Below are positions 1-64,000 of a DNA stretch of 64,000 nt, piece by piece (the first letter of the stretch is position 1; the number at the start of each line of letters is the position of its first letter). Source of the DNA: Candidatus Blochmanniella pennsylvanica str. BPEN (GTDB lineage: Bacteria; Pseudomonadota; Gammaproteobacteria; Enterobacterales; Enterobacteriaceae). The position numbers were made by a program, and so were the translations under genes. The DNA lies in the NCBI RefSeq assembly GCF_000011745.1, contig NC_007292.1:186001-250000 (forward strand), given 5' to 3'. Below the pieces are notes generated by a model. It made no database searches. It saw only the letters and a program-made list of their open reading frames with translations, and was not told where the DNA came from.

Positions 1-810
1 AGATTTAATCGTATCTTTGAATATAGAATATAATAATAATCATTCTAAATTTTAGCATACAAATTTACCTAGATTTATTTATAGATATTATGTATTTTGA
101 TCGAGGTTCTTTTTTATATAAATATATGCAACTGTATGTTTATTTACATATTTTATCTATAGTTTTTTAGATTAAAAATATTAAAGATTACTTAGGTAAA
201 TGTATAATAAATACTGTAATAAAGAATTTAGATTATAATTTATTTTCAATTTTACTGAGTTTATTAATCGTTTAATACATCATATATTGTTACGATTATA
301 ATAAGTGTTACATGTATATAACATGTATTATACAAATTAGAAAACTAATATTTTTGATATTGTAATTTCCTTTATTTGTATTTATAGAAATTTTTGGTAT
401 CGTCAGATTAAGATATTTTTTGATACTCATCATATATCTTTATATATCTGTACAATACAATGACAATTGTAATAATTAATTAGTAATTGCTTTAAAATTT
501 TTTAAATTTGTATAATATATTTCAGTCTTAGAATAATAGAACTATTCTAATCAACTATTAATAATAGTATCATGTTTGTAATATGTTTAAGAAAAGATAT
601 GCACATGGATTTTAAATAAATAAAAATTTATATTTATCATGTATTTTATTACAATTTATTAACATTTATTTTGATAAATTGTAAATTAGTATTATTTTAC
701 AATTTTTATTAAAATTTTCCTTGTAGTCGTATGTATTATGAACGGAAAATATGTAATTGTTGCACATTATTTAAATAATGTGCTGCCATTGTAATGAGAT
801 ATAAATTGTC
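1..810. other. Long AT-rich spacer upstream of secA
   Basis: No gene is recognisable in this stretch. In E. coli the secA regulator secM lies immediately upstream; nothing resembling its export signal or arrest peptide can be read here, so secM appears lost. The only clear structure is a perfect 22-base palindrome at 762-783, just before the secA start. A nine-codon mini-frame including its stop (778-804) begins inside that palindrome, with no evidence that it is translated. Confidence 0.7.
762..783. repeat. 22-bp perfect palindrome in the secA leader
   Basis: The sequence GCACATTATTT followed by its exact reverse complement ends 27 bases before the secA ATG. It could be a cruciform or hairpin in the 5' untranslated region, or a dimeric protein-binding site. 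Its position recalls the secM-secA hairpin of E. coli, but the link is inference. Confidence 0.6.
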
Positions 811-3546
811 ATGTTAACACCATTTAAATTATTTACTAAAATTTTTAAAAATAGAAATGATCGCGTGTTACTTCGTATGAAGAAAGTGGTGGATATGATA
901 AATTATATGGAAAAAGATATACAAAAGTTAAATGATAGTCAACTTGCTTCTAAAACGAATGAGTTTCGCAAATCTATTGAATCAGGTGTAAAAAACCTCG
1001 AGAATTTATTACCACAAGCATTTGCTGTAGTACGAGAATCTATTAAGAGAATATTTAATATACGTCTTTTTGATGTCCAATTGTTGGGAGGAATAGTTCT
1101 TAACAGTCGATGTATTGCGGAAATGAAAACTGGAGAAGGAAAAACTTTAACTGCTACTTTACCTGCTTATTTGAATGCATTAAGTGGTCAAGGAGTACAT
1201 ATTGTTACAGTTAATAATTATTTAGCACATAGAGATGCAATAAATAATAAACCGTTATTTGAATTTTTAGGATTGACTGTTGGAATTAATTTACCGGGAC
1301 TATCAGCATCTATGAAACGTGCAGCGTATACAGCAGATATTACCTACGGCACAAACAATGAATACGGTTTCGATTATTTACGCGATAATATGGTTTTTGT
1401 CCCAGAAGAACGGGTACAACGAGGATTGCATTATGCGTTAATAGATGAAGTAGATTCTATTTTGATTGATGAAGCTCGTACTCCATTAGTTATTTCTGGA
1501 CCATCAGATGATACTTCTTTATTATATTCAAAAATCAATGAATTAGTCTTTAGCATAATTCAAAAAAATAAAAGAAATATAGATAATTTACAAAAAGAAG
1601 AATATTTCACAGTTGATGAAAAATCCAGACAAGTTATTCTGACTGAGAATGGATTAGTATTAATAGAGCAATTATTAATTAAATCTGGAATCATGAACCA
1701 AGGGGAATCGTTGTATTCATCAGATAATATTATATTGATGCATCATGTTAATGCAGCATTTCGTGCTCACATTTTATTTACGTGTGAAGTGGATTATCTT
1801 GTTAAAAATGGCGAAATACTTATTATTGATGAACACACAGGACGAGTTATGCCTGGTCGTCGATGGTCAGATGGATTGCACCAAGCAATCGAAGCGAAAG
1901 AACATGTAACTATTCAAAATGAAAATCAAACATTAGCTTCAATTACATTTCAAAATTATTTTCGTTTATATGAAAAATTATCTGGTATGACCGGCACCGC
2001 TAATACTGAAGCATTTGAATTTCAATCTATCTATAAATTAGATACTATCGTTATACCGACTAATCGTCCTATGATTCGTAATGATTTTCCAGATATAATT
2101 TATATGACGGAACATGAAAAGATTGAGGCTATCATTAATGATATCAAAGATTGTGTTAAGAGAAACCAGCCAGTGTTGGTGGGAACTATATCCATTGAAA
2201 AATCTGAAATTATTTCTCATGCTTTAAGTCAGATCGGAATTATGCATAAAGTTTTAAATGCGAAATTTCATGCTGCAGAAGCAGATATTATAGCACAAGC
2301 AGGATATCCTGGTGCAGTAACTATTGCTACGAATATGGCTGGGCGCGGCACTGACATTATATTAGGAGGAAATTGGCGGGCAGAAATTACTGCGTTGCAT
2401 AAAGCAAATACATGTAAAATTTTAAAAATTAAATCTGATTGGAAAAAACGTCATCACGCAGTATTAAAATCTGGAGGGTTACATGTCATTGGTACTGAAC
2501 GGCATGAATCTCGCCGTATTGATAATCAATTGCGTGGACGATCTGGACGACAAGGAGATATAGGTTCGTCTAGATTTTATTTATCCATGGAAGATTCATT
2601 AATACGTATTTTTGCTTCTAATAGATTAGTGAACATGATGAAAAAATTAGGAATGAAATCAGGAGAATCTATTGAACATCCATGGATTACTAAAGCTATT
2701 GCTCATGCTCAAAAAAAAGTAGAAAATCGTAATTTTGATATTAGAAAACAATTATTAGAATATGATGATGTAGCTAATGATCAACGTCGTGTTATTTATG
2801 AACAACGTGATAAATTATTAAATATATCAGATATCAGTGATATTATTAGAAATATTCGTTGTGATGTTGTTGAAAAATTATTTAATATTTATATTCCTTT
2901 AGAAATTATAGAGAACAAAAGGGATGTAATGAAATTAGAAGAATGTTTGGAAAAAGATTTTTGTTTAGAGTTACCTCTTCTAAAATGGATAGAGGTAGAG
3001 CCCAGATTATATGAAGAAAAAGAAATATTACGTCAACGTATATTAGAAAATATGACACAGAAATATGAACATACTAGAAAAATAATTGGAATAGATATTA
3101 TGTGTTCTTTTGAAAAAGAAATTATGTTGAGAACGTTTGATGTACTGTGGAAAGAGCATTTAGCGTCAATGGATTATTTGCGTCAAGGAATTCATTTGAG
3201 AGGGTATGCACAAAAAGATCCGAAACAGGAATACAAAAGAGAATCATTCTCTATGTTTACTAAAATGTTAGATCATTTAAAATATGAAGTAATAAGCGAA
3301 GTGAGCAAGTTAGTAATAGAATTATTCAATAAAAAAGAATCTATTTTAAATTCAACTAATAAATATAATGATTTTCAATCTATAAATACGCAAGTAATGA
3401 ATACTAAATTGTTATCGATAGATCATTTTTTAAATCAACATACATTAACTAAGAATAAAACAGTGAGTCGCAACGATGCTTGTCCTTGCGGATCTAATAA
3501 GAAATTTAAAGAATGTCATGGTAAAATCGTAAATAAACGTCATTGA
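811..3546 (+). CDS. secA: Preprotein translocase ATPase SecA
   Basis: ATPase motor that drives unfolded preproteins through SecYEG. The 911-residue product is close to the 901 of E. coli. The Walker A motif GEGKT is at residues 108-112, the DEVD Walker B motif is near residue 214, and the second motor domain carries [10 protein letters not shown] and the [11 protein letters not shown] helicase motif. The C-terminal zinc/SecB-binding tail is intact (Cys891, Cys893, Cys902, His903), which implies it still contacts SecB or ribosomes. It stands alone: secM upstream and mutT downstream, its E. coli neighbours, are absent. The Shine-Dalgarno is weak, and a palindrome precedes the start. Confidence 0.98.
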
Positions 3547-3804
3547 TATATACAAAATATTTTGATTTTAACATTATTGTAATCAGTTACATAGTAAATA
3601 TAAGTTGATATTATTTTTTAAATCATCACATTTAAATTGAATCTATAAGTAGTAAATTTTTGTAAAATATAAATGTATATATACGTATGATTATGATGTT
3701 ATAATTATAATTTATGTAAACGTTGTTGTGTTATTTATAACAAACAATTTCGTATGCTGTTTTTTTTGCTACAATATAAATATGGTATAATTTTACGTGT
3801 TATT

Positions 3805-4443
3805 TCATTTACTAAAAATAGTTTTTTTAGTAGTTGTTTTTTCTGCCTTAAGATAATCTCGATGGAGATTATGAATATGTTGTGTCATTCCGTCAATACT
3901 TTTGTTATTTTCAATAACATTATCAGCATAGTTTAATCTATGCTGACGGGATACTTGTGATAATAAAATATTTTCAGCATATTGTTTGTGTATTTTATCT
4001 CTACTGATAATTCGATTTAACTGAATATCAACGTGTACATCTATCATTAGTATGTGATCTGCATATTTTTGTAAATTATTTTCTATTAACAATGGAACAA
4101 CCCATAAAATATAAGATGATCGATTGGATAAGATATTTATTGTTTTTTGCGTTTCTTTTCTAATAAGCGGATGCAACAATTGTTCAAGCCATTCTTTATC
4201 TTTAGGATTGAAAAAAATAATTTTTTTTAACATGGATCTATTTAATGATCCATTAGAAAATAAAATGTGGGGTCCAAAATGTTTTGTTATCATACGTAAA
4301 GCAATGCTGCCAGGTTGCGTGATGTTTTTAGAAATCACATCAGCATCTATTACGGATACTTTCTTTGATAAATTAGAAAATTTTTTAGCAACAACACTTT
4401 TTCCAGAACAAATACCACCGGTAAGCGCAACAATATAAGACAT
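3805..4443 (-). CDS. coaE: Dephospho-CoA kinase
   Basis: Catalyses the last step of coenzyme A synthesis, phosphorylating the ribose 3'-hydroxyl of dephospho-CoA. The P-loop GGICSGKS spans residues 9-16 and is followed by the DADVI motif near residue 33. Length 212 residues against 206 in E. coli. It is convergent with secA across a 258-base spacer. In E. coli zapD and yacG follow coaE; both are absent here. Together with coaA at 54.4-55.3 kb, the window holds the first and last kinases of the CoA pathway. Confidence 0.96.
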   Translation of the reverse strand: MSYIVALTGGICSGKSVVAKKFSNLSKKVSVIDADVISKNITQPGSIALRMITKHFGPHILFSNGSLNRSMLKKIIFFNPKDKEWLEQLLHPLIRKETQKTINILSNRSSYILWVVPLLIENNLQKYADHILMIDVHVDIQLNRIISRDKIHKQYAENILLSQVSRQHRLNYADNVIENNKSIDGMTQHIHNLHRDYLKAEKTTTKKTIFSK

Positions 4444-5026
4444 AATGTGATGTGTGTTATTAAATAAAAAATGTTTTTATGAAATTTTTTTATAAAAATT
4501 ATAAAATTAAATTAATATTAAGAATATTTAGAACGATATCTGACAAATTTATATAATGACATCTTATTTTTATAGTAAAAAATAGTTTTTTATAAATATC
4601 CAAATAATACTGTTTATTTTTTGCAATATTTTAAGCCTCAATAAAATTTATTGATGATCTTATTACGCAATTAAAAAATTTTCTATAATTAATGATAATT
4701 CTTTATTAAATTCATTTGAATAACGTAAAAGTTGGTTATAAACCTGTACATAATATATATCAATAAATTATTACACATAAATAATGATATAACCAATACG
4801 GGTTAATTTGTGATCCTACATATATTTCATAAATATTTGTGGTAATAAACATTTATGACATATATATCTATTATATTAGATTTAAATATAATATAATTAT
4901 CACTTTTTAATAAAAATTAAAATTCATCATGTGTTTAAAAATATTGGAGAAATTACATAAAAATAATGAAATTTTAAAGAAAATATTGATATGAATTGCT
5001 TTTAATATATATACAGGAGCAAATAT
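4444..5026. other. Spacer at an inversion boundary, coaE to dksA
   Basis: This spacer joins two genes that are far apart in E. coli (coaE and dksA) and is one end of the inferred inverted block 4.4-15.6 kb. A stretch of slightly higher GC on the minus strand (4663-4852) reads as two short frames joined by a frameshift and is listed separately. Otherwise only AT-rich sequence is visible. Confidence 0.6.
4663..4852 (-). pseudogene. Possible degraded coding remnant, unidentified
   Basis: On the minus strand a 30-codon frame (ATG at 4852, stop at 4760) is followed, one frame over, by 34 open codons ending at a stop at 4663. The second part reads YVQVYNQLLRYSNEFNKELS and ends ENFLIA, protein-like in composition for such an AT-rich spacer. 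I cannot assign a family. It may be a frameshifted C-terminal remnant of a gene lost at the inversion boundary, or chance. Confidence 0.22.
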
Positions 5027-5491
5027 ATGTCAACAAAATCACCGAGCAGTCGTAGACGTTCTTCTTTGAATGTATTAATAATTGCTGGAGTTACACCATA
5101 TCAACGAAAACCTAATGAAGAATATATGAGTTCTGATCAACTTTTACATTTTAAACGTATCCTTAAAACATGGAAAAATCAACTCAAAAAAGATTTAGGA
5201 TATTTTGCGTTATGTGCGCAAGATCAGGTATCTATCAATTTTCCAGATCCAGTAGATAGAGCGGTGCAAGAAGAAGAATTCAATATTAAATTACGTAATC
5301 GAGATAGAGAATATAAACTTGTTAAAAAAATTGAAAAAACCTTAAAAAAAATAGATACAAATGAATTTGGATTTTGTGCTTCATGCGATGTAGAAATCGG
5401 CATCAGAAGATTAGAGGCTCGTCCAACAGCTGATTTATGTATTGATTGTAAAACTTTAGAAGAAATTAAAGAAAAACAAATGACCGGATAA
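5027..5491 (+). CDS. dksA: RNA polymerase-binding transcription factor DksA
   Basis: Binds the RNA polymerase secondary channel and, with ppGpp in most bacteria, adjusts rRNA and biosynthetic promoters. The C4 zinc finger is intact (Cys117, Cys120, Cys138, Cys141). The coiled-coil tip aspartates lie in the PDPVD motif at 73-77. At 154 residues it is three longer than E. coli. A strong AGGAG Shine-Dalgarno at 5015-5019 fixes the ATG. In E. coli it precedes gluQ, pcnB and folK; here only folK remains. Confidence 0.97.
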
Positions 5492-5609
5492 ATTGTTAAT
5501 AAAACTAAATTTATATGTGCGTTATATGATATAATTCTGGAAAATTAGTTTTTGAATACCGTAGATATAATTTTATTATGACTATTGATTTAGTTTCTAT
5601 TTTTTCTGA

Positions 5610-5625
5610 TGTAATGTACATTACA
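5610..5625. repeat. 16-bp perfect palindrome between dksA and folK
   Basis: TGTAATGTACATTACA is its own reverse complement. It lies where E. coli has gluQ and pcnB, neither of which leaves a visible trace. Possible protein-binding site; function unknown. Confidence 0.4.
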
Positions 5626-5737
5626 GACATTGTTTATCTAAATATTTATGTGATGTTTTAATTTTGATATTATTTAAAGTTTTTTCATGAAAATGAAGGG
5701 GTCGGTAATTTGATAATTTATTGGAATATATAATAAA

Positions 5738-6232
5738 ATGGAACGAGTTTGGGTCAGCATTGGTAGTAATCTGTTAAATCCAAAACAACAAGCGGATCGT
5801 GCTATCTGGTCTCTTTCTAAGCTTCCAATGACTAGACTTATAGATTTTTCTTCCTATTATCGTAGTCTGCCATTAGGAGATAAAAATCAGCCCGATTTTC
5901 TAAATGCGATAATAATTCTAGATACTAATTTATCTCCAAAAGGATTATTAAGTCATATGCAATATATCGAACGAAAACAAGGACGTGCACGACGATCACG
6001 GGATTCTCTTATATGGCAGCCACGTACTTTAGATTTAGATATCTTACTATTTGGAAAATACTTTACATATAGTACTGAATTGACAATACCGCATCATGGT
6101 TTGCTTAATCGAGAGTTCGTACTTTATCCATTGATGGCATTAGATAATAATTTCATTTTTCCTAATGGGAGCGTTATAACAGATATCGTTAAAACTGTAC
6201 CTAAAAATGATTTAGATTTTTGGCAGGAATAA
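5738..6232 (+). CDS. folK: 6-hydroxymethyl-7,8-dihydropterin pyrophosphokinase
   Basis: Transfers pyrophosphate from ATP to hydroxymethyl-dihydropterin in folate synthesis. The family signature WQPRTLDLDILLFG is present with the metal-binding DLD aspartates. Length 164 residues against 159 in E. coli. In E. coli it sits between pcnB and panBC. Both neighbours are gone, so folK stands alone between a 246-base and a 1.7-kb spacer. Confidence 0.96.
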   Translation: MERVWVSIGSNLLNPKQQADRAIWSLSKLPMTRLIDFSSYYRSLPLGDKNQPDFLNAIIILDTNLSPKGLLSHMQYIERKQGRARRSRDSLIWQPRTLDLDILLFGKYFTYSTELTIPHHGLLNREFVLYPLMALDNNFIFPNGSVITDIVKTVPKNDLDFWQE

Positions 6233-6252
6233 TAAAAATGAAAATATATATA

Positions 6253-6396
6253 TTATATATAGACTGTTGTATGTGTTGTTTTTAAAAATAAATTAGACGA
6301 TATATATTCAACTAAAGATCTAATGATATTGACAGTATTGGTACCTGTGTGTCGTTCGTTTAATGCGGCAGATATATTGATATGATTGTTAAAAAT
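6253..6396 (-). pseudogene. Possible coding remnant, unidentified
   Basis: This minus-strand frame has 47 open codons ending at a stop at 6253. It includes SAALNERHTGTNTVNIIRSL, which looks like genuine protein, and the DNA is visibly richer in G+C than its surroundings. There is no start codon context and no family assignment. It could be the tail of a lost gene or a small unrecognised protein. Confidence 0.25.
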
Positions 6397-6836
6397 TTAA
6401 TCAAATAACACATTTTTTATTATTTTTTTACTGTAATTTATAAAAATTCATGTAGCTTTAGAAAAATTTTGTTATTTTTGCTTAAAGTAATTAATAAAAA
6501 TTTTTATAATTAATAATATATATATATAAAAATTTTTTGATATAATGTTTATTATGCCTAATTTGTTATGTTTTATGTAATAAGTACGCTTTATATTTAT
6601 ACATAAGTGTTATATGTAGAAAACGTATTAAAATATTTTATTTTTAATTAGAATATATTTAACAAAAATTTTACGATTACAAAAAATATTTAATGTTTAG
6701 TTGTCATGTACTTAAGTACATAAATATTGTGAATATTACGATACATGAATGTATTGATAATAAAAATGTATACTTACCGATGTCGTTTGGTATATAGATA
6801 ATTTATGATTTTCAAAATTAGTTAATATTTAGTTTA

Positions 6837-6971
6837 TTATCCTAATAAATGTGGTGTTTTCATTATTTCTTGATGAATGCGAATAGCTGTTGATATATAG
6901 TCTATCAATAGTTGCATTGAAATATATCGGGCATTCGCAAATAGCCAAAAAGGATGTTGATCCTTATAGAT
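6837..6971 (-). pseudogene. Possible C-terminal remnant of a LysR-like regulator
   Basis: Forty-four open codons on the minus strand end in a natural-looking stop at 6837. The reading includes HPFWLFANARYISMQLLIDY, followed by STAIRIHQEIMKTPHLLG. The W-L-x4-R-x2-S...IDYI pattern resembles the last helix of LysR-type effector domains, but this is a weak, by-eye match. Upstream, the frame is closed at once by stops inside an 18-base tandem duplication, consistent with decay. Confidence 0.3.
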
Positions 6972-7004
6972 TTAATATTATTAATTGATTTAATATTATT
7001 AATT
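6969..7004. repeat. 18-bp tandem duplication
   Basis: Two perfect adjacent copies of an 18-base AT-rich unit beginning GATTTAATATTA (6969-6986 and 6987-7004). The first copy brings a stop codon in frame with the possible LysR-like remnant beside it. Probably replication slippage. Confidence 0.6.
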
Positions 7005-7327
7005 AAAAAATTAAAATTTATTCAATCGTATTAATTACATAATATTACTATTGAATTTGAAAGTTATTTTGATTATATTCGGTAGTTTAAATGTTTGCTA
7101 TATTTTCAAATTTGATAATTTTTCTATTTTAGATGCTAATAGCGAAAAATTCAATTTTAAGTATTTATAAAAATTTATTTTAAATATATCATGAATCTAG
7201 CATGGTTATATGATGTTTAGTAGTCAAAGTATCACTATTTAATTTATATAAGTTTTTTCGTTGATAAGATCTTATTAAGTAAGAGCAAAAAATATCATCA
7301 ATGTCTTTTGTGAGTTGTAATAAAAGA

Positions 7328-7347
7328 CCCTTATATACTTATAAGGG
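7328..7347. terminator. Hairpin, possible lpd terminator on the minus strand
   Basis: Arms CCCTTATA and TATAAGGG with a 4-base loop. Read on the minus strand, the stem is followed by TCTTTTATT, a weak T-tract. It lies about 630 bases past the lpd stop codon, which is far, so assignment to the pyruvate dehydrogenase transcript is tentative. Confidence 0.35.
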
Positions 7348-7392
7348 ATGTGAAGATAAGAATTATCGATTATAGTTCATACAAGCAGCACT

Positions 7393-7432
7393 TACAATAT
7401 TTTCTCTTTAAAACTAAAGAGAAAATATTGTA
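7393..7432. repeat. 17-bp inverted repeat (hairpin)
   Basis: Perfect 17-base arms (7393-7409 and 7416-7432) around a 6-base loop. Neither side carries a T-tract, so it is not a standard terminator. It is conspicuous in an otherwise featureless spacer. Confidence 0.5.
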
Positions 7433-7980
7433 TCTTATAATTATGAGATCATATACTTTCTGCATCCCAAATGAATATATGTAAAATATATTAATTATAT
7501 ATGTATATTTCATCCGTAGAAATCTAAAATCGTATACGTTACTTTTTCTGTTAATATGGCAATATTGGTTACTGTTTATCAAAAAATAAAGTTTTATCAA
7601 TTTAAACCCCATGTATATTTTCATGCTGTTTAATTAAATCATAACAATATTCTTTTAACTTCACACATCAACACTTGACGACATTCTTTAAATTATGAAT
7701 ACTTTTATTGTTTGTTAACTGTATTACGTATTAATAATAGTAAAAAATTTTATGATTATGTATATATTTTGTAGATAAATACTTGTATCCCGAGCGTATA
7801 AATATATAGTTATAAGTAATGTATTTATTTATTCATTATTCATTGTATGTATTCATCATACCAATGAACTTCGTTATATACCTTATAAATTACCTTATGA
7901 ATTGCAATAGACTATACAACGATAAAGTATTATTTGTAAGTTAATTTATTTATTTAAAATTTTAAAGAATCATGTGAAAT

Positions 7981-9405
7981 TTATTGTGTTTGTTTTTTTA
8001 TATTAGGCAAATCAGTAATTGATCCATTATGAATAGATGCTGCTAATGCTATTGATTCATATAAGGTTGGATGGGCATGAATGGTTAGAGTAATATCTTC
8101 TACATCACATCCCATTTCAATGGCTAATGCAATTTCTCCTAATATTTCACTAGCATTCGCGCCTAATATTGATCCCCCAATAATTCTGTTCGTTTTTTTA
8201 TTAAAAATTAATTTGGTTATGCCTTCTTTACAATCTTCAGTAATTGCTCGACCTGAAGCCATCCAAGGGAAAAGTGCAACTTCATAATCTATATTTTTTT
8301 CTTGAGCACTTTTTTCAGTATATCCAACCCACGCTATTTCTGGATCAGTATATATAATGGATGGAATTATTATTGGATCAAAACAACGTTTTTTACCGGA
8401 AATAACTTCTGCAGCTACATGTCCTTCATGAATACTTTTATGAGCTAGCATTGGATATCCAATAATATCTCCAATAGCAAAAATGTGTTGAACATTAGTA
8501 CGCATCTGCTTATCTACAGGAATGAAACCATATTCATTTACATTTACTCCCGCACGCTCGATATTCAACATGTTACCATTTGGAGCGCGCCCAATTGCTA
8601 CTAATAATGCATCATAACGTTGAGTATTTTTTAATAAAGTTTGTTTATTTTCCATAGTTACATAAATACCATCTTTCTTAGCTTCTACTATGTTAACTTT
8701 AGTATTTAAAATTAAATTAATATTTTTAGTAATTATTTTAGTAAAAATATTAGTAATATCTTCATCTAAAATTGGCATGATTCGATTACACATTTCTACT
8801 ATATCTATTTCTGATCCAAAAGCACGATATATTGTGGCCATTTCTAATCCTATAGCTCCTGAGCCTATAATTAGTAAACGTTCGGGTATTGATTGTAAAG
8901 ATAGAGCATCAGTTGAATTCCAAATTCGCTGATCATTAGGAATACATGGTAGTGATACAGTATGTGATCCTGCTGCTACAATAGCGTAATTGAATGCTAT
9001 TTCTAAGGTCATTTCATTGTTTTCAACTTGAATAGTATGACTATCAATAAATTTACCAACCCCATCAATTACTTTAACGTTCCGTTTTTTTGCCATAGCA
9101 CTCAAACTATTTGACAATTGATCAATAATTTTATCTTTCCAAGAGCGCGTCTTATTAAGATCGATATGTGTTTCTCCTGACAGGAGACCATATTTATTGA
9201 ATTTTTTTTGTGTTTCAATTAATTTGGCAATATGTAATAATGTTTTAGACGGAATACAACCAACATTAAGACACACTCCACCTAAATCAGGATAACGTTC
9301 TACTATTGTAGTATCCATACCTAAATCAGCGCAGCGAAAAGCCGCGGAATAACCTCCTGGTCCCGCGCCTAAAACAAGAATTTGAGTTTTTATTTTTATA
9401 TACAT
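7981..9405 (-). CDS. lpd: Dihydrolipoyl dehydrogenase (E3)
   Basis: FAD enzyme that reoxidises dihydrolipoamide in the pyruvate (and, where present, 2-oxoglutarate) dehydrogenase complexes and glycine cleavage. The FAD-binding GAGPGG motif is at 13-18, the redox-active disulfide Cys45/Cys50 lies in GGVCLNVGCIPSK, the NAD domain contains GSGAIGLE, and the C-terminal HAHPTLYE motif holds the catalytic His-Glu pair. Length 474, equal to E. coli. It follows aceF on the same strand after 211 bases, as in E. coli. Confidence 0.98.
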   Translation of the reverse strand: MYIKIKTQILVLGAGPGGYSAAFRCADLGMDTTIVERYPDLGGVCLNVGCIPSKTLLHIAKLIETQKKFNKYGLLSGETHIDLNKTRSWKDKIIDQLSNSLSAMAKKRNVKVIDGVGKFIDSHTIQVENNEMTLEIAFNYAIVAAGSHTVSLPCIPNDQRIWNSTDALSLQSIPERLLIIGSGAIGLEMATIYRAFGSEIDIVEMCNRIMPILDEDITNIFTKIITKNINLILNTKVNIVEAKKDGIYVTMENKQTLLKNTQRYDALLVAIGRAPNGNMLNIERAGVNVNEYGFIPVDKQMRTNVQHIFAIGDIIGYPMLAHKSIHEGHVAAEVISGKKRCFDPIIIPSIIYTDPEIAWVGYTEKSAQEKNIDYEVALFPWMASGRAITEDCKEGITKLIFNKKTNRIIGGSILGANASEILGEIALAIEMGCDVEDITLTIHAHPTLYESIALAASIHNGSITDLPNIKKQTQ

Positions 9406-9616
9406 AATATGGTGCCCTTCATTTTATGATTAAAACTATTAATTATAGTATCTAGTTTGATAGAAATATGTATTTCTACAGTATAGAACTTATATATGGT
9501 ACGGATATTATTATATCATAACTTAATTTAAGCGAGATTATCTTTAACCATAAAGGACGGAAAGACAATTTTTAAAAAAGTGAAATATTTAAATCTATTT
9601 TTATATGATTAGCAAT

Positions 9617-10888
9617 TTACATAGATAATAGTCTTGTGTCAGCAATTATTTTATTAATGAGCGTCATAAATCGAGCACCATCAGCTCCGTCAATAACACG
9701 ATGATCATATGATAATGACAAAGGTAGCATTAAACGCGGAGTAAATTTTTTTCCGGTCCACACTGGTTTTATAAAAGATTTAGAAATGCCTAAAATAGCT
9801 ACTTCTGGAACATTAACAATTGGAGTAAAAGCTGTACCTCCTATACCCCCCAAATTGGATATAGTAAAACTTCCTCCTTGCATATTAGCAGGAGTCAATT
9901 GATTCCCAGTACGAGCTTTCTTTGAAAGCTCTTCTAACTCTTGTGATAATAAAATAATACCTTTCCTGTTTACATCATGGAGAACAGGCACTAATAAACC
10001 TTTAGGAGTATCCACTGCTATGCCAATATTAATATATTTTTTTAAAATTAGTGTTTCGCCGTCTTGAGATAAAGAACTATTGAATCGTGGCAACTCTTCT
10101 AATGCTTTTGCAACTGCTTTCATAACAAAAACTAAAAGTGTAATTTTGCAATTTATTTTTTTCTTTTCAATGTCAATGTTTTGTTGTTTTCTGAAACTTT
10201 CTAAATCGGTAATATCAGCTTCATCAAATTGCGTTACATGCGGCAGCATAATCCAATTTCTTTGTAAATTTGCACCAGAAGTTTTTTGTATTTTGCTTAG
10301 CATTACGGTTGTAATATCGCCAAATTTACTGAAGTCTATCTTTGGCCAAGATAATATGGGTAGTAATTGATCAGATTGCATGGATGACATACAGTTTGTA
10401 TAATACATTGAGATATTTTTTATATAATTTTGAATATCTTCTTTTAAAATACGTCCCTTACGGCCACTACCTTTTATTTTTGACAAATCTATTCCAAATG
10501 TACGAGCCATATGACGTACTAACGGTGTAGCATGTATCGCAGCATCATGGTGTATATCGTTACATATCGCTCCTTTTCTTGTATCATTGTTTGTTACAAT
10601 ATAAGGAGAAGGAACAACATTTTTTTTATCGTTAATAGTAAAAGCATTAGTATGATTTCGCACATCAAGTAGTAAAATCAAAGATCCTGTATGTACTTTA
10701 TCTCCAACATGGACATAAATTTTAGTAACAATACCAGAACAGGAAGATGGTATTTCCATAGATGATTTATCACCTTCAATTATAATAAGTGGCTGATTAG
10801 CATTGATATTATCTCCTATTTTTACCATTATTTCTGTAACTTCTAATTCATCCTCTCCAATATTTGGTATATTAATTTCAATTGTCAT
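9617..10888 (-). CDS. aceF: Pyruvate dehydrogenase E2, dihydrolipoyl acetyltransferase
   Basis: Core of the pyruvate dehydrogenase complex; it transfers acetyl groups from lipoamide to CoA. It contains one N-terminal lipoyl domain (residues 1-77, lipoyl lysine Lys41 in EGDKSSME), a linker, a peripheral subunit-binding domain (about 113-150) and the catalytic domain ending in DHRVIDG with catalytic His396. E. coli E2 is about 630 residues with three lipoyl domains, so this 423-residue form has lost two. It starts 11 bases after the aceE stop, so the two are co-transcribed. Confidence 0.97.
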   Translation of the reverse strand: MTIEINIPNIGEDELEVTEIMVKIGDNINANQPLIIIEGDKSSMEIPSSCSGIVTKIYVHVGDKVHTGSLILLLDVRNHTNAFTINDKKNVVPSPYIVTNNDTRKGAICNDIHHDAAIHATPLVRHMARTFGIDLSKIKGSGRKGRILKEDIQNYIKNISMYYTNCMSSMQSDQLLPILSWPKIDFSKFGDITTVMLSKIQKTSGANLQRNWIMLPHVTQFDEADITDLESFRKQQNIDIEKKKINCKITLLVFVMKAVAKALEELPRFNSSLSQDGETLILKKYINIGIAVDTPKGLLVPVLHDVNRKGIILLSQELEELSKKARTGNQLTPANMQGGSFTISNLGGIGGTAFTPIVNVPEVAILGISKSFIKPVWTGKKFTPRLMLPLSLSYDHRVIDGADGARFMTLINKIIADTRLLSM

Positions 10889-10899
10889 CGTATTACCTC

Positions 10900-13566
10900 T
10901 TATATTAGGCGTGGATTAATTTTTTCAGGGTCAATATCAAATATTTTGATAGCGTTTAGAACAACATCAGCGTGAATATGGCCTTTTTTTACTAATTGGG
11001 CTAGTGCGGCTGTAACCACATAACCTGTATTTACTTCAAAATGATGTCGTAAATTTTTTCGACTGTCGGATCGACCAAATCCATCCGTGCCTAATACAAA
11101 AAAATGATGACCTGGAATAAAACATCTAATTTGTTCTGCAAACAATTTCATATAATCAGTAGCAGCTATAGTGGGAAAATCATTCAATACGGTAGTAATG
11201 TACGGTATTTTGGGTATATCCATGGGATGTAACATGTTCCAGCGTTCGCAGTCTTGCCCATTCCTTGCTAATTCAGTAAAAGAGGTAACACTATATACAT
11301 CAGAACTTACGTTATATTCTTGAGATAAGATTTTAGCCGCTTCACGAACAAGACGTAAAATAGCACCAGATCCCATCAATTGAATTTTTCCATTTTTTCC
11401 CGATAAAGATTCTAACTTATAAATTCCTTTTTTAATACCTTCTTCAACTCCTATCGGCATGGCTGGCATATGATATTTTTCATTTAATGTAGTTATGTAA
11501 TAATATACATTTTCTGGATTACTTCCATACATACGCATGAGGCCATCTTGTATAATAACAGCAATTTCATATGCATATGCTGGATCATAAGAAATACAAT
11601 TAGGAATTGTTAATGACTGAATGTGGCTGTGACCATCAGCATGTTGCAATCCTTCGCCATTTAAAGTAGTTCGACCAGATGTTCCTCCGATCAAAAATCC
11701 TCGAGCTTGTTGATCAGCAGCAGCCCAAAAAAAATCTCCGATTCTTTGAAAACCAAACATTGAATAATATACATAAAATGGTATCATGGGGAAGTCGTTA
11801 GTACTGTATGAGGTAGCGGCTGCTAACCACGACGCTGCTGCGCCCAATTCGCTGATACCTTCTTGTAAAATCTGACCTTGTTTATCTTCACGATAATATG
11901 CAAGTAAATCATGATCTTGAGGAGTGTATTGTTGCCCCATGGAGTTATAAATACCGATTTGACGAAATAGCCCTTCCATCCCGAAGGTTCGGCCCTCATC
12001 AGCAATTATGGGTACTAGTCTATTTTTAATTGGGGTGTATTTTAGTAATATATTTAGAACACGTATAAATGCGAGAGTAGTAGAAATATCTTTATTTTGT
12101 TGTATTAGCAAAGGATAAAAATGTTCTAATGTTGGTAGTTCTAGAGAATTAGTAGTATGTTCTAACCTATTTGGAATATATCCAAGTAATGTTTTACGTC
12201 GCTCATGTAAGTATATGTGTTCTTGAGAGCCTTCTTTAAATTTTAAATAAGGTAAAGATTCAATTTGGTCATCTTTGACGAGATTTAAATTAAATCTATC
12301 CCTAAAATAACGTATCTCTTTTATGTTAATTTTTTTTATTTGATGCGCAACGTTCATTCCTTCTGCGCTAGAACCCATACCATAACCTTTAACAGTATGC
12401 GCTAGTATTACAACAGGTTTTCCAGAACTATTTTTAGCTCTTTCTAAAGCAGCAAATACTTTTTTAGGATCATGTCCACCGCGATCTAATGCCCAAATTT
12501 CAGAGTCGCTCATATCGTCTACCAACGCGCTAGTTTCTGGATATTTACCAAAAAAGTGTTTACGTACATAAGCCCCATTTTTAGATTTAAACGTTTGATA
12601 GTCTCCATCAACAGTTTCATTCATAAGTTGAATTAGCTTGCCACTAGTATCCTTGTGTAGCAATGCATCCCATTTACTTCCCCAAATAACTTTAATCACT
12701 TCCCACCCTGATCCTTTAAATATGTTTTCTAAGTCATTAATAATTTTTCCATTTCCTATTACTGGGCCATCTAATCGTTGTAAATTACAATTAATAATAA
12801 AAATTAAATTATCCAATTTTTCTCTAGCAGCAATATTAAGCGCTCCTTTAGATTCAGGTTCATCCATCTCTCCGTCTCCTAAAAAAGTGTATACTGTTTG
12901 TAAAGTGGTATCTTTTAGATTTCTATTATTCAAGTATTTTAAAAATTTTGCTTGATAAATTGCACTAATTGAAGAAAGACCCATAGAAACTGTAGGAAAT
13001 TGCCAAAAATCTGGCATTAATTTTGGATGAGGATATGAAGGAAGTCCTAAATTTTTTACTTCCTGGCGAAAATGATTTATTTGGTCCTCATGTAATCGTC
13101 CTTCAAGAAAAGCACGGGCATATATACCAGGTGAAATATGGCCTTGAAAATATACTAAGTCACCGCCATCGTGCTTATTACGCGCACGAAAAAAATGGTT
13201 AAAACACACTTCATATAACGTAGCGGAAGATTGGAATGAGGCAATATGACCTCCTAAATCCAAGTTTTTTTTTGATGCATGCAATACCATCATAATGGCA
13301 TTCCAACGTACAACAGCACATATGCGCTCTTCTATTTCTAGATCTCCGGGATATTCTGGTTCATCCTCAACTGGAATAGTATTTATATAATCATTTGTTA
13401 TTTCATTATTAGAAATAATAACGCCATTATTAGAGGCTTCATGTATGATTTGATTCATTAAAAATTGAGCTCGCTTAACACCTTCTCTTTGAATAACTGA
13501 AGAAATAGACTTTAACCAATCCTGTGTTTCTATGGGATCTACATCATCAGATGAACGTTCTAACAT
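10900..13566 (-). CDS. aceE: Pyruvate dehydrogenase E1 component
   Basis: Thiamine-diphosphate enzyme that decarboxylates pyruvate and acetylates the E2 lipoyl group. The 888 residues match the 887 of E. coli. The thiamine-binding motif runs from GDGEMDEPESKGA to NCNLQRLDG. The homodimeric E1 type is typical of gammaproteobacteria. An AAGGAA Shine-Dalgarno precedes the ATG. It is first in aceE-aceF-lpd; the E. coli repressor gene pdhR, normally just upstream, is missing, so pyruvate-responsive control has probably been lost. Confidence 0.98.
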   Translation of the reverse strand: MLERSSDDVDPIETQDWLKSISSVIQREGVKRAQFLMNQIIHEASNNGVIISNNEITNDYINTIPVEDEPEYPGDLEIEERICAVVRWNAIMMVLHASKKNLDLGGHIASFQSSATLYEVCFNHFFRARNKHDGGDLVYFQGHISPGIYARAFLEGRLHEDQINHFRQEVKNLGLPSYPHPKLMPDFWQFPTVSMGLSSISAIYQAKFLKYLNNRNLKDTTLQTVYTFLGDGEMDEPESKGALNIAAREKLDNLIFIINCNLQRLDGPVIGNGKIINDLENIFKGSGWEVIKVIWGSKWDALLHKDTSGKLIQLMNETVDGDYQTFKSKNGAYVRKHFFGKYPETSALVDDMSDSEIWALDRGGHDPKKVFAALERAKNSSGKPVVILAHTVKGYGMGSSAEGMNVAHQIKKINIKEIRYFRDRFNLNLVKDDQIESLPYLKFKEGSQEHIYLHERRKTLLGYIPNRLEHTTNSLELPTLEHFYPLLIQQNKDISTTLAFIRVLNILLKYTPIKNRLVPIIADEGRTFGMEGLFRQIGIYNSMGQQYTPQDHDLLAYYREDKQGQILQEGISELGAAASWLAAATSYSTNDFPMIPFYVYYSMFGFQRIGDFFWAAADQQARGFLIGGTSGRTTLNGEGLQHADGHSHIQSLTIPNCISYDPAYAYEIAVIIQDGLMRMYGSNPENVYYYITTLNEKYHMPAMPIGVEEGIKKGIYKLESLSGKNGKIQLMGSGAILRLVREAAKILSQEYNVSSDVYSVTSFTELARNGQDCERWNMLHPMDIPKIPYITTVLNDFPTIAATDYMKLFAEQIRCFIPGHHFFVLGTDGFGRSDSRKNLRHHFEVNTGYVVTAALAQLVKKGHIHADVVLNAIKIFDIDPEKINPRLI

Positions 13567-15635
13567 TGCAGCATTTCCTTAATGTATTTAAAAGTATGTT
13601 CATATTTATGTTGATTTTATAAATATTGTAATAAAATATTTACGTGCGTTTGTATATATAATGAATAAAATGATTTTAAAAAACATATTGGTGTCATTGT
13701 TTTTAACAAATTAAAATATTTGCTACGGAAAAACAATATTCAGCAATTCAATGAATGTATGATGGATCTATGACATTCTATGATCTTTTCTCTAAGAGAA
13801 ATTAATAATGAAATGAAGAATTAAAAAATAATATTCAAAAAAATATTATTTATAAATTTTTGTACCAATCCTTTATAAGATATCATTGATTAAAGTGATC
13901 GCATTAAAATGTATAAGAAATTTATTTTTTATACCAATTTATATTATACAATTTAAATTAATAATGTTATTTCATCGTAAGATAGTTTCATATATATCAT
14001 CATAAAATCGAATTATATTTCATATTTTTTATAATAATATATTAAAAATACATGTTAATTTTTTATTGTGTTTAATTGTGATGTGTATTTTATATACAGT
14101 ATCAACATTTTGATTATATATTCAAATATGACAAACAAAAATAATACTTGAATAGTTGATAACGATAAGTGAGACGGTGTTAAGACACATGGTGTATATA
14201 TTATTAACTAATCTTCAGATAGTATCACGAGTAATAATAGGATTACAATTATAATTGTATTGAATGATATCCATTATACATGCAATGAAATGCATTACAT
14301 TAAGTGTCGTATTGCATCCAATTTTGTTAATTGTGTATATGGTGGATTTTTAATTTAAATTACAATCTAAATACTAGTATGAACGCCAAGTACATTTAAG
14401 AATTTATGTATAATAAAATATGATTACAGATATATTAAGTTGATTATATGATGTTAAATATTTCTGCATTCAGAGAAATATTATATTAATAATTCCTTCT
14501 GGAATTAATGATAATAGCATTACCATTACATTACAAGAATTTCTTCTTCACATCAGAAATAATCTGTAATAATAAGATCTATGTTATCTATATACAATAT
14601 AGATATTTTTGTATCATATTCTTATTCAGTCATAATTATAAAAATTTAAAATTTCAGATATTGAAATTATTTGCTTATCAAACATCAATTTAAGAAATTT
14701 TATGTATGATCGAGTTATTTTAATTTTATTTGTATCTATTTTTTTTAGAATAAGAAAAATTCGAAAATTTTTTAAAAATACAACACCAAAACGATCTATA
14801 CTATCAGTATATCCTTAACGATGTTTTATAAATTTTTAAAAAATATATTTATTTAAGTAGATTAAGTATCAAAGAATACTCACAATTCTAGATGTTAATA
14901 GCAATAGTCACATTAATATAAACTGGAATTTTTTTAACTGCATATTATGGATATTTTGGTATATATCAAATGTTCCTTATAATCTTCTCCATAAAGAACA
15001 GCCTCATATTATTAGAAAATTGTTTGATATTTTTAATTAAAATGCTATTAGCTATCAGAATTTTGTTAGATTATATTTATAATTAAAAATTGTAAAAAAT
15101 TTTAATTGATATTAAATTTAAATAAGTGATGTAGTTTAATACTGTACTAGAGCTGATTTAATAAAAACTTAGTTATATTGCATAAAGAGAGATATCTACA
15201 TTTATAGAAACATAAGTATGAATATTGTTGTATTTTAGCAAGTTATAATTATGATAATGCTGACATTGACATTGACATTGACATTGACATTGACATTGGC
15301 ATTGATCAATATTTAAACATTTAAAACATTAATAATATATTATGGTGTTATTCCATTTTATTTATTCAATAATTAATTATTAGTTAATATAACTTGTTTG
15401 TAGGAAAATATATATATGTGGTCCACGTATTTATTTGTTTTTAATTAATTATTTAACACTAATCATAATGTTTTATTTAAACAGATAGAATTATTTATTT
15501 AAAATAAACATAAATTGTTGTAGATTTGTGTGATTCATTATGTGACCTACTATCACGTATAATCAAAGGAAAATAAATGATAACCGATTATCAATTTACC
15601 TGAGTATTGTAACGTATATCAATAATATAATTTTT
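13567..15635. other. 2-kb spacer between divergent aceE and mrcB, inversion boundary
   Basis: This is the longest spacer in the window and the second boundary of the inferred inverted block. No intact gene is supported. It contains short hairpins (for example TAATTCC/GGAATTA at 14490-14507), a 59-codon open frame of uncertain status (14861-15040) and a hexamer tandem repeat (15261-15302). It must also hold the aceE and mrcB promoters, which I cannot place confidently in such AT-rich DNA. Confidence 0.65.
15261..15302. repeat. TGACAT hexanucleotide tandem repeat
   Basis: Six perfect TGACAT copies (15261-15296) followed by one variant TGGCAT copy. It lies about 330 bases upstream of mrcB in non-coding DNA. 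Short tandem repeats of this kind vary in copy number by slippage, so it may be polymorphic between strains. Confidence 0.85.
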
Positions 15636-17972
15636 ATGAATCAATTATCATATAAGTGTCATTCTGTCATTGTGCAACGAGCTTTATTTTTTTTATACAC
15701 TGTAATGTGCTTTTTTTTCTTTATTATCGCTTTAATTATAGCGTATGGAATATTTTTAGATAAGAAGGTTCAAAGTCGTATTGATGGAAAGGTTTGGAGA
15801 TTACCTACGATTATTTATAGCCGTATGATTAATGTAGAACCTAATATGTCGTATCATAAAAATGATATAATTCATTTATTGGAAACTTTACAGTATCGTC
15901 AAGTCTCTAAAATTACTCATTCAGGAGAATTTGTTGTACATAATAATGACATTGAATTATTTCGTAGGCCTTTTAATTTTCCAAGTGGAGAAGAAGGAGA
16001 AATGCATGTATCCTTTTTTTTTAATCAAAAAAAATTACTCCGCATTTATAACCAAGACACAAAGAATAATTTTGGTTTATTTCGATTTGATCCCAAGATC
16101 ATATCTATTTTATATGCTCCTAATAAGCAACAAAGATTATTTGTACCGAGATCAGGGTTTCCAGATATATTAATAGATATGTTGTTAGCTGTTGAAGATC
16201 GTTATTTTTATCAGCATGATGGTATTCAGATATCTTCTATTGGTCGTGCTTTTTTAGCAAATGTTTTTTCTGGTCGTACTGTACAAGGAGGAAGTACTTT
16301 AACGCAACAATTAGTAAAAAATTTATTTTTAAATAATACACGATCATTGTGGCGTAAATTTAATGAAGCCTATATGGCTTTAATTTTCGATCATCGATAT
16401 AGTAAGGACCGCATTCTTGAATTATATTTGAATGAAATATATTTTGGTCAAAACGGAAATGATCAGATTCATGGATTTCCTTTAGCTAGTTTTTATTATT
16501 TTGGTCGCCCGATAAATGAATTAAGTATAGATCAACAAGCAATGTTAGTGGGGATGATAAAAGGCGCGTCTTTATATAATCCCTGGAAAAATCCACACAT
16601 AACACTGGAACGTCGCAATTTAATACTCAAATTGTTAGAACATAGAGATATTATTGATAAAAAAATGTGTGCTATTCTTAGTGCACGCCCTTTAGGAACG
16701 CAGCCAAAGGATGAAATATTAATTTTACAACCTGCTTTTACACAAATGGTAAATAAAGAAATACAAAATATTGATCGAATTAATGATTTTTCTGGAATAA
16801 AAATATTTACTACGTTAGATCCTATTTCTCAAAAAGCAGCAGAACAGGCAATGGAATTAGGCATTCATAAATTAAGACATTATTATAACGTAAAAGATTT
16901 AGAAGGGGCCATAGTTGTAGTAGATCGATTTAGTGGAAAAATACGAGCTATGGTAGGAGGGTCTGATCCCCATTTTTCTGGATTTAATCGTGCTATGCAT
17001 GCTCGTCGTTCTATAGGTTCATTAGCGAAGCCAGCAATTTATTTAGCAGCTTTAAGTCATCCTGATAAATATCACCTCAATACATGGATTGCTGATGAGC
17101 CTATTCATTTACAACAACCAAATGGAGTAATTTGGTCCCCTAAAAATTATGACCGAAAATTTCGAGGCAAAGTCACTCTTATTGATGCTTTTATTAAATC
17201 TCTCAATGTACCTACTGTTAATTTAGGTATGACAATAGGATTAGACGCTATTTCTGATGTTTTAAAAAAATTGGGCATTTCGCCTAATTTTATTTCTTCT
17301 TTTCCATCTATCCTTTTAGGATCCATTAGTTTGACACCTATAGAAGTTGCTCAGGAGTTTCAAACTATTGCTAGCGGCGGGCAATATTCTGCCTTATCAT
17401 CTGTTTGTTATATTATGAACGAAGAAGATATAGTATTATATCAAAATTTTACCAAGACAGAGCGTGTTATTTTCCCTCAAGCAGCTTATTTAACGTTATA
17501 TGCAATGCAACAAGTAGCAACACGAGGAACTTCTTGTATTTTATCTTTAAAATTTCCTTGTTCTCAATTAGCCGCAAAAACTGGAACTACTAATGATCTT
17601 CGTGATAGTTGGTTTGTTGGAATTGATGACACAGAAGTAACTGTGATTTGGATAGGACGTGACAATAACGGAAGAACTAAGTTAACAGGTACTAATGGCG
17701 CATTAACTCTATATAATTTGTATTTAGATAATAAAAATCCTACTCCTTTACATTTAGAACTACCTAGTGGTATTAAGTACATACCTATAGATAATTGTGG
17801 TAATTTTACACTACATGATAGCAAAAATAATGGTTGTCAGGTTTTGCCAGTGTGGGTGAATGATTGGCAATTATTATTTCAGTCACTTAAAGAATCAAAA
17901 ATAATCTCATATAATCAGCAACCAATAAATACTGTAGCAGAACAAGGTATTACAATACAAATGAATAGATAA
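15636..17972 (+). CDS. mrcB: Bifunctional penicillin-binding protein 1B
   Basis: Inner-membrane peptidoglycan polymerase and crosslinker. One membrane helix spans about 13-40, followed by a UB2H-like region. The glycosyltransferase domain carries EDRYFYQHDG with the catalytic Glu and GGSTLTQQLVKN. The transpeptidase domain carries the SxxK motif at Ser462-Lys465 (GSLAKP), SLN and KTGTTN. At 778 residues it is shorter than the 844 of E. coli, mostly by loss of the cytoplasmic N-terminal tail and part of the C-terminal tail. No good Shine-Dalgarno is visible. Confidence 0.97.
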   Translation: MNQLSYKCHSVIVQRALFFLYTVMCFFFFIIALIIAYGIFLDKKVQSRIDGKVWRLPTIIYSRMINVEPNMSYHKNDIIHLLETLQYRQVSKITHSGEFVVHNNDIELFRRPFNFPSGEEGEMHVSFFFNQKKLLRIYNQDTKNNFGLFRFDPKIISILYAPNKQQRLFVPRSGFPDILIDMLLAVEDRYFYQHDGIQISSIGRAFLANVFSGRTVQGGSTLTQQLVKNLFLNNTRSLWRKFNEAYMALIFDHRYSKDRILELYLNEIYFGQNGNDQIHGFPLASFYYFGRPINELSIDQQAMLVGMIKGASLYNPWKNPHITLERRNLILKLLEHRDIIDKKMCAILSARPLGTQPKDEILILQPAFTQMVNKEIQNIDRINDFSGIKIFTTLDPISQKAAEQAMELGIHKLRHYYNVKDLEGAIVVVDRFSGKIRAMVGGSDPHFSGFNRAMHARRSIGSLAKPAIYLAALSHPDKYHLNTWIADEPIHLQQPNGVIWSPKNYDRKFRGKVTLIDAFIKSLNVPTVNLGMTIGLDAISDVLKKLGISPNFISSFPSILLGSISLTPIEVAQEFQTIASGGQYSALSSVCYIMNEEDIVLYQNFTKTERVIFPQAAYLTLYAMQQVATRGTSCILSLKFPCSQLAAKTGTTNDLRDSWFVGIDDTEVTVIWIGRDNNGRTKLTGTNGALTLYNLYLDNKNPTPLHLELPSGIKYIPIDNCGNFTLHDSKNNGCQVLPVWVNDWQLLFQSLKESKIISYNQQPINTVAEQGITIQMNR

Positions 17973-18312
17973 ATAATTTTTACTATAAATGATTGTTAAT
18001 TGTTTGGAAAAACAGCAGTACGATTTATATAATAACGTCCAATGATACTTTACGTCACTTTTATTTTATTCTAAGATCGTTAATTAATAACATTATATTT
18101 AAATATTTTCTAATAAAATAAAATTTATTTATATAATATATGTCTATAAATTGTAAATAATGTCGTTGTATATAATATATATTTGGTAATTATATAAATT
18201 TTTTAATGGATTAATTTTTTATAAAGTTAAATATGCTCCAATTATGAATTGATTAATTAATTATTACAACAGGAATTACAATGTTTTTATTTGATATAAA
18301 AGGTTAATAATT
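17973..18312. other. AT-rich spacer, mrcB to erpA
   Basis: 340 bases with no gene or strong hairpin visible. In E. coli hemL and other genes separate mrcB from erpA; no remnant is recognisable. Confidence 0.6.
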
Positions 18313-18666
18313 ATGAATAATGATGCAAAATTTCCTATACAATTGACTGATTTTGCAGCCAGAAAAGTAAAGTTTTTCACTGAAAATGAAATAATTAACA
18401 GTAATTCACATTTAAAATTGCGTGTATATATTATAGGAGGAGGTTGCAGTGGGTTTCAATATAGGTTTATTTTAGATGATAAAATTTCTAGCGATGATTG
18501 TATTGTAGAAAACAATGGCGTATCTCTAGTAATAGACCCTATGAGCTTGCAATATTTATTTGGAGGTATCATAGATTATTATGAAGGATTAGAAGGGTCT
18601 CGATTTGTTGTAATCAATCCAAATGCCAAGAATACTTGTAGTTGTGGTTCTTCTTTCAGTGTATAA
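18313..18666 (+). CDS. erpA: Iron-sulfur cluster insertion protein ErpA
   Basis: A-type carrier that delivers Fe-S clusters to apoproteins, classically the isoprenoid enzymes IspG/IspH. The three cluster cysteines are present: one in GGGCSGFQ and two in the C-terminal CSCGSSF. The PNAKNTC region is conserved. Length 117 residues against 114 in E. coli. The 3' end overlaps a strong hairpin. Client proteins of this type would include the CysI sulfite reductase and IspGH. Confidence 0.96.
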
Positions 18667-20776
<2,110 letters not shown>

Positions 20777-20852
20777 TACATACGAGTCAATGTTTATGAT
20801 ATTATTTTTTTGTTCGCATGAAAATCAAGATTAATTCACAAAGGAAATAAAA

Positions 20853-22151
20853 ATGCCTAAGATTTTAAATATTGTTGGACGTGAGGTTATTGATTCTCGT
20901 GGTAATCCAACAGTAGAGACCGAAGTATATATCAAAGGTGGTTCTAGATTAGCATCTGTTCCGTCTGGAGCATCTGTTGGTTCTCAAGAAGCTTTAGAGT
21001 TAAGGGATAATAATAACAATCGGTTTTTTGGAAAAGGGGTCACAAAAGCGGTCAGTTTTGTAAATGGACCCATTCATAAAGCATTAATAGGAATGGATGT
21101 AACGCAACAACGTGTTATTGATACTATTATGATTGATTTGGATGGAACCAGTAATAAATCAAAATTTGGTGCTAATGCTATCTTGAGCGTTTCTTTAGCA
21201 GTTGCAAAAGCAGCCTCGGCATTTAAAAATGTTCCATTATATCAGCATATTTCTGATTTGTATGACGCGCCAAAAAATACACTTGTTATGCCACTCCCTA
21301 TGATGAATATTATTAATGGCGGTAAGCATGCTGATAATAATTTAGATATTCAGGAATTTATGATTATCCCGATTGGAGCAAAAACCATCAAAGAAGCAAT
21401 CCAGATGGGATCTGAAATATCATATAATTTAAGAGTAATATTAAGTAATAAAGGAATATCCACGCAATTAGGTGACGAAGGTGGATATGCTCCTAATCTT
21501 AATTCTCATGCCACTGCATTAGAATTAATAAAAGAATCTATAGAACAATCTGGTTATATTTTAAAAGAAGATATTGTCCTAGCAATAGATTGTGCTGCAT
21601 CTGAATTGTTTGATACATCCACCAATAAGTATAATATAAAAAGTGAAAAAAAGTTTTTTACTTCTGAAGAATTTACTTATTATTTGTCATCATTAGCGCA
21701 AAAATACTCGATAGTTTCTATTGAAGATGGACAAAGTGAATACGATTGGGATGGATTTGCTTACCAAACCAAAGTTCTTGGTAATAAAATTCAATTAATA
21801 GGAGACGACTTGTTTGCGACTAACATAAATTTGTTACAAATGGGTATTAATCGAAATATTGCAAATTCTATTTTAATTAAATGCAATCAGATAGGATCTT
21901 TAACTGAAACACTAGAAACGATTAAAATGGCTAAAAATGCAGGTTACGGTACAATTATTTCACATCGTTCCGGAGAAACTGAAGATACAAGCATTGCTGA
22001 CATAGCCGTGGGTACCTCTGCCGGTCAAATAAAAACTGGACCTGTGCGTTGTTCTGAACGAGTAGCTAAATATAATCAACTAATTCGTATAGAAGAAATG
22101 TTAGGAAAAAAAGGAGTGTTTTATAGATTTAAAAATAAACTTATGTCATAG
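20853..22151 (+). CDS. eno: Enolase
   Basis: Glycolytic conversion of 2-phosphoglycerate to phosphoenolpyruvate, which also feeds AroF in this window. The 432 residues equal E. coli length. The N-terminal motif DSRGNPTVE, the GDEGGYAPN catalytic-loop region, the metal-ligand motif SIEDGQ and the C-terminal [10 protein letters not shown] motif are all present. An AAGGAAA Shine-Dalgarno precedes the ATG. Co-transcription with pyrG is likely. Confidence 0.98.
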
Positions 22152-22743
22152 TTGATGACTTAATTCAGCATATTAAATATATATATAAAATAGATAAAAG
22201 AATATTTTTATAGAAAAATTAAAAGATGAAGCAATTTGTATGCTTTATACGATAATAGAGCATTAGTTAAAAAGTAATTAATTTACGTATTTTTTTAATA
22301 TGAAAATATATATGTAATTATTGCTGTGAGCTCAAAAACAGTTTATATAAATATATAGACGAGTAATATAGTTAATTCTTAATGTGTCTTTTTTGTATTG
22401 TGTTATAAACTGTTTCTTGTTAATTTCAAAAAAATTGAATAATTGATTATATCGCATATATTTTATATTGCTACTATAACAACATACCTATTGAAGTATG
22501 TGCGTTTTATGTTTTGTTACAGTTTATGTTGTTTTAAAATAACAAGAAATGATTCTCAAAAAATATTTTTTAATAAGATCTAAAAAATTTTCAAATTAAA
22601 TTATTTATATACGTTAGTAATTCGTATTGCTTAATACCCAGATAAATTGGGTTACGTGGACATATCAATATTTTAAGAAGATGCACATCCTTACTAATTT
22701 GTAAGATTTGTTATTTATGCAACAGATTAAGTAGTTTAATTTA
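22152..22743. other. Spacer upstream of the cysJIH operon
   Basis: No gene is visible. The region should contain the cysJ promoter. A widely spaced inverted pair, AAACAGTTTATA and TATAAACTGTTT, lies near 22337-22420, and a small ACCCA/TGGGT hairpin is at 22637-22653. I cannot identify a CysB-binding site by eye. Confidence 0.5.
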
Positions 22744-24564
22744 ATGATAAAAAAAACAGCACATAGCGAAATAACACCGTTAACTTCAGAACAGTTAGAT
22801 TATATTCGATCATTTTTAGTTACTTTGTCCAGTTCTCAACTGATTTGGATATCCGGATACTTATGGGGATTAGCAAGTGTTGCAGAAACTAATAAAATAA
22901 CTGATATTTCTGAAAACACTAAAATAGAAGGTGTTTGTCTTAATAAAACAATTACTTTAATATCTGCTTCTCAAACTGGAAATGCACGTCAATTAGCTGA
23001 GAAGTTACGTGATGATATTCGTGCAATTAATATGGATGTCATGTTGTTTGATGCTAGAGATTACAAATTTAAGAAAATTTCTAAAGAAAGATTATTAATT
23101 ATTATTACTTCCACTTATGGAGAGGGAGAACCTCCAGAAGAAGCAATTGCGTTATACAGGTATTTATTTTCCAATAAAGCAGTTAAAATGCCAAATACTC
23201 ATTTTGCGGTATTCAGTTTTGGAGATCGGTCATATGAATATTTTGCTAAAGCTGGAAAAGATTTTGATCATCGATTAGAGGAGCTTGGAGCGCATCGATT
23301 ATGCGATCGAGTCGACGTCGATATCGATTTTAAAGAAGAAGCTAATGTATGGAGAAAAAAGATAGTTCTTTTATTAAAAAATAAAATAATATCTACTTCT
23401 ACATTTAAGCAAAATAATAACAGTTGTAGTCTTGAACAAGTAAATAACACTGTATATAACAAAGAATGTCCATTAATTGCTTGTTTATCAACCCGATACA
23501 AAATTACTAGTCGTGATTCACTGAAAGATGTGCATCATTTAGAGATAGATATTGCTGATTCTGATTTACACTATCAACCAGGAGATGCGTTAGGAGTGTG
23601 GTATGAAAATGATCCTAATCTTATTAATGAGTTACTAGAATTATTAAGATTGAAAGGAACTGAACAAGTACGAGTTAAAGAAGAGCCAATGTCTCTTAGT
23701 GAAGCATTACAGAAACATTATGAATTAACTCATAATACTTCCGTTGTTGTAAAAAATATAGCTACTATTACTCAAGATAAAATGTTGTTGGATTTACTCT
23801 GCAATTCAGAAAAATTAAATAAATTTATTTTAACTACGCCTATTATTGCAATGATGCATCGTGTATCAATTGCAATAACTCCGCAAGAGTTATTGCAAAT
23901 ATTACGTCCTATGAAACCCCGATTTTATTCCATTTCTTCCGCTCAATCAGAGGTAGGAGATGAAATACATATTACTGTAAGCGTAGTACGTTATAAGACA
24001 AATGAACGCTTTAGAACAGGTGGTGCTAGTGGTTATTTAGTAGATCGCATAAAAGAAAATGAAAAAATACGTATTTTTATTGAACCTAATAATAATTTTA
24101 GACTACCAAAAAATTCTAATGTTCCAGTAATTATGATTGGGGCCGGAACAGGTATTGCTCCGTTTCGTGCTTTTATGCAACAAAGATCTGCAGATAGTGC
24201 ATCAGGAAAAAACTGGTTATTTTTTGGGAATTTAAGATTTATAGATGATTTTCTTTATCAAATTGAATGGCAACGTTATTTCAGAGATGGTTTATTAACC
24301 AAAATTGATACAGCTTGGTCCAGAGATCAAAATGATAAGATTTATGTACAAAACAAATTATTAAAGAATGGCGTAGAGCTTTGGTCATGGATTCAAGAAG
24401 GAGCTCATATTTATGTATGTGGCGATGCTAAACATATGGCTCAAGATGTAAATAAGGCTTTAGTTATGTTAGCATCTAAATACGGGAGTATGGGTTTAGA
24501 TAAAGCGAATGAATTTTGGCATAACATGCGGATACAACATCGTTATCAGAGAGATATTTACTAA
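22744..24564 (+). CDS. cysJ: Sulfite reductase flavoprotein alpha subunit
   Basis: Diflavin reductase that passes electrons from NADPH through FAD and FMN to CysI. It has an N-terminal FMN flavodoxin domain (from about residue 75, [12 protein letters not shown]), an FAD domain (RFYSISSAQ) and an NADPH domain ([12 protein letters not shown] and YVCGDAKHM). Length 606 residues against 599 in E. coli. The TAA stop shares its last base with the cysI ATG, so translation is coupled. Confidence 0.98.
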
Positions 24565-26291
24565 TGAACAGAAAATATGATAATAACAATGATAAAAATA
24601 TACCCTTATTATCCGATAATGAGCGAATCAAAAAAGAAAGCAACTTCCTAAGAGGTACTATTGCTCAAAATTTAGACAATAACTTAACCGGTGGATTTAA
24701 TACAGAAGATGCTCAATTAATCAGATTTCATGGCATGTATCAACAGGATGATCGCGATGTACGTGTAGAACGAGCAAATCAAAAATTAGAACCACTAATT
24801 AATATGATGTTACGTTGTCGTTTACCGGGTGGCGTGATTATGCCACAACAATGGTTGGCTATCGATGATTTTTCAGAAAAATATACTTTATATGGCACAA
24901 TACGTCTTACTACTCGACAAACCTTTCAACTGCATGGTTTATTAAAACCTAACTTGAAAAATGTGCATCGTTTATTGAATAAATTGGGATTAGATTCTAT
25001 AGCTACTGCTGGAGATGTAAATCGTAATGTGATATGCACAGCTAATCCCATGGAATCAACATTACATTATCAAGTATGGGAATTGGCAAAAAGTATTTCT
25101 TCATATTTACTGCCAAAATCTAATGCATATGCAGAAATTTGGTTAGATTCAAAAAAAACAGAATCTACAGATTCTGAGCCAATTTTAAGCGCTACTTATT
25201 TACCTCGTAAATTTAAAATAGCAATTGCGATACCACCTATAAATGATGTAGATGTTCATGCTAACGATCTTAGTTTTATTGCTATCAAAAGCGAGAACAC
25301 TGACCAAATAATTGGTTTCAATGTATTAGTAGGCGGAGGATTAGCAATGACTTACGGAGATATTACCACATATCCTCGTAAAGCTAGCGCATTCGGATAT
25401 ATTTCTACAAAAGATGTTTTAAAAATTGCAGAAACAGTAGTTACAGTACAAAGAGATTGGGGAAATAGATCTGACCGTAGACATGCTAAAACAAAGTATA
25501 CTTTGACGCGCGTTGGAGTGACAACATTTAAATCAGAAGTTGAACGTCGTTCTGGAGTACAATTTCATCCAATTCGTCCTTATGTATTTACGGATAGAGG
25601 AGATCGATTTGGATGGGTGCAGGGTATTGATGATTATTGGCATCTTACTTTATTTATAGAAAACGGAAGAATATCAAATAATGATCCCCATAAGCTCTTA
25701 AAACGTGGGATTGCAGAAGTTGCGCAAATACATTCAGGTTCTTTTAGATTGACTGCAAATCAAAATTTAATTATTTCTGGAGTATCTAAGGACAATAAAT
25801 TAATGATTGAAAGTACATTGAGAAAATATGGTGTAATCAATGATGATATTACCCCGCAACGAAAAGCATCTATGGCATGTGTAGCGTTTCCTACTTGTCC
25901 ATTAGCGATGGCAGAAGCAGAACGATTTTTACCAAAATTTGTTACTAAAATAGAGCATATCATGTCTAAATATAGATTGGAAAAAGATGCTATTATTTTA
26001 CGAGTAACAGGTTGCCCTAACAGTTGTGCTCGCGCGATGTTATCAGAAATTGGATTAACAGGAAGATCAATTGGGCGTTATAATCTTTATTTAGGAGGTA
26101 ATAATATCGGTACGCGTATTCCTCGATTGTACAAAGAAAATATTACGGAAAATGATATTTTAAATATTCTTGATACGACTATTAGTCGTTGGGCACAAGA
26201 GAGAAATAGTCAAGAATCTTATGGAGATTATGTAGTAAGATCTGGGATAGTTAATGCTGTTATAAATTCTGAAAAAGATTTTTATGAATAA
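24564..26291 (+). CDS. cysI: Sulfite reductase hemoprotein beta subunit
   Basis: Reduces sulfite to sulfide in six electrons at a sirohaem-[4Fe-4S] centre. The four cluster cysteines are intact at 439, 445, 484 and 488 (MACVAFPTC and GCPNSCA), each shifted by five from E. coli numbering in a 575-residue chain against 570. It overlaps cysJ by one base and cysH by eight. Its sirohaem comes from CysG encoded just downstream. Confidence 0.98.
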
Positions 26292-27045
26292 ACTATTAAA
26301 TGTTATTAATCATTGCTGGACTGTTACAGAATTCAATTCATTAGACATTAATGAACAAAAATTGGTTTTAGTTAAAATAAATCGATATTTGGAATCTTTA
26401 AATACGGTAGATAGGTTCAAATGGGCTATAGAATATTTACCTAAGCAAGCAATATTGTCTTCGAGTTTTGGTATTCAATCATCAGTCAGTTTACATTTAA
26501 CCACTCATTATTATCCTAACATTCCGATTATTTTAATTGATACTGGTTATTTATTTCCAGAAACATATCGATTTATTGATCGATTGACAGAAAAAATGCA
26601 ATTAAATTTACATATATTTTCTCCGAATCAATCTGCAGCATGGCAAGAAGCACGATATGGTAAATTATGGACACAGGGTATAAAAGGGATCCAAAAATAC
26701 AATGCTATTAACAAAGTTGAACCCATGCATCGTGCTCTAAGAACGCTGAAAGTGGAAACATGGTTTGCAGGCTTAAGAAGAAATCAGTCAGATAGCCGTA
26801 AAAAATTGCCAATCATAACCATTCAAAATGGAATTTTTAAATTCTTACCTATCGTTGATTGGAATTCTCTTCAGATTCATAGGTACATTGAAAAACATTC
26901 TTTGGAATATCATCCATTGTGGCAACAAGGTTATGTATCAATAGGAGATGTGCATACTAGCAGAAAATGGGAACCTGGTATGAAAGAAGAAGACACACGT
27001 TTTTTTGGGTTACAACGTGAATGTGGTTTACATATTATTGAGTGA
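26284..27045 (+). CDS. cysH: Phosphoadenosine phosphosulfate reductase
   Basis: Thioredoxin-dependent reduction of PAPS to sulfite. It shows the SSSFGIQS nucleotide-binding loop near residue 59 and the catalytic Cys247 in the C-terminal ECGLH motif. It lacks the extra Cys pairs of the Fe-S APS-reductase type, so it should use PAPS and need CysC. Length 253 residues against 244 in E. coli. The start codon lies within the last codons of cysI, making cysJIH one coupled operon. Confidence 0.97.
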
Positions 27046-27094
27046 ATTCATTATTTATATGAAATATTTATGTGATAATACTTTATTTGCATTA

Positions 27095-27128
27095 GTACAG
27101 TATCCTGTACTTCAGGACAGTATCCTGA
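27095..27128. terminator. Twin hairpins after cysH
   Basis: Two adjacent hairpins, GTACAG-TATC-CTGTAC (27095-27110) and TCAGGA-CAGTA-TCCTGA (27112-27128), share an 11-base direct repeat ACAGTATCCTG with a 20-base period. They lie 50 bases after the cysH stop and 200 bases before cysG. They could mark the end of cysJIH or a regulator site; no T-tract follows. Confidence 0.4.
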
Positions 27129-27325
27129 TTGATAGCATGTATTCTTAATTTTAGTCATTATTAAAATATCTTAAATGTATGTTTATAATTGTAGAGAATA
27201 AAATTTAAAAAATAAAAAATATGAACTATTATTCATTAATTATAATTTTGTGATTGTATAATCATATTTAATGTACATTAAAAACTTTTAATATTTTATT
27301 ATTACTTAAGCATCAACGTAATACC

Positions 27326-28750
27326 GTGGAATATTTACCGATATTTATTGATCTCAAAAATAGGCCAGTGTTAGTAGTTGGGGGAGGTGCTGTTGCTGCA
27401 CGAAAAATACACATGCTACAAAGGGCCACTATTACAATAGTGGCCCCCGCCCTTTGTACAGAATTAAAAAAAGTTTTAATTAAACAAAATATCAGTTGGA
27501 TTAGTAAAAATTTTCAACCTATTATGTTAAATAAAGTAATTTTAGTGATTGTAGCAACCAATGATTCTAAATTAAATACTTTTATATACCAAAATGCTGA
27601 AAAACACAATATATTGATAAATACTGTGGATGACAAAAATAAATGTTCATTTATTTTCCCTGCTATTATTGATCGTAATCCTGTTTTAATAGGAATTTCT
27701 TCTTGCGGAAAAGCGCCTATTTTAGTACGTATTTTACGTGAAAAACTTGAATTGTTATTACCAAAGTCTCTGGGATTTGTAGCAAAATTGGCGGGAGCAT
27801 GGCGTAATAAAGTAAAACAGCATATCGTAGATACAGTACTTAGGCGTCAGTTTTGGGAGAAAATATTTTATAATGGACACGTTGTTACCTTAATGGAAAA
27901 AGGTCGCCCTAAAGAAGCCAATAAAGTTTTAAACTATGCGCTTAACAATTCTGTAAAAAATAAGAATAATAAAACAGGTCATGTCACGTTAGTAGGAGCG
28001 GGGCCCGGAGATATAGGATTGTTAACTATCAGAGGATTGCAAGTAATACAACAAGCAGATATCATCCTATATGATTATTTAGTAAATTCAGATATTTTAG
28101 ATTTAGCCCGGCGCGATGCTGATAAAATTTGTGTTGGAAAACATGTTGGGAATCATTCAATTTCTCAAAAAAAACTCAATCAATTTATAGTACAATTAGC
28201 GCAAAAAGGAAATAAAGTCGTTAGACTGAAAGGAGGAGATCCATTTATTTTTGGACGGGGCGGAGAGGAATTACAAGCAATATCGGAGGCAGGTATTGCT
28301 TTTCAAGTAGTTCCTGGTATTACAGCAGGAATCGGAGTTGCGGCTTATTCTGGTATTCCTTTAACTCATAGAAAATATGCTCATAGTGTTGTTTTTATTA
28401 CAGGACATAATACAAATGGCGATAATCAATTTAATTGGAACAGTTTATCGAACAACCAACAGACATTAGTCATTTACATGGGTAAGATTAATGCTATAAG
28501 TATTAGGAATAATCTAATCATTCATGGAAGAAATATGCATACGCCCGTAGCCGTAATTAGTCGAGGGACATATCAAGATCAAAAAATTTTAATTGGGACC
28601 TTAATTGAATTAGAAAAATTGACACAAATGGCTGATCATCCCGCTTTGTTAGTTATTGGCGATGTCGTGTCATTGCATAGTAAAATTAATTGGTTTGGTC
28701 AAAAAGCATTGCATTATTATCTTATTAATTCAATTATTAATTTGATATAA
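27326..28750 (+). CDS. cysG: Siroheme synthase, multifunctional
   Basis: Makes sirohaem from uroporphyrinogen III for CysI. The N-terminal NAD-binding dehydrogenase/ferrochelatase part carries [13 protein letters not shown]. The C-terminal SAM methyltransferase part starts near residue 218 with [15 protein letters not shown] and has [10 protein letters not shown]. Length 474 residues against 457 in E. coli. The GTG at 27326 is chosen because the next residues (EYLPIF) align with the known N-terminus (DHLPIF). In E. coli cysG lies with nir genes; its place here between cysH and cysD matches the sulfate role, as in some other Enterobacterales. Confidence 0.96.
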
Positions 28751-28766
28751 GTTAAAAGGACAATGT

Positions 28767-29681
28767 ATGATCCACAATAGAAAGCATATTACTTATTTTC
28801 ATAGATTAGAGTCAGAAAGTATCTATATTATTCGTGAAGTAGTTGCTGAGTTTCAAAAACCAGTCATGCTATATTCTATAGGTAAGGATTCTTCAGTAAT
28901 GTTACATTTAGCTCGAAAGGCATTTTATCCGAGCGCATTACCTTTCCCTTTATTACATATAGATACTGGTTGGAAATTTCATGAAATGTATGTATTTCGA
29001 GACAATACCGCTAAATCTTATGATTTAGAGTTATTAGTGCATAAAAATCCAGAAGGAATATCTATGGGAATCAACCCATTTATTCATGGTAGCGCTAAAC
29101 ATACAGATATTATGAAAACAGAAGGATTGAAACAAGCATTACATCAATATAGTTTTGATGCAGCTTTCGGAGGCGCTCGCCGTGATGAAGAAAAAGTTAG
29201 GTCTAAAGAACGGATTTATTCGTTTCGAGATAAATTTCATTGTTGGGATCCTAGAAAACAACGTCCGGAATTATGGCATAATTATAATAGCAAAATTAAT
29301 AAAGGAGAAAGTATTCGTGTATTTCCTTTATCCAATTGGACAGAATTAGATATTTGGCAGTATATTTTTTTTGAAAAAATTGATATAGTATCATTATATT
29401 TAGCTAAAAATCGCCCTGTGATTCGTAGGAATGGTAATTTGATTATGGTGGATGACGATCGAATCAATCTTACATCTGAAGAAGTTGTAGAAACACGTAT
29501 GGTACGATTTCGTACGTTGGGATGTTGGCCATTAACCGGAGCGATTGAATCTCGAGCAGAGACATTACCTGCAATAATTGAGGAAATGTTAATATCTAAG
29601 AAAAGTGAGCGCCAAGGTCGAATCATTGATTTTGATCAATCTGGATCTATGGAAAGTAAAAAACGTCAAGGTTATTTCTAA
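28767..29681 (+). CDS. cysD: Sulfate adenylyltransferase subunit 2
   Basis: Forms adenylyl sulfate from ATP and sulfate together with CysN. The PP-loop motif [13 protein letters not shown] is near residue 37. The [16 protein letters not shown] region and the C-terminal [10 protein letters not shown] tail are conserved. Length 304 residues against 302 in E. coli. It starts 16 bases after cysG with an AAAGGA Shine-Dalgarno, and cysN starts 9 bases after it. Confidence 0.98.
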
Positions 29682-29690
29682 AGGATCATT

Positions 29691-31121
29691 ATGATTAACA
29701 CCATAGAGCAGGAAATTATCAATCATGGAGGAATTGAAAATTATCTATATGCGCAACAACATAAAACGTTGTTGCGCTTTCTTACATGTGGTAGCGTAGA
29801 CGATGGTAAAAGTACCTTGATAGGACGGTTGTTGCATGATTCTTATCAAATTTATGATGATCAGTTATCTATTCTTTATACGGATAGCAAAAAAATTGGT
29901 ACTCAAAAAAATAAATTAGACTTAGCTTTGCTGGTAGATGGATTACAATCGGAACGCGCACAAGGTATTACTATAGATGTTGCTTATCGCTATTTTTTTA
30001 CTAAAAAACGTAAATTTATCATTGCTGATACTCCAGGGCATATAGAATATACAAAAAATATGGTTACTGGTGCTTCTACTAGCGAATTGGCTATTTTATT
30101 AGTTGATGCTCGTAAAGGAATACAGAGCCAAACTAAAAGACATTGGTTTATCACTGTACTTCTAGGTATTCAGTATATTATAGTGGCAATTAATAAAATG
30201 GATTTAATAAATTATAACCAAAAAATATTTCAAAAAATTAGTAAAGAATATTTAGAATTTACTAAGAAACATTTACCGACTGAGATACATACAACATTTA
30301 TTCCAATATCCGCTGTAGACGGAGATAATGTTACGACATTATCAACAAATATGAAGTGGTACAAAGGACCTACATTGTTGGAAATGCTAGAAAATATCCA
30401 GATTAATGATTCCTTACACTTCGATCAACAAGAATTACGCTTTCCAGTACAGTATGTAATTCGTCATAATTTAGATTGCAGAGGTTATGTTGGCACTATT
30501 GCTTCAGGTAGTATGCATGTTGGACAACGTATTAATATTTTTCCTTCAAATACTACTTCTACTATTAAACGTATTATTAAATTTCATGAGGATCAAACAC
30601 ATGCTGGGGCTAGAGAGGCAATTGCTATAACTTTGGAAGATGATCTTGACGTTAGTCGTGGAGATATGATAATTGATTCTCATGCTACTATTACACCAGT
30701 TCAGAATGCGTTGGTAGATGTGGTATGGATGAAAAAAGAAGCATTAAAAAAAAATCAATATTTTAATGTCAAGATTGCTACTAAAGTTGTAAGAGCGCAG
30801 GTAAAAAATATAGAATACCAAATAGATATTAATACCTTGCAATTTCAAAAGACAAACACAATTTCACTCAATGGAATTGGACTAGCAAGGTTGTTATTCG
30901 ATGAGCCACTGATACTAGATCAATATTCTCATTACCCCACAACTGGTAGTATGATATTTATTGATTTATTAACCAATGAAACTGTAGGAGCTGGAATGGT
31001 TCGTACTCCTATCGCGCCTCATAAGTTTAAGTATACTAAAAATTATAGTGAATTTGAATTGGCATTACATGAATTTATTCGTTTTCATTTTCCTCATTGG
31101 AAAATCCCAGACTTATCATGA
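29691..31121 (+). CDS. cysN: Sulfate adenylyltransferase subunit 1 (GTPase)
   Basis: Elongation-factor-like GTPase that couples GTP hydrolysis to sulfate activation by CysD. G1 is GSVDDGKST (near residue 34), G3 is DTPGH and G4 is NKMD, followed by two beta-barrel domains. Length 476 residues against 475 in E. coli. It has no fused kinase domain; APS kinase is the separate cysC just downstream. Confidence 0.98.
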
Positions 31122-31134
31122 TGATAATTATATT

Positions 31135-31770
31135 ATGATTCATAAAAATATCAATTGTATATCTAACAAAAATATTTTTTGGAACACTTGTTATATAACA
31201 CAACAAGATCGTGAGCTTTTACATAAACATCGAGCTATATTATTATGGTTTACAGGACTATCAGGATCTGGTAAGTCAATTTTAGCTAATGTTTTAGAAA
31301 CAAAATTACATCATAGAAATATCAGCACATATATGTTGGATGGAGATAATGTCCGCCATGGATTGTGTCAAGATTTAGGATTTAGTGATCATGATCGACA
31401 TGAAAATATACGTCGAGTAGGGGAAGCAGCGCGATTGATGGTTGATGCTGGCGTAGTAGTATTAGCTACTTTTATTTCTCCTTATCATCGTGAGCGTCAA
31501 ATGGTACGTAATATGTTTCCCGTCAATCATTTTATTGAAATATTTGTTGACACACCCTGTCATGTGTGTGAACAACGCGATTCAAAAGGTTTGTATAAAA
31601 GAGCTAGATTAGGTGAAATAGAAAATTTTACTGGTATAAGTTCTCCTTATGAACGACCAAAACAACCAGATATACATTTAGATGGTCAAAAATCGATCAC
31701 AGAGTTAATCAATCAAATATTGCGATCATCGTGTATTGAGCATTTGTCTAAAATAGACTTATCTATCTAA
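31135..31770 (+). CDS. cysC: Adenylyl-sulfate kinase
   Basis: Phosphorylates APS to PAPS, the substrate of CysH. The P-loop is GLSGSGKS; the [20 protein letters not shown] and [20 protein letters not shown] motifs are standard. The frame is open from an ATG at 31048 inside cysN, but the E. coli alignment (IxH...TPQQR against MIHKN...TQQDR) places the start at 31135, giving 211 residues. Last gene of cysDNC; a strong hairpin follows at 31850-31889. Confidence 0.95.
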
Positions 31771-32139
31771 TATAGATGTAATATAAATTTATATACTTAA
31801 TAATTTGTATGATTAATCATATTCTATGATGATTAGATGCTATCTTTAGTAAAAATTATTTTGTTTTAATAGAAACAAAATAATTTTTATATTTATAATT
31901 AAAATAAATCTTTTAAAAAAGAAATACTCTTTTATAATAAAATCATCATAAATTATGCTGATTTTTAAATCGGTTATTCTAACATGTATTATAAGTTTAT
32001 ATCAATAACTACAATTATATATTTAATGACCATAAGTTACCTATTTAATAGATATTTATTCATTATCAGTAACAGCGAGTTGGGTATATGGTGAATATAA
32101 TCGATTAATTAATGTAAAATATAATGAATTAGCGTAAAA
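31771..32139. other. Spacer, cysC to ftsB
   Basis: Contains the cysDNC terminator hairpin and otherwise AT-rich DNA that must carry the ftsB promoter. E. coli has ygbE here; no trace is visible. Confidence 0.6.
31850..31889 (+). terminator. Terminator hairpin of cysDNC
   Basis: Perfect 17-base arms (31850-31866 and 31873-31889) around a TAATAG loop. The descending arm ends in a run of five T. It lies 80 bases after the cysC stop and is a good candidate for an intrinsic terminator of the cysG-cysDNC transcript. Confidence 0.65.
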
Positions 32140-32415
32140 ATGAATAAGTTAAATTGTATATTGGTGGCATTGTTGGCTTGGTTACAATATTCACTTTGGT
32201 TAGGAAAAAATGGTATTTGTGATTTAATAAATATCCATAATACAATTATATTATATAAAAATATTAATAATATTGATCAACTAAAGGTTCGTAATAATCA
32301 ATTATTATATGAAATTTATGATTTACTTCATGGATATGAAGCAATTGAAGAACGATCAAGATATGACCTTGGTATGATTAAACACGGTGAAACTTTTTAT
32401 CTAATAACATTGTAA
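32140..32415 (+). CDS. ftsB: Cell division protein FtsB
   Basis: Bitopic divisome protein that forms a complex with FtsL and FtsQ. One N-terminal membrane helix (about 3-20) includes LAWLQYSLW, followed by GKNGI, a periplasmic coiled coil (about 28-58) and the conserved GETFY near the end. At 91 residues it stops soon after GETFY, lacking the disordered tail of the 103-residue E. coli protein. Followed after 50-70 bases by ispD, as in E. coli. Confidence 0.95.
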   Translation: MNKLNCILVALLAWLQYSLWLGKNGICDLINIHNTIILYKNINNIDQLKVRNNQLLYEIYDLLHGYEAIEERSRYDLGMIKHGETFYLITL

Positions 32416-32486
32416 CAGCAATATTAATTAAATAAAAGTCAACGATGGTTTAATTATTTTGATATATGTGGGTGTTTATACTAAAT

Positions 32487-33194
32487 ATGTTGAAAAAAAA
32501 AATTCCATACATTACTGCTATCCTTCCAGCAGCAGGCACTGGGAAACGCATGAAAAGTTTATTGCCGAAACAATACTGCACCATAGGTGATAAAACTTTG
32601 ATTGAACATTCCATGAACGCCTTGTTATGTCAATCCTGCATTCGTCATTGCATCGTAGTAATTAATGCGCGTGATCATTGGTTTCGTCAATTATCTATTT
32701 CTTACGATCCTCGAGTTAGTGTAGTTGTTGGAGGACACACTCGAGCTGATTCAGTTATGGCTGGATTGCAGCATGTAAAAAAATCAGTTTGGGTTATTGT
32801 GCATGACGCGGTGCGTCCTTGTTTACATCATGAAGATTTATTACGGCTTTTTGAGATCACAAAATTTTCTCAAGTAGGTGGAATTTTAGCAATACCAATT
32901 TGTAATACTATTAAACGAACTTACTGTGGGACTAATTTTATAAGATATACTGTAAATCGTGAAAATTTATGGCATGCTTTAACTCCACAGTTGTTTAATT
33001 ATGATCTTTTAAAATATTGTCTTAAAAAAGCTTTAAAAAATAGAGTAACTGTTACTGATGAAGCATCAGCTCTAGAATATTGTGGGTATAAATCCATTGT
33101 GATACACGGTCGTTCTGATAATATAAAAGTTACTCATCAAAATGATTTAAAATTAGCTAACTTTTATTTATCTAAATTATATAAAAAAACTTAA
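32487..33194 (+). CDS. ispD: 2-C-methyl-D-erythritol 4-phosphate cytidylyltransferase
   Basis: Third step of the non-mevalonate isoprenoid pathway: CTP plus methylerythritol phosphate gives CDP-ME. The CTP-binding motif is PAAGTGKRM with PKQY downstream; VHDAVRP and TDEAS are conserved. The ATG at 32487 (235 residues) matches the E. coli N-terminus in distance to PAAG; an in-frame ATG at 32466 would add seven residues. Neither has a clear Shine-Dalgarno. ispF follows after 14 bases. Confidence 0.95.
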
Positions 33195-33208
33195 CAAGGA
33201 TTGTAAGC

Positions 33209-33682
33209 ATGTTACGTATTGGTTATGGGTTTGATGTGCACCAATTTGGAGGATGTCGACCGCTTACCATTGGGGGCGTGAGTATTCCCTGTATGAAAGG
33301 AATTAAAGCGCATTCTGATGGCGACGTGATGATGCATTCACTAATCGATGCTTTATTGGGAGCTGCCTGTTGTGGTGATATTGGGTCGATGTTTCCGGAT
33401 ACTGATGCTAAATATAATAATATAGATAGTCGAAAATTGTTACGAATTGCCTGGGAAAAAATTACCATGCAAGGATTCTTATTAGAAAATATAGATATTA
33501 CTGTAATCCTACAAATCCCAAAGATAAACACATATATTTATCAGATGAAACATCATTTATCTCAAGATTTAAATTGTTCAGTAACTAGTATTAATATAAA
33601 AGCTACTACAACTGACACACTGGGATATATCGGCCGATCTGAGGGTATTGCGTGTATAGCAGTCGTGTTATTAACACGTTAA
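33209..33682 (+). CDS. ispF: 2-C-methyl-D-erythritol 2,4-cyclodiphosphate synthase
   Basis: Cyclises CDP-ME 2-phosphate with release of CMP. The zinc ligands are Asp and His in GFDVHQF (residues 6-12) and His in [11 protein letters not shown]; the C-terminal [15 protein letters not shown] motif is present. Length 157 residues against 159 in E. coli. An AAGGA Shine-Dalgarno precedes the ATG. Co-transcribed with ispD. Confidence 0.97.
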
Positions 33683-34331
33683 ACATTTATTAAAATAATA
33701 AAATACGTATATTTCTATTTCATAGTTCACATATAAATCTATCAATACGATAGATTTATCTAAGAATTATTTTAATTATTATTACGGTTATAATGATGTG
33801 TAACTAATTCTAGATAAATTGATACACAAAATATATGCGATATTCTGATATTTATTATCTATTAGTAAATTACTACAACCAGTATTATCAGATTCTATAT
33901 AAAGAAAGGATGTATATTATCGTGTGACATTTATATGTGATATGTATATTGAATATAAATATTATGATTTATAAAAAATATGAAATTATTCTTATTTTAT
34001 AAGATACTTATTTATTTTTAATATATACTATATGCCAGTGATTTTTTTATAAAACAAAAATATTTAGATATTAAAAATATATAATAACGATTCTAAAAAA
34101 AATATTAAAAATAATTTTATTGTTGTATGCAACAAGTAAGTATTATATACTGATTATCAATACGTAGCATTGGGATGTATGTTAGATTTATGAATTGTTT
34201 ATTTGATTATATTAAATATATTTAATATCAATGTCGAATGCATATGTATCATTCATATATTGTATGATTCTTAAACAAATAAATTATCAATAGAAAATAA
34301 GCAGGGAGCAGAGGAGTTTAGCACATCTATT
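33683..34331. other. Spacer, ispF to nlpD
   Basis: E. coli has truD, surE and pcm in this interval; no remnant can be read. The only clear structure is the hairpin at 33733-33759. Confidence 0.6.
33733..33759 (+). terminator. Hairpin after ispF
   Basis: Perfect 11-base arms ATAAATCTATC and GATAGATTTAT around AATAC, 50 bases beyond ispF. No strong T-tract follows, so it is a likely 3'-end structure rather than a textbook terminator. Confidence 0.45.
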
Positions 34332-35285
34332 ATGCTAGTAGATAGTAGCAGATCGATAATTTATATAATAGTAGTTCTTGTATCTCTAGAGGGGTGTTCT
34401 AGAGATAATATCTATAGATACCATAATAAATGCGCGTCACAATCCCTGAATTCTGATGTTACTACTATTTATATGTCTCAAGATAAAAAGAAAAATATAC
34501 GGTATCCACAGAAAATACCTGCTGTTGATAACATTCATAAGTACAATCATACAAATTACAGTTCTTATCACAAGTCTACATACACGGTAAAATCAGGTGA
34601 TACTTTGTTTTATATTGCTTGGATTACGGGAAATAATTGTTTAAATTTAGCAAAAATCAATAATATTAAAAATGTAAATGTATTAAAAGTAGATCAAGTG
34701 CTAATAGTACGTCGTAATATAATGTGGTTATATTTTGAAAAATTCTTAAGAAAAATTTTTATTCCTTTTGATAGTGGTAATAATGCTTTTAAAAAAATAT
34801 TATTTTTTGTTAAAAAACAATTTTTTTATTCTAGTACGTATAACAATATTTGTCCTAATATGGACATGTCTTATAATATGGTTTCTAGTTCAACAGCATC
34901 AGACTCAGTAACAATCAAGAACTGGTATTGGCCAACAAATGGTATAATTATTAATACTTTTTCTGATTCTGAAAGAGGTAATAAAGGAATTGATATATCT
35001 GGCGCTTTAGGGCAACCTATCTTAGCTACCGCTAATGGAAAAGTAGTATATATTGGAAATACATTGAAAGGATACGGTAACTTGATTATCATCAAACATG
35101 ATAATAACTATCTTAGCGCTTATGCGCATAATGATATGATATTAGTTAATGAACAGCAAACAGTTAAGATGGGCGACAAGATTGCAACCATGGGTAACAG
35201 CGGAACTAATGAAGTAAAATTACATTTTGAAATCAGATATAAAGGAAAATCTGTAGATCCTTTATTTTATCTCCAAAATAGGTAA
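34332..35285 (+). CDS. nlpD: LysM/LytM-domain murein hydrolase activator NlpD
   Basis: Envelope protein that activates the amidase AmiC at the septum in relatives. The N-terminal hydrophobic segment (about 9-19) ends in LEGC, a poor lipobox whose Cys22 could still be lipidated. A LysM domain (about 82-126) begins YTVKSGDTLFYIAW. The C-terminal LytM domain (about 205-317) has GIDIS and LHFEIR in place of the metal-binding GHxxxxD and HxH, so it is a non-catalytic activator, as in E. coli. Length 317 residues against 379. No rpoS follows. Confidence 0.9.
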   Translation: MLVDSSRSIIYIIVVLVSLEGCSRDNIYRYHNKCASQSLNSDVTTIYMSQDKKKNIRYPQKIPAVDNIHKYNHTNYSSYHKSTYTVKSGDTLFYIAWITGNNCLNLAKINNIKNVNVLKVDQVLIVRRNIMWLYFEKFLRKIFIPFDSGNNAFKKILFFVKKQFFYSSTYNNICPNMDMSYNMVSSSTASDSVTIKNWYWPTNGIIINTFSDSERGNKGIDISGALGQPILATANGKVVYIGNTLKGYGNLIIIKHDNNYLSAYAHNDMILVNEQQTVKMGDKIATMGNSGTNEVKLHFEIRYKGKSVDPLFYLQNR

Positions 35286-35917
35286 TTTAAATTGATTACA
35301 AATTAATATTATATTTCGAATATACGAAAATATTTTATTTGTATAAATAAATGTTACTTTTTATGATTGAATTAATTTAATGATTATTTGAAATATTTTA
35401 GTTTAAATAATTTTGGTCAGTTATTAACGTAAAAATACATGCACATGATTTTATATTTTATTTTTCATGTATATACATTAGGTTTATATTTATTGATATA
35501 CGTTAATCATACAAGAAAGATCATCTTTGTTTAATTTGATAAAATATAGTATCGAGTATACATAATAATATATTTATGCGATTACGATATTAATCAAAAC
35601 AATAAAATGTATCGCAATTTCAGTGCGGCAACAAAGTTATGGTAACTGTGGAAAATTATATTATGTTTTATTCATTTTGTTGCAAAAAAATATGTTTAAA
35701 ATGATAACGATATTTGAGGAATATTGTATTAACAGTGTTAATGCGCTTTGATACTTCTGATTTATTTCAAAATAACATTGGAATACATATCTATACATAT
35801 ACTAATGAAATGTTGTTAGAAACAATATTTAACAAATACAAACGTATATTATTAATCAAAAAATTACATCCATGTTTTTAAAATTATATATAGAAATAGT
35901 TTGATACTTTTGCTTAA

Positions 35918-35945
35918 ATACTCATCTATTATTATAGATGAGTAT
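35918..35945. terminator. Hairpin in the nlpD-alaS spacer
   Basis: Perfect arms ATACTCATCTA and TAGATGAGTAT around TTATTA. It is 630 bases past nlpD and 240 bases before alaS, with an A-rich plus-strand flank. Its role is unclear. Confidence 0.4.
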
Positions 35946-36153
35946 AAGAAAAAAATTATTTATAAAAATTTTAAACTTTGTATTTTTTGAAATTTATTTG
36001 TAAAATAGTAAATTACTATATTATCAATAATAATTGGTGATATTTATGTAGGAAATGAATTTCTATATACTTTAAATATACATAATATTCTGTGATTTTG
36101 ATTTCTATCTTTTCGAAAATTGTTTATAATACGGAGTAATACGAGCTATATAT

Positions 36154-36178
36154 ATGGAATTTTATTCCATGATGGAAT
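36154..36178 (+). promoter_or_regulatory. Alternating hairpin repeat over the alaS ribosome-binding site
   Basis: ATGGAAT occurs at 36154-36160 and again at 36172-36178, flanking ATTCCAT (36164-36170). The middle element can pair with either flank; the downstream copy contains the GGA that serves as Shine-Dalgarno for the ATG at 36183. This allows two exclusive hairpins, one masking the ribosome-binding site. Regulation is inference. Confidence 0.35.
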
Positions 36179-36182
36179 CTAC

Positions 36183-38822
36183 ATGTACAAAAATATTGAT
36201 GATATTCGTCAAGAATTTCTTAATTTTTTTAAAAAAAAAGGACATAAAATTATTTCAAGTAGTACTTTGATTCCTAATAGTGATCAAACATTATTATTTA
36301 CTAACTCCGGTATGAATCAGTTTAAAAACATATTTTTAGGAATTGATAAGCCATTATTTAAGCGTGTTGCTACCGCGCAACGTTGTGTACGTGCCGGAGG
36401 TAAACATAATGATTTAAATAATGTTGGATATACTGAGCGACATTTAACATTTTTTGAGATGTTAGGTAATTTTAGTTTTGGAGATTATTTTAAAAATGAG
36501 GCTATTCAATTTGCTTGGGAGTTATTAACAGACGTTAATTGGTTCAATTTATCTAAAAATAAATTATGGGTAACAGTACATAATTGCGATGGTGAATCTT
36601 ATGATATTTGGTCAAATCAAATAGATATCCCTAATGAACATATTGTTAAAATTGGTAGCAATACAAACGATTTTTGTGATTCTGATAATTTTTGGCAAAT
36701 GGGAAATATCGGGCCTTGTGGACCTTGTTCAGAAATATTTTATGATCGCGGTGATCGATTTCAAGGAGGACCTCCTGGCAGTTTAGAAGAATTTGGGGAA
36801 AGATATGTTGAAATTTGGAATTTAGTATTTATACAATTTGATCGTCAAGAAAATGGTCGTCTTTTATCACTCCCTATGTTATCAGTAGATACTGGAATGG
36901 GGTTAGAACGTATTACTTCAATATTGCAAGGAGTAAATAGTAATTTTTCTATTGATGTATTTAAAAAATTAATATCTTCTATATCTCGAATCATGAAAAT
37001 TAATGATATCTATATAAATAGATCTGTGTATGTGATCGCTGATCATATACGTGCATGTTCATTTTTAATCCAAGATGGAGTCCTCCCTGCCAATGAAGGA
37101 CGTGGTTATGTATTACGTCGTATTATTCGTAGAGCTATTCTTCATGGAAAAAAATTAGGTGTAAATGATATTTTTTTTTACAAATTAGTTTCTCCTCTTA
37201 TTAAATACATGCAGCATATAGCCGATATTTTACATGAAAAGAAAGATTTTATAGCAGAAATTTTACTTAGTGAAGAAAAATTATTTCAAGATACTTTAAA
37301 AAGAGGTTTAGAATTATTAGAAAAACAATTAATACGATTAAAAGGAAATTGCCTAAATGGTGAAATAGCATTTAACTTATATGATACTTATGGATTTCCA
37401 TTTGAATTAACTCAAGATGTCTGTTTAAAACGTGGCATACACGTAGATCAAGAAGGATTTGATCAAGCTATGTTGACACAAAAAAAATATACAAAAGAAC
37501 TAAATAAATTTGATATAAGTTATGAAAAGTTATCACTTTGTAATGTATCAAGCATATTTGTTGGATATGATAAACTGATTTGTAAATCTCGAGTAATGGC
37601 ATTGTTCCAAAACAATAAATCAATAAATAAAATTTATACAAAAGAAGAAGGAATAGTGATTCTGAATAATACTCCTTTTTATGGAGAATCTGGAGGTCAA
37701 ATTGGAGATTGTGGTCAATTAAATACTATATCCGGATTTTTTCAGGTTAGCAATACGAAAAAATATGGACAAACAATAGGTCATTTAGGGATAGTCAATA
37801 GCGGGACTATTAGCGTTGGGGAAGAAATAGTAGCTCAAGTAGATCAACATAAAAGGAAATGCATTTCTTTAAATCACTCCGCTACGCATTTGCTACGTGC
37901 TGCGTTATCTCAAGTTCTCGGATCTCACGTGACGCAAAAGGGATCCTTGGTGAACGATCGATACTTACGGTTTGATTTTTATCATCATGCAACGATGACG
38001 ACAACCCAAATGAATACAGTAGAAAATATTGTAAATGAACAAATTTGGAAGAATGCTCCAATTACAGTTGATGTGATGCCAATAGAACTAGCTCGAAATA
38101 GTGGAGCTGTAATATTGATAAATAAACAATATGATAAAAAAGTTCGTGTTCTAAAAATAGGAAATTTTTCTACTGAATTATGCGGAGGAACCCATGCTGA
38201 GCATACTGGAGAAATTGGTGTATTTATGATTACTAAAGAATGCAGTATTGCTGCTGGTATTAGACGTGTTGAAGCAGTAACTAATAACGTAGCATTATCT
38301 GCAATACATCAATATAAAATGTTACTTAAAAATATTTTTCAGTCGACTCAAAGTGATGATAAAAATATATTAAGTAAAATACATGAATTTAAATGTCGTT
38401 ATCAAAAATTGGAAAAAGAAATAGATACTTTAAGAAATCAACAAATTATACAACAAAGTTTATCATTTATTAAGGATGTCTATTATATTAAAGATGTACG
38501 AATCTTAGTTAAGCAGGTTGTCAATATGACGTCAAAGACATTATTTAATATGACAGATTGTATTAAACATCAGTTAAAATCAGGAGTGATTGTTCTTATT
38601 AATCTGAATACAAACAAAAAAATTAATTTAGTAGTAGCTGTAACTAAAGATTTAATAGAACGTAATCGTATAAACGCTTTATCTTTAGTTCATTATATCA
38701 TTAAGATCCTTGGCGGAAAAGGTGGAGGTAGACCAGATTTTGCTCAAGCCGGTATTAACAATATGGCAACTACATCCAAAATATCTATTGAAGTAAATTC
38801 CTTATTACATAATATATTGTAA
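36183..38822 (+). CDS. alaS: Alanine-tRNA ligase
   Basis: Charges tRNA-Ala. The class II catalytic core begins [14 protein letters not shown]; the editing domain has [11 protein letters not shown] and the metal site [13 protein letters not shown]; the C-Ala domain ends with [14 protein letters not shown]. The ATG at 36183 (879 residues) is chosen because it aligns with the E. coli N-terminus (876 residues) and has GGA six bases upstream. A TTG at 36120 would add 21 unrelated residues. csrA follows, as in E. coli. Confidence 0.97.
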
Positions 38823-39009
38823 ATAATTGCACAATTGTATTAAAAGTTGTTTTAAAATAAAAATTATTAATGTGTTCTTAAAGTGGTGCGCTAAAATTTT
38901 ACAAAAAGTATAAATATCATATGCAGATGTTTATTTTGTATTGTTCAAAAATTTTAAAAACAGTAAAATTTAAGAAGTCCGGTTATTTGAATTTTTCAAG
39001 GAGTAAAGA

Positions 39010-39195
39010 ATGCTTATTCTGACTCGACGAGTTGGTGAAACTCTCGTCATTGGAGATGAGGTTACAGTAACTGTATTAGGTATTAAAGGGAACCAAGTCC
39101 GTATTGGTGTAAATGCTCCCAAGGAGATATCTATACACCGAGAAGAAATTTATCAACGTATCAAATCTGAAAAATCACAACAGAATTTGTGCTAA
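39010..39195 (+). CDS. csrA: Carbon storage regulator CsrA
   Basis: Small dimeric RNA-binding protein that represses or stabilises mRNAs at GGA motifs. It is 61 residues, equal to E. coli, and nearly identical: it starts [12 protein letters not shown], contains [19 protein letters not shown] and keeps the RNA-contact residues Leu4, Arg6 and Arg44. An AAGGAG Shine-Dalgarno precedes the ATG. Retention of a global post-transcriptional regulator in a reduced genome is notable. No csrB-like RNA is seen here. Confidence 0.97.
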
Positions 39196-39346
39196 ATTTA
39201 TTATATTATAAAATAAATTTCCAAACATAGTAATTTTATGATAAAAAATTTAGTTGTAAATTACATAAAAACAACGTAATGTAACAGGGAGTTTTTGATC
39301 ATAAGAAAGAACAAAATAGCCAATAACTGGAATGGATAGAATATTC

Positions 39347-39438
39347 AGTGAGGTGGCCGAGTGGCTGAAGGCACTCCCCTGCTAAGGGAGTATATGGTTC
39401 TTAACACTGTGTCGAGGGTTCAAATCCCTCCCTCACTG
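39347..39438 (+). tRNA. serV: tRNA-Ser (GCU)
   Basis: Class II tRNA with a long variable arm. Acceptor arms AGTGAGG and CCTCACT pair fully. The anticodon stem CTCCC/GGGAG holds loop CTGCTAA with anticodon GCT. The T arm is GAGGGTTCAAATCCCTC. CCA is not encoded. It follows csrA and precedes tRNA-Arg, as in E. coli. Confidence 0.95.
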
Positions 39439-39452
39439 TTAGTAGTGACGAT

Positions 39453-39526
39453 GCACCCGTAGCTCAATTGGACAGAGCACTCGGCTACGAACCGAGCGAT
39501 CGGAGGTTCGAATCCTCTCGGGTGTA
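39453..39526 (+). tRNA. argV: tRNA-Arg (ACG)
   Basis: Acceptor GCACCCG pairs with CGGGTGT, with a G-U at the first pair. The anticodon stem CTCGG/CCGAG holds loop CTACGAA with anticodon ACG, expected to be edited to inosine by TadA. T arm CGGAGGTTCGAATCCTCT. CCA is not encoded. One copy replaces the multi-copy argV cluster of E. coli. Confidence 0.95.
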
Positions 39527-39588
39527 TTGTTTGCTATTTAAAATTATTGAATAGTAAAAATTTAATTAATTAGTTATAAAAACAATTT

Positions 39589-39608
39589 TTTTTCATTGCA
39601 ATGAAAAA
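39589..39608. repeat. 20-bp perfect palindrome after tRNA-Arg
   Basis: TTTTTCATTG followed by its exact reverse complement, 62 bases after tRNA-Arg and 90 before ffh, with additional T residues on the left. Read on the minus strand it ends in a longer T-tract. It may be a cruciform or a binding site. Confidence 0.5.
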
Positions 39609-39698
39609 CTAAAAATATTAAAGATTGTGTTTATTCTAACTTAGTATGAATAAATAATAAATTTGTTCGTGTGTTTGCTTTGATTTTGAGCCATAAAG

Positions 39699-41060
<1,362 letters not shown>

Positions 41061-41156
41061 AAAATATTTTATTTTGTTGAAATCGGTAGATATATTCATG
41101 CTCTTTATTACGCGAGTCTGTTGGTTTTTTGGTTATTAATTGAAGGTTATACACTT

Positions 41157-41399
41157 ATGGTAAGAATTAGATTAGCGCGAGGAGGTCATAAAAAAACTCC
41201 TTTTTATCACATAGTTATTACTGACAGTAGAAGTGCACGTGATGGGCGTTTTATTGAACGTGTTGGGTTTTTTAGTCCAATTAAATTTAGTAATCGCACA
41301 GGATTAGGATTACGTGTAAATTTAGAACGTGTAAAATATTGGTTATACAAAGGAGCAAGTCCATCTGATCGTGTTTTAAAATTAATAAAGAATTTGTGA
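41157..41399 (+). CDS. rpsP: 30S ribosomal protein S16
   Basis: Small-subunit assembly protein. The start at 41157 (80 residues) gives [10 protein letters not shown], matching the E. coli N-terminus MVTIRLARHG; an in-frame TTG at 41121 would add 12 unrelated residues. [10 protein letters not shown] is conserved. First gene of rpsP-rimM-trmD-rplS; its stop overlaps the rimM start. Confidence 0.97.
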
Positions 41400-41965
41400 A
41401 ACATGATGAATATTCAATAAATAAAGAAGATGTTATGATCCCGCCCCTTCATCCCGTAGTAATAGGAAGAATAATAGGAGCATATGGTATATTGGGGTGG
41501 GTACGGATATTATCATTTACTGAAAAAAATGATAATATATTTTATTATAGTCCGTATTTTATTATCGTCCAATCTACATGGAAAGAAATTTTTTTAGATA
41601 AATGGAAACTAATTGGGAAACGTTATATTGTTAAAATACGAGGAGTCTCAAATAGAAATTCTGCTCAGTCATTAAGTCGTTGCAATATTATTATTGATGA
41701 AACACAATTTCCATGTATAAACGATGATGAATATTATTGGAAAGATTTAATAGGATGTGTAGTAATCACCGTACAAGGGGTCCTTTTAGGAGATATTATC
41801 AGTATAATAGAAACTACAGCAAATGATGTTTTGGTAGTAAAAATGTGTCAAAATAATCTTTATAAAATCAAAAATTGCCTTATTCCTTTTCTTATCAAGA
41901 GAGTTATTAAAAATATCAATCTTGTCACACGTACTGTTACCGTAGATTGGGATCCTAATTTTTAG
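41396..41965 (+). CDS. rimM: 16S rRNA processing protein RimM
   Basis: Assists maturation of the 30S head with S19 and S13. The N-terminal beta-barrel has [15 protein letters not shown], the PRC barrel has YYWKDLIGC, and the C-terminus is TVDWDPNF. The GTG at 41396 overlaps the rpsP stop (GTGA), giving 189 residues; an ATG at 41435 would give 176. E. coli RimM is 182. The overlapping start fits translational coupling, but either is possible. Confidence 0.93.
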
Positions 41966-41991
41966 TTTTTTAAAATAAAGTATAAAAAAAT

Positions 41992-42759
41992 ATGTTGTTA
42001 GGTGTGATTACTTTATTCCCAGATATGTTTCAATCTATTGTTCGTTATGGAATAGTAGGTCGAGCAATTCGAAGGGGTATTCTTTCCATAAAATTGTGGA
42101 ATCCACGTCTGTTTACATATGATCGACACCACAGCGTAGATGCCCGTCCCTATGGAGGAGGACCAGGCATGTTAATGATGATTGAACCCCTGAGAAATGC
42201 AATCAATCAAGCTAAAGATGAATTAGGAAATAATATTAAAGTGATTTATCTTTCTCCTCAAGGAAGAAAGCTAAAGCAGAAATATGTATATAAGTTAGCA
42301 TATGATCATCAGAAATTAATTTTAGTTTGTGGTAGATATCAAGGCATTGATGAAAGATTAATTCAAACGGAAATTGACGAAGAGTGGTCTATAGGAGATT
42401 ATATACTTAGCGGAGGAGAGTTAGCAGCAATGGTATTAATAGATACGATATCTAGAGTTCTGCCTGGCGTATTAGGAAATCAAGATTCAAAAGAATCAGA
42501 TTCCTTTTCCAAAGAAAGATTAGATTGCCCACATTATACACGACCAGAAACTTTTGACGGCATGAAAGTACCGTCGGTATTATTATCAGGAAATCATGAT
42601 GAAATTCATCGTTGGAAACAAAAACAAGCTTTGGGTCGTACTTGGATTAAAAGGCCGGATTTGCTTAATTATATACAATTAACTAATGAGGAAAAAAATT
42701 TACTTTCTGAATTTAAAAATGAATACTTGCTATCATTAAATAAAAAAACTAGGAAATAA
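41992..42759 (+). CDS. trmD: tRNA (guanine-N1)-methyltransferase TrmD
   Basis: Methylates G37 of tRNAs with G36, preventing frameshifts. Length 255, equal to E. coli. The N-terminus is [12 protein letters not shown]; the trefoil-knot SAM site includes [11 protein letters not shown] and [14 protein letters not shown]. It lies 26 bases after rimM and 7 before rplS. Confidence 0.98.
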
Positions 42760-42766
42760 TATATAT

Positions 42767-43117
42767 ATGTACGAATTAATAAATAATTTCGAAAAAAAAC
42801 AAATGAAAAAAAATATACCGCACTTACATCCAGGTGATACAGTGGAAGTGAAAACATGGGTCATTGAAGGTAGTAAAAAACGCCTACAAATTTTTGAAGG
42901 CGTAGTTATTTCTATTAAAAATCGCGGATTACATTCTGCGTTTACTGTAAGGAAAATTTCTAGCGGAGAAGGTGTAGAGCGAGTATTTCAATCACATTCT
43001 CCTGTGATTGAAGAGATTAAAATTAAACGATTTGGTATCGTTCGTCGTGCTAAGTTATATTATTTACGTAGTCTTAGCGGAAAATCAGCACGAATCAAAG
43101 TACGTATGAATCCATGA
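42767..43117 (+). CDS. rplS: 50S ribosomal protein L19
   Basis: Located at the 30S-50S interface. It is 116 residues against 115 in E. coli, with [19 protein letters not shown] and [13 protein letters not shown] conserved. Last gene of the rpsP operon; a hairpin at 43148-43167 follows. Confidence 0.98.
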
Positions 43118-43147
43118 TACATTTTTTCTTAAAAATATTTAACATAA

Positions 43148-43167
43148 GCTTAATACATATATTAAGC
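43148..43167 (+). terminator. Hairpin after rplS
   Basis: Arms GCTTAATA and TATTAAGC around CATA, 30 bases after the rplS stop, followed by GTTAGAATTTTAT. Likely 3' end of the rpsP-rplS transcript. Confidence 0.55.
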
Positions 43168-43338
43168 GTTAGAATTTTATAATCATTTTGTTGATTGCAA
43201 ATTAATTTTACAATCATTCGGTATATTTGTTTTTTATAATATAATTAATTAATTCAAAATATTTTAATATTTAAATTTTTAAAAAGTCATGCACCGTTAA
43301 AATAATATAATATTATGTATTAAAATTTTAAAAACTAC

Positions 43339-43372
43339 ATTCCATACTATGTGTTATTCCATACTATGTGTT
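43339..43372. repeat. 17-bp tandem duplication
   Basis: Two perfect adjacent copies of ATTCCATACTATGTGTT. Non-coding, about 250 bases upstream of aroF; probable slippage product. Confidence 0.8.
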
Positions 43373-43380
43373 GTATGAGT

Positions 43381-43418
43381 AACAATATAACCACACAGAT
43401 ACGTGTGTTTATATTGTT
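43381..43418. repeat. Hairpin upstream of aroF
   Basis: Arms 43381-43396 and 43403-43418 are complementary over 16 bases with one mismatch, enclosing six bases. It is followed by AAAAGAATC and has no T-tract. It could be an operator-like or RNA structure in the aroF upstream region. Confidence 0.45.
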
Positions 43419-43621
43419 AAAAGAATCTCATATAAGTTCAAAAATTAAATGTAACTCAGTTAATCAACTTATAATAATTTATTGACAATAATAATATAAA
43501 ACTATATTTACATTAGTTTTATATGTGTATCATAATATGATATATATATTATCATTTTTTAATGATCATTAAAGTTTTATGAATTTATTATATAATACAT
43601 AATTATATTAAGGATAATAAT

Positions 43622-44707
43622 ATGCAGAAAAATGAGCGTAACAGTATCTATGTCAATAACACATATTCAATAATTACTCCTGAGCAATTAAAAACTCAAT
43701 TTCCTGTAACACATTTGGAACAGAAAACCATTTCGGATTCTCAAAATATAATTATGAATATTATTCATAGACGCGATCCGCGCCTACTGGTGATATGTGG
43801 TCCTTGTTCTATTCATGATGTTAACGCTGCTTTTGATTACGCTGGTAAGTTGAAAACTTTATCAACAGAATTGCAAGATCAATTATATATCGTTATGCGT
43901 GTATATTTAGAAAAACCTCGTACTAGTATTGGTTGGAAAGGATTAATTAACGATCCGCATATGAATGGTTCCAACGATATTGAATTGGGTTTAAAGACTG
44001 CTCGACATATGTTGGTGAAATTAATAAAAATTGGATTACCACTTGCTACTGAAGTATTAAATCCATATATTCCACAATATATTGGAGAGCTCTTCAGTTG
44101 GTCATCTATTGGAGCGCGTACTACGGAATCTCAAATACATAGAGAAATAGCTTCTGGATTGTATACGCCTGTAGGCTTTAAAAATAGCACCAGCGGGAAT
44201 TTTTCTAATGCAGTTAACGCGATACATGCTGCAATGATGCCTCATCGTTACATTAGCATCAATCAATCTGGCCAGGTATGTTTACTGCATACTAAAGGTA
44301 ATCTTAATGCTCATATAATTTTACGAGGAGGAGAAAATCCTAATTATTATCCGGAAGATATTATTGGTTGTGAAAAAAAAATAACAGAAGCAGGATTGCC
44401 TTTAGCATTAATGGTAGATTGCAGTCATGGTAATTCTAACAAAGACTATCGTCGCCAAATTGATGTAGCACGGTCCATTTCACATCAAATTAAATATGGA
44501 AACCGTTCTATTATTGGATTGATGATTGAAAGTTATATTTATCCTGGTAATCAATCTATAAATTTATCATCTTCTACAACGCAATACGGAGTATCAGTTA
44601 CCGATGCATGTATAGATTGGAAAACAACCAAACATTTACTGTATGATTTGCATAAAGAATTAAAACCATTTCTTATCAATCGTATATCAGGAGCTGGAAT
44701 GGTATGA
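43622..44707 (+). CDS. aroF: 3-deoxy-D-arabino-heptulosonate 7-phosphate synthase, Tyr-type
   Basis: Condenses phosphoenolpyruvate and erythrose 4-phosphate, the first step of the shikimate pathway. [35 protein letters not shown] and [14 protein letters not shown] are conserved. At 361 residues, the N-terminus (MQKNERN...TPEQLK) matches AroF rather than AroG or AroH, and it is operon-linked to tyrA as AroF is in E. coli. Residue 8, asparagine in E. coli and linked to tyrosine inhibition, is serine here. Its TGA overlaps the tyrA ATG. Confidence 0.95.
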
Positions 44708-45831
44708 CAAAGGAACTAAATATTTTGCGAAACAGCATCGATAAAATAGATCAGAATTTATTAAAGTTATTATCTAAACGACTTTCTTTAGTCTCTGAAG
44801 TAGGAGAAATAAAAAGTCGTTATGGATTATTTATTTATTCACCAGATAGAGAAGAAATGTTGGTTGCCTGTAGGAGGCGAGAAGCATTAGAATTGGGTAT
44901 TTCTCCAGATTTAGTAGAAGATATATTGCGTCGTATTATAAGTGAATCTTATTATAATGAAAATGAAAAAGGATTTAAAACGTTGCATCCAAATTTAGGC
45001 CCAGTCGTTATAATTGGTGGAAAAGGGCGAATGGGGCAATTTTTTTCTAAAATGTTGACTTTATCTGGATATAAAATAAGAATTTTAGATAAAGATGACT
45101 GGGTACATGCAAAATCAATGCTGACAGATGCCGGTATGGTGATAATCAGCGTTCCTATTCATTCAGTTACTGATGTAGTTGGTAAATTATCATATTTACC
45201 TCCAAACTGCATTATAGTAGATTTATCATCTGTAAAAAAAATATCCTTAAATGCTATATTAGCTATGCATAGTGGTCCAGTATTAGGATTACAGCCTATG
45301 TTTAACCCAGACCATGGAAGTATGGTAAAACAAGTAGTAATTTACTGCGAAGGACGTTATCCAGAATCGTATCAATGGTTATTAGAACAAATACAATTGT
45401 GGGGCGCAAGGTTACATTTCTGCAATATAACAGAACATGATCAATATATGAGCATTATGCAAGGATTATGTTATTTTATTACTTTTGTAACTGGATATTA
45501 TTTTTCAAAAGAAAACGTTAATTTAAAACAAATGCTGTCTATTTCTTCACCAACATTTCGATTAAAACTAATAACAATAGGGAGATTATTTGCTCAAGAT
45601 CCTCAGTTATATGCAGACATCATCATGAATTCCAAAAACAATCTTATATTAATTAAACGTTATTATAGGAGATTAGGTAGGATTTTGACATTATTAGAAC
45701 GGAATAAAAAACAAGAATTTATTGATCAATTTAAAAAAATTCAAAATTGGTATGGTTCATATACCGATCTTTTTTTTGAAGAAAGTCGTAAAATATTGCG
45801 TCAAATTAATAATTATAAAGATAATTTATAG
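44704..45831 (+). CDS. tyrA: Bifunctional chorismate mutase / prephenate dehydrogenase (T-protein)
   Basis: Converts chorismate to prephenate and then to 4-hydroxyphenylpyruvate for tyrosine. An AroQ chorismate mutase domain (about 1-90) is followed by an NAD domain starting [13 protein letters not shown] and the dehydrogenase domain with [12 protein letters not shown]. Length 375 residues against 373 in E. coli. Because PheA in this window lacks its mutase domain, TyrA is the only chorismate mutase visible and probably feeds both branches. ATGA overlap with aroF. Confidence 0.97.
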
Positions 45832-46078
45832 CGTAAATAATAATTTTTAATAATTATTGTAATTATATTTAATAATTTTTGATTAAATCTATTTATTTAG
45901 ATCCAAGAGTTTTCTATATAAGATAATTTTTTAATTTAAATATTATTTTGTATACTAATATGTGTATTTGTTTTTAATATTGTTGAAATAATACTATATG
46001 ATCACATATTTATTATTTTCTGTATTTAGCTTTTGAATAATATAGTTAACAACATATAATTGTGATAATTTTTTTATT

Positions 46079-46969
46079 CTAATGGAAAACTACATTAGAA
46101 GGCGGCGTCACTTGATAACAACCTAATATTTTCAATGAATAGGCAATTTTTTGTAATTCTCTAAGAATATGTTGTATGTATACATTATTTATGTGTGCCA
46201 TCATTTCAATAATAACTATGTTTCTCGGTCTCTCGTATGATAAAAGACGTGGTCTTAAATAAGTTATTTTAGTATTGTAAAAGTGTAATACTTTTAATAT
46301 TTCGCATAATTTCTCTGATTGCTCTTGAACAGAAATAATAAGAATAGTTTTTGTGGTTATAGAATGATTAAAAATTGCAATATTTGTATTTTTTAAAATA
46401 ATAAATCTAGTTGTATTTTTATGAGAATTAGAGAGATTATATGTCGATAGTGAATGCAATCCATAAAATTGGCCTCCTTGTTTATTTCCTAAAGCTCCTA
46501 AATTAGATTGATTTAATTTAGATACTATTTCCATGGCAACTGCGCTACTTTCACAGAATACAATTTTCCATGTCGAGAAATGTTTTAAAAATTCACTGCA
46601 TTGTTGAACGGGTTGAGGATGACTGTATATAATTTGAATTTGATTTATATCAGTATGATTATTGACTAAAATACAATGCTTTATAGGAATAGTAATTTCA
46701 TCTACTAACGACAATCGGGTGTTTAGTAATAAATCGCCTATTTCATCAATTAATCCAGAATTAGAATTCTCGATGGGAACTACACCATATTCTGCATGAT
46801 CACATTCTACTAAATTAAAAATATCATCAAATCTTCGACAGCTATGTTCTACTACTTGATTAAAATGACGGCTACTAGCATATTGCATAGCGGCAATGTG
46901 AGAATATGATCCCTTAGGACCCAAAAATGCTATATGCACTGTAGATTTATAAATCATAATAAAACTCAT
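46079..46969 (-). CDS. pheA: Prephenate dehydratase, lacking the chorismate mutase domain
   Basis: Forms phenylpyruvate from prephenate. The 296 residues align with about residue 100 to the end of the 386-residue E. coli P-protein: the dehydratase domain starts IAFLGPKGSYSH and keeps the catalytic TTRF. A C-terminal ACT domain follows, but the Phe-binding motifs are altered: GALV reads EKLC and ESRP reads RPRL. No mutase sequence can be read upstream. It appears to be a monofunctional, probably feedback-insensitive dehydratase. No pheL leader or attenuator is seen. Confidence 0.93.
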   Translation of the reverse strand: MSFIMIYKSTVHIAFLGPKGSYSHIAAMQYASSRHFNQVVEHSCRRFDDIFNLVECDHAEYGVVPIENSNSGLIDEIGDLLLNTRLSLVDEITIPIKHCILVNNHTDINQIQIIYSHPQPVQQCSEFLKHFSTWKIVFCESSAVAMEIVSKLNQSNLGALGNKQGGQFYGLHSLSTYNLSNSHKNTTRFIILKNTNIAIFNHSITTKTILIISVQEQSEKLCEILKVLHFYNTKITYLRPRLLSYERPRNIVIIEMMAHINNVYIQHILRELQKIAYSLKILGCYQVTPPSNVVFH

Positions 46970-47190
46970 TACCGTAATATTTAATATTCAAATATAACAT
47001 TTTTAGATAATTGCAGTTGCCGTAGCGTCAACAGTATCATTATAAATTAATATTTATTTATATGGATGAATATTACATTCCTTATGTATATTATATTATT
47101 AATTTAATTAATACATGTTTTAAACATTGTATCAATCATATTGATATCTACAAAAATAGATATAGATATCATATTTATAAAAGTATATAT

Positions 47191-47934
47191 TTAATATACT
47201 GGATTAGCAGCAATGATTTTTGCTACTTTGTTAGCTTGATCTGGCAAATATATATTTTGATAAGCTTGCTGCATATAATACAGTGCTTTACGAGTTGCTT
47301 GAGTATCTGGAAAGTGATATAACATTTTTTCTACACGAGCTATTACTGATATATAAGCATGTTTTTTAGAATAAAATTTCACAATGGAAAGTTCATATTC
47401 AGCTACTCTATTTTTTAAAAAAATTAAACGTTTGTAAGCGTCTAAAGAATATTGACTATCTGGATATTGGCGTATAAGTCTTACAAAGGTATGGAATGCT
47501 ATACATGCATACATGGGATTACGATCAAACCAGTTTATATTTAAATATTTTATTAATTTTTTATTATCTTCATCTAAGCACATGTTGATTACGCCATGCA
47601 TGTATAATACATAATCAAAATGTTTATGATTAGGATATAATTTAAAGAAATGTTCTATATAATTATTTGCAGATTTTAAATCGTTTAATTTGTAATAAGC
47701 ATAAATTAAGTCTAAATAAATTTGTTGCGGACAAGGATCTAATAGATATAAATTTAGTAAATTTATCAAATCCTGTGTAGCTTCTTTATAATCAGCGTTA
47801 TACAATTTGTTTTGAGCGGATTTGTAAAGATTATAAGTAGCATCATTTACAATGTTAACAGAAGCAGAGGCATAAGAAATCATAATGATACTAATAATTA
47901 ATATTGTCATTATATAGTATTGAATACGTCTCAT
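47191..47934 (-). CDS. bamD: Outer membrane protein assembly factor BamD, without lipobox
   Basis: TPR protein that works with BamA to insert outer-membrane beta-barrels. The 247 residues match the 245 of E. coli; LDLIYAYYK, DYVLYMHG, YPDSQYSLDA and DTQATRKALYYM define the repeats, and the end AKIIAAN is conserved. The signal region (about 9-24) reads IMISYASASVN where E. coli has the lipobox LAGC, and no cysteine is nearby. A signal peptidase I site after ASA (22-24) is possible. It therefore may not be lipidated. Divergent from rluD. Confidence 0.93.
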   Translation of the reverse strand: MRRIQYYIMTILIISIIMISYASASVNIVNDATYNLYKSAQNKLYNADYKEATQDLINLLNLYLLDPCPQQIYLDLIYAYYKLNDLKSANNYIEHFFKLYPNHKHFDYVLYMHGVINMCLDEDNKKLIKYLNINWFDRNPMYACIAFHTFVRLIRQYPDSQYSLDAYKRLIFLKNRVAEYELSIVKFYSKKHAYISVIARVEKMLYHFPDTQATRKALYYMQQAYQNIYLPDQANKVAKIIAANPVY

Positions 47935-48004
47935 AAAACTTTTTATTAATACTCCTTAGTAGTATGTAAATATTAGCAAATAATATGTATGTACGTTTAT
48001 TTAA

Positions 48005-49036
48005 ATGAATGCAGCATACAACAATTTGGTTGAATTTAGTATTCAACCGCATATCAATATGATAGCACCTGAATCTTACATTATAAAACCTATGATTGTG
48101 CAGGAATCTCAATCTGGAAAACGATTAGATTGTATTCTTTCTGAATTACTACCAAATTATTCACGTTCTAAAATAAAATGTTGGATCCTTTCTAAAAAAG
48201 TAAACGTTAATAATCAGACGGTTATTATACCTAAAAAAAAAATGATGGGCGGTGAATTCATTGAAATAAAAGATATTGTTAATATCGATAATAATAATAT
48301 AGTTCCTCAAGATATTCCTCTTGATATTGTATATGAAGACGATGATATTGTAGTAATAAACAAAGCAAAAAATATGGTAGTTCATCCTGGTGCTGGCAAC
48401 CATTCAGGTACTATACTAAATGCTTTGTTATATAAATATCCAGCTATCACAGAAGTATTCCGATCAGGTATTGTTCAACGGTTAGATAAGGACACCACTG
48501 GTTTAATGGTCGTCGCTAAAAACATGATTGCATATCACAGTTTGTTACGATTATTCAAAAAAAGAAAAATTATTAGGGAATATGAAGCGGTAGTTCTAGG
48601 AAATTTTTTGCATAATGAAGGGACAATCAATCAACCTATTCGAAGACATGCTGTTCATCGTACTCGCATGACAGTTAATCCTATGGGAAAATCGGCCATA
48701 ACTCACTATTCTATTATAGAATCATTTGGCATGTATACCAGAATTCGTGTACGTCTTGAAACTGGAAGAACTCATCAAATTCGTGTACATATGGCTTACA
48801 TTAATCATCCATTGCTAGGAGATCATAAATATGGAAAATCAACTTATTTCATTAAAGGTATATCTGATACAGTCAATGACTGTTTACATGTTTTAAATCG
48901 CCAAGCATTACACGCAGCTACATTGCAATTATGTCATCCTATTACTAGAATAAAAATGAAATGGGATGTGCCTTTACCAAAGGATATTATAAAATTAATA
49001 AATATATTAAGAAAAAATGAAAGACATGTTAAATAG
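48005..49036 (+). CDS. rluD: 23S rRNA pseudouridine synthase RluD
   Basis: Makes pseudouridines 1911, 1915 and 1917 in helix 69 of 23S rRNA. An N-terminal S4 domain (SRSKIKCWILSKKVNVN) is followed by the catalytic domain with Asp in RLDKDTTGLMVVAK and GRTHQIRVHMA. The first ATG gives 343 residues; an ATG at 48059 gives 325, closer to the 326 of E. coli, and is equally likely. The E. coli neighbour yfiH is absent, so clpB follows. Confidence 0.95.
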   Translation: MNAAYNNLVEFSIQPHINMIAPESYIIKPMIVQESQSGKRLDCILSELLPNYSRSKIKCWILSKKVNVNNQTVIIPKKKMMGGEFIEIKDIVNIDNNNIVPQDIPLDIVYEDDDIVVINKAKNMVVHPGAGNHSGTILNALLYKYPAITEVFRSGIVQRLDKDTTGLMVVAKNMIAYHSLLRLFKKRKIIREYEAVVLGNFLHNEGTINQPIRRHAVHRTRMTVNPMGKSAITHYSIIESFGMYTRIRVRLETGRTHQIRVHMAYINHPLLGDHKYGKSTYFIKGISDTVNDCLHVLNRQALHAATLQLCHPITRIKMKWDVPLPKDIIKLINILRKNERHVK

Positions 49037-49226
49037 CATTATTATATATCTTATGATAGAGATTTTTTGTGTACAATCGTTACTGAATATAGTCCTGGAC
49101 TTGTAATTTTTCGCTCGAAAATCACATCCTAAACTCACTGTAGTGAAATACCATATATTTATAAATTTATAGTTGTATTGCTCTTTAGGCAAATAAAAAT
49201 ATATTTTTATTCCAGTGGTTTAGATG

Positions 49227-49255
49227 CTTGAATTTTAAGTACCTAATCGCCATAT
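49227..49255 (+). promoter_or_regulatory. Sigma-32 heat-shock promoter of clpB
   Basis: CTTGAA at 49227-49232 matches the sigma-32 -35 consensus exactly. After a 15-base spacer, CGCCATAT at 49248-49255 matches seven of eight positions of CCCCATNT. It lies 70 bases before the clpB start; in E. coli clpB is driven from such a promoter. This implies an active RpoH in this organism. Confidence 0.75.
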
Positions 49256-49324
49256 CGATAGGCATATACTGGACTACAGGTATGAAATTGTTTTTATATT
49301 ATTTATAAGAGGAAAATGAATATT

Positions 49325-51901
49325 ATGCGGTTGGATCATTTTACTCATGATTTTCAATTAGCTATTTCTGATGCTCAATCCATAGCACTTAGAAAAGATA
49401 ATCAATTTGTTGAACCCATTCATGTGATGCTCGCTTTCTTAAAAGAAAAAAATGGATCAGTATATCAGATACTGGAGCGTGCGGGGTTTAATATGTCTCA
49501 GTTCACTATATTAGTTGAAGAGGCATGTGATCGTGTGCCAAAGGTAGAAGGTATTGGGGGAGATATTCAATGTTCTCATGATTTAATTAGAATATTAAAT
49601 TTATGTAATAAATTAGCACAAAAACATAATGATACTTTTATTGCGTCAGAAATGTTCGTTCTAGCAGCCATTGAATCTAATGGAACATTAAATGATTTAT
49701 TAAAAAAATCCGGAGTATCTCCAGAAAATATAAAAAAATCAACAAGCTATATACGCAATAATCACTTAGTCGATAATCAACAATCAGAATCTCAACGTCA
49801 AGCATTACAAAAATTTACTGTAGATATAACTAAATTTGCAGAGCAAGGCAATCTTGATCCTGTTATTGGTCGAGATGAAGAAATTCGTCGTACTATTCAG
49901 GTGTTACAGAGACGTACCAAAAATAATCCTGTTCTTATCGGACAACCTGGAGTAGGAAAAACTGCTATTGTGGAAGGATTGGCGCAACGTATTATTAATG
50001 GTGAAGTTCCGGAAGGACTAAAACATAGTCGCATATTAGCTTTAGATATGGGAGGACTATTAGCAGGAACAAAATATAGGGGAGAGTTTGAAGAGCGTTT
50101 AAAAAGCGTATTAAGTGATGTATCTAAAGAAGATAGTAATATCATTTTATTCATTGATGAATTGCATACTATGGTTGGAGCAGGTAAAACTGATGGCGCA
50201 ATGGATGCAAGTAATATGCTTAAACCAAGACTATCTAGAGGTGAGTTGCATTGCGTAGGAGCAACTACACTTGATGAATATAGTAAATATATTGAAAAAG
50301 ATGCAGCTTTAGAAAGACGTTTTCAAAAAATATTCGTTTCTGAGCCTAGCGTGGAAGATACTATAGCTATTCTTCGTGGGTTAAAAGAACGTTACGAATT
50401 GCATCACAATGTTCATATTACTGATCCAGCAATAGTGGCTGCTGCAATTTTATCACATCGATATATTTCTGATCGTCAGTTACCTGATAAAGCCATTGAT
50501 TTGATTGATGAAGCTGCTTCTAGCATTCGCATACAAATAGATTCTAAACCAGAAGAATTAGATAGATTAGAACGGCGTATTATACAGTTGAAATTAGAAC
50601 AACAAGCATTAAAAAAAGAATCAGATGATGCTAGCATGAAACGATTAAATCTTTTAACTACTGAGTTAATTCAGAAAGAACAAAATTATATTAATCTTGA
50701 AAAAGAATGGAAAAAAGAAAAAGTTTCTTTATCTAACGCTCAAAGCATTAAATCGGATTTAGAACAAGCAAAAATTGCTATTGACCAAGCACGCCGTGTC
50801 GGTGATTTAGCTCGTATGTCTGAATTACAATATGGTAAGATTCCAGAATTAGAAAAAAAATTATCTACAATCTTGCAATCTAATTATAAAAAGATACGTC
50901 TTTTACGAAATCGTGTTACTGATATAGAAATTGCCGCAGTATTATCTCGTTGGACTGGTATTCCCGTGTCTCGCATGTTAGCAAGTGAAAAAGATAAATT
51001 ATTAGATATGGAACATTCTTTGCATCAATTAGTTGTTGGGCAACACGAAGCAGTAAAGGCAATATCTCATGCTATTCGTCGGAGTCGTTCAGGGTTATCA
51101 GATCTTAAACGTCCAATTGGTTCGTTTATGTTTTTGGGGCCTACTGGAGTAGGAAAAACTGAATTGTGCAAGGCATTGTCTATCTTTCTTTTCGATACCA
51201 ATAATGCAATGGTGCGTATTGACATGTCTGAATTTATGGAAAAGCATTCTGTATCAAAATTGTTAGGAGCTCCTCCTGGTTATATTGGATATGAATCAGG
51301 AGGATATTTGACTGAATCAATACGTCGTAGACCGTATTCTATTATTTTGTTAGATGAAATAGAAAAAGCGCATTCAGAAATTTTTAATGTACTATTACAA
51401 GTCTTAGATGATGGACGATTAACAGATGGACATGGACGTACGGTACATTTTAATAACACTGTCATCATTATGACATCTAATTTAGGGTCAGATTTCATTC
51501 AAAAACGTTTTGGGATTGTAGATTATCAAGAAGTTAAAGTTGCAGTATTAAACATAGTTAATCAACATTTTCGTCCAGAATTTGTTAATAGGATAGATGA
51601 AATAGTAGTGTTTCATCCACTTAGCACTGAACATCTTATGAAAATTGCTAGTATTCAACTACAGCGCTTATGTGATCGTTTAGAAGAAAAAGGATATCCG
51701 AATACTAATATTACTAACGCAGTCTTGGTATTTTTATCAAAAATTGGATTTGATCCAGTATACGGTGCACGCCCATTAAAGCGTGCTATACAACAACATA
51801 TTGAAAATGCATTATCTCAAAAGATAATATCTGGGCAATTGCTGCCAGGTAAAAAAATTACTTTAGATATTGTAAATAATACAATCGTCTTTATTCAATG
51901 A
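49325..51901 (+). CDS. clpB: Chaperone disaggregase ClpB
   Basis: Hexameric AAA+ unfoldase that rescues aggregated proteins with DnaK. It has an N domain, Walker A1 GQPGVGKT, an AAA1 domain with a coiled-coil middle domain (about 410-525), Walker A2 GPTGVGKT and the C-terminal [10 protein letters not shown] motif. The ATG at 49325 (858 residues) matches the E. coli start MRLD (857 residues) and sits 11 bases after AGAGGA; an ATG at 49316 is too close to it. A 9-base-arm hairpin follows the stop. Confidence 0.97.
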
Positions 51902-52229
51902 AATTTTAAAAATTTCTAACATGAAATTATTTAAGAAATTTTAAATAATTTTAATAAGCAACCATATATACATTGATATATATATGCTCGTTTTTCATGT
52001 TTTCGTATATATAGTATATATCTTTATTCATAATTTATGTTGCAAACTATAAGTTAAATGATTATTTTTTTAATCATAAAAAGATAAGAATCAAGATTCT
52101 ACAGCAACTGAAAAATAAAATAATACAATTATATTTTTAGTATAATTGAAATTATGGATCGATGTGTGAATAAAACTCAATAATTATTATAAAAATAATA
52201 TATCAAATATTTTTGTTTAAAATAAATAA
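51902..52229. other. Spacer, clpB to murB, site of a lost rRNA operon
   Basis: In E. coli clpB is followed by rrnG and murB is preceded by rrnB. Here the two genes are joined by 328 AT-rich bases with no rRNA sequence. Only a hairpin near the left end is seen. Confidence 0.6.
51909..51942 (+). terminator. Hairpin after clpB
   Basis: Arms AAAATTTCT (51909-51917) and AGAAATTTT (51934-51942) with a 16-base loop. The right arm ends in four T. Weak terminator candidate. Confidence 0.4.
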
Positions 52230-53267
52230 ATGTATGAGCATCCTTTTCAATTAAAATCATTAAATACCTTTTCAGTTAACGCATTTGCTAAAAGTGTAGT
52301 AACAGCACATCATGAACATACGTTATTAAAGTTTTGGAGGAAAGCTTATCGAAAAGGAAAACCTGTTCTTATTTTAGGAGGCGGTAGTAATATTTTATTT
52401 TTAGAAAACTATTCTGGAACAATATTATTAAATAGGATAAAGGGTATTTTTATTACAGAAAATGAAACGGCATGGCAACTACATGTTGGAGCTGGAGAAA
52501 AATGGGACGAATTAGTAGTTCATACTATCAAAAAAAATATACCGGGGCTAGAAAATTTAGCATGTATTCCAGGGTATGTGGGGGCTGCTCCAATTCAAAA
52601 TATTGGGGCTTACGGCGTTGAGTTATCTCAAATATGTGAGTATGTAGATGCTATAGATTTATATAGTGGAAAAAAAATTCGGTTTACTTGTTCTGAATGT
52701 GATTTCAAATATAGAGATAGTATTTTTAGAAATTGTTTGGAGAAATATGCTATTGTATCTGTAGGATTAAGATTATGTAAAAAGTGGAAACCCATATTAG
52801 ATTATCATGAATTAGCTCATTTAGAAAAATTTCATATTACCCCCCGTCAAATTTTTAACTTTATTTATATAATTAGACATAAAAAATTACCAGATCCTGT
52901 TTTAGTGGGAAATGCTGGTAGTTTTTTTAAAAATCCAATAATAGATATTAAAACAGCACGCTGTTTATTTCAAATTTATCCAAATATGCCTTATTTTTAT
53001 CAAAAAGATGGTAGAATAAAATTATCAGCAGGATGGTTAATAGAATATTGTCAACTAAAAGGTTATATTTTTGGGGAAGCAGCAATATATCCTAAACAGG
53101 CATTAGTATTAATTAATAGCAAAAAAATAGCTACTGGCACTGAAATTGCCGCATTAGCTCTTTACATATATAATAAGGTTGCAGATCAGTTTAATATTTA
53201 TTTACAACCTGAAGTTAGATTAATTGGTAATTATGGAGAAATAAATCCAAAAAAATTGTTCATGTAG
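52230..53267 (+). CDS. murB: UDP-N-acetylenolpyruvoylglucosamine reductase
   Basis: FAD enzyme that forms UDP-MurNAc using NADPH. FAD-binding LGGGSNILF and IPGYVGAAPIQNIGAYGVE, the catalytic Ser in GNAGSFFKNP and the catalytic Glu in LQPEVRLIG are all present. Length 345 residues against 342 in E. coli, type I MurB. It is followed by birA, as in E. coli. Supports peptidoglycan synthesis together with mrcB. Confidence 0.97.
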   Translation: MYEHPFQLKSLNTFSVNAFAKSVVTAHHEHTLLKFWRKAYRKGKPVLILGGGSNILFLENYSGTILLNRIKGIFITENETAWQLHVGAGEKWDELVVHTIKKNIPGLENLACIPGYVGAAPIQNIGAYGVELSQICEYVDAIDLYSGKKIRFTCSECDFKYRDSIFRNCLEKYAIVSVGLRLCKKWKPILDYHELAHLEKFHITPRQIFNFIYIIRHKKLPDPVLVGNAGSFFKNPIIDIKTARCLFQIYPNMPYFYQKDGRIKLSAGWLIEYCQLKGYIFGEAAIYPKQALVLINSKKIATGTEIAALALYIYNKVADQFNIYLQPEVRLIGNYGEINPKKLFM

Positions 53268-53423
53268 TAAATAATTGATATATAAATTTTATTTAATAAA
53301 TTTGAAATTAAATATATTTCTAATAATTTTTATCTTAAAATAGAATTAAAAATATATTTACGTAGTATACTGCAATGGAATTAAATATAAATATTAATTT
53401 ATTTTTTTGGAGATTTAAAAACC

Positions 53424-54239
53424 TTGTTAAGGGATAATGAAAATTATAGTTTTCCCGTATTTTACCCTTTCTTAAATGAATCTAAGATTTTAACACAATT
53501 ATCCGAAGGCAGGGTAGTTGTGTTAAATAGAGTTAATTCAACCAATCAATATATAATCGACAACATTCCATATATAAAATCGGGTGATGCTTGTGTTACA
53601 GAACACCAAACCCAAGGCAGAGGAAGACGTGATAAAATTTGGGTGGCGCCTGTTGGAGAAGGTATTTGCTTATCTATTTATTGGAAATTGAATAAGATTC
53701 CTTCAACGATGATTGAATTTAGTTTAATGATAAGTATTGTTGTGGCAAAGATATTAAAGAATTTAGGCGCATCCCAGATTAAAATTAAATGGCCTAATGA
53801 TTTGTATATTCATGGACGAAAATTAGCAGGAATTTTAATCGAAATTATAACAAGAACTGATAATATTACTCATATAATAATAGGTATTGGTATTAATTTA
53901 TCTATACGCACGCATGCAACATTAAATACTAAAATTGGTAAGAATTGGATTAATTTAATGGATATTGGCATCATGATTGATCGTAATATTTTAGTCGCCA
54001 CGCTTATTAATGTATTACGTAAGAAATTAAAAGATTTTATGCTTTTTGGGTTTACTCCATTTATTACATATTGGAAATTTTTTGATTGCTTATATAATAA
54101 ACCAGTCACATTATTAGTTGGGAATCGTACAATATGCGGCACAGCTCTTGGGATAAATATACATGGAGCTTTAATAGTGGATCAAATAAGTTCAGTATGT
54201 TATTACTCGGGAAATAATATTTCTGTTTATACATCTTAA
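53424..54239 (+). CDS. birA: Biotin-protein ligase, lacking the repressor domain
   Basis: Activates biotin as biotinyl-AMP and attaches it to acyl carrier substrates such as AccB. The catalytic domain has STNQY, GRGRRDKIW and KWPNDLYIHGRKLAGILIE with the active-site Lys. At 271 residues it lacks the roughly 50-residue N-terminal winged helix of the 321-residue E. coli protein, so it cannot repress bio genes. The start is TTG with GGAG at 53409-53412. The frame is open back to 53391, and LKTLLRDN before the start resembles the end of the lost domain. Confidence 0.92.
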   Translation: MLRDNENYSFPVFYPFLNESKILTQLSEGRVVVLNRVNSTNQYIIDNIPYIKSGDACVTEHQTQGRGRRDKIWVAPVGEGICLSIYWKLNKIPSTMIEFSLMISIVVAKILKNLGASQIKIKWPNDLYIHGRKLAGILIEIITRTDNITHIIIGIGINLSIRTHATLNTKIGKNWINLMDIGIMIDRNILVATLINVLRKKLKDFMLFGFTPFITYWKFFDCLYNKPVTLLVGNRTICGTALGINIHGALIVDQISSVCYYSGNNISVYTS

Positions 54240-54387
54240 AAATTATATTAACTATAACAATAACCGTTTGATTAACGTAAATCCCATGCTTATTGTAATA
54301 TAATATGATTAGCTCCAAACGTTTCAGTAATAAAAATCGATACTCATAATAACTGTAAAGAAAAAATTATTATTTTCATAATCGTTT

Positions 54388-55329
54388 TTATTTTCTTAAT
54401 TGAATGTTGTTTATGATATGATTCACGTCTTTTTTCAAAATTAAATTTGCGCGTTCCCGGGTCGGTAAGATATTTTCTTGCAAATTCAGTCTATTTATTT
54501 TAGTCCATAATTGCGAAGCAATAGAAGTTATATTTTTTTTAGATAATTGAGTATAACGATAAAAATAAGAATCAGGATAGGAAAAAGTAGTGTAACAAAA
54601 TTTCAAAAATCTATTGATATACCATTCTTGTAATAAATATTCTGGAGCATCAACATAAATAGAAAAATCAATAAAATCAGATACAAAAACACAAGGTAAG
54701 TTATGATGGTAATCGTGATTAGTTTGTAAAACATTTAATCCCTCCAAAATAAGAATATCTGGTTTATAAATTACCTGTTGAACATTAGGAATAATGTCAT
54801 ATATTATGTGAGAATATACAGGAATTGTCATCGATTGAACTCCAGATTTAACTTTGGAAACAAAATTTACTAAACTAGTCATATCATAAGATTGTGGAAA
54901 ACCTTTTTTTTTCATTAAATGTCGTTTTTCTAATACTTTATTAGAATACAAAAATCCATCAGTTGTTACTAATTCTACAACACGGTGTTCAGTCCATCTA
55001 CTGAGCAGTGCTTGTAAAACTTTAGCTGTAGTGCTTTTCCCTGCAGCAACACCACCAACGATACCAATAATATATGGTATATGTTGGTTTTGAATACTTA
55101 AAAATTGTTTTAAAGTATTTTGTCGTTTTATATGCGAACAAATATATAGATTAAGCAATCTAGATAATGGTAAATAAATTTCTATTACTTCATTCATAGA
55201 AAGATTATCATTTATTCCTCTTAAATTTAGGATTTCTCTTGAAGATAATGTTAATGATACCTTCTCTTGAAGAGATGACCATTCCTTGCGATTGAAAGTT
55301 AAAAATGGAACAGATGAAACATGTAGCAT
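54388..55329 (-). CDS. coaA: Pantothenate kinase
   Basis: First and usually rate-limiting step of CoA synthesis. The P-loop GGVAAGKST is near residue 93; [21 protein letters not shown] and [12 protein letters not shown] are conserved. Length 313 residues against 316 in E. coli, type I enzyme. Convergent with birA, as in E. coli. The Ala-Ala in the loop replaces Ala-Val and should not matter. Confidence 0.97.
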
Positions 55330-55596
55330 ATTGTTCTATTATCATAGATAAATACTTATCTTATAGAATGAAATTTCATGTAAATACTTGATCAAAGTAA
55401 AAGATTTAATTATAATTATGTATTATAATGGAAGCTTACGAAATAACTAATAATTTTAGTTTTATTAAAGTAAATTTATTTTTACAAATGTTTTAAATAA
55501 TTGTATTATCTCAAAAATATTAGTTTAATGAAGTTTGTTTCAAAAAATGTGTTTCTAAGAAAGAATCAATGATTATTTTAATAATATTAAAATGAT

Positions 55597-55669
55597 GCCG
55601 GTGTAGCTCAATAGGAAGAGCAACTGATTTGTAATCAGTAGATCAAAGGTTCGAATCCTTTTACCGGCA
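55597..55669 (+). tRNA. thrU: tRNA-Thr (UGU)
   Basis: Acceptor GCCGGTG pairs with TACCGGC. The anticodon stem CTGAT/ATCAG holds loop TTGTA with anticodon TGT. T arm AAAGGTTCGAATCCTTT. CCA is not encoded. First of a four-tRNA cluster in E. coli order (thrU, tyrU, glyT, thrT). Confidence 0.95.
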
Positions 55670-55682
55670 TCTGCAACTTTTT

Positions 55683-55764
55683 GATGGGGTTCCCGAGCGG
55701 CTAAAGGGAGCAGACTGTAAATCTGTCGTCGTAGACTTCGAAGGTTCAAATCCTTCCCCCATCA
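55683..55764 (+). tRNA. tyrU: tRNA-Tyr (GUA)
   Basis: Class II tRNA with a long variable arm. Acceptor GATGGGG pairs with CCCCATC. Anticodon loop CTGTAAA with anticodon GTA. T arm AAGGTTCAAATCCTT. CCA is not encoded. Decodes the tyrosine codons that the AroF-TyrA products supply. Confidence 0.95.
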
Positions 55765-55836
55765 TTTTAATTATACATAAACAACAAATACCATATATTC
55801 TTGTAATATCAGGAATACGGATTTTACTATGTAGTA

Positions 55837-55908
55837 GTGGGCATCGTATAATGGTTATTACCTCAACCTTCCAAGTTGATGATGTGGGTTCAATTCCCAC
55901 TGTCCACT
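55837..55908 (+). tRNA. glyT: tRNA-Gly (UCC)
   Basis: Acceptor GTGGGCA pairs with TGTCCAC with one G-U. Anticodon loop CTTCCAA with anticodon TCC. T arm TGGGTTCAATTCCCA. CCA is not encoded. Confidence 0.95.
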
Positions 55909-55929
55909 TATATAATGTAATTGAATTAT

Positions 55930-56006
55930 GCTGATATAGCTCAGAAGGTAAGAGCGCGCCCTTGGTAAGGGTGAGGTCAGCAGTTCGAATCTGCTTATCA
56001 GCACCA
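55930..56006 (+). tRNA. thrT: tRNA-Thr (GGU)
   Basis: Acceptor GCTGATA pairs with TATCAGC. The anticodon stem CCCTT/AAGGG holds loop TGGTA with anticodon GGT. T arm CAGCAGTTCGAATCTGC. Discriminator A at 56003, followed by an encoded CCA (56004-56006), unlike the other five tRNA genes here. E. coli has tufB next; here bfr follows. Confidence 0.95.
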
Positions 56007-56016
56007 GCGTACGTCG

Positions 56017-56055
56017 TATACCTATCTTCTTATTAAAAATAAGAAGATAGGTATA
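56017..56055 (+). terminator. 18-bp-arm hairpin after the tRNA cluster
   Basis: Perfect arms (56017-56034 and 56038-56055) around AAA, 11 bases after the encoded CCA. It is one of the longest perfect hairpins in the window. A second, imperfect stem (about 56056-56082) followed by TTTTTT adds the T-tract. Together they look like the terminator and 3' processing region of the tRNA operon. Confidence 0.7.
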
Positions 56056-56154
56056 ATCATGGATAGCTATACTAGCTATGATTTTTTAAATATTTAATTT
56101 ATAATTTAAAGTTAAACAATACAATGTATGTGGATACATATCTAAGGAGATGTT

Positions 56155-56625
56155 ATGAAAGGAGACGATCACATTATTACCCATCTTAATAATTTGTTGA
56201 GCGATGAGTTGGTCGCTGTAAACCAATATTTTTTACATTCTAAAATTTTTAATAATTGGGGATTAGAACGCCTTAACAAGATAGAATATCAAGAATGCGT
56301 GGATGAGTTAGATCATGCGGATCTTTATGCAAAACGTATTTTATTTTTAGAAGGTATGCCTACCTTGAGGAAATTTGATCCATTAAACATTAAAAAAAAT
56401 GTTGAAGATATTTTACGTGCTGATCTTAGTTTAGAATTTCATAGTATTGAAAATTTACGCAAAGGCATCAAATACGCTGGTTCAATACAAGATTATGTAT
56501 CTAGGGATATAATGATACAAATTCTTAAAGACGAAGAAAAGCACATTGATTTTTTAGAAACAGAGCTAAATCTCATGATAAAAGTTGGTATGCATAATTA
56601 TATACAATCACAGTTGAAAAAATAA
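56155..56625 (+). CDS. bfr: Bacterioferritin, haem ligand replaced
   Basis: Iron-storage 24-mer with a dinuclear ferroxidase site. The ferroxidase ligands Glu18, Glu51, His54, Glu94, Glu127 and His130 are all kept in 156 residues (E. coli 158). Met52, the axial haem ligand, is Leu (DELDHAD against DEMKHAD), and Met31 is Ile. It should store iron without haem, which usually aids iron release. An AAGGAGA Shine-Dalgarno precedes the ATG. It lies just before rpsJ, as in E. coli, without bfd. Confidence 0.95.
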   Translation: MKGDDHIITHLNNLLSDELVAVNQYFLHSKIFNNWGLERLNKIEYQECVDELDHADLYAKRILFLEGMPTLRKFDPLNIKKNVEDILRADLSLEFHSIENLRKGIKYAGSIQDYVSRDIMIQILKDEEKHIDFLETELNLMIKVGMHNYIQSQLKK

Positions 56626-57256
<631 letters not shown>

Positions 57257-57283
57257 CAAATAGAAGGATGCATCGTAATAGGC

Positions 57284-57326
57284 ATTAATTTGTATTTTAT
57301 GTGTAAAATACAAATTAATAATTTTT
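57284..57326 (+). terminator. Terminator-like hairpin between rpsJ and rplC
   Basis: Perfect 16-base arms (57284-57299 and 57304-57319) around TGTG, followed by AATTTTT. It lies inside the S10 operon, 27 bases after rpsJ. The stem is AT-rich, so it may act as a partial attenuator or mRNA processing site rather than a full stop. Confidence 0.5.
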
Positions 57327-57361
57327 GTATTAAAGGTAATAGAGAGGTTATATCCATAATC

Positions 57362-58015
57362 ATGAAAGGTCTGATTGGTCAAAAATTGGGTATGACTCGT
57401 TTGTTTGATAAAGATGGAGTATCTATCCCTGTAACTATGATTGAAATCACACCGCATCGTGTGACGCAAATAAAAAATATTGAAAACGATGGGTATTGCG
57501 CAGTTCAAGTAACTACTGGCATGAAAAACTTTAAACATATTAATAGACCAGAAACAGGGCATATGATAAAGTCAGGGGTTGATGCTGGCCGCGGTGTGTG
57601 GGAGTTTCGTTGTGAAGAAGCAGGGATGCCACAGTTATCATTAGGAGATATTATTACTATACAGATTTTTAAAAATGTTAAAAAAGTTGATATTACAGGC
57701 ATTTCTAAAGGTAAAGGTTTTGCAGGTACAATAAAACGTTGGAATTTTCATATGCAAGATGCAAGTCATGGTAATTCACTGTCACACAGAGCACCTGGAT
57801 CTATCGGTCAAAATCAAACTCCTGGTAGAGTATTTAAGGGCAAAAAAATGGCAGGGCAATTGGGAAATTATAAAGTTACGGTACAAAATTTAGATGTTGT
57901 TAATGTAGATGTAAAACTTAATTTATTATTAGTTAAAGGTGCTGTTCCAGGAACAATTGGCGGTAATTTATCTATTAAAAAGTCCGTTAAAATAAATATT
58001 AGAGAGAAAATGTAA
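57362..58015 (+). CDS. rplC: 50S ribosomal protein L3
   Basis: Early assembly protein near the peptidyl transferase centre. The ATG at 57362 gives 217 residues starting [15 protein letters not shown], matching E. coli MIGLVGKKVGMTRIF. An in-frame ATG at 57290 lies inside the hairpin and would add 24 unrelated residues. [20 protein letters not shown], with the methylated Gln region, is conserved. rplD starts at the next base after the stop. Confidence 0.97.
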
Positions 58016-58648
58016 ATGGAATTAGAAGTCAGGGATTTTACAACAGAAATTAATATTCTAGATTCAGAGAAGTTTTCTGTATCTGATGAAATTTTTAAGT
58101 GTCCTTTTAATCAGGCATTAATACATCAAGTAATTTCTACTTACTTAACTAATTCTCGTCAAGGTACTCGATCGCAAAAAAGTCGATCAGAAGTTTCGGG
58201 TTCTAATAAAAAACCGTGGCGTCAAAAGGGTACCGGTCGCGCACGTTCTGGATCGGTAAAAAGTCCTATTTGGCGTTCTGGCGGAGTGACCTTCGCGGCT
58301 AAACCTAAATTATATGCTCAAAAAATAAATAAAAAAATGTACAGAGGGGCAATAAGAAGCATTTTATCTAAATTAGTTTGTGATAATCGTTTATTTTTAG
58401 TAAGAAATTTGTTTATAAAAGAACCAAAGACTAAATTATTATTAGAAAAATTAAGAACAATAACTTCAAAAAAAAGTATATTGATTTTTACTGATTTTTT
58501 GGATAAAAATTTGCTTTTAGCATCACGTAACGTTCATAAAATAGAGGTGCGTACCGCAACGCATATAGATCCAGTAAGTTTAATAAATTTCAACGTTACT
58601 TTAATTGCCGATAACGTGATCAAGAAAATTGAGAAACAGTTAGTATGA
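58016..58648 (+). CDS. rplD: 50S ribosomal protein L4
   Basis: Lines the exit tunnel; in E. coli it also represses its own operon. The extended loop has [21 protein letters not shown]. It is 210 residues against 201, with a slightly extended N-terminal region. ATGA overlap with rplW. Confidence 0.97.
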
Positions 58649-58947
58649 TTTACCAAGAACGTTTATTAAAAATACTGAGATCTACACATATCTCTGAAAA
58701 AACGTCCATTATATTGGAACGCCACAATGCTTTTTCTTTTAAAGTAGCGAAATATGCAACTAAAACAGATATTAAAAATGCTATCAATATGTTGTTTTCT
58801 GTGAAAGTAAATACTATAAACACTATGATAGTAGCAGGAAAATCTAAAAGAAAGGCTAATAAAATTGGTCGCTGTAGCAACTGGAAAAAAGCATATGTTG
58901 TTTTAGATAAAGGCCAAAAAATTGATTTTATCAATACAGTAGAATAG
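58645..58947 (+). CDS. rplW: 50S ribosomal protein L23
   Basis: Tunnel-exit protein that docks trigger factor and SRP. It is 100 residues, equal to E. coli. [13 protein letters not shown] and [18 protein letters not shown] are typical. Start overlaps the rplD stop. Confidence 0.97.
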
Positions 58948-58970
58948 ATGAATACGGAAGATTAAAAGAG

Positions 58971-59798
58971 ATGCCAATTATTAAATGCAACCCAACCTCA
59001 CCGGGTAGACGGCATGTGACTAAATTAGTGAACCATGATTTATATAAAGGGAATCCTTTTTCTTCATTATTATCCAATAAAATTAATAATAGATCAGGAG
59101 GACGCAATAATTACGGTCGTATTACTGTGCGACATATAGGAGGGGGGCATAAAAAACGTTATAGAATCATTGATTTTAAGCGTAATAAGGATGGGATTTC
59201 CGCTGTAATTAAACGCTTAGAATATGATCCAAATCGTTCAGCAAATATAGCATTGCTTTCATATAGGGATGGGGAGTATCGTTATATTTTAGCTCCAAAA
59301 GATGTAAAAATAGGAGATTTTATAAGTTCTGGAGCGAATGTTCCAATAAAACCAGGCAATGCTTTACCTATGAGTAATATTCCGATAGGATCTATTATTC
59401 ATAATGTAGAAATGAAACCAGGAAAAGGCGGGCAATTAGCCCGGTCTGCAGGATCTTACATACAAATTGTAGCTCGTGATGGGGAGTATATGATACTTCG
59501 TCTGCGATCTGGTGAAATACGAAAGATTCGCTGTGAGTGTCGCGCAACCGTAGGAGAGGTTGGTAATGCTGAACATATGTTACGTATGCTAGGTAAAGCT
59601 GGAGCCAATAGATGGCGTGGCAATCGTCCTACTGTACGTGGAACAGCCATGAATCCAATCGATCACCCTCACGGAGGCGGGGAAGGCAAAAATTTCGGAA
59701 AACATCCCGTGTCTCCTTGGGGAATACAAACCAAAGGCAAAAAAACTCGTAGTAATAAACGTACTAATAAGTTTATATTGTCTCATCGTAATAAATAA
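58971..59798 (+). CDS. rplB: 50S ribosomal protein L2
   Basis: Required for subunit association and peptidyl transfer. 275 residues against 273 in E. coli. [19 protein letters not shown] and the C-terminal [13 protein letters not shown] with the functional His are present. Confidence 0.98.
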
Positions 59799-59824
59799 AA
59801 TTTGAAGGATTAGGAATACAGTAT

Positions 59825-60106
59825 ATGTCGCGTTCTATTAAGAAAGGGCCATTTATTGACTTGCATCTTCTAAAAAAAGTGGAAAAAGCAATAGAAACAG
59901 GTGATAAAAAACCTATTAGGACTTGGTCACGGCGGTCAACAATATTTCCAAGAATGATCGGTTTAACTGTAGCAGTGCATAACGGACGTCAACATATACC
60001 CATATTCATATCAGATGAAATGGTTGGGCATAAATTAGGTGAATTTGCTCCAACTCGTACGTATCGTGGTCATTCAGTTGATAAGAAAATAAAAAAACAT
60101 TATTAA
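59825..60106 (+). CDS. rpsS: 30S ribosomal protein S19
   Basis: Head protein that contacts S13 and the A site. 93 residues; [18 protein letters not shown] and [16 protein letters not shown] are conserved. Confidence 0.98.
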
Positions 60107-60155
60107 AATATGATTATGATCTTAAAATAAGATGTGCTATAGAGGGAATTTTGGT

Positions 60156-60485
60156 ATGAGAACAATTTCTAGATGCCGTTATATTCGTTCTTCTGCTCAA
60201 AAACTTCGTTTAGTAGTTAATACAATACGAGGAAAAAAAGTATCTCAGGCGCTTGATATCTTAAAGTATACCAACAAAAAATCCGCCGAATTAGTAAAAA
60301 AAACCTTAGAATCGGCTATTGCTAATGCGGAACATAACGATAATTCAGATATTAATAATTTAAAAATTATTAAAATTTTTGTCGATAGCGGTCCTATTAT
60401 TAAAAGAATTATGCCACGTGCTAAAGGGCGATCAGATAAAATTATGAAACGAACAAGTCATCTTACTATAGTAGTGTCTAATTAA
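60156..60485 (+). CDS. rplV: 50S ribosomal protein L22
   Basis: Its beta-hairpin lines the exit tunnel constriction. The ATG at 60156 (109 residues, [16 protein letters not shown]) aligns with the E. coli start METIAKHRHARSSAQK and has AGAGGGA at 60141-60147. An ATG at 60132 would add eight unrelated residues. [20 protein letters not shown] is conserved. Confidence 0.97.
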
Positions 60486-60518
60486 AAAATTATATTTAAA
60501 CGGACGGAGTATTTAAAA

Positions 60519-61229
60519 ATGGGTCAAAAGGTACATCCGAATGGTGTGCGTTTGGGTATTACTAAGACGTGGCATTCTACCTGGTACGCAAATAACAAAG
60601 ATTTTTCTGACAATTTAGGGAATGATTTTAAAGTACGTCATTTTTTGATGCAAAAACTTTCGAAAGCTTTAGTATCCCGTATAATTATTGAGCGTCCTGC
60701 TAAAAGCATAAGAGTAACTGTTTATACAGCTAGACCTGGTCTTATAATTGGAAAAAAAGGGGAGGATATTGAAAAATTACGTAAAAATATAGCAAGGATT
60801 TCTGGGGTTCCAACGCAACTCAATATTGCTGAAGTGCGTAAACCGGAATTAGATGCCAAGCTGTTAGCTGATAATATCGCATCTCAATTAGAACGTAGGG
60901 TAGTATTCAGGAGGGCAATGAAACGCGTGGTACAAAACGCTATGCGTTTAGGAGCTAAAGGAATTAAAGTAGAAGTAAGCGGGAGACTAAGCGGAGCTGA
61001 GATTGCTCGTACTGAATGGTACAGAGAGGGACGAGTTCCATTACATACTTTACGTGCCGATATTGATTATAGTCTTTCAGAAGCACGTACTACATATGGT
61101 ATAATTGGAATTAAGGTATGGGTTTTTAAAGGGGAAATTTTAGGAGATGTGTTACTACTGAATACAGGATATTCATCAGATCAAACGATTAATAATTCTA
61201 GCAAGAAAAAACATAAAACTCGCATATAA
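60519..61229 (+). CDS. rpsC: 30S ribosomal protein S3
   Basis: mRNA entry-channel protein with a KH domain ([16 protein letters not shown]). 236 residues against 233 in E. coli. [14 protein letters not shown] and [19 protein letters not shown]-type motifs are conserved. Confidence 0.98.
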
Positions 61230-61240
61230 AGGATAATATG

Positions 61241-61645
61241 ATGCTTCTGCAACCAAAGCGCACAAAATTTCGTAAAATGCATAAAGGGCGTAACCGGGGA
61301 ACAAAAGTAAACGACAATATTAGTTTTGGGCAATTTGCTTTAAAAGCTATTAGCCGTGGGCGATTAAAATCTTGTCAAATTGAAGCAGCACGACGCGCCA
61401 TCAGTCGTGCTATAAAACGTCAAGGAAAAATCTGGATTCGTGTGTTTCCAGATAAACCTATTACTAAAAAACCTCTCGAAGTACGCATGGGGAAAGGAAA
61501 AGGTAATGTAGAATATTGGGTAGCGCTAATACAACCAGGAAAAATATTATATGAAATAAATGGAGTACCAAAAGAACTAGCGTATAATGCTTTTAAATTA
61601 GGCGCATCAAAATTACCCGTTAAAACCACTTTAATAGGAAGATAA
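61241..61645 (+). CDS. rplP: 50S ribosomal protein L16
   Basis: Located near the A-site tRNA elbow. The second of two adjacent ATGs is chosen: it starts [20 protein letters not shown] and lies seven bases after AAAGGA; the ATG at 61238 would add one Met. 134 residues against 136. Its TAA shares one base with the rpmC ATG. Confidence 0.96.
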
Positions 61646-61857
61646 TGAACAACATCGTCAAATTATTAAATCAAAAAAAAAATGACACTATTAGTGTTAC
61701 ATTGCTTCAGTCAGAATTAGTAAAGGTATTACGTGAACATTTTAATTTACGTATACAAGCAAAATCAGGTCAATTAAAACAATTGCATTTATTAAAAAAA
61801 GTACGTCGCAATATAGCATCTATTAAACATTATTTATCTAATAATAAAAAAGTATAA
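61645..61857 (+). CDS. rpmC: 50S ribosomal protein L29
   Basis: Small protein at the tunnel exit next to L23. 70 residues, with a slightly longer N-terminus than the 63 of E. coli. [18 protein letters not shown] and [10 protein letters not shown] are typical. One-base overlap with rplP. Confidence 0.95.
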
Positions 61858-61871
61858 AAGGAGAATATTCC

Positions 61872-62126
61872 ATGAGTGATAGGATTCGCATCCTACTAGG
61901 TCGTGTATGTAACAAAAAAATGAATAAATCTGTCGTTGTTTCTATAGAGAGATTAATTAAGCATTCAACATATGAAAAATTTATTAAACGTACTACTAAA
62001 CTGCATGTACATGACCCTAATAACGAGACTAATGTTGGAGATCTTGTTGAAGTACAAGAATGCCGTCCTATTTCTAAAACAAAATCTTGGATACTAACTT
62101 CTATTATCAAAAAATCTAATTTTTAA
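61872..62126 (+). CDS. rpsQ: 30S ribosomal protein S17
   Basis: Primary 16S rRNA-binding OB-fold protein. 84 residues, equal to E. coli. [18 protein letters not shown] and [19 protein letters not shown] are conserved. Last gene of the S10 operon; a 122-base gap follows before rplN. Confidence 0.97.
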
Positions 62127-62248
62127 AAAGATAATAATCATATGAATTAGTGGTAATCTATTTAATTAAAACTAATAAATCAAAATATATAACCATATAT
62201 ATATATCTTTTAAAGATTTAAATTCAATCATTACTTTGGAGTAATTGT
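62127..62248 (+). promoter_or_regulatory. S10/spc operon boundary
   Basis: A 122-base AT-rich gap, the largest from rplC onward in the ribosomal run, lies exactly where E. coli has the spc promoter. I cannot fix -35 and -10 elements by eye. TTTGGAG before rplN is its Shine-Dalgarno. Confidence 0.4.
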
Positions 62249-62620
62249 GTGATTCAAGAACGCACTATTTTAAATGTTGCCGATAACTCTGGTGCACGAT
62301 ATGCAATGTGTATTAAAGTGTTAGGTGGCTCTGGTCGTCGTTATGCTAATATAGGCGACGTTATTAAAGTTGCTATTAAAGAAGCAGTACCACGCGCTAA
62401 AGTGAAAAAGGGCGATGTATTAAAAGCTGTTGTAGTACGTACGAAAAAAGGTGTACGTCGTTTAGATGGATCTATTATTAGATTTGATAATAATGCTTGT
62501 GTATTATTAAATGACACCAACGCCCAACCTATAGGTACTCGTATTTTTGGGCCGGTAACTCGCGAATTACGCAACGAAAAATTTATGAAGATTATTTCTT
62601 TAGCCCCTGAGGTACTTTAA
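62249..62620 (+). CDS. rplN: 50S ribosomal protein L14
   Basis: Intersubunit bridge protein. 123 residues, equal to E. coli. A GTG start follows TTGGAG, and [16 protein letters not shown] aligns with the known N-terminus. [13 protein letters not shown] and the end [10 protein letters not shown] are conserved. First gene of the spc operon. Confidence 0.98.
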
Positions 62621-62635
62621 TGGAGAATATTATAT

Positions 62636-62956
62636 ATGGCAGCAGCTAAAATTAAACGTAACGATGAAGTTATTGTATTAAGTGGAAAGGATAAAGGAAA
62701 AAAGGGGAAAGTAAAGTGTGTTTTTTATAATAAAGGCAGGGTTATAGTAACAGGAATAAATTTAGTAAAAAAACATCAAAAACCTATCCCCAATAAAAAT
62801 CAACCAGGAGGCATTATTGAAAAAGAAGCGTCCGTTGATTTATCTAATATTGCAATATTTAACCCTACTTTAAATAAAGCAGATCGTATAGGTTTTACAA
62901 TACAAAATGGTAAAAAAATACGTATATTTAAGTCTAATGGGGATATAGTTAAATGA
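62636..62956 (+). CDS. rplX: 50S ribosomal protein L24
   Basis: Assembly initiator of the 50S subunit, KOW domain ([18 protein letters not shown]). 106 residues against 104. [12 protein letters not shown] is conserved. Confidence 0.97.
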
Positions 62957-62968
62957 TTGGAATAATAT

Positions 62969-63508
62969 ATGACTAAATTATATGATTATTATAAAAATAA
63001 TATAATACAAAATTTAATGCATAAATTTAATTATCGATCTATTATGCAAGTGCCTAAAATTAAAAAAATTACTATTAATATGGGAGTAGGTAAATCTGTT
63101 ACCAATAAAAAGCTTTTAGAAAAAGCAACAGAAGATTTAATGGTAATTTCAGGACAAAAACCAGTAATTACTACAGCACGCAAATCTATCTCGAGTTTCA
63201 AAATTCGTCAAGGTCAACCAATCGGCTGTAAGGTAACTTTACGAGGTTCGCGTATGTGGGAATTTCTGGAAAGATTTATTTTTATTGCTATGCCTCGTAT
63301 TCGTGATTTTCGCGGGTTATCTATTAAATCTTTCGATGGGCATGGTAATTATAGTATTGGAATCCGCGAGCAAATTATCTTTCCAGAAATTGATTATGAT
63401 ACCGTGGATGATATGCGAGGAATGGATATTACTATTACTACTAGCGCCATTTCTGATAATGAAGCGTATGCTTTATTAACTGCATTTCGATTTCCATTTA
63501 GAAAATAA
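62969..63508 (+). CDS. rplE: 50S ribosomal protein L5
   Basis: Binds 5S rRNA and contacts the P-site tRNA. 179 residues, equal to E. coli. [33 protein letters not shown] and [13 protein letters not shown] are conserved. It begins 12 bases after rplX. Confidence 0.98.
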
Positions 63509-63540
63509 TCGTATTACTTCAAATAGAAGGAGCGTTAATT

Positions 63541-63846
63541 ATGACCAAGGAATCTATAAAGGCACGTGAAATAAAGCGTTTAAAATTAGTTAATAAATAT
63601 TATACACAACGTATTTCTCTAAAAAAAATTATTATTGATCAACGCATTCCTAATGAGGAGCGTTGGAATGCGGTTTTAAAATTACAGACTTTACCACGTG
63701 ATTCTAGCCCATCTAGACGACGTAATCGTTGCCGTCATACTGGACGTCCTCACGCTTTTTTAAGAAAATTTGGATTGAGCCGTATGAAGGTACGCGAAGC
63801 TGCCATGCGCGGCGAAATACCTGGTTTAAGGAAAGCTAGTTGGTAA
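63541..63846 (+). CDS. rpsN: 30S ribosomal protein S14
   Basis: Head assembly protein. 101 residues, the long zinc-free type as in E. coli. [29 protein letters not shown] and [11 protein letters not shown] are conserved. AGGAG Shine-Dalgarno near 63528-63532. Confidence 0.97.
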
Positions 63847-63877
63847 TTGTAACAATATTTTATTGCTTGGAGCTATA

Positions 63878-64000
63878 ATGAGTATGCAAGATTCAATCGC
63901 GGATATGTTAACTACTATCCGTAATGGGCAAATTTCTAAAAAAGAAAAAGTTTGCACTCCATCTTCTGCAATGAAAGTAGCAATTGTTCATGTATTAGTA
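63878..64000 (+). CDS. rpsH: 30S ribosomal protein S8, cut by the window edge
   Basis: The first 41 codons are present: [17 protein letters not shown] matches the S8 N-terminus. TTGGAG lies before the ATG. The rest lies beyond the window. In E. coli S8 represses the spc operon by binding near the rplE start; that site was not identified here. Confidence 0.95.

Follow-up and report, generated by a model that had tools for sequence, protein, structure and literature searches.

Complementary decay of the two fused chorismate mutase enzymes, PheA and TyrA, proposed for the ant symbiont Candidatus Blochmanniella pennsylvanica

In Candidatus Blochmanniella pennsylvanica str. BPEN (hereafter B. pennsylvanicus, genus Blochmannia), two fused enteric enzymes, the P-protein PheA (mutase–dehydratase–ACT) and the T-protein TyrA (mutase–dehydrogenase), have probably decayed in a complementary manner. 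PheA has lost its mutase domain and its phenylalanine (Phe)-sensing motifs and is left as a dehydratase, while TyrA carries the only chorismate mutase found in the genome and has substitutions at two key histidines of its dehydrogenase. The TyrA mutase would supply prephenate, which PheA would convert to phenylpyruvate with little or no feedback by Phe. Phenylpyruvate would then be aminated to phenylalanine, so that prephenate would go mainly to phenylalanine, and tyrosine (Tyr) would come from the phenylalanine hydroxylase of the host. Since TyrA holds the only mutase, tyrA could not be lost; the gene would be locked in by this last mutase even with the catalytic His of its dehydrogenase gone, and it may be kept for the mutase rather than for tyrosine synthesis. 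A first-pass annotation, made from the sequence alone, had noted a mutase-less PheA with altered feedback motifs. That observation is confirmed, and its interpretation, right at the core, is partly supported.

The window analyzed is a 64,000-nucleotide stretch of contig NC_007292.1 (positions 186,001 to 250,000, forward strand), and coordinates refer to its first letter (Table 1). Comparisons were based on 77 small related genomes that encode a dehydratase, comprising 14 Blochmannia genomes and 63 others of at most 1.4 Mb drawn from 392 family genomes. As controls, 79 named enteric loci, mostly free-living, provided 79 PheA, 75 TyrA and 70 AroF sequences; they include a few insect-associated strains (e.g., L100 and L162), and B. 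floridanus (L096) was left out.

Table 1 Features of the aroF–tyrA–pheA region, with positions in the window
Feature	Position	Strand	Description and basis
aroF	43622..44707	+	Tyr-type DAHP synthase; overlaps tyrA by 4 bases; position 8 is S (N in E. coli); P148 and Q152 retained
tyrA	44704..45831	+	T-protein (chorismate mutase and prephenate dehydrogenase), 375 aa, full length; NF008400 581.2 bits, cut-off 273
Chorismate mutase domain of TyrA	44725..44955	+	Residues 8–84; sole one found in the genome; R9, R26, K37, R49, E50 retained (E. coli T-protein numbering)
tyrA codon 197	45292..45294	+	CAG (Gln), replaces dehydrogenase catalytic His; alignment, codons
tyrA codon 257	45472..45474	+	TAT (Tyr), replaces His needed for Tyr inhibition; alignment, codons
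pheA	46079..46969	-	Monofunctional prephenate dehydratase, 296 aa, from the enteric P-protein minus its mutase domain; models, frame, E. coli synteny
ACT domain of PheA	46115..46357	-	About residues 205–285; predicted to fold as beta-alpha-beta-beta-alpha-beta, less confidently than PDT; no Pfam call at E 0.001
ESRP position	46244..46255	-	RPRL (AGA CCA CGT CTT); codons, alignment
GALV position	46304..46315	-	EKLC (GAG AAA TTA TGC); codons, alignment
PDT catalytic domain of PheA	46385..46933	-	Residues 13–195; PF00800 181.5 bits, cut-off 25.2
TTRF catalytic motif	46403..46414	-	Retained; codons and alignment
pheA–bamD gap	46970..47190	.	221 bp; no recognisable mutase remnant; too short for raiA, present here in E. 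coli

Pfam reports the prephenate dehydratase (PDT) domain alone in B. pennsylvanicus PheA. With this domain above the Pfam cut-off and TRF present, dehydratase activity is predicted, and PheA presumably works as a dehydratase. The N-terminal AroQ mutase domain of the bifunctional P-protein is absent. The match to the NCBI P-protein model NF007910 (306.7 bits, below the cut-off of 577) spans model positions 101–376 of 386 and begins about where the dehydratase starts. The frame extends only six codons upstream of the start (302 aa from stop to stop), and no mutase remnant was detected by tblastn in 17 upstream gaps from 17 genomes (best E 0.039). These results bear out the earlier reading that the protein starts at the dehydratase, keeps its catalytic TTRF motif and has no mutase upstream. 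A frameshift or a miscalled pheA start was considered and is not supported (tblastn best E 0.039 upstream and 0.19 downstream).

The origin of this short PheA can be traced from its scores and its neighbourhood. Of the NCBI models, that of the enteric P-protein matches it best (2.1e-91), well ahead of the monofunctional models (1.6e-49 and 3.4e-40), of which NF008865 scores 168.6 bits, under its cut-off of 219. Identity to the listed named enteric PheAs is 44–48%, and the gene order is that of E. coli, with bamD followed by pheA convergent with tyrA–aroF. Because the best model matches from position 101 and the gene lies in its E. coli-like place, PheA is the old P-protein minus approximately its first 100 residues. 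That an unrelated monofunctional dehydratase was instead gained by transfer is hardly credible: its two-domain make-up and the score below the P-protein cut-off would suit such an origin, but synteny and model scores, together with the enteric identity, contradict it. In its dehydratase–ACT part and neighbourhood, PheA is thus orthologous to the E. coli P-protein (AroQ–PheA, NF007910), differing in the missing mutase and in the replacement of GALV, ESRP and W338. With monofunctional dehydratases (PDB 2qmx, 6vh5 and 2qmw) it shares the PDT and ACT plan; unlike theirs, this plan is secondary, a fused enzyme having shed its mutase, and the Phe motifs are absent. The PheA features are shared across the genus rather than particular to B. 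pennsylvanicus, as all 14 Blochmannia genomes have a dehydratase and none has a mutase in its frame.

PheA of B. pennsylvanicus lacks the GALV and ESRP motifs of Phe-inhibited dehydratases, which have been described as ligand-binding (PMC10845154). The first-pass alignment, which had placed EKLC and RPRL at these positions, proved exact, and alignment with relatives shows the change to be genus-wide. In the 79 enteric control PheAs, G309, L311, E329, S330, R331 and P332 are invariant, and A310 and V312 are each present in 78. Both motifs are altered in all 12 ACT-bearing Blochmannia, as is W338, with L311 retained in 11 and R331 in nine of them. The other two species lack the entire ACT domain: the PheA frames of G005 (200 aa, L081:4279-4881) and G012 (195 aa, L088:4409-4996) end just past the catalytic domain, and the pheA–tyrA gaps that follow (236 bp and 170 bp, respectively) hold no recognisable ACT remnant. 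Nor did tblastn detect one downstream of pheA in 15 gaps longer than 30 bp (best E 0.19). Since G012 is sister to the ACT-bearing G002 (support 100) and G005 falls outside that group, the domain was lost on two separate occasions. Because the motifs are altered throughout the genus and two species have no ACT domain, Phe inhibition of PheA has likely been lost. The proposal of a Phe-insensitive dehydratase, made in the first-pass annotation, therefore stands firmly for the motif change and as a likely outcome for the inhibition itself.

The domain is still encoded in B. pennsylvanicus, and its dN/dS of 0.11–0.70 in the ten pairs compared indicates that some constraint persists. In the predicted PheA model the ACT domain folds, with confidence under that of the catalytic domain, and the model informs on fold while being silent on Phe binding. 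The nearest solved structures include Phe-bound dehydratases (6vh5, 2qmx and 3mwb). All of this would be compatible with a rebuilt ACT pocket through which PheA retains a working Phe switch, an explanation we consider quite unlikely given that no GALV or ESRP residue other than L311 and R331 survives in any of the 12 ACT-bearing Blochmannia and that the domain is gone from two species. Divergence also runs against such a pocket, the median ACT/PDT ratio being 1.52 in Blochmannia (62 pairs) versus 1.20 in controls (2463 pairs), with overlapping ranges of 1.11–2.07 and 0.41–2.18, respectively; pairs with a PDT distance above 0.08 were entered. GqqA quorum-quenching acylases also ranked high in the fold comparison and were set aside as sharing the common fold only.

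TyrA resembles the E. coli T-protein (AroQ–TyrA, NF008400) and, in its dehydrogenase part, the H. influenzae structure 2pv7, being an untruncated fusion whose mutase active site is intact. Its AroQ domain carries R, R, K, R and E, which we take to be the catalytic residues, and mutase activity is predicted. A search for another chorismate mutase, advised in the first-pass annotation, was run across the 791,654-bp genome with CM_2 and the AroH-type CM_1 models; it returned a single CM_2 match, the one in TyrA. Neither a second prephenate dehydrogenase nor a Phe hydroxylase was found in this genome.

Unlike the E. coli T-protein, B. pennsylvanicus TyrA has Gln in place of His197 and Tyr in place of His257, the former within LGLQPMF (LGLHPMF in E. 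coli). The first-pass annotation had not spotted either change. Both positions (E. coli numbering) are His in all 75 control TyrAs, so that TyrA departs at one from the pattern expected of an active dehydrogenase and at the other from that of a Tyr-inhibited one. In E. coli TyrA, His197 is catalytic, and the account of H197A in PMC2954222 describes it as significantly lowering, rather than abolishing, dehydrogenase activity; H257A removes Tyr inhibition (PMC2954222). Because H197Q affects the catalytic His and is accompanied by H257Y, the tyrosine branch is probably shut down or impaired in B. pennsylvanicus, and its TyrA is probably only a mutase. The earlier suggestion that TyrA feeds both branches accordingly holds for the source of prephenate, as the sole mutase found is that of TyrA with its catalytic residues retained, and probably fails for the tyrosine branch.

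That the dehydrogenase is dead, as we infer, is the weakest step of the argument and contradicts published claims of tyrosine synthesis by Blochmannia. The dehydrogenase domain shows no general relaxation (dN/dS 0.23 between B. pennsylvanicus and G001, equal to the 0.23 between G001 and G008), which weakens this reading, and S176, H245, D246, R294, Q298 and Y303 are retained. Approximately seven nonsynonymous changes, calculated as (16.0 + 17.0 - 18.5)/2, fall on the dehydrogenase domain along the B. pennsylvanicus lineage. Because two of them hit its two best-known active-site histidines, the loss, if the enzyme is indeed dead, looks recent. Across the genus, His197 is retained in 11 and His257 in 12 of 14 TyrAs, so most Blochmannia may still make tyrosine; Y285 is replaced by Phe in all 14, including those that bear His197.

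Among the 25 TyrAs of the small genomes, His197 has been lost in six (B. pennsylvanicus, designated G000, and G005, G006, G101, G214 and G287), all of which lack a PheA mutase and retain the TyrA mutase residues. The trees place these losses in four events, and the three Blochmannia cases use different codons (CAG, CAA and TAT). In G005 and the three non-Blochmannia genomes, which are putative reed-beetle symbionts, S176 and the NAD-loop glycines are gone as well, and these dehydrogenases look decayed. In four TyrAs (G137, G134, G306 and G350), His197 is retained and only His257 is replaced. Sequencing or assembly errors in TyrA or PheA are a very improbable source of the differences. Suspicion might fall on TyrA, where a single gene of a single genome is changed at both key histidines, but the mutase-less PheA recurs throughout the genus, and His197 has gone from three Blochmannia that use different codons there.

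A more substantial alternative, though in our view a rather unlikely one, is that TyrA works as a bifunctional enzyme that passes prephenate to both branches, with the symbiont overproducing phenylalanine and tyrosine alike. TyrA is full length, scores above its family cut-off and has a dN/dS near that of its relatives, and other Blochmannia, including G002 (putative B. floridanus), retain both His197 and His257. Blochmannia has also been credited with tyrosine synthesis, and its tyrosine genes are reported as upregulated in host pupae (PMC2206011, PMC9381600). Such an enzyme would have to function with Gln197 and Tyr257, where all controls have His; in G005 and the three reed-beetle-type genomes, moreover, position 197 was lost along with S176 and the NAD-loop glycines. 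A compensated active site with Gln197 and Tyr257 is possible, as G005 bears the identical pair on a separate branch. The symbiont may, as the first-pass annotation envisaged, overproduce aromatic amino acids for the host cuticle.

The distribution of mutases across the 77 small genomes follows the same complementary pattern. A T-protein TyrA scores above the cut-off in 25 of them (21/44 plus 4/33). The PheA mutase is missing from 21 of these 25, versus none of the 52 genomes without such a TyrA, and all eight residues that we take to form the PheA mutase active site are intact in each of the 51 TyrA-less genomes (of 52) that were read. Residue and HMM tables cover 76 of the 77 genomes, G367 having been counted from T-protein and PDT model searches; 33 genomes were scored for the mutase with the T-protein model rather than CM_2, and for 32 of these the HMM results were used. 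In G071 and G108, the T-protein match contains one internal TAA, which was taken as the gene end (frames of 372 and 374 aa, respectively). Weaker second CM_2 matches in G005 (C1:611865-612068, 21.6 bits) and G006 (C1:571520-571726, 20.9 bits) lie below the cut-off of 27 and were not counted as mutases; they sit in frames of 584 and 586 aa, respectively.

Loss or breakage of one mutase goes together with retention of the basic active-site residues in the other. The four genomes that have both a T-protein TyrA and a PheA mutase fit this complementary pattern on their residues. In G134 and G306 (L207 and L216), the PheA mutase is retained and the TyrA mutase active site is broken (R9L, K37D and a missing R49 in the former; R9H, R26K, R49K and E50D in the latter), with the dehydrogenase catalytic His kept; the PheA mutase copy of G134 carries D48V. 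G161 has both mutases, its PheA copy bearing R11C, D48Y and S84P, and G108 is the only one of the four with two intact mutases. G026, which has lost the PheA mutase, is sister to G108, which has kept both (support 95), and the loss is therefore recurrent on the tree. These counts refer to genomes rather than independent events, as a single ancestral loss may underlie many of the 52 genomes without TyrA. Most deeper nodes of the tree are weak (support 36 to 66, one 91).

From this pattern we tentatively favour a general rule of reductive evolution, which we judge slightly better than even: where both PheA and TyrA are mutase fusions, one mutase disappears, and the gene that carries the remaining one has to stay although its partner domain has died. 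In B. pennsylvanicus, G005, G006 and the three reed-beetle-type genomes, tyrA would then yield no tyrosine, an assignment of tyrosine synthesis from gene content would be wrong, and the exported product would be phenylalanine or its keto acid. The putative reed-beetle symbionts (G101, G214, G287 and G350) resemble Blochmannia in having a PheA without a mutase and a TyrA with its mutase residues retained, and dehydrogenase catalytic residues (His197) are lost in three of their four TyrAs. Unlike that of B. pennsylvanicus, their PheA lies on a plasmid-sized contig (4977–6762 bp; L094, L217, L218 and L219) and has also lost the ACT domain. Reed-beetle symbionts have been described as keeping tyrosine synthesis, with the plasmid gene listed as a bifunctional mutase/dehydratase (PMC7289800). 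Buchnera offers a further parallel, since its PheA with an altered regulatory domain was proposed to be Phe-insensitive in 2000 (Jimenez et al. 2000, cited in PMC2649895 and PMC5054487); a symbiont PheA with a changed ACT domain is thus common to both. The two differ in that Buchnera has no tyrA (PMC1173090), whereas Blochmannia has lost the PheA mutase and kept TyrA; TyrA-less small genomes all keep the PheA mutase.

The first step of the pathway may also be affected. AroF position 8, which we take to be a feedback residue, differs from N in 10 of the 14 Blochmannia sequences (positions 43622-43648 in the window for B. pennsylvanicus), in contrast to N in all 70 controls; G161 contributed no AroF to the tree. 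It is possible, from these residues, that tyrosine feedback on AroF has been lost. Separately, P148 is replaced by Leu in G005 and Q152 by Leu in G006. Q152 has been described as contacting Tyr (PMC9529685) and is retained in B. pennsylvanicus, for which we therefore claim no change in AroF feedback.

Blochmannia has been described as a tyrosine maker (PMC2206011, PMC9381600), and the capacity for tyrosine synthesis as the one metabolic function that every compared ant symbiont, Blochmannia included, has kept (PMC9381600); the same source states that the host turns phenylalanine into tyrosine. In the open-licence PMC literature, we found no report of PheA mutase loss in Blochmannia, of TyrA decay in symbionts or of the reciprocal pattern, although such reports may be in print; the main texts of PMC4389277 and PMC3017870 do not mention tyrosine, phenylalanine, tyrA or pheA. 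If tyrA persists only for its fused mutase, its presence is no evidence of tyrosine synthesis, and the phenylalanine hydroxylase of the host becomes the key step. Complementary decay also amounts to a natural experiment on the separation of fused enzymes, in which the rest of the genome predicts which half can go. Furthermore, two Blochmannia and the reed-beetle-type symbionts, whose PheAs have no ACT domain, offer natural regulator-free dehydratases.

Several further observations concern the state of these genes elsewhere. Six of the 52 genomes without TyrA have the PheA mutase and dehydratase in separate frames, through either a frameshift or a true split: G140 (L095), G241 (L093), G308 (L204) and G367, all of genus g128, as well as G104 (L075) and G274 (L187). 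PheA in G140, G241 and G308 is also without a recognisable ACT domain, and G367 has a frame of only 162 aa. In G345 (L188), a 303 aa frame contains mutase and dehydratase with no recognisable ACT domain; G339, with a 395 aa frame lacking a recognisable ACT domain, was left out of the ACT-loss count. Finally, the best rluD frame measures 168–187 aa, versus approximately 340, in G009, G011 and G013 (L085, L087 and L089), which suggests a frameshift or break in that clade.
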